From: a virus
Reading direction: 5' to 3' (one strand)
Virus record (IMG/VR): IMGVR_UViG_3300029309_000401
Coordinates: 1-21,413 of that record
Length of the DNA stretch: 21,413 bases
Below are positions 1 through 21,413 of this stretch, one piece after another; the first letter of the stretch is position 1; the number at the start of each line of letters is the position of its first letter. The translations under genes and the position numbers were made by a program. Below the pieces are notes generated by a model. It was given only the letters and a program-made list of their open reading frames with translations, searched no databases and was not told where the DNA came from.

Positions 1-101
1 CGTACACGACACTTGTGAAGAACAGAAAAACCAAGATCAAGAACAACATCAATAGTATCGCCATCAACAACCCTAGTAACTGTGCAATTATATTCATACA
101 T
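1..101 (-). CDS. staphylococcal nuclease (thermonuclease)-like protein, N-terminal part, truncated by window edge
   Basis: An open frame starts at ATG 101-99 and runs off the left edge after 33 codons. Residues 10-18 read RVVDGDTID, followed by VVLDLGF and then a CRVR segment at the edge. This is the start of the SNase fold (OB-fold nuclease): V-V-D-G-D-T, with the Asp expected to bind Ca2+, and an R-V-R strand before the catalytic region. Known members cleave DNA or RNA in a Ca2+-dependent way; the rest of the active site lies outside the window, so activity cannot be judged. No signal peptide is visible, so it would act in the cytoplasm or be packaged. The ATG overlaps the stop of the preceding basic-protein gene as TAATG, so the two are probably translationally coupled. 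Only about 33 residues support the call, but the motif is distinctive. Confidence 0.75.
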   Translation of the reverse strand, partial: MYEYNCTVTRVVDGDTIDVVLDLGFSVLHKCRV

Positions 102-343
102 TATCTTTTTTTGCCTTTATGCAAACCATGTTTTGCGTGTTGTTTACCTGCTCTAGTTGCTGCTCTTTTTTTTCTATTAGCTGCTGCTAATTTTCTTCTA
201 CCTTTTGGCGTAGATTTTAATCTATCTATTTGTGCTTTTGGAGCATATACTTCACCTGTTTCAGATGATTTTTTACCACTAGCGGTAGTCCATTTTTGAC
301 CTGTCCATTTTTTTAAACTTCTTTGTGATTTTTTTAATGGCAT
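101..343 (-). CDS. small lysine/arginine-rich conserved phage protein (80 aa)
   Basis: Very basic protein starting MPLKKSQRSLKKWTGQKW and ending HAKHGLHKGKKR. The SLKKWTGQKWTTASGK, GEVYAPK and RAGKQHAKH segments resemble small marine-phage proteins of the DUF5872 type; that match is from memory. An upstream in-frame ATG at 355 would add four residues, but ATG 343 has a GGAG Shine-Dalgarno about 7 bases upstream and is preferred. It begins just after the stop of the methyltransferase gene, and its own stop overlaps the nuclease-like start. Function is unknown; the charge suggests nucleic-acid binding (inference). Confidence 0.8.
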   Translation of the reverse strand: MPLKKSQRSLKKWTGQKWTTASGKKSSETGEVYAPKAQIDRLKSTPKGRRKLAAANRKKRAATRAGKQHAKHGLHKGKKR

Positions 344-344
344 T

Positions 345-950
345 TTATTCTCCAAATATAACTATATATGCATCTGTTTTTTTAGGTTTATCAATATGTA
401 ATCTTTGATAATTAAAACAAATATCGTGTATACCATTAGAAATTTTATCTAATAATTCCCAAAAAGATTCTCTTCCAGGATCAACCATAATTAGTTGCTT
501 ATCATTATCATCTAAATATTTAATTAAATTAATCCATAAATCTGTATGTATATTCCAAAAACAAACATCTACTGCTATATATGTATCAAAATTTAAAGGC
601 AAAGGTTTAGAAAAAATATCTTGCAAAATAAATTTAGGTTTTACATTCATTAAGCTAGACATTAAATCAAAGTATGGTTTAACATTTTCGTCAGCATCCA
701 TACCTACTGCATATGCACCTTTACTTTGTAAGTAATGTGTTAATGCACCCCAACCACAACCTAAATCTAAAATTTTATTATTAATAATGTCTATTTCATC
801 TAGTGACTCTATAATAACCATAGAAGAATCCCAGATTTTATTTCCGTGTAAGTTATGAACTTTTGTTTTACGTTTAAGTTTTTTTATCTCAGGATGAGAT
901 GATGTGGGTATTTCTACATTTTTAACCCACAAACTATTTGTAGCCACCAC
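345..950 (-). CDS. class I SAM-dependent methyltransferase, METTL/Nnt1-like
   Basis: A 201-residue protein with a clear SAM-binding motif I (KILDLGCGWGALTHYL, about residues 59-74), an acidic end of strand 2 (GMDAD, about 83-87), motif-II-like FILQDIF and a DVCFW segment. The KIWDSSMVIIESL stretch just before motif I and the later DPGRESFWELL resemble the protein-lysine methyltransferase group of METTL/Nnt1 enzymes (Methyltransf_16-like), which suggests a protein substrate; small-molecule or nucleic-acid substrates are not excluded. Start: GTG at 950 with AAGAAGG just upstream, overlapping the previous gene by 17 bases; there is no ATG before residue 44. It sits in the accessory block after the tail fibres and three oxygenases, consistent with a modification role (inference). 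Confidence 0.8.
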   Translation of the reverse strand: MVATNSLWVKNVEIPTSSHPEIKKLKRKTKVHNLHGNKIWDSSMVIIESLDEIDIINNKILDLGCGWGALTHYLQSKGAYAVGMDADENVKPYFDLMSSLMNVKPKFILQDIFSKPLPLNFDTYIAVDVCFWNIHTDLWINLIKYLDDNDKQLIMVDPGRESFWELLDKISNGIHDICFNYQRLHIDKPKKTDAYIVIFGE

Positions 951-1215
951 CAGCCTTCTTATATGCTTTTGCTAACATTTGTGCTTTTCTTGCAGACCAT
1001 TGCCCAGGTCTGCCGCCTTTACTGCCTGCTTTAATGCGATTAAATATTCTTTTACGCATACCAGGTTTTGTATAGTTTCCTGCTTTATTAACTGTTGATT
1101 TGCGACCTTTTTTTAACTTTAATGCTTCTAAAGTTTTAGCTTGACCAGCGTGTGCTTTACTTGCTTTTTTAAGTTTGCTTGCAACTGTTCTTATTGTTTT
1201 TTGTGCTCTACTCAT
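934..1215 (-). CDS. small basic conserved phage protein with PGQWSARKAQ motif (93 aa)
   Basis: Lys/Arg-rich protein beginning MSRAQKTIRTVASKLKKASK and ending in GGRPGQWSARKAQML, AKAYKKAGGGYK. The PGQWSARKAQ...YK..GGGYK ending recurs in small proteins of uncultured marine phages (from memory); its function is not known. The frame is open to an ATG at 1272, but ATG 1215 is chosen because it forms an ATGA overlap with the stop of the XhlA-like gene and has AGGTCAG upstream. Its charge suggests binding to DNA or RNA. It is one of several very basic small proteins scattered through the window. Confidence 0.8.
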   Translation of the reverse strand: MSRAQKTIRTVASKLKKASKAHAGQAKTLEALKLKKGRKSTVNKAGNYTKPGMRKRIFNRIKAGSKGGRPGQWSARKAQMLAKAYKKAGGGYK

Positions 1216-1400
1216 AGTGTCTGACCTATAATTCCTATCATTGAACTTATTAATAAAACATAAAGACCCCAAATCATATTTTCTAATCTAGCAAATCTTG
1301 CTTGACCTTGATCTAGTCTTTTCTCTATGTTTTCATAACGAATAGCACACTCTTTTTCATGGGCTGCTATTTTTGCAAATGACTCTCTAGTAGTAGCCAT
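1212..1400 (-). CDS. XhlA/holin-associated-like small membrane protein (62 aa)
   Basis: Residues 1-40 are charged and predicted helical (AAHEKECAIRYENIEKRLDQ), and residues 42-58 (MIWGLYVLLISSMIGII) form a single hydrophobic membrane segment near the C terminus. A short amphipathic or coiled-coil helix followed by one membrane span is the plan of haemolysin XhlA-type proteins, which assist phage holins in host lysis. The ATG lies one base after the stop of the 45-residue gene, with an AAGAAAAAG purine stretch as a weak ribosome site. The family assignment rests on topology and general resemblance, not a catalytic motif; it may instead be another small phage membrane protein. No endolysin is seen in the window. 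Confidence 0.6.
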   Translation of the reverse strand: MATTRESFAKIAAHEKECAIRYENIEKRLDQGQARFARLENMIWGLYVLLISSMIGIIGQTL

Positions 1401-1401
1401 G

Positions 1402-1539
1402 TTACTTTTTCTTTTTTCTTAAAGTATAGGCTTCATTTTTTTTAGTTTTAGGATTATCTTTAATATACTGACCTTTACTATTTCTAGCTCTAACTCTTTC
1501 ATAGCCACTCATAAACCAGTCTTTAACTTTTTTCCACAT
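1402..1539 (-). CDS. small conserved phage protein with GQYIKDNPKT...NEAY motif (45 aa)
   Basis: Short open frame that fills the space between the XhlA-like and oxygenase genes. It starts MWKKVKDWFMSGYERVRARN and continues SKGQYIKDNPKTKKNEAY before a lysine tail. The start has a strong AGGAG 5 bases upstream, and the stop is one base before the next ATG, fitting the operon spacing. Small proteins with an R-x-x-KGxYxxDxPxTxxNEAx pattern are common in marine phages (from memory), with no known function. Length, ribosome site and placement make it a probable real gene. Confidence 0.7.
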   Translation of the reverse strand: MWKKVKDWFMSGYERVRARNSKGQYIKDNPKTKKNEAYTLRKKKK

Positions 1540-1556
1540 ATTTTTCTCCTAATTAA

Positions 1557-2063
1557 TCATATATTAATATTTTTTATAACTGTTGCCAATGCTAAAACAA
1601 TTCTATCTTTAGGTGTTATTCCATCTTCAGGATGATGAAACAAGCCTGAATGCCAAAGATACCATTTATTTATTTCGGGTTTTATTTTAAAGTCTGTAAA
1701 ATCTGTACCTAGTTTTGTTGGTGTTATATACATTACAGCAGAAAGCTGCAAACCTTTTTCTTTTTTAAACATATGATTGTGAACAACACTTTGTAATTGC
1801 GAGTTTTTAGATGCGTAGTAACTCCATACATTCTTTTTAATAAATTTAAACTTATCTGTACCTAAGTAAGTTTTAAAAAGATTATTGATAGAATCATCAA
1901 TAACTGGAAAAGCTCTATCTATTTTTAAATCACTTTGTATTTTTGGGTGATTGCAATTTTCTTCTTTACAACACTTAGTTTTTTTAGTGTATTTAATTAA
2001 GTCTTGTTGAAATTTTTTATTGTTTTTTTTGGATATGTAAGGACAGTCAAAGACTTCAACCAT
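1557..2063 (-). CDS. 2-oxoglutarate/Fe(II) oxygenase-like protein (2OG-FeII_Oxy_5-like), third of three
   Basis: A 168-residue protein with a probable double-stranded beta-helix core: HNH (about residues 95-97) followed by a strand LSAVMYITP, then WHSGLFHHPEDG (137-148) and KDRIVLALA (152-160). This resembles the putative 2OG-Fe(II) oxygenase family with H-x-H, a distal His and an Arg that would hold 2-oxoglutarate (here H97, H143 and R154, all tentative). Compared with its two upstream neighbours it lacks the H-x-D motif, so catalysis is less certain. A CCKEENCNHP stretch (31-40) could bind a metal. ATG 2063 was chosen over a TTG at 2090; it overlaps the previous stop by 8 bases and has no strong Shine-Dalgarno. 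Substrate unknown. Confidence 0.65.
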   Translation of the reverse strand: MVEVFDCPYISKKNNKKFQQDLIKYTKKTKCCKEENCNHPKIQSDLKIDRAFPVIDDSINNLFKTYLGTDKFKFIKKNVWSYYASKNSQLQSVVHNHMFKKEKGLQLSAVMYITPTKLGTDFTDFKIKPEINKWYLWHSGLFHHPEDGITPKDRIVLALATVIKNINI

Positions 2064-2679
2064 TTGTTTTGTACCAACTAGGCAATCCAATCATAGGTCT
2101 ACTGTCAAATTTATTAATTTTTGCATCTTTGCCACTAGCATCGTTGTAGTGTAAAAACACTTGTCCACAATCTTTACCTGTAAATGGATCACGCCAATGT
2201 TCAAGATCGCAACCTCTATACATTAACATATCTCCTGCTTCTAATTTTATTTCAATACCTTTTTTATTTTTTTTGCCTGATGGTTCTAAAAAAATTGACC
2301 ATTCATCTCCGCCTAAGTGCATAGTAGTAGATATTTCACAAGAGTATCTATCTGTATGTCTTTTTAACTCATCACCTTTTTTATAGATTCTTGCATATGA
2401 ATAAGTTTCAGTCAGTTTAATTTCTGATTTTTCTTCCATAACAGGTTTAACTTTTTGTAATAAAGTTTCCATTACTATATCTGCGTAATGTGAATAAGTT
2501 TCAGGTATCTGTACATCATTCCATACTCCAAAATATGTTGTATATGGAGATAAAAATCTATCATCAAATAAATGTCTTGCAACTGCTCTTTTATTTAAAA
2601 AGTATTGATAACAAAAATCTGCTAACTCTTTTGATATAGCACCTTTGATTACTTGGTATTTATTTTTTTTAAAGCTCAT
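2056..2679 (-). CDS. 2-oxoglutarate/Fe(II)-dependent oxygenase, prolyl 4-hydroxylase-like, second of three
   Basis: A 207-residue protein with the Fe(II) facial triad: RHTDRY gives H108 and D110, and CDLEHW gives H161. Strands flank these as in P4H-like folds (ETYSYARIYKKGDELKRH; LEAGDMLMY). The position that usually carries the Arg/Lys binding the 2-oxoglutarate carboxylate appears to be Gln or another residue (CGQVFLHY, about 171-178), so co-substrate binding may differ. Known relatives hydroxylate prolines in proteins or small molecules; the substrate here is unknown. The start forms an ATGA overlap with the upstream oxygenase gene, so both are likely made together. Confidence 0.85.
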   Translation of the reverse strand: MSFKKNKYQVIKGAISKELADFCYQYFLNKRAVARHLFDDRFLSPYTTYFGVWNDVQIPETYSHYADIVMETLLQKVKPVMEEKSEIKLTETYSYARIYKKGDELKRHTDRYSCEISTTMHLGGDEWSIFLEPSGKKNKKGIEIKLEAGDMLMYRGCDLEHWRDPFTGKDCGQVFLHYNDASGKDAKINKFDSRPMIGLPSWYKTNG

Positions 2680-3302
2680 CTAAATGGGTATCCTAAATTC
2701 CAACACACTAAAGAGTGTCGTATTCCTTTAGTTACTGGTTTAACTCTATGCCAAACAAAAGAAGGAAAAACAATTACGCTACCTTTTTTTCTAATTTCTT
2801 CACATATTCTTGGTTGTGATCCTTCATCTGTATTTCTAAAATCAAACTCTAAATCACCGCCTTCATATTTATCAGGATCAGTTAAAGATATAGTCATACT
2901 AAGTTTTCTTAACTTTCCATTTGTGTTTGGTGAATTTTCATGTTTATATGGTTCTACATATGAATCGCAATGCCAATCATAATACTGACCTTTTTTATAT
3001 TCAGTAAATTGACATTCTTCCGACCAATCCCAATCAAAATTCCAACCTGCATTGTAATTAGCTTGGTGTATATATGGGTGAATTTCATTATAAATCCATC
3101 TATCCGACATCCAAACAACATCAGATTTTCGTTTCTTTTGAATATTTTTAAGTTCTAATTTAGATAGTTTTTCTTTTGGAGTGCCCTCATGTCCAGTAAG
3201 AGCCATTTGTTTGTCTTGTTCTTTGCCATAACGAACAATCTCATCACATATTCTTTCAGGTATTGCTGATTGAAAGTACCAGTAGTACCATTTTAAATTC
3301 AT
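2676..3302 (-). CDS. 2-oxoglutarate/Fe(II)-dependent dioxygenase, PKHD/P4Hc type, first of three
   Basis: The best preserved of the three oxygenases (208 residues). The ligand set is complete: WHCDSY supplies H111 and D113, VIVFPSFVWHRVKPV supplies H185, and KGIRHSLVCW supplies R195 ten residues later for 2-oxoglutarate. The YEGGDLEF strand and the GSVIVFPS strand are typical of PKHD-type hydroxylases (PiuC/P4Hc family). Such enzymes couple decarboxylation of 2-oxoglutarate to hydroxylation; the target cannot be read from sequence. It lies directly after two glycine-rich adhesin-like genes and overlaps the next oxygenase by ATGA. Confidence 0.92.
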   Translation of the reverse strand: MNLKWYYWYFQSAIPERICDEIVRYGKEQDKQMALTGHEGTPKEKLSKLELKNIQKKRKSDVVWMSDRWIYNEIHPYIHQANYNAGWNFDWDWSEECQFTEYKKGQYYDWHCDSYVEPYKHENSPNTNGKLRKLSMTISLTDPDKYEGGDLEFDFRNTDEGSQPRICEEIRKKGSVIVFPSFVWHRVKPVTKGIRHSLVCWNLGYPFR

Positions 3303-3320
3303 AGGTAAATTATACTTTAT

Positions 3321-4259
3321 TTATACCCAATTATCTGATTTAACTTGTGTATAAACTTTTCTTAAATCCCAAATGCTTGATGCTGTTTTAAAAGCTGGTT
3401 CTTTAATAATGACGACTCCAGAACCACCTGCTCCAGAAGCTCCAGTTCCTGCTTGGTTAGTTCCGCCACCACCGCCACTACCTTTATTGGTTGCTCCAGC
3501 AGTTCCATTTGTTCCTGCTGGTGTATATAAACCACCATTTCCGCCACCACCAGGACCGCCTTGTGGTTGTGGTATGCCTTGAGCAGCACCACCACCGCCA
3601 CCTGCATAAGTTACATTTGATCCTGAATAAGTAGAGGGTGCACCATTACCGCCTGTTCCAACTCCTGATACTCCAGGATTTGTAGGTCCACCAGTGCCAC
3701 CAATGACTCCTGCACCTCCTGCTCCGCCTCCGCCACCAGAAACATTTGATCCAGTTGACATTCTATTACCACCAGGATTTCCTTGTGATGGTGAGGTGGG
3801 AGGTGTATTACCATTACTCACTGTAGATGAGTCATTGTATTCAGGTGCTACTTGATTGTGTAATGCAACTCCACCACCTGAACCACCAGTTCCACCTGTT
3901 GTTCCACCTGGATTACCTCCGCCTCCACCTCCACCTGTGGAAGTTACGCTACCAACTACAGAGTTACCACCATTTGAACCAACAGCACCAGTATTGGCTG
4001 CACCTGAGCCACCTGCTCCTACTGTTACTGGTGTTGGTGAACCTGGGGATGGTATATCTTCAACTTCTCTAAAACCACCTGCACCGCCTCCGCCTCCGAC
4101 ACCTACAGAAACAGACTCAACGCCACCGCCTCCGCCTCCAGCTATTACTAGAGCATCAAAAGTAGCTGTAGCAGGGTTAAATGTTCCGCTTGAATTAAAT
4201 GTTGTTGTTAATGCAGCAGTAGTTGTAACTGTTTGTGCTGATCCGATTAATTTTGGCAT
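3321..4259 (-). CDS. glycine-rich tail fibre/adhesin-like protein, paralogue 2
   Basis: A 312-residue protein. Residues 1-38 (with TTFNSSGTFNP and DALVIAGGGGGG) form a short head; a long glycine-rich body with GGGGGG, GNPGG and GGPGGGG blocks extends to about residue 275; the end is GGSGVVIIKEP followed by SIWDLRKVYTQVKSDNWV. This plan (glycine-rich body forming packed polyglycine-type helices) is seen in phage tip adhesins such as T-even gp38-like proteins and in many marine tail fibres. The C-terminal W-x-L/M-x(2)-x-Y-x(2)-VK-x-x-NW motif is shared with the neighbouring gene. It starts one base after the stop of its paralogue. Role as receptor binding is inferred. Confidence 0.8.
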   Translation of the reverse strand: MPKLIGSAQTVTTTAALTTTFNSSGTFNPATATFDALVIAGGGGGGVESVSVGVGGGGGAGGFREVEDIPSPGSPTPVTVGAGGSGAANTGAVGSNGGNSVVGSVTSTGGGGGGGNPGGTTGGTGGSGGGVALHNQVAPEYNDSSTVSNGNTPPTSPSQGNPGGNRMSTGSNVSGGGGGAGGAGVIGGTGGPTNPGVSGVGTGGNGAPSTYSGSNVTYAGGGGGAAQGIPQPQGGPGGGGNGGLYTPAGTNGTAGATNKGSGGGGGTNQAGTGASGAGGSGVVIIKEPAFKTASSIWDLRKVYTQVKSDNWV

Positions 4260-4260
4260 A

Positions 4261-5250
4261 TCAACTTACCCAATTTCCACTTTTAACAGCATCGTATAGG
4301 GCTTCCATATTCCAAACACCGCCTGTATTTGAAGTAAAAGTAACTTCTGGTTCTTTTATTATAACTACACCTGAGCCACCTGCTCCTCCATCTCTTGGAT
4401 TATAAGGTGTTCCTCCGCCACCACCTGCTCCACCGCCACCACCAGTATTGGCTGTACCAGCATTTCCTATTCCTTGAGAGTTTGTTGCTCCTGCTCCTCC
4501 ACCCCCAGTTCCGCCCGAACCTGCTGTGCCTGAAAATCTTCCTGTTCCACCGCCACCACCTGCTCTTGTTACAGGTGAGCCAGTAATAGAGGATGCTACG
4601 CCATTTCCACCAGGATAACCTCTTTGTGGGGGTACAGGTGGTCCAGGATTGCTTGTGCCTGCTGCTGCTGCACCTCCGCCTCCGCCACCACCATTGTTAC
4701 TACCACCAATATAGTAAGCAGTACCTCCAGGATAGCCTTGACCAGATGTTCCTGTTCCAGAGCCACTACTTGAATAAGATACTCCTCCTCCTGATCCTCC
4801 GTTCATGGAGCCAGATGTCGGTTCTTCTGGAGGAAAAGCTCCACCACCTCCGCCAATTGATGTAATAGAGTTAAAACTAGAATCAGAACCTTTAACTCCT
4901 CCTGTTTTTCCGCTACTTGGACTTGGTGTATCTCCACCTGCTCCGCCACCACCTACTACAACTGGATAACCAGTAGCTCCTGAAACTGGACTTAAACTTT
5001 CTGCTGAAGCTCCTCCGCCTGAAGATTCGCCAGGAACTGATGAACGATAGCCACCTGCTCCGCCACCACCTGATCCATTTAAATCTCCGCTTCCACCGCC
5101 TCCGCCAGCAACTATTACATACTGTACTTCTGTGGTTCTAGCTGCTGTGGTTAAAGTACCGCTTGAGTTAAATGTAGTTATAACAGCAGATTGAGTTCCT
5201 GCTTCAGGTTCGTAGTCTATGCCAATATATCCGCCATTCGTACTAGCCAT
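4261..5250 (-). CDS. glycine-rich tail fibre/adhesin-like protein, paralogue 1
   Basis: A 329-residue protein of the same architecture as the next gene: ITTFNSSGTL and VQYVIVAGGGGGSG at the start, many GGGGGG and GYPGG blocks in the body, and GGSGVVIIKEP followed by GGVWNMEALYDAVKSGNWVS at the end. The shared first and last segments with a divergent middle indicate duplication followed by divergence, as expected for host-recognition proteins. GAGG sits upstream of the ATG as a ribosome site. The body carries many Gly-Pro/Pro-Gly steps (GYPGG occurs twice), relevant to the hydroxylase-like enzymes encoded downstream. Placed at the end of the tail-fibre block. Confidence 0.8.
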   Translation of the reverse strand: MASTNGGYIGIDYEPEAGTQSAVITTFNSSGTLTTAARTTEVQYVIVAGGGGGSGDLNGSGGGGAGGYRSSVPGESSGGGASAESLSPVSGATGYPVVVGGGGAGGDTPSPSSGKTGGVKGSDSSFNSITSIGGGGGAFPPEEPTSGSMNGGSGGGVSYSSSGSGTGTSGQGYPGGTAYYIGGSNNGGGGGGGAAAAGTSNPGPPVPPQRGYPGGNGVASSITGSPVTRAGGGGGTGRFSGTAGSGGTGGGGAGATNSQGIGNAGTANTGGGGGAGGGGGTPYNPRDGGAGGSGVVIIKEPEVTFTSNTGGVWNMEALYDAVKSGNWVS

Positions 5251-5252
5251 AG

Positions 5253-5690
5253 TTAGACCTCATTCCATTCCTTATTAGTAGCATCCCAATCATAATTTTT
5301 TGAATCTACTTTACCTGTCCATTTTTGATTATCTTCATCCCAAAATATTAGAACAAAATCAGAATCTATTTCTATAACATTTGGATAAGTTACAGGTGGT
5401 TGCCAGTCATCATTAGAATCCAAAGACCAAGATGTATATGGTTGTGGCAAAATAAATTTATCTTTACTTGCATCATAGTTCATGCCTATGCCTGCGTATT
5501 GTTTTCTAAAATTATGATTATAAGAGGTTTGTTTCCAAGCTGTACCGCCTGTTGAGTGTGGAACGATAGTTGCTACAAATGTTTCTGCATCTGCGTGTTG
5601 ATCGCCACCATTGGCATTTACATCATCATTAGATATTACTACTACTCGTAATACTTCGTTGCTTGAATTAAGTTCTGCAAAGTGAGCCAT
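5253..5690 (-). CDS. conserved phage tail-region protein with repeated W-rich C terminus (145 aa)
   Basis: Begins MAHFAELNSSNEVLRVVVIS, has a central SYNHNFRKQYAGIGMNYD and then KFILPQPYTSWSLDSNDDWQ and FWDEDNQKWTGKV. Proteins with this set of segments are common in tail-fibre regions of marine and cyanobacterial phages (family recognition from memory), but no enzymatic motif is visible. Its start has a perfect AAGGAGG about 10 bases upstream. Position between two fibre-type genes suggests a virion or fibre-associated protein (inference). Confidence 0.75.
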   Translation of the reverse strand: MAHFAELNSSNEVLRVVVISNDDVNANGGDQHADAETFVATIVPHSTGGTAWKQTSYNHNFRKQYAGIGMNYDASKDKFILPQPYTSWSLDSNDDWQPPVTYPNVIEIDSDFVLIFWDEDNQKWTGKVDSKNYDWDATNKEWNEV

Positions 5691-5704
5691 TGTTAAATAC
5701 CTCC

Positions 5705-6070
5705 TTAAGCGTCATCTAGTTCTTCGTAACTAATGGTGTAAGTTAAGTCTGAGTTAGCACTTGCACCACCTTCTAAGATGTCTCCTTCTTCAAGATAAAT
5801 ACTTGAGTTTTTATCTATTAAGACAAGAGTTGCATCTGCTGGAACAGCAATGGTTGATGCAAACAAGACAACTGAGCCACCACTTTTAATGATGCCCATT
5901 GTTACAGTAGCGGAGTTTGTACCATCGATATTCGCAATAATAATGCTATTTACTTTTAATAACTTGTTACTAGCACAAGTTAATAAATCAGTTGTCGTAG
6001 TAGTTGTTAAAGCTCCATTTATACTATTACCATATATCGAAGTTACTGCTACTAGATTTGGATTTGCCAT
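5705..6070 (-). CDS. small conserved phage structural-type protein (121 aa)
   Basis: Starts MANPNLVAVTSIYGNSINGA and is rich in Thr, Ala, Ser and Ile with alternating hydrophobic strands (LLKVNSIIIANID, ATVTMGIIKSGG, TLVLIDKNSSIYLEEGD). Such beta-rich small proteins occur beside tail fibres in marine phages; no function is known. The start has AGGAGAATATT directly upstream. Likely a beta-sandwich virion component (inference). Confidence 0.7.
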   Translation of the reverse strand: MANPNLVAVTSIYGNSINGALTTTTTTDLLTCASNKLLKVNSIIIANIDGTNSATVTMGIIKSGGSVVLFASTIAVPADATLVLIDKNSSIYLEEGDILEGGASANSDLTYTISYEELDDA

Positions 6071-6085
6071 AATATTCTCCTAATT

Positions 6086-7015
6086 TTAACCAAAGACTAA
6101 AGCCATAGCAATAGCTTTACCTGTTGTTGCTTTTGTATCAAGCTGAGTTTGTATGTTGGAAGTTACTCCATCAGTGTAATTTAATTCTGCTGCTGTTGCA
6201 GTAATAGTAGTGCTTGCAATAGATAAAGCATCTGTTTCTAATGTACCATCTATATCTACATCACCTGAAATATCTAAATCAGTACCAATAAGTGTTTGAG
6301 TAAGTGTTATTTGACCATTAGCTGCTATTGTCATTGCATCTGCATCAGATGCAGAGCCAATTTGTCCTGCGTCAGCTATTGTAATGCCACCACTATGAAT
6401 ATCTCTACCAGTAAAAGTAGCTACACCATCAACTTGCAAAGTTGAAGCCATATCTACAGCACCATCAATATCTACAACATCTAAATTAGCTGTTCCATTA
6501 ACATCAATAGCACCTTCTAAATCTATATCACCATTAACAATAAGATCATCTGTTAATGTAAGATCATCTTGTACTTTTAAATCTACAACATTAAGACTAG
6601 CAAAAGCGTCAACAACTGCTGCTCCACTACCTGCTCCATCTAAATAAACTGCTTTAACATCTCCTGGTGGAATTGTTATATTTGCACCAGAACCTTGAGA
6701 AATAATTATATTTTGTGAACCACTTGTTCCATTTTCTATAAATTGCATACGTTTCATAGTATTTGGACCAATCGTAATAGTACAAGCTGAATCTAATGTA
6801 CCTGTATATTTAAGATACATAGCTCTACCAGCATCTGCTGAACCATCTGCTACAGTAGTAGTATGAGTATCAGCATTAGTTGTTATTGCTTCTGTACCGA
6901 AACCTAAAGCCTCTCCGATGAGTTCTAAATTAGTATTTGTGGATGTACCCCAAGTACCTGATTCATCACCAGTTGCTATTTCTTTTAATCTGAGATTATT
7001 TACATAAGTTGCCAT
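6086..7015 (-). CDS. phage tail fibre protein with beta-repeat shaft (309 aa)
   Basis: N terminus MATYVNNLRLKEIATGDESG, with GTWGTSTNTNLELIGEALG, is the usual start of marine tail-fibre proteins. From about residue 145 a string of short repeats (LKVQDDLTLTDDLIVNGDID, then VNGTANLDVVDID and others) forms a repetitive beta shaft, ending in ATAAELNYTDGVTSNIQTQL, a motif seen in many phage fibres. Probably trimeric and part of the fibre attached to the tail tip. Starts one base after the previous stop, with AAGGAAG upstream. Confidence 0.85.
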   Translation of the reverse strand: MATYVNNLRLKEIATGDESGTWGTSTNTNLELIGEALGFGTEAITTNADTHTTTVADGSADAGRAMYLKYTGTLDSACTITIGPNTMKRMQFIENGTSGSQNIIISQGSGANITIPPGDVKAVYLDGAGSGAAVVDAFASLNVVDLKVQDDLTLTDDLIVNGDIDLEGAIDVNGTANLDVVDIDGAVDMASTLQVDGVATFTGRDIHSGGITIADAGQIGSASDADAMTIAANGQITLTQTLIGTDLDISGDVDIDGTLETDALSIASTTITATAAELNYTDGVTSNIQTQLDTKATTGKAIAMALVFG

Positions 7016-7016
7016 G

Positions 7017-7547
7017 TTACGCTACTTCCTTCCAATTTGGATTTTGTGTTGTATTAATTGTAGAATAATTAGGAGTTTGAGAATCATCAATTAATCCCCA
7101 CACATTTACTCCAGTTAAACCTGTTGTTACTTGATTTCCAGTTACATCTATATCTGCATTTGCTTGTGCTGTAACTGAATTTAATGTTGATGTACCTACA
7201 AAACCTGTAACACTAAGATTATTGTTAGTAATTAAAGTTTCATCACCTAAATTTAAAGTTGATGCTACTGCTGATACACCTGTTACTGCTGCTGCTTGTA
7301 CAGCTACTGATCCTGTTGCACTAGTTGCAGTTTGACCTGTAACTGATAAATTATTATTAGTGCTAAGTGATTCATCGCCTAATGCACTTGTTCCTGATAC
7401 TCCAGTAACTCCTACTTCACCACCAGCACTTATAGCAACTCCTGTTAAACCAGTTGTGCCAGCTACTCCAGTTACTTCTACAGGTATAGGATTTCCCCAC
7501 CCAGATTGACCCCAAGTGCCTCTACCCCAACCTGTAATTGCTGCCAT
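7017..7547 (-). CDS. repeat-containing tail fibre-like protein (176 aa)
   Basis: Starts with a tryptophan/glycine-rich segment (GWGRGTWGQSGWGNP), followed by Val-Thr-Gly-rich short repeats. Two longer units are visible: LGDESLSTNNNLSVTGQTAT (about 57-76) and LGDETLITNNNLSVTGFVGT (about 102-121). It ends with NVWGLIDDSQTPNYSTI and NPNWKEV. This plan is common in marine phage fibre regions. No strong Shine-Dalgarno is seen. Likely a virion fibre or fibre-base component; exact role unknown. Confidence 0.75.
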   Translation of the reverse strand: MAAITGWGRGTWGQSGWGNPIPVEVTGVAGTTGLTGVAISAGGEVGVTGVSGTSALGDESLSTNNNLSVTGQTATSATGSVAVQAAAVTGVSAVASTLNLGDETLITNNNLSVTGFVGTSTLNSVTAQANADIDVTGNQVTTGLTGVNVWGLIDDSQTPNYSTINTTQNPNWKEVA

Positions 7548-7548
7548 A

Positions 7549-7980
7549 TTAAGCTATTCTTATAATTGCGTTAGATGCGTCTGCTGTTGGAAATTGAATT
7601 GTAAAATCACCTGCTGTTGATGTTTTATCTCCACCAAAAGCTAATATACATACTGATGGATCGCCTGAAGCTGATTCATTAAATATCATACAACCATTAG
7701 CTGTTACTGTTGCATTAGAAAATGTTAAATCTGCAAAATCAGTAAATGCAGTAGTGCCTGATGTTGTTGGATCAACTCTTGTTAAAGCTGCACCTTTAGC
7801 AGTATAGTTTGTACCTGAAGATTCATTAGATGAAGTATATGCAGTAGTAGATGCACCTAAACTAGCACTACTTGTATAAAGTGCTAAGTTAAATGTACTA
7901 CCACCTGAGTTTTTAAAATTGTGCACACCCTCTAAAAGTTCTTTTTTAAATGATGTACACATAGCTTGTGAAATTGCCAT
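7549..7980 (-). CDS. conserved phage virion-type protein (143 aa)
   Basis: Starts MAISQAMCTSFKKELLEGVH with FNLALYTSSA following, has ALTRVDPTTSGTTAFTDFAD in the middle and ends in GDFTIQFPTADASNAIIRIA. I recognise the pattern as a protein recurrent in uncultured marine phages next to fibre genes, with no assigned function. Beta-rich, Ser/Thr-rich composition suits a surface or tail component (inference). AGGAGAC is 5-6 bases upstream of the start. Confidence 0.75.
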   Translation of the reverse strand: MAISQAMCTSFKKELLEGVHNFKNSGGSTFNLALYTSSASLGASTTAYTSSNESSGTNYTAKGAALTRVDPTTSGTTAFTDFADLTFSNATVTANGCMIFNESASGDPSVCILAFGGDKTSTAGDFTIQFPTADASNAIIRIA

Positions 7981-8270
7981 TATAGTCTCCTAATAATATC
8001 AGCCATATCTTTATGACCTTGTTTGTCTAATAAACCTGCTACAGTAGCTCTATCACTTGCTATAGCTTGTTTCATATAAAGTAAAATAACTGCTTGTATA
8101 GATTCTTTAAATGCTTGTGCTTGTGCTTTAACCATAGGATCAGCATGATCACTTATACTAACAATTTTATTTACTATTCTTTCAGTCCAATATTCAGGAC
8201 TTAAACCTTTATTTTGTGTAGTTTCTACAACTACATCACCTATTGTTGATTCTACATCTACAGTAAACAT
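7980..8270 (-). CDS. small conserved phage protein, alpha-helical (96 aa)
   Basis: Starts MFTVDVESTIGDVVVETTQN and continues with EYWTERIVNKIVSISDHADP, then long helices (AQAQAFKESIQAVILLYMKQ) ending in DMADIIRRL. Homologues are frequent in marine phage late operons between adaptor and fibre genes (from memory). No catalytic motif or membrane span. Its ATG overlaps the adaptor-like gene stop as TAATG, so it is probably translated by coupling. Confidence 0.75.
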   Translation of the reverse strand: MFTVDVESTIGDVVVETTQNKGLSPEYWTERIVNKIVSISDHADPMVKAQAQAFKESIQAVILLYMKQAIASDRATVAGLLDKQGHKDMADIIRRL

Positions 8271-8911
8271 TAAATTCTTTGAACCCTCACAGAATCATCT
8301 CTATAAATATCTACTGTATTATCACCTTCAGCTAAATTTTTTAATTTACCTAATGCTTCTAGATATCTTTTTTCATACTGTATCATTAAATCAGGTTCAC
8401 CTTTCATATATACATAAGATTCTAATAGAGTTCCATATAATAGTGTATTAATTGCATTTGTAGCTAACCATGTTGTACCACTATCTGCACCTGCTGTAAT
8501 AGAATTTGGTCGATAAAAATAATGTAATTCAACAGAAAAATTGTTATTTGGAGTAGGTCCAATTATAAAAGTAGTGTCATCAAATAATGCATAGTGTTTA
8601 GGCAAACCTATAGTTGTTGAATCAGGATATGCCTCTCTAATAAAATTAACATCTTTATAAAGCAAAAATGTTTGTGCATTAGAATTTGTAAATGATAAAG
8701 AAAAGTTATCAAGAAAATCGGATGGTGTTGCAAGATATTGATTTCCCGATGTTAATGTACCACTTACATTCTTTCTAAATACTGGTAAGTTTACAGTTTT
8801 TAATATTCTTTCTTCAGCTTGTTTAATTAAATTAGGTAAATCAGAAACAAAAGTAGTTTCTGTATTTTGTAAATAATTTTGTACTAAGTTTTTTAATTCT
8901 AAATATGTCAT
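8270..8911 (-). CDS. head-tail adaptor-like protein (SU10 adaptor type)
   Basis: A 213-residue protein starting MTYLELKNLVQNYLQNTETT, with helix-rich ends and a beta-rich middle (YLATPSDFLDNFSLSF; TFIIGPTPNNNFSVELHYFY) and a C-terminal helix with YEKRYLEALGKL. Length and layout fit phage SU10-type or podoviral adaptor/tail-tubular-A-like proteins that join portal to tail nozzle. The FIIGPTP and ELHYFYRP segments are typical of that group. Start overlaps the upstream gene by ATGA. The assignment is by pattern; ring-forming function is inferred. Confidence 0.7.
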   Translation of the reverse strand: MTYLELKNLVQNYLQNTETTFVSDLPNLIKQAEERILKTVNLPVFRKNVSGTLTSGNQYLATPSDFLDNFSLSFTNSNAQTFLLYKDVNFIREAYPDSTTIGLPKHYALFDDTTFIIGPTPNNNFSVELHYFYRPNSITAGADSGTTWLATNAINTLLYGTLLESYVYMKGEPDLMIQYEKRYLEALGKLKNLAEGDNTVDIYRDDSVRVQRI

Positions 8912-9768
8912 GTTGTATTAATTTGTGCTCCCATACCTGAATGATTTGTACAGTAATAATATAATGTTGGAGCACCAGATGCTATTTCTATTTGTGAATA
9001 TGCACCTGAAGAACCTGGTGTTCCTGATGTAGTTACCCCTGTTGTATATTCTGAACCACCGCCATGAGTACCATTAGGAGTAGTAGAAAATCTTAAAGGA
9101 TGTCCACCATTACTGCTATCAGATTGATCAAATCTATATATGCTACCTTCTGATAAAGTTAAATTAACATAAGTAGCAGAAGTATAACCACTAATAGCAA
9201 ATTTATTTGATGAACCTACATTATAATAAGGATGATCTGAAGGATTGCCTCCTACTACAGTTACTGTATAAGTAGTAACTGAAGGAACTACAATAGTTAC
9301 TGATCCAACACTTGTCGTTCCAATAACTGTTGTTGGAGTTGCTGTATCGATTTGTGGTGCAGGAGTAGGTGCAGGAGTAGGTGCAGGAGTTGGGGATGGA
9401 GATGGTGATGGAGAAGGTGTTGTGCCTACTACATCTCCTGATAATGTTATTTCTCCTATTTCTCCTCTTATATCTAAACCAACTGTTCTAGAACCTAATT
9501 GAGTTATACCTCCTCCTACAGGATTAAATGCATATAATCTTGTAGAATCATCTTCTCCTGAATCTACTCTAGGATTAAATAATGCTTGAGGATCAGAAGT
9601 TTGCAACTCTCCTACTCTTAATTGTGGATGATCAGGATCAAAACAATCATTACAAACACGCAAACCATTACGAACTTTATCTTCTATTTCGTATTTTAAT
9701 TCTAATAGCTTAAAGGTAAAACCACATCTATCGCATATACCTAAAGCTTTTTTACCTACTGAGTACAT
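8908..9768 (-). CDS. virion-type protein: zinc ribbon, Pro-rich linker, cupredoxin-like domain
   Basis: A 286-residue protein of three parts. Residues 8-48 hold ICDRCGF (C12, C15) and RVCNDC (C39, C42), a four-cysteine zinc ribbon. Residues 118-138 form an SP/AP repeat linker (SPSPSPSPTPAPTPAPTPAP). Residues about 165-286 form a beta-rich domain ending GGHPLRFS ... LYYYCTNHSGMG, with H223, C273, H276 and M279 in the order and close spacing of type 1 copper ligands (His...Cys-x2-His-x2-Met). The C-terminal domain recurs in marine phage tail proteins (from memory); copper binding there is an inference. It is encoded between two adaptor-like genes, so it is likely a tail or neck component. Overlaps its neighbours by ATGA and TAATG. 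Confidence 0.8.
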   Translation of the reverse strand: MYSVGKKALGICDRCGFTFKLLELKYEIEDKVRNGLRVCNDCFDPDHPQLRVGELQTSDPQALFNPRVDSGEDDSTRLYAFNPVGGGITQLGSRTVGLDIRGEIGEITLSGDVVGTTPSPSPSPSPTPAPTPAPTPAPQIDTATPTTVIGTTSVGSVTIVVPSVTTYTVTVVGGNPSDHPYYNVGSSNKFAISGYTSATYVNLTLSEGSIYRFDQSDSSNGGHPLRFSTTPNGTHGGGSEYTTGVTTSGTPGSSGAYSQIEIASGAPTLYYYCTNHSGMGAQINTT

Positions 9769-10469
9769 TAATAATTACTATAAATACTACTATCAGGAAC
9801 AAATTTTACTGATGCTCTTTCTCTATCAGCATCACTAACTTCATTCCATAATTCATCATAACGCATTTTAATCATAGGTGCTTTAGGGGTAGCTTCATTA
9901 TTTTTACAAGCTATATTGTATGCAAGTGCATAAGTTAAACATGGTAAATATCTTGATGGTACATCTGCATTATTACTAGCTACATTACCTGCATCTTCTA
10001 TGCGTTTAATATAGTCATAAACTAAAGTATATGTTTGTGCAGAGTCAGGTGTTGACCAAAGAACTATATTAATTCCTGATGTGCCTTTATCAACAAAAAA
10101 CTGTGTTGGTTTTGATTGTGTTAATTTTTTTGCTTGATGATTATATTGTGTTCTAGATATTCTATTTAATGTTTGATCAAATTGTTTTGTAGTATCTGTA
10201 GCATCTGTTCTAATAAAAACATCTACTATTTCTAAAGCACTTGTTTCAGCAGCATACGAAGATGTACCAGCAGTAAGAGTCTGTGTAGCCTGTTCTATTT
10301 TCCATAGATTTAAACCTTTATTCTGCCATTCTAAAAATATTAAATTTAAGGCTCTTTTAGCACTACGATAGTCATATCCTGTACGCATAGTAAGACCGCA
10401 TAAATCATATGCTTCTTCCATAATGTCAGATAAATCTAAATTAAATGTAGTTGTACCGCTAGTTGCCAT
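9768..10469 (-). CDS. head-tail connector/tail accessory-like protein (233 aa)
   Basis: Starts MATSGTTTFNLDLSDIMEEA; AYDLCGLTMRTGYDYRSAKR and LNLIFLEWQNKGLNLW then give an N-terminal helical region, followed by a beta-rich middle (YTLVYDYIKRIED) and a helical end. This is a common marine podovirus protein encoded just before the adaptor-like gene; its fold resembles adaptor or stabilisation proteins at the portal, but the exact class is uncertain. AAGGAGACAAC precedes the ATG. It overlaps the upstream basic-protein gene by 11 bases. Confidence 0.7.
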   Translation of the reverse strand: MATSGTTTFNLDLSDIMEEAYDLCGLTMRTGYDYRSAKRALNLIFLEWQNKGLNLWKIEQATQTLTAGTSSYAAETSALEIVDVFIRTDATDTTKQFDQTLNRISRTQYNHQAKKLTQSKPTQFFVDKGTSGINIVLWSTPDSAQTYTLVYDYIKRIEDAGNVASNNADVPSRYLPCLTYALAYNIACKNNEATPKAPMIKMRYDELWNEVSDADRERASVKFVPDSSIYSNY

Positions 10470-10752
10470 GTTGTCTCCTTATAGCTTCTTTACCTTTTTT
10501 TGCAATTTTTGCTTGTTCATTTTTACCAGATACTTTAGCTCTTTGTTCCATTACAGTTAATATTTGTATTTTTCTTGCAAAAGGTTTATTAATTTTTTTT
10601 ACTTTAGCTACAGTTTTTCTAGCATCAGCAGGTGTTGCATACTTAATACTGACAGTATCTTTAGGATTTTCATCAGTATATAACCTACGACTTGATCCTT
10701 TAGGTTTTTTTCCTGTTCCTACTTTTGGGTCTTTCTTTTTTCTTATTGGCAT
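10459..10752 (-). CDS. small basic conserved phage protein (97 aa)
   Basis: Starts MPIRKKKDPKVGTGKKPKGS with RRLYTDENPKD and ATPADARKTVAKVKKINKPF following. Rich in Lys; resembles recurrent uncharacterised proteins of marine phages. No clear Shine-Dalgarno precedes ATG 10752, which instead follows a run of nine A (minus strand). The preceding short reading frame at 10816-10700 enters this gene in another frame, so coupling or frameshifting could supply its start. No enzymatic motif seen. Confidence 0.7.
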   Translation of the reverse strand: MPIRKKKDPKVGTGKKPKGSSRRLYTDENPKDTVSIKYATPADARKTVAKVKKINKPFARKIQILTVMEQRAKVSGKNEQAKIAKKGKEAIRRQHGN

Positions 10753-10816
10753 ATTTTTTTTTACTTGCTGGTGCTTTCTTTGTCATTACAGCAAAGTTAG
10801 CTCTAGTCATTACCAT

Positions 10817-11107
10817 TTAACATTTCCATCTTCTACGAGCCTGTCTTATTCTAGAATTAGGATCGTTTCTTGTTTTAGCTGAACTTCTTTTTAATTGACC
10901 AAGTGATCTTGCACAATAAGATTTTCTGCGTTTAGCAGCTTTACTACCTTTTTTTACTTTACCAGTAACAGCAGTTTTTAATTTAGAACCAGGATTTAAT
11001 CTTCTATAGGCTTTTACGCCAGCTTTAGTCATACCAGCACCAGACTTAGTAGGTCTAAAGTTTTTTTTATTCCTAGCAGGCATCTTAGCCTTCTTTCTTA
11101 TTGGCAT
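10817..11107 (-). CDS. DUF6321-like small basic protein (96 aa)
   Basis: Starts MPIRKKAKMPARNKKNFRPT; contains GAGMTKAGVKAYRRLNPGSK, KAAKRRKSYCARSLGQ and a closing DPNSRIRQARRRWKC. This run (TxAGxxAYxRxxPGSKLKxAV, KAAxRRKSxCAR, DPNSRIxxARRRWxC) matches my recollection of the phage DUF6321 family, of unknown role. Two conserved Cys (SYCAR and the terminal WKC) are notable. The upstream spacer of 37 bases is very A/T-rich with no Shine-Dalgarno, so initiation signal is unclear. Confidence 0.75.
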   Translation of the reverse strand: MPIRKKAKMPARNKKNFRPTKSGAGMTKAGVKAYRRLNPGSKLKTAVTGKVKKGSKAAKRRKSYCARSLGQLKRSSAKTRNDPNSRIRQARRRWKC

Positions 11108-11144
11108 AAAAAAATATTTATATAATTAAAAAAAGTTTACTGGT

Positions 11145-11408
11145 TTATGTTTTACCGCCAAACTTTTTATACATCATGTCTTTAAAGTTTTCTACTTTCA
11201 TGCCACCTTTCATGCCACGCATTTCAGTTTTTTTACCAATAGCTTTCATGACTTTAGTTTTTTTACCACCCATTTTATTAACTTTGGTTTTCTTACCGCC
11301 TTTCATGACTTTGGTTTTTTTACCGCCCATCTTATTGACTTTGGTTTTTTTACCACCCATTTTTTTAATTTTGGTTTTTTTACCACCCATTTTTTTCATT
11401 TCTCGCAT
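11145..11408 (-). CDS. lysine/glycine repeat protein with KMGGKKTKV decapeptides (87 aa)
   Basis: Residues 5-63 are six tandem units of about ten residues with consensus K-M-G-G-K-K-T-K-V-N/M; the fourth unit is one residue short and the sixth degenerate (KAIGKKTEM). The last 18 residues (MKVENFKDMMYKKFGGKT) are not repetitive. Start ATG has a strong AGGAG. Very basic and probably disordered, it could bind DNA, RNA or acidic surfaces (inference). The reverse-strand translation of the same interval is a hydrophobic shadow and not supported. I do not recognise a family. Confidence 0.75.
   Translation of the reverse strand: MREMKKMGGKKTKIKKMGGKKTKVNKMGGKKTKVMKGGKKTKVNKMGGKKTKVMKAIGKKTEMRGMKGGMKVENFKDMMYKKFGGKT
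11220..11396 (-). repeat. tandem 30-bp coding repeats in the KMGGKKTKV gene
   Basis: Six imperfect units of 30 bases (one of 27) encode residues 5-63 of the lysine-rich protein. Units differ mainly at wobble positions and at the tenth residue, showing expansion by duplication followed by drift under coding selection. Confidence 0.8.
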
Positions 11409-11923
11409 AATTTTCTCCTGTTTAATATTTGAGACCTAAATTGTTTATTATTATAATTTTTATAATAACCCTTTTTAAAAATATTATCAGATGCTTTTAT
11501 TAATATGTCTAATCTTTGAATAAATATTTGATAATAATCATCTTCAAATAAACCTTTAAACTCTTCTTGTTCAGTTGCAAACTCTATTTCAGTATCAGGA
11601 TGTGATCCCATTACATATAAATTTAATTTATTTGCTTCTTTATTAATTAAATTAATTCTTGTATCTACTTCATCTGCGGTAATATTTTCATAATTATCAC
11701 CACAATAAATAATTACATCATAAGTATCATCAAAATTTATAATGTAATCTATTAAATCTGACCATAATTCACATTTACTTATAACAACATTTACTTTGTT
11801 ATTATCCCAAGTTTTTTTTGCGTATGGACACGCTGGTAGATTATTAAATTTTTCTTGTGAATTTTCCAAAACAGTGCGACTCCATTGACGAAGTTCATTC
11901 ATCAATAGAGTCTGATTTAACAC
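11396..11923 (-). CDS. unknown protein with LPACPYA motif (175 aa)
   Basis: Starts (GTG 11923) MLNQTLLMNELRQWSRTVLE. The LPACPYAKKTWDNNKVNVVI segment (about 29-48) and later VIIYCGD are its most distinctive parts; a C-P-F/Y-A motif followed by a strand is seen in some uncharacterised bacterial and phage proteins, with which it is at best distantly similar. The C-terminal half is helical and charged, ending basic. GTG overlaps the previous stop as TAGTG; ATG 11902 is an alternative start with no better ribosome site. The 3' end overlaps the repeat-protein start by 13 bases. No function can be assigned; composition resembles a soluble enzyme more than a virion protein. Confidence 0.7.
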   Translation of the reverse strand: MLNQTLLMNELRQWSRTVLENSQEKFNNLPACPYAKKTWDNNKVNVVISKCELWSDLIDYIINFDDTYDVIIYCGDNYENITADEVDTRINLINKEANKLNLYVMGSHPDTEIEFATEQEEFKGLFEDDYYQIFIQRLDILIKASDNIFKKGYYKNYNNKQFRSQILNRRKLCEK

Positions 11924-12192
11924 TATTTTTTCTTGGGGGTTTTTTTCTTAACTGTTTTCTTTTTAGTTACAGTTTTTTTCTTAACTGGTTCTTTCTTTAC
12001 AGTTTCTTTCTTTACAGTTTCCTTTTTAACTGATTTTTTAGAAGTAGAAGAAAGTTCTTTATGTTTTCTTTCAGCATCCTCTAAATCAGGGTCTGGTCCA
12101 AAAATAACTCTGTAAATTCCATCTTCTCCTTTTTTTAATACATTGTATTGAGGAGGGAAATTACCATTTTCTGAAATAATATAATTTGACAT
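11923..12192 (-). CDS. small protein with lysine-rich repeat tail (89 aa)
   Basis: Residues 1-50 (MSNYIISENGNFPPQYNVLK, then GEDGIYRVIFGPDP) form a short possibly folded head. Residues 52-89 are a tail of K-K-E/K-T/P-V pentapeptides ending in TPKKK. The tail looks like histone H1 or bacterial nucleoid-associated tails and would bind DNA or RNA non-specifically (inference). GGAG lies 6 bases upstream of the ATG. It follows a structural-type gene by one base. Confidence 0.75.
   Translation of the reverse strand: MSNYIISENGNFPPQYNVLKKGEDGIYRVIFGPDPDLEDAERKHKELSSTSKKSVKKETVKKETVKKEPVKKKTVTKKKTVKKKTPKKK
11926..12039 (-). repeat. 15-bp tandem coding repeats (KKETV/KKKTV tail)
   Basis: The 3' part of the gene encodes imperfect pentapeptide repeats, visible in DNA as recurring 15-base units rich in A on the coding strand (aactgtttctttctttac pattern on the plus strand). 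Confidence 0.65.
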
Positions 12193-12193
12193 A

Positions 12194-12601
12194 TTAATCT
12201 CCGTAAACTTTAACCATTTCTAAAACAATTGAATAGGTATCTCCTGAAGAGTGACCTTTAGTAGTAAACAAAATATCTCCTGTTTTACCACTACCTGCAT
12301 TATTTGGTAAACCACCAAAGTCTTTAAATTCCATATGTCCATTACTACTTTCAGCAAGTTCCATTAATAAAACATTACTTGTAGCATCTAAAAACATTTG
12401 AACAGACATACCTACGATAGCATGACTAACTCGCATAACTCTAACTTCTGAACAGGCTACACCTGTTGCATTAGAAGCCAAAGCAGATACATCTACTTTG
12501 GCTACTGCGGATTCTCCTGTGCCATCGCTGACATTGGTAAACTTCATAACACAATTTCTTTCACCATCAATAATAGTTTGTGAAGTTACTGCATCAGCCA
12601 T
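12194..12601 (-). CDS. conserved phage structural-type protein (135 aa)
   Basis: Starts MADAVTSQTIIDGERNCVMK with FTNVSDGTGES, then beta-rich segments (VRVMRVSHAIVGMSVQMFLD; SNGHMEFKDFGGLPNNAG) and ends IVLEMVKVYGD. The pattern is common in marine phages near the capsid gene, possibly a decoration or tail-tube-like component; I cannot place it more precisely. AGGAGTAAATT precedes the ATG. Confidence 0.75.
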   Translation of the reverse strand: MADAVTSQTIIDGERNCVMKFTNVSDGTGESAVAKVDVSALASNATGVACSEVRVMRVSHAIVGMSVQMFLDATSNVLLMELAESSNGHMEFKDFGGLPNNAGSGKTGDILFTTKGHSSGDTYSIVLEMVKVYGD

Positions 12602-12610
12602 AATTTACTC

Positions 12611-13195
12611 CTAGCTAAAACTATGAGAAACAGTGCCGTCACCAAAGACATGACCATTAAGAAGCCATATAGCATCTGTAATAGCTACACATCTAATATG
12701 ACCGCCAATAAAACGACCATCAGTGTCAGCATCCATAGTTAATCTATAGTCAGCAGCAGCAGGAACATTCCATCCTGCGGTGTCGATATCTTCATTAAGA
12801 GCTACTACGCTTCCTAATTCATCTTTATCAAGCTGAAATACCATTCCTTGAAAAGTATCTGCACTAGAAGCACCTTGTAAAATAAAAGTACCTGTAAATG
12901 TAGTGCCTATGTGAAACTCATAATATAGTCCAGCAGCAGCAGTAGGTAAAGTTATTGTAATACCAGCAGCCCTATTTAAACTAAAAATAGTTCCAGACTG
13001 TGCTGTAGTTGGAGTTAGTGTTGCATCAGTAACGCTAGTAACAGGAAATAAATTATTTAGTGTACCTGTTGTACTAATATTACCACTTGTATCAACATCT
13101 AGATTAGTTGTAACTGCTCCAGTTGTTGAGTTTTTAGTAATTTGTTCAAAACCACCTTCGGACCTAACTGGTCCATTAAAAGTTGTATTCGCCAT
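12611..13195 (-). CDS. conserved phage structural protein (194 aa)
   Basis: Starts MANTTFNGPVRSEGGFEQIT and has a Thr/Ala-rich beta body (GITITLPTAAAGLYYEFHIG; FTGTFILQGASSADTF) ending HVFGDGTVSHSFS. Similar proteins occur directly after the major capsid gene in marine phages and are taken as virion proteins (from memory). AGGAGAAGATT is the ribosome site. It is the first gene after the double terminator, so its expression depends on read-through or a promoter that I cannot identify. Confidence 0.75.
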   Translation of the reverse strand: MANTTFNGPVRSEGGFEQITKNSTTGAVTTNLDVDTSGNISTTGTLNNLFPVTSVTDATLTPTTAQSGTIFSLNRAAGITITLPTAAAGLYYEFHIGTTFTGTFILQGASSADTFQGMVFQLDKDELGSVVALNEDIDTAGWNVPAAADYRLTMDADTDGRFIGGHIRCVAITDAIWLLNGHVFGDGTVSHSFS

Positions 13196-13211
13196 AATCT
13201 TCTCCTAAAAG

Positions 13212-13257
13212 AAAAAAGTTTATCGTCTTGGCAAGTCTGCTAGGGCAGTCGATAAAC
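13212..13257 (-). terminator. branched hairpin followed by T-run, second terminator-like element
   Basis: An outer perfect 8-bp inverted repeat (gtttatcg at 13218-13225 and cgataaac at 13250-13257) encloses 24 bases with two small inner hairpins (cttg/caag and ctgc/gcag arms). On the minus strand the structure is followed by six T (13217-13212), matching an intrinsic terminator. The three-branched shape is more elaborate than a simple terminator and could be a structured RNA or processing site. Confidence 0.55.
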
Positions 13258-13279
13258 AAAAAAATAATTCCCTAGAACG

Positions 13280-13305
13280 AAAAAAAGGGGAGCATAGCTC
13301 CCCTT
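13280..13305 (-). terminator. rho-independent terminator after the major capsid gene
   Basis: Perfect 9-bp stem (aaggggagc / gctcccctt, at 13285-13293 and 13297-13305) with an ata loop, followed on the minus strand by seven T. It starts 7 bases past the capsid stop codon, exactly where a terminator limiting expression of distal genes would be. Confidence 0.9.
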
Positions 13306-13311
13306 AAAGTT

Positions 13312-14253
13312 TTAGCTTGAGCCTGGTGAACCGAAGATACCAAGAGGATCAGATACTCCAAAGGAATATCTTTCTCTAGCTTTGTATCTAACATTACCAG
13401 TATCGAAGTCTCCGTCCATGCTTGTAGTCATTGGACTTCTGACAAAATGCTTCATTCCATCAGGAACATCTGTTGTTATAAAGTAAGCATTTGTATCAGT
13501 TAAATAATGATTAACTGCAAATCCTTCAGGTATAACACCATTGCTTCTGATAGCGTTTAGATCATTGTCAGCAGTTCCAGTTCTGTACTCACTCTCTAAG
13601 ATACGAGTAGCTACAAACTGAAGATCAGTTGGAACAATTAACTTCCTTGGTCTAGCTGCAATTTTAAGACCTCTTTCATCAGTCCATTTGCTTATCTGAA
13701 TGATGTTATCTTCTAATGAAGTTTCATTCAAATCTGCTCCTGTAACTGGTCTGTTAGAGTTCTTACCACCATTAACCAATGGATGTCCGTCACCACCTGT
13801 TACTCCATCTCCACTTGCTGTAAATAGGTTTACCCCATCTCCAGATTGGAAAGCATTTGTGAATCCGTTATTTAACAGAAACGCACCTTTGACTTGCTTA
13901 GTGTAAGCCATAGCTCTTGCCAACGCTTTTGTGTATCGAGCAGATAAAGACACATATAAATTATCTTCCATAGCCTCCTCTGTAACACTAAAGCCGAGAG
14001 CAATAGTTTCATGTGTATAACGAGCAACAAAAGATTCTTGTGCTGTATCAAACGATATAGATGCACCTTCATCTTTTACTGGAGCAGCAGCGAAACCTGA
14101 CAACTTGAGTTCTTCTTCAAAACTTCTTTCAGAATTTTCAGTTGTATAAATTTGCTCGTGCTCATTCTCGTAATTGTTGTACTCGTCTCCAAACAGTGCG
14201 TTAAGACCTGGAAGGAGTTGTTTAAGCTCATTAGCTCTTGAAATAGCTGCCAT
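13312..14253 (-). CDS. major capsid protein (HK97 fold)
   Basis: A 313-residue protein that forms the icosahedral shell. The N-terminal part is helical and charged; the YTHETIALGFSVTEEAMEDN stretch (79-98) followed by a long helix (ARYTKALARAMAYTKQ) fits the spine helix region of Mu-like/SU10-like coat proteins, as does the GDGHPLVNGGKNSN loop (154-167), the RPRKLIVPTDLQFVATRILE P-domain-like segment and the RERYSFGVSDPLGIFGSPG ending. Gene order (scaffold upstream, strong terminator downstream) supports the call. The ribosome site is AGGAGAATATT before the ATG. Part of the head module with the 195-residue neighbour. Confidence 0.92.
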   Translation of the reverse strand: MAAISRANELKQLLPGLNALFGDEYNNYENEHEQIYTTENSERSFEEELKLSGFAAAPVKDEGASISFDTAQESFVARYTHETIALGFSVTEEAMEDNLYVSLSARYTKALARAMAYTKQVKGAFLLNNGFTNAFQSGDGVNLFTASGDGVTGGDGHPLVNGGKNSNRPVTGADLNETSLEDNIIQISKWTDERGLKIAARPRKLIVPTDLQFVATRILESEYRTGTADNDLNAIRSNGVIPEGFAVNHYLTDTNAYFITTDVPDGMKHFVRSPMTTSMDGDFDTGNVRYKARERYSFGVSDPLGIFGSPGSS

Positions 14254-14265
14254 AATATTCTCCTA

Positions 14266-14853
14266 TTAGCCTATGCCTGTTGTATTAAGTAATTGATGCC
14301 CAACATTGAACATCACCAAAACGTCAGTAAAGCTATCATCAATAGCACTATCTGGACCATCAACAAAGTCGATAATCTTTAATGGTAGTGTATTGGTAGT
14401 AGCTGCTGTACTTCCATCAATCGCATTTCTACTTGTGCCAATCGAAGTTGACCCAGCAGTTTGTACGACTGCGACATTCTTGCCCAAGTCATCTTGACCA
14501 AGAGTTTCATCTGATTGCATCTGCATTACCACGAATGGATCAGAAGCAACATACGCAACAATATCATCCGCAGCAGTTGATGCTGGATAAAATTGATTTG
14601 TGGTGAATTGACCTGTTGTTGGATCAGTATATGCACAACCAAGAAAAACACCTATTGGGGTCAATGAAGTAGTACCAGTATCCTTTTGGATAGTAGTATT
14701 TGGATTATCATCTGCCCACTTTACAAAATCTCCATAAAAAATGGATGTACCAAAATTATTTTTGATTTTGTAATGAGTTATTTTTTGATTATATGCACAA
14801 GATACTAATGAACTTACAGGTCTAGCACCCATAGGTGTAGCTGAATTTGCCAT
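14266..14853 (-). CDS. conserved head-region structural protein (195 aa)
   Basis: Starts MANSATPMGARPVSSLVSCA. Beta-rich body with IFYGDFVKWADDNPN, PIGVFLGCAYTDPTTGQFTT and ADDIVAYVASDPFVVMQMQS, ending DVLVMFNVGHQLLNTTGIG. It is encoded just before the capsid gene and resembles marine phage proteins of unknown fold at this position; a capsid decoration or stabilising protein is the most plausible role (inference). Start has AGGAAAAATT upstream. Confidence 0.75.
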   Translation of the reverse strand: MANSATPMGARPVSSLVSCAYNQKITHYKIKNNFGTSIFYGDFVKWADDNPNTTIQKDTGTTSLTPIGVFLGCAYTDPTTGQFTTNQFYPASTAADDIVAYVASDPFVVMQMQSDETLGQDDLGKNVAVVQTAGSTSIGTSRNAIDGSTAATTNTLPLKIIDFVDGPDSAIDDSFTDVLVMFNVGHQLLNTTGIG

Positions 14854-14889
14854 AATTTTTCCTGTTTATAAAATTACTATTACAAGAAA

Positions 14890-15402
14890 CTAGGACTTTT
14901 TACCAAAAGTTGTTTGAGATTTTCGTTCAAAAACTTGTTTGGTAGCCATTCTAGAATCTTGATCCTTAAAATATACGTTATCAACAGATTCCATTTGGTT
15001 ACGAGCTAACTTTTGAAAGTGTTCGTCACGAGCTTTCGCTTTTTCAAATGGCATCTTGCATAACAGTTGTCCACCAACCTCTACATTTCCTTTTTCTGCC
15101 CATTCAGATTTATGGTCCATCATGTGAATATGTAACTCAGGATGATCTTCTGCCCTACAGGGAATCCAACCTTCTCTGAATTTTTTTGAAACATTTGGAT
15201 TATCAGTATTACCTAATAAACTTGTTCTTATCCACCTGAAGACCCAACCTTTTTCTGGATTAGGACTTGGTAAGTTTGATGGGTTTTCCCAGCTTTCTTG
15301 TCGCTGGACGATCTCTCGATCTTCTGATCCCCTAGGGGTACGCACTTGTTCTTCAGAAGTTTCTTCAACTTCCTTGTTATTTGTGTTGTTTTCGTCTGAC
15401 AT
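14890..15402 (-). CDS. conserved head-module protein, charged (170 aa)
   Basis: N terminus acidic and disordered (residues 1-45, MSDENNTNNKEVEETSEEQV), then a folded-looking region with KGWVFRWIRTSLLG, FREGWIPCRAEDHPELHIHM and LCKMPFEKAKARDEHFQKLA. Comparable proteins are encoded between scaffold and capsid-region genes in marine phages; their function is unknown. AGGAGACTTAA precedes the ATG. It may be a minor head or scaffold-associated protein (inference). Confidence 0.75.
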   Translation of the reverse strand: MSDENNTNNKEVEETSEEQVRTPRGSEDREIVQRQESWENPSNLPSPNPEKGWVFRWIRTSLLGNTDNPNVSKKFREGWIPCRAEDHPELHIHMMDHKSEWAEKGNVEVGGQLLCKMPFEKAKARDEHFQKLARNQMESVDNVYFKDQDSRMATKQVFERKSQTTFGKKS

Positions 15403-16455
15403 TTAAGTCTCCTTTAGTAATTGTTTTGCGTATTGCTCTGGACTGATTCCAAGTTGACGTGCTAGTTTAACTTGCGTCTGAGTCAATCGTATACTGCGAG
15501 GATTAGTTTTACCACCAGTCGACCTCGATGCTGGTGCAACAACGTTTGAAGGTTGTTTAGTTTGGTTTTCTTCTTCAATATCTACTGAAGGTTGAACACC
15601 AAAAAACTGTGGATATTCATTACGCATAGCTTTATCAACTTCTGCATAATATTCTTTTGAATTATTTACTGGGTCTACCCCTTTATTTTGTAATCTTTGA
15701 TCTATGGTTAAAGCATAATTAGTCATTTCTATATGCTCTGCATTAAGATTATTCATAAACCAAGGATTTTTAGATGACCAGGCTTGCATATCTGCATCAA
15801 GCTGTTGTTTTTGAATAGGTTGAGCTTGTGGTGCTTGTGCTTGATAATTTTGTGCAAATTGTGATTGCACTGATTCTGCATATCTTCCTGCACTTTGTTC
15901 TGCTAATACTGCTTTAGATATTTCTTCTTGAGCAACTGCCATAGCATCAGCATCACCTTCTTCGTATGCTTTTTTGTATTTAGCTTGTGCATTTTGTTTT
16001 GCCCATAAAGCATTGTTATGTGCTTGTTTATTAAGAACTTCGCCACCTTGATTAACCATAGCTTGTAGCTTTTGATTTTCAGTCATAAGACTTTGTAATC
16101 TTGTTGTGGCTTCTTGAATTTGTCTTTCAGCAGCTTCTTTTGCTCGTCTTTCTTCGTGATATTCGTATTTAATTTTATTAATACGATCACCAGCACGTTT
16201 GCTGTATTCAGTAATTTCTGCATCTATAGAGTCATCATCTACAGGTGCTTCTTCTGTTTTTTGTTTTGCAGGTCTTCTATCTTCTTCTGGTGTATCATCT
16301 ATTACTTCAACCTTTAAATCATCTTCAGAAGTTGTTGTATTAATTTCTGTTTTAACACCAAAGAATTTTTCTTCAGAAGTTTGTGGCTTTAAATCTCCTG
16401 ATTCATCAGGTTGAAATTCTGTTTCAATTTTTTCTTCTATGATTTGATCACTCAT
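15403..16455 (-). CDS. capsid scaffolding protein (350 aa)
   Basis: An acidic N terminus (residues 1-80) is followed by a long helical/coiled-coil region (YEYHEERRAKEAAERQIQEA onward to about residue 200), a Gln-rich middle (QNYQAQAPQAQPIQKQQ) and a basic C-terminal tail with TGGKTNPRSIRLTQTQVKLA ending QLLKET. This matches phage scaffolding proteins: low complexity, helical, charged, with a basic C-terminal helix that contacts the coat protein. It directly precedes the head-protein genes and overlaps the GroES gene by ATGA. It guides procapsid assembly and is normally lost from the mature virion. Confidence 0.85.
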   Translation of the reverse strand: MSDQIIEEKIETEFQPDESGDLKPQTSEEKFFGVKTEINTTTSEDDLKVEVIDDTPEEDRRPAKQKTEEAPVDDDSIDAEITEYSKRAGDRINKIKYEYHEERRAKEAAERQIQEATTRLQSLMTENQKLQAMVNQGGEVLNKQAHNNALWAKQNAQAKYKKAYEEGDADAMAVAQEEISKAVLAEQSAGRYAESVQSQFAQNYQAQAPQAQPIQKQQLDADMQAWSSKNPWFMNNLNAEHIEMTNYALTIDQRLQNKGVDPVNNSKEYYAEVDKAMRNEYPQFFGVQPSVDIEEENQTKQPSNVVAPASRSTGGKTNPRSIRLTQTQVKLARQLGISPEQYAKQLLKET

Positions 16456-16865
16456 GCTCTAACTACTCCTGTAGGGTCTTCGACAACTGCTTCCACAGTA
16501 TCATCATTTATTAAACGAAACTCTTGTCCATACATTTTCATTCTAGTGCCTGAGTAAGCACGAAAAACTACCCAATCACCTTTTTTACAATAAGGACCTG
16601 TTGGAAATCTATTTTTATCAGCATAAGCATCTGGACCAAGCTCTAATACATATCCACATATATTACTAACTTCTTCATCTCTAATTGTGCTTGATGCTTT
16701 TATAATTCCGCCATCAGTAGTTTCATCAGCTTTTGGCATAGCAACTAAAACTCTATAACCTTTTGGTTCAGGTAATTGTTTTTTAGTTTCTTGATTAACT
16801 TCAGGTTCTTTAACGCTTTCTGGTTTAGGTATTTTTTTATTTTTACTCATATTTTTGCACGACAT
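16452..16865 (-). CDS. groES: phage co-chaperonin, GroES (Cpn10) family
   Basis: A 137-residue protein whose residues 35-130 align with GroES: GYRVLVAMPKADE (first strand), TTDGGIIKASST (mobile loop, with the hydrophobic GGII at 52-55 expected to contact the chaperonin), NICGYVLELGPDA (loop to strand), KKGDWVVFRAYSGT and NDDTVEAVVED at the end. E. coli GroES is 97 residues; here a charged, Lys-rich N-terminal extension of about 35 residues is added. It would cap the host GroEL so that large phage proteins such as the capsid protein can fold; no GroEL gene is present here. It sits between the portal-side gene and the scaffold and overlaps the scaffold start. Start may be residue 1 or residue 6; neither has a good Shine-Dalgarno. 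Confidence 0.9.
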   Translation of the reverse strand: MSCKNMSKNKKIPKPESVKEPEVNQETKKQLPEPKGYRVLVAMPKADETTDGGIIKASSTIRDEEVSNICGYVLELGPDAYADKNRFPTGPYCKKGDWVVFRAYSGTRMKMYGQEFRLINDDTVEAVVEDPTGVVRA

Positions 16866-16880
16866 TTAGGAGTCGAGTTC

Positions 16881-17087
16881 CTATTCTTCTTTAACGTTCC
16901 TTTCTATCCAATCTAAAAGTTCTCGTTCTGCGAGGGCTAAACCCTCGATAACACCAGTCAATCTTTTATATTCTGCAAAATCTTTACAGTTTCCTGTAGC
17001 AATATGATCTGCGTGTTCATTCAAAGCATCTCTATATTTTTTTTGCAAATATTCAAAAAGTGATAGCTCTTTGATGTCATTAGTCAT
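16881..17087 (-). CDS. conserved small helical phage protein (68 aa)
   Basis: Helical protein, MTNDIKELSLFEYLQKKYRD, with GNCKDFAEYKRLTGVIEGLA and LAERELLDWIERN. A small protein with the CKDFAEYxxLxGVIxGLALAERE pattern is regularly encoded after the portal gene in podoviruses; its function is not known. Overlaps the portal gene by 8 bases. Confidence 0.85.
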   Translation of the reverse strand: MTNDIKELSLFEYLQKKYRDALNEHADHIATGNCKDFAEYKRLTGVIEGLALAERELLDWIERNVKEE

Positions 17088-19551
17088 TCGTATTGATATC
17101 TTTAACTATATCTTTAGCTATGTCAACACCTTCTTTAAATTCTTTTGCTGCTTGTTTTTTATTTTGTAAATTACTATCTAGCAAATCGCTAGCAATTTTT
17201 TGACCTATATTAGCACCTGCAATTTGTTCTTGTGAACTAATTCTCCTTTCTTCAAGTTCTTTTTGATCTTGTTGTTTTTGTGCTGCTAATTGTAAACGTG
17301 CTGCATCTGCTTGTGCTTTACGTTGTACTTCTGCTTCTTTAACTGCAACCTCTGCTTGTTTAGCTTGTATTAATGGGTCTTGCATTTGTTCATTTATTCT
17401 TTGTTGTTCTGCTTCCATCATAGCTTTCTGTGTAACTCTAGATGCTGCTTCGGCAACAAGTTCAGAAATACGTTTTTCAACATCTGCTGGCAATGGTTCG
17501 CCTAGAGGTGGTAGTTCTATACCCATTTCTTTTTCTACCTGATCTCTAAACTTCATAGTTAAATGTTCATTAACATATGATGATGCAGCAGCTAATATTG
17601 CAGGAGCATTTGGTGTCTTGCTTAATATCTGTTGAATTTCAGGATTATCTTGTGCTGATGCAACTGTTTGTATATGAGCATCATGGTCTTGGAACTCATA
17701 TGCTTTAACTGGTTTATTGTTAATTAAATTCTGTACTGCTGATACTGGATCAACTGGTGGTATATCTCCTTCTTCAGGAATAATATCATCTACATTTTCA
17801 ATACCAAGAACTTCAAGCATTTGTCTATGTAGTTCTTTAAGATCATACATTTCTGGTGCAGAAGTTGCCAACTGAAATGCTGCTTGATATTGCATAATCC
17901 TTTGAGCCATTGTTGCTGCATTAGGATCAGAAACTGGTAATACATCAACTCTTTGATCAAAGTCTGATGATTTAATATCTTCTTCTTCATCAGTATCATA
18001 TGGATAACTTGGATTACCAAAATCTTTAATAATGCCAACTAGAATCTCAAATTCTTTTTTCATGGAAGCATGAAGTCTTGCTTGCACTGCTGACATAACT
18101 TTCATGTTTCTCTCAAGTAATGCAAGTGTAGTACCTACAGGAGCTTGTGAGTTCATATCAGACACTTTCATATCAGAAATACTAGCGAATCTACGACCTT
18201 CATCAACAATAGTGTTTAACAAAGAGTAAAGAGTCTGAGAAGGTTCTTTATAAGGTAAGAAAGTTATATTATCTTTAATAGCACCACCTGGTACATCAAC
18301 ATCTCTAAACTCACCTGGCATGATAGGAGTATCATCACCTTTAATTCTAAGACCTCTAGATTTAAGACCGCCTGGTAAATTAGATAAAGTACCAGAGTCA
18401 ACTAGTTGTCTTAATAAACTTGTAGCTGATTTAGCTAATCCACCTATCATGTGAACTAAACCAAACCCATAAAATCCTAAACCTGGCAGATATTGATAAT
18501 GTACAAAATGAGAACGTCTTTGTTTTTGTTTATCATCTTCGTAATAATTTCTTCTAATACTTAATATTGTTGTACTACCATAATCTATAGTTACAACATA
18601 AGGTAATTGAATACCTGTATTCTCGCCATTAAAAGTATCTTCAAATCCTGGTAAATCAAGATTAACCTGCATTTCAAGCAATGTATGACGTTGATCATAT
18701 CTATCACTTACATTTTCACCAGTGAGTTCATTGTATTTTTCTTGTATATCAGAATATGAATTAGTAGGGTCAGGCAATTCAATATCTTTATAAAAACCAT
18801 TAACTTGCATTTTGCGTATTTCGTTAAATGATTTACGCATAACATGAGTAGCACGTTCACAAGTTTCTAAATCACTTGCACCATAATTAACTACTACATC
18901 TTCTGATGGAACAAAAATTCCACTAGGTCTTCCTAGATTAGGATCATAATAAACTTTTCTAAATGCAGAACCTGCCAAAGGTAGAGAAAATAATAATTTT
19001 TCTGTTTCTGTTCTATATTCTGACATCTCATAAGTCAGTAAATAGTTCATATAGTCTTCTACTCTTTCAGCTTGTTTAGCTTTGTCTTCTGTAATTTTTC
19101 CTACAATTTTAGTCTTAACTGGACCACTGGCAGGAAATATTTCTGATATAGCTTGAGATTGGAACTTAATTACCGCCTCAGAGAGCATAGGATGGAATAC
19201 ACCACAAGCTCCATTCCAAGGCTGAGTTCTTTCTTCAATCTTTAAACCAAGTTGATCTAAGCCTTTTGTATAGGTTTCTTCCCAATCTCTTCTTGAATCT
19301 TTATCATTTTGAAAAGCAGCAATAAGCTCAGAGCCTATTCTTTCTAGATCATTTTCATCTATAACTTCAGCTAAGTTGTCGCCAAAGTCTGAATCAAGTT
19401 TTTCATCTTGTGGATCAAAATCAATTAGCATACCTCCATCTTCAGTTTCTATTGCAACTGAGTCAGGATTTTCTATAGCAATACTAATCTCTTCTGGCTC
19501 TTGTTCTATTAAACCTTCTACAGGTGTAGCAGGTGTTCTTTCTATTGCCAA
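17080..19551 (-). CDS. portal protein (SU10/P22-like, 823 aa)
   Basis: Large protein forming the dodecameric ring at the packaging vertex. Residues 1-70 are acidic; residues 85-480 contain the conserved portal core, with RRDWEETYTKGLDQLGLK, TQPWNGACGVFHPMLSEAVI, SLPLAGSAFRKVYYDPN and HYQYLPGLGFYGFGLVHMIG, matching long podoviral portals. The last part (about 690-820) is a Gln/Ala/Lys-rich coiled coil consistent with a barrel extension into the head. Start is TTG at 19551: the preceding terminase ends in TAG whose bases are part of TAGGAG, so the Shine-Dalgarno overlaps the terminase stop and coupling is likely. Length exceeds P22 gp1 (725 residues). Confidence 0.92.
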   Translation of the reverse strand: MAIERTPATPVEGLIEQEPEEISIAIENPDSVAIETEDGGMLIDFDPQDEKLDSDFGDNLAEVIDENDLERIGSELIAAFQNDKDSRRDWEETYTKGLDQLGLKIEERTQPWNGACGVFHPMLSEAVIKFQSQAISEIFPASGPVKTKIVGKITEDKAKQAERVEDYMNYLLTYEMSEYRTETEKLLFSLPLAGSAFRKVYYDPNLGRPSGIFVPSEDVVVNYGASDLETCERATHVMRKSFNEIRKMQVNGFYKDIELPDPTNSYSDIQEKYNELTGENVSDRYDQRHTLLEMQVNLDLPGFEDTFNGENTGIQLPYVVTIDYGSTTILSIRRNYYEDDKQKQRRSHFVHYQYLPGLGFYGFGLVHMIGGLAKSATSLLRQLVDSGTLSNLPGGLKSRGLRIKGDDTPIMPGEFRDVDVPGGAIKDNITFLPYKEPSQTLYSLLNTIVDEGRRFASISDMKVSDMNSQAPVGTTLALLERNMKVMSAVQARLHASMKKEFEILVGIIKDFGNPSYPYDTDEEEDIKSSDFDQRVDVLPVSDPNAATMAQRIMQYQAAFQLATSAPEMYDLKELHRQMLEVLGIENVDDIIPEEGDIPPVDPVSAVQNLINNKPVKAYEFQDHDAHIQTVASAQDNPEIQQILSKTPNAPAILAAASSYVNEHLTMKFRDQVEKEMGIELPPLGEPLPADVEKRISELVAEAASRVTQKAMMEAEQQRINEQMQDPLIQAKQAEVAVKEAEVQRKAQADAARLQLAAQKQQDQKELEERRISSQEQIAGANIGQKIASDLLDSNLQNKKQAAKEFKEGVDIAKDIVKDINTND

Positions 19552-19560
19552 TATAAACTC

Positions 19561-21060
19561 CTAGTAGTAATCAGCGACTTTATTATGTTCTAGTTCTTCT
19601 TCTTCTTCATCTGAATATAAAGGAACAAAACCGCCTTGTCTAAATCTTAATAGAGCTTGCGTACTGCTATCAACTAAATCATCATGTTCCGCATTTGGGA
19701 AAGCAGCAAACTCTTCTATAACTTCTTCCGCCCATCTGGTTTGAGGTGCCCATACAATCCCTGATGCGAATAAATCAGAAACTGCATTAACCCTTGATAT
19801 CTTATCATTACCTCTACTAGGCGTATATTCTTGAACTGGTATACCCATTTGCCTTAATTCAAATATTAATGGCATCCCTGCTGCTTTTGCTTCAACAATG
19901 AAAGCATCTGGTTTATAGGCATTGTACTTCTCCATAGCTAGTTTTTTTAACTCTGGAAATTCTAATCTCTCTTTGTGTGCATCTAATAAAATAACATTAG
20001 GTGCATATTGTCCATCTTCTTCAGATTCTTTATAAAAAACACCCCAAGTGGTACACGCTGAATAGTCTGCTCGTTCTGATTTTAAAAATGCGGTATCCCA
20101 GGATTGAATAATAAATTCACATTGAGGAGGTTCTTGGTATTCCCATTCTTGCCACCATTCACGTTTTACTAAAGCTCCTTCTTCAGCAGTAGGGTCTTGC
20201 TGATATTGAGCCATCCATTTAGAGGCAGGTAGTTCTGCTTTAAGAGCTTCTAACTCTTCTAGTTTCCAGAACTCAGACCATAGAGGAAAACCCGAAGGTA
20301 AAATTGCAGGAAGTTCTATGACTTCCCACTGGTCTGCACCACCTCTTTTGATACTAGCATCCACGACTTGACCTGTAAGGTCTTTCTGATGCCATCTTGT
20401 CATTACCATGACAATAGAGCCATTAGGCTGTAAACGCTGACGAGGACCTGATGTGTACCACTCGTAGGTTCGGTTAAAAACATTTATATCAGAACTAGCA
20501 CCCTCTTGTTCACTGTGAGGGTCATCAATGATGAGCAGGTCAGCACCTTTACCAGTTACAGCACCACCTACACCGATAGCGAAATATTCACCACCTTTGT
20601 TAGTGTTCCAACGCCCTGCTGCTTTAGAGTCAGCCTGCAAACTGACGTTTGGAAATATTTTTTTAAAATCTTTGCTGTTGACAAGGTTTCTGACCTTTCG
20701 CCCAAATCCTACAGCTAACTCAGCAGTGTGAGCAGTCTGTATAATCTTTTTGTCTGGGTATCTTCCTAAGAACCATGCAGGTAATAGGTAAGATGCAAAT
20801 TCAGATTTAGTATGACGAGGAGGCATATTAATGATTAAACGCTTGAGTTCACCATTGGCAACTCTCTCAAAGGCTTCCGCCATTACTTCATGATGTTTAC
20901 CATGAATAAAAGCAGACCACATTTCATAAACAAACTTTAAATAATGATCGCTACAAGCCTCTCTGGCTTTAGCTTCGTCTAATTCTTCTAAAAGACTAAG
21001 CAACTCTTGTTTGTCTTCAAGCGATAAATTCTGAATCTTTGATAAAACTTGTGAGTTCAT
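19561..21060 (-). CDS. terL: terminase large subunit (TerL), packaging ATPase and nuclease
   Basis: A 499-residue motor protein. ATPase domain: adapted Walker A MPPRHTKSEF (79-88, with K85), Walker B LLIIDDPH (175-182) and a coupling-type motif MVMTRWH (218-224). Nuclease domain (RNase H fold): QSWDTA with D322, FIVEAKAAG with E390 and EHDDLVDS with D460/D461/D464, the usual acidic metal ligands. Known TerL proteins translocate DNA into the procapsid and cut genome-length units. It is the first gene of the late block. Its ATG has no recognisable Shine-Dalgarno, unlike most of its neighbours. A separate small terminase is not visible in the window. Confidence 0.96.
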   Translation of the reverse strand: MNSQVLSKIQNLSLEDKQELLSLLEELDEAKAREACSDHYLKFVYEMWSAFIHGKHHEVMAEAFERVANGELKRLIINMPPRHTKSEFASYLLPAWFLGRYPDKKIIQTAHTAELAVGFGRKVRNLVNSKDFKKIFPNVSLQADSKAAGRWNTNKGGEYFAIGVGGAVTGKGADLLIIDDPHSEQEGASSDINVFNRTYEWYTSGPRQRLQPNGSIVMVMTRWHQKDLTGQVVDASIKRGGADQWEVIELPAILPSGFPLWSEFWKLEELEALKAELPASKWMAQYQQDPTAEEGALVKREWWQEWEYQEPPQCEFIIQSWDTAFLKSERADYSACTTWGVFYKESEEDGQYAPNVILLDAHKERLEFPELKKLAMEKYNAYKPDAFIVEAKAAGMPLIFELRQMGIPVQEYTPSRGNDKISRVNAVSDLFASGIVWAPQTRWAEEVIEEFAAFPNAEHDDLVDSSTQALLRFRQGGFVPLYSDEEEEELEHNKVADYY

Positions 21061-21413
21061 ATATCTAGTATATACCTACTAATCTATATACCAAATTAAA
21101 AATCTTATCTAGTTCCTATAGTAGGTACATACGAGAGGTATGTACTAATATCTGGTATGTACTAGGTATATGTATCTACAGATTCTACAATATTGCAGGT
21201 CTTCACATGAAAAGTCAACATATTTACAAAAAAAATATATGGGGGGGTATGGGACCCAACTTTTTCCTACAAAAATAGGGGGTAGGGGTCTAATATCTAC
21301 CTGCTAGCAAAATGCAATTAGTACCCTATTGGGAAAATAGCTATATGTTTGTGCAAATCACTATGTATGTATGTCCTGCGATTGACGGGTACATACAGGG
21401 GGGTGGGGGTCTG
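21061..21413. other. region without a convincing gene upstream of terL, repeats and G-runs
   Basis: About 353 bases with no open frame resembling a known protein. It holds gtacatac/gtatgtac motifs (four copies), A/T-rich stretches, and G-runs on the plus strand at 21241-21247, 21251-21253, 21278-21282, 21285-21288, 21398-21403 and 21405-21409. Two G-rich segments (21278-21291 and 21398-21412) share the pattern G5-6, (t)a or t, G4-5, tct. On the minus strand TTGGTA and TATACT 16 bases apart lie just before terL, a weak promoter candidate. A packaging-start, regulatory or origin function is possible. Confidence 0.6.
21125..21162. repeat. gtacatac/gtatgtac inverted and direct repeats
   Basis: Perfect inverted repeat gtacatac (21125-21132) and gtatgtac (21138-21145) with a 5-base gagag loop, plus a third copy of gtatgtac at 21155-21162 inside a repeated ggtatgtacta (21137-21147 and 21154-21164). 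A further gtacatac lies at 21389-21396. These could be operator or terminase-recognition sites (inference). Confidence 0.6.

What the first reader, a model, noticed from the sequence alone, without database searches (positions are those of the whole stretch)
1557..5250. Three oxygenase-like genes directly after two glycine/proline-containing adhesins: a possible virion-modification cassette
Genes 5250-3321 encode Gly-rich fibres with many Gly-Pro/Pro-Gly steps, and the next three genes (3302-1557) encode 2OG/Fe(II) oxygenase-like proteins, two with H-x-D...H sites of the prolyl-4-hydroxylase/PKHD type, overlapping by ATGA and by 8 bases. Collagen-like proline hydroxylation of Gly-rich sequences is a known role of such enzymes. 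The hypothesis that they hydroxylate the fibre proteins encoded beside them is inference; DNA-base or small-molecule substrates remain possible.
Basis: partly seen in the sequence, partly recalled or inferred. Interest (0 to 1): 0.75.

Follow-up and report, generated by a model that had tools for sequence, protein, structure and literature searches.

The report
Prolyl-hydroxylase cassette beside proline-rich phage adhesins
A marine virus of bacteria carries three oxygen-using enzymes next to two glycine-rich tail proteins, and those tail proteins are rich in proline only in viruses that carry such enzymes, which suggests that the virus hydroxylates prolines on its own host-binding fibres rather than altering host metabolism, as these genes are usually read.

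Summary
Window 3302-1557 (-) encodes three 2OG/Fe(II)-oxygenase-fold proteins (ATGA and 8-base overlaps) directly after two Gly_rich_2 (PF21722) proteins. Ox1 is PKHD/P4H-type. Ox2, which databases call 'ferrochelatase' (phrog_2954), has an invariant HxD...H, and its model's best Foldseek match is Pseudomonas putida prolyl-4-hydroxylase with EF-Tu. Ox3 is a diverged PF13759-type enzyme (HNH...H, R).

Linkage is conserved: 47/47 Ox2 and 36/36 Ox1 viral loci with enough flank have a Gly-rich gene within 4 kb.

A new test bears on the substrate. In Gly-rich domains sampled without regard to oxygenases, proline is 8.4% where Ox1/Ox2 is present and 2.2% where absent (24 vs 18 records, p=5e-8). Proline in other genes of those loci is equal. 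In 30/30 matched domain pairs at >=45% identity the oxygenase-bearing one has more proline. Most likely the cassette hydroxylates adhesin prolines.

Exceptions: S-RIM44, L324, and a few oxygenase carriers without the domain. No hydroxyproline has been measured. The literature files these genes as host-metabolism AMGs.

The parts
2676..3302 (-). Ox1: PKHD/P4H-type 2OG-Fe(II) oxygenase, 208 aa; H111-x-D113...H185, R195
   Evidence: PF13640 3.4e-15; phrog_61; PDB PiuC/PKHD 4e-5 by sequence, profile hits PKHD 1e-8 and the viral P4H 5c5t at 0.007; triad and Arg invariant in 7 phages
2056..2679 (-). Ox2: 2OG-Fe(II) oxygenase labelled 'ferrochelatase' in databases (phrog_2954), 207 aa; H108-x-D110...H161
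   Evidence: phrog_2954 1.4e-52; invariant H108, D110, H161; AF2 pLDDT 91.8, best Foldseek match P. putida P4H with EF-Tu (4iw3, 7e-9), VIA Z 15-16 to PHDs and related 2OG enzymes
1557..2063 (-). Ox3: diverged PF13759-type 2OG-oxygenase fold, 168 aa; H95-N-H97...H143, R154
   Evidence: A8 alignment of 20; AF2 pLDDT 91.8; best matches 2rg4/3bvc Z 15.5 and prolyl hydroxylases
3321..4259 (-). Gly-rich adhesin-like protein 2 (PF21722), 312 aa, proposed substrate
   Evidence: PF21722 1.6e-11; phrog_2295
4261..5250 (-). Gly-rich adhesin-like protein 1 (PF21722), 329 aa, proposed substrate
   Evidence: PF21722 3e-14; nearest oxygenase-free domain L287 has N,V,T,S,A,S,D,T,D,S,S,T where this one has Pro
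3780..3809 (-). codons of NTPPTSPSQG, the recurrent Pro motif and first site to look for hydroxyproline
   Evidence: [ST]PPx[STN]P in 15/22 oxygenase+ and 0/25 oxygenase- loci
5253..5690 (-). 'MAHFA' protein (phrog_7759), 145 aa, constant companion of the Gly-rich genes; possible fibre accessory or chaperone (inference)
   Evidence: all 24 isolate records selected for it or for Ox1 carry PF21722; alignment

Best explanation
The block is a virion-modification cassette. Two Gly-rich (PF21722) receptor-binding or fibre-tip proteins are made with the structural genes, and the adjacent Fe(II)/2-oxoglutarate oxygenases hydroxylate prolines in them, chiefly prolines after Ser/Thr/Asn/Tyr in the variable segments between glycine runs (for example NTPPTSPSQG), before or during assembly. 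Ox1 (PKHD/P4H-type) and Ox2 (PHD-type fold) are the likely prolyl hydroxylases; Ox3 may act on other sites or residues. Shown: gene order, families, predicted folds, conserved metal sites, conserved linkage, and the specific association of proline with oxygenase presence. Inferred: that the enzymes are active, that proline is the residue hydroxylated, the timing, and that hydroxylation tunes adhesin conformation or receptor binding.
For: Linkage: 47/47 Ox2 loci and 36/36 Ox1 loci with >=3 kb upstream have a Gly-rich ORF within 4 kb, and 37/37 MAHFA loci have both. In 12 isolate or complete phage genomes the gap is 0-6.3 kb, even with one PF21722 gene in 141-194 kb. Gene order and strand vary (HTVC008M array on the opposite strand) while proximity persists. 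Proline test: isolates 0.069 vs 0.017, p=1e-5, Gly equal; a motif-based sample chosen without regard to oxygenases, with whole-record checks, 0.084 (n=24, min 0.060) vs 0.022 (n=18), p=5e-8. Proline is the most different of 20 residues (6e-9; the next 2e-4). Pro in other ORFs is equal (0.041 vs 0.042; 0.038 vs 0.038). Matched pairs: 33/34 overall and 30/30 at >=45% identity; identity ox+/ox+ equals ox+/ox- (0.454 vs 0.451). Pelagiphages of the same host strain HTCC1062 fall on both sides (HTVC025P 0.016 vs HTVC033P, HTVC023P, HTVC008M, Mosig 0.038-0.094). L293, first scored oxygenase-free with 9.3% Pro, proved to carry Ox1 at the contig end. Folds: Ox2 nearest P. putida P4H/EF-Tu and PHD2.
Against: No hydroxyproline data exist. 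Exceptions: S-RIM44 has the array but Pro-poor Gly domains (1.9%); L324 has 6.4% Pro and no PF13640/PF13759 in 33 kb; S-P4 and AG-345-E08 have Ox2 homologues without PF21722, and S-P4 Ox2 lies beside a DNA methyltransferase and clamp loader. A shared fold does not show substrate. In PBCV-1, whose prolyl 4-hydroxylase is active on peptides, hydroxyproline was not found in virions (PMC7019647). Proline could be enriched for structural reasons. Phage ancestry is controlled only by the matched pairs, and the domain tree is poorly resolved.
Confidence: 0.7

Rival explanations
1. The oxygenases modify the fibre, but on other residues (Asn, Asp, Lys, His) or on the MAHFA or other tail proteins; extra prolines are structural, for example stiffening loops of a polyglycine/polyproline-II lattice that such phages favour.
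For: Gly-rich linkage is as strong as for the main reading; K, C and N are slightly higher in oxygenase+ domains; the three enzymes differ in active site (HxD vs HNH).
Against: Only proline shows a large, near-complete separation (4.3-fold; the next enrichments are cysteine and lysine at under 1% abundance); matched domains differ by more Pro exactly with the oxygenases.
Confidence: 0.13
2. Host-metabolism AMGs: the oxygenases and 'ferrochelatase' alter host nitrogen, iron or haem metabolism, as the literature assumes.
For: Published reading: PMC4164917 (nitrogen), PMC9599517 and PMC11561400 (ferrochelatase/oxygenase AMGs, seasonal enrichment).
Against: Ox2 is not a ferrochelatase by Pfam or by predicted fold; AMGs have no reason to sit next to Gly-rich fibres in 47/47 loci or to correlate with their proline content.
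Confidence: 0.06
3. Nucleic-acid enzymes (AlkB/TET-like repair or modification of phage DNA).
For: The Ox2 profile's best oxygenase hit by sequence, though not significant, is Tet-like (E 0.2); in S-P4 the Ox2 gene is beside a DNA methyltransferase and clamp loader.
Against: Top fold matches are prolyl hydroxylases and small-molecule oxygenases (absence of AlkB from the top rows is not proof); linkage is to fibres, not replication genes, in nearly all genomes seen.
Confidence: 0.05
4. Hitch-hiking: the array merely sits in the same exchangeable host-recognition region, with no functional tie to the Gly-rich proteins.
For: The region is modular, and many Gly-rich + MAHFA phages lack the enzymes.
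Against: Does not predict the residue-specific proline difference between matched domains.
Confidence: 0.06

Closest known systems
Pseudomonas putida prolyl-4-hydroxylase (PPHD, acts on EF-Tu; PDB 4iw3, 4j25) and HIF prolyl hydroxylase PHD2
   Same: 2OG/Fe(II) fold, HxD...H; best Foldseek match of the Ox2 model (7e-9) and among the best by VIA Z (15.4); act on proline in proteins outside collagen
   Different: 11-16% identity; substrate of Ox2 not shown; phage-borne, in arrays beside fibre genes
PBCV-1 viral prolyl 4-hydroxylase (vCPH, PDB 5c5t/5c5u)
   Same: virus-encoded prolyl hydroxylase; the Ox1 profile matches it weakly (E 0.007) and Ox3 model Z 12; acts on Pro-containing peptides (PMC7019647)
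   Different: algal giant virus; no hydroxyproline found in its virions; no linkage to Gly-rich adhesins known to me
PKHD-type hydroxylases PiuC/YbiX (PDB 3dkq, 9ghl)
   Same: closest PDB sequence relatives of Ox1
   Different: cellular, iron-uptake context; Ox1 scores far under the YbiX/PiuC equivalog cut-offs
Salmonella phage S16 gp38 polyglycine-sandwich adhesin
   Same: Gly-rich motifs separated by hypervariable segments at a fibre tip (PMC6851490); same sequence style as the PF21722 proteins here
   Different: no sequence match to any PDB chain; no oxygenases reported in what was read; fold of the window proteins not predicted here
Marine phage '2OG-Fe(II) oxygenase' (phrog_61) and 'ferrochelatase' (phrog_2954) AMGs
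   Same: these are Ox1 and Ox2; their co-location with each other is published (PMC9599517)
   Different: published reading is host metabolism; the link to Gly-rich fibres, the proline signature and the true fold of 'ferrochelatase' were not in the passages read

Membership tests
2OG-Fe(II) oxygenase superfamily (Ox1) | significant family match and HxD...H plus 2OG-binding Arg | tested here: met
   PF13640 3.4e-15; H111, D113, H185, R195 invariant
2OG-Fe(II) oxygenase superfamily (Ox2) | double-stranded beta-helix fold with HxD...H | tested here: met
2OG-Fe(II) oxygenase superfamily (Ox3) | fold and facial triad | tested here: inconclusive
   fold met, but the motif is HNH...H with Arg, not HxD/E; weak profile link to PF13759-type proteins (E 7.6e-4, probability 25%)
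Ferrochelatase (label of phrog_2954) | ferrochelatase domain match and chelatase fold | tested here: not met
   no Pfam family at E<=1; the model is a 2OG-oxygenase fold
Protein prolyl hydroxylase (functional class) | hydroxylation of peptidyl proline | not testable with these tools
   only indirect: proline enrichment in the presumed substrate
Collagen-like substrate | GXY repeats, X-Pro-Gly enrichment | tested here: not met
   longest GXX run 4 and 6; GP/PG steps 5 and 7 vs 12.6 and 12.1 expected; P flanked by G depleted
PF21722 Gly_rich_2 | score above the Pfam gathering cut-off (24.3 bits) | tested here: met
   54.0 and 45.1 bits
Polyglycine-sandwich adhesin (S16 gp38 type) | PGII-helix lattice fold | not tested

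The most novel reading that the evidence does not exclude
A widespread marine-phage system installs hydroxyproline on its own receptor-binding adhesins with arrays of dedicated oxygenases, sometimes with a second step on the new hydroxyl (a carbamoyltransferase gene lies between the Gly-rich and Ox1 genes in S-CAM8, S-SSM5, P-RSM4 and S-MS29) or halogenation, so that genes now counted among common ocean 'AMGs' are really fibre-modification enzymes.
Probability: 0.5. Interest if true: 0.9.

Novelty: new variant of a known kind. Interest (0 to 1): 0.78.

Why it matters
phrog_61 oxygenases and phrog_2954 'ferrochelatases' are frequent in pelagiphages and cyanophages, are reported as seasonally enriched in the English Channel virome, and are read as host-metabolism genes. 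If they hydroxylate adhesin prolines, a large class of marine 'AMGs' must be re-filed, the name 'ferrochelatase' corrected, and post-translational chemistry added to the ways phages tune host recognition. Cultured phages (HTVC033P, HTVC023P, HTVC008M, Mosig, S-SM1) make the test a single mass-spectrometry experiment.

Tried and rejected
Direct tblastn of the Gly-rich protein in phages found nothing (low-complexity filter); replaced by the PF21722 profile and a DNA pattern for its C-terminal GGSGxVII motif. tblastn of Ox3 in phages found nothing. The domain tree with Pro masked is too poorly resolved to count independent gains (11 changes on the best tree, 1 forced), so matched pairs were used. 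Collagen-like hydroxylation: rejected on context. Lysine hydroxylation: weak (Lys under 1%). Global proline or GC bias: rejected. AlkB-like readings: none among the top fold rows, which is not proof of absence. High-Pro loci that looked oxygenase-free: one proved to carry Ox1 and five end within 0.7 kb of the Gly-rich gene. PF13759-only phages or loci are intermediate or low in Pro (W07 0.034, W20 0.009, L312 0.037, L346 0.056), so PF13759 enzymes alone do not carry the signal. Sample choices: S-RIM44 was set aside and Greip dropped (its domain crosses the record start); S-RIM44 is counted as oxygenase+. In one search the oxygenase- set was picked partly for long contigs, so repeats the test with a fixed rule (no oxygenase found, >=3 kb on both sides of the Gly-rich gene).
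Full report
WHAT IS THERE. The window is an IMG/VR virus record of 21,413 bases holding terminase, portal, capsid and tail genes, nearly all on the - strand. At its end, in transcription order, lie a 'MAHFA' protein (5690-5253, phrog_7759), two Gly-rich proteins (5250-4261 and 4259-3321, both PF21722), and three short genes: Ox1 (3302-2676), Ox2 (2679-2056) and Ox3 (2063-1557), overlapping by ATGA and 8 bases.

ARE ALL THREE OXYGENASES? Ox1: PF13640 at 3.4e-15, PKHD/PiuC in the PDB, profile match to the PBCV-1 prolyl hydroxylase at 0.007, invariant H111-x-D113, H185, R195. Ox2: only phrog_2954, labelled 'ferrochelatase' in PHROGs and in GenBank pelagiphage records. It has no ferrochelatase Pfam match, an invariant HxD...H over 31 relatives, and a confident model (pLDDT 91.8) whose best Foldseek match is P. 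putida prolyl-4-hydroxylase with EF-Tu, with PHD2 and other 2OG enzymes at VIA Z 15-16. The label is therefore wrong for this protein, and very probably for the whole family. Ox3: no usable family match (one search gives only a sub-threshold, apparently chance hit), confident model (91.8), nearest to PF13759-type structures 2rg4/3bvc (Z 15.5) and to prolyl hydroxylases. Its motif is HNH...H, R, so activity is less certain. PHROG phrog_3531 matches Ox2 in one half and Ox1 in the other, which suggests that the two work together (inference).

IS THE LINK TO GLY-RICH PROTEINS REAL? In HTVC033P, HTVC023P, HTVC008M, Mosig, S-SM1 and S-RSM4 the Ox1 and Ox2 relatives lie beside Gly-rich genes, in five of the six with the MAHFA gene. 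In IMG/VR relatives with enough flank the count is 47/47 (Ox2), 36/36 (Ox1) and 37/37 (MAHFA). In phage genomes of 53-205 kb the gap is 0-6.3 kb. All 24 isolates or records selected by Ox1 or MAHFA carry PF21722, but about half lack Ox2 and nine lack any PF13640 or PF13759 oxygenase that was seen. So the adhesin exists without the enzymes, while these enzymes seldom exist without it. Exceptions: S-PM2, S-P4 and AG-345-E08 have Ox2 homologues without a PF21722 hit. S-PM2 still has two Gly-rich, Pro-containing ORFs a few kb from its array; S-P4 Ox2 sits among DNA genes.

A TEST OF THE SUBSTRATE. If the enzymes hydroxylate proline in these proteins, proline should be present where the enzymes are. 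In isolates, Pro in the PF21722 domain is 0.069 with Ox1/Ox2 (n=13) and 0.017 without (n=8), p=1e-5, at equal Gly (0.38). To avoid sampling on oxygenases, a DNA pattern for the domain's C-terminal GGSGxVII motif was scanned through IMG/VR. Loci with Ox1/Ox2 have Pro 0.060-0.129, while loci without are mostly 0.004-0.030. With whole-record checks and a fixed rule the result is 0.084 (n=24) vs 0.022 (n=18), p=5e-8; at a 5% threshold 24/24 vs 1/18. Proline is by far the most different of the 20 residues (6e-9; next leucine, 2e-4). Pro in the other ORFs is the same in both classes. Domains of the two classes are not separate families: identity within ox+ (0.454) equals identity between classes (0.451), and in greedy matched pairs the ox+ member has more Pro in 33/34 (30/30 at >=45% identity). 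The window's own Gly-1 and its nearest relative L287 (no oxygenase found in a 30.6 kb record, 58% identity) show this directly: aligned window prolines are N,V,T,S,A,S,D,T,D,S,S,T in L287. One locus first scored as an exception (L293, 9.3% Pro) proved to carry Ox1 at the contig edge.

WHICH PROLINES. They are not collagen-like: GP/PG steps are below expectation and prolines follow S, T, N, Y or F. A recurrent segment GNTPPxSPxQG occupies a site that reads GTxxQG in oxygenase-free domains; [ST]PPx[STN]P occurs in 15/22 vs 0/25 loci, and Gly-2 of the window has NTPPTSPSQG (3809-3780). By analogy with S16 gp38, where glycine-rich helices alternate with hypervariable loops proposed to bind the receptor (PMC6851490), the prolines would lie in exposed loops. 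That is inference; the fold of these proteins was not predicted.

HOW IT MOST LIKELY WORKS. The Gly-rich adhesins and the oxygenases are made together; Ox1 and Ox2 hydroxylate loop prolines of the adhesins. The effect is probably on loop conformation, stability or receptor contact, or to offer a hydroxyl for further decoration. In S-CAM8, S-SSM5, P-RSM4 and S-MS29 a carbamoyltransferase gene (PF16861/PF02543 in the two tested) lies between the Gly-rich and Ox1 genes, and tryptophan halogenases (PF04820) lie close by in S-RIM44 and HTVC008M, so a broader decoration toolkit is possible.

AGAINST. No hydroxyproline has been measured. S-RIM44 has the array but Pro-poor Gly domains; L324 is Pro-rich without the enzymes in 33 kb. 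PBCV-1 shows that a viral prolyl hydroxylase need not leave detectable hydroxyproline in virions (PMC7019647). A fold does not fix a substrate.

WHAT IS KNOWN. Papers read treat these genes as host-metabolism AMGs: nitrogen (PMC4164917), ferrochelatase-oxygenase partners (PMC9599517), seasonal AMGs phrog61/phrog2954 (PMC11561400). One Baltic study notes viral prolyl 4-hydroxylase genes, mentions collagen in tail fibres, and calls the use cryptic (PMC9301287). A full-text search for 2OG-Fe with phage, hydroxylat and glycine-rich returned nothing. The linkage, the proline signature and the re-filing of 'ferrochelatase' appear new within the library searched.

ORIGIN. In 84,980 bacterial and archaeal genomes the Ox2 pattern gave ten contigs. 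Eight hold a phage-type array with Ox1, six of them also with Gly-rich proteins of 5-11% Pro; one (L415) shows only a truncated Ox2; and one, a Rickettsiales MAG contig (L409), has Ox2 among what look like cellular genes.

Noticed in passing
L232:2157-3821 (-), L230:2178-3788 (-); also S-MS29 (L238) and P-RSM4 (L234): A carbamoyltransferase gene (PF16861/PF02543 in the two tested) lies between the Gly-rich gene and Ox1 in four cyanophages; such enzymes act on hydroxyl groups, so it may decorate hydroxylated residues.
   Followed up: partly
L244:1-1978 (+), L004:4525-5919 (-): Flavin-dependent tryptophan halogenase genes (PF04820) near the Gly-rich genes and oxygenase array in S-RIM44 and HTVC008M.
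   Followed up: partly
L409:5989-6702 (+): An Ox2 homologue (62% identity) in a Rickettsiales MAG contig among genes that look cellular (RecQ-, ClpX-, PurB- and pirin-like by eye): possible phage-to-host transfer.
   Followed up: no
L240:6980-7459 and L006:11511-12020: Array genes annotated 'DNA endonuclease V'; the first has a weak PF13640 signal (E 0.029), the second no Pfam match, so this label may be another misannotation.
   Followed up: partly
L324 (record of 32,891 bases): Pro-rich Gly domains (6.4%) with a MAHFA gene but no PF13640 or PF13759 enzyme in the record: the one firm exception to the proline rule among oxygenase-free records.
   Followed up: partly
window 934-1272 and 104-343 (-): Small Lys/Arg-rich proteins after the oxygenases (phrog_17747 for the first), histone- or protamine-like in composition.
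   Followed up: no
window 345-950 (-): SAM-dependent methyltransferase-like gene (PF13649, 28.2 bits, just above cut-off) close to the oxygenase array; target unknown.
   Followed up: no
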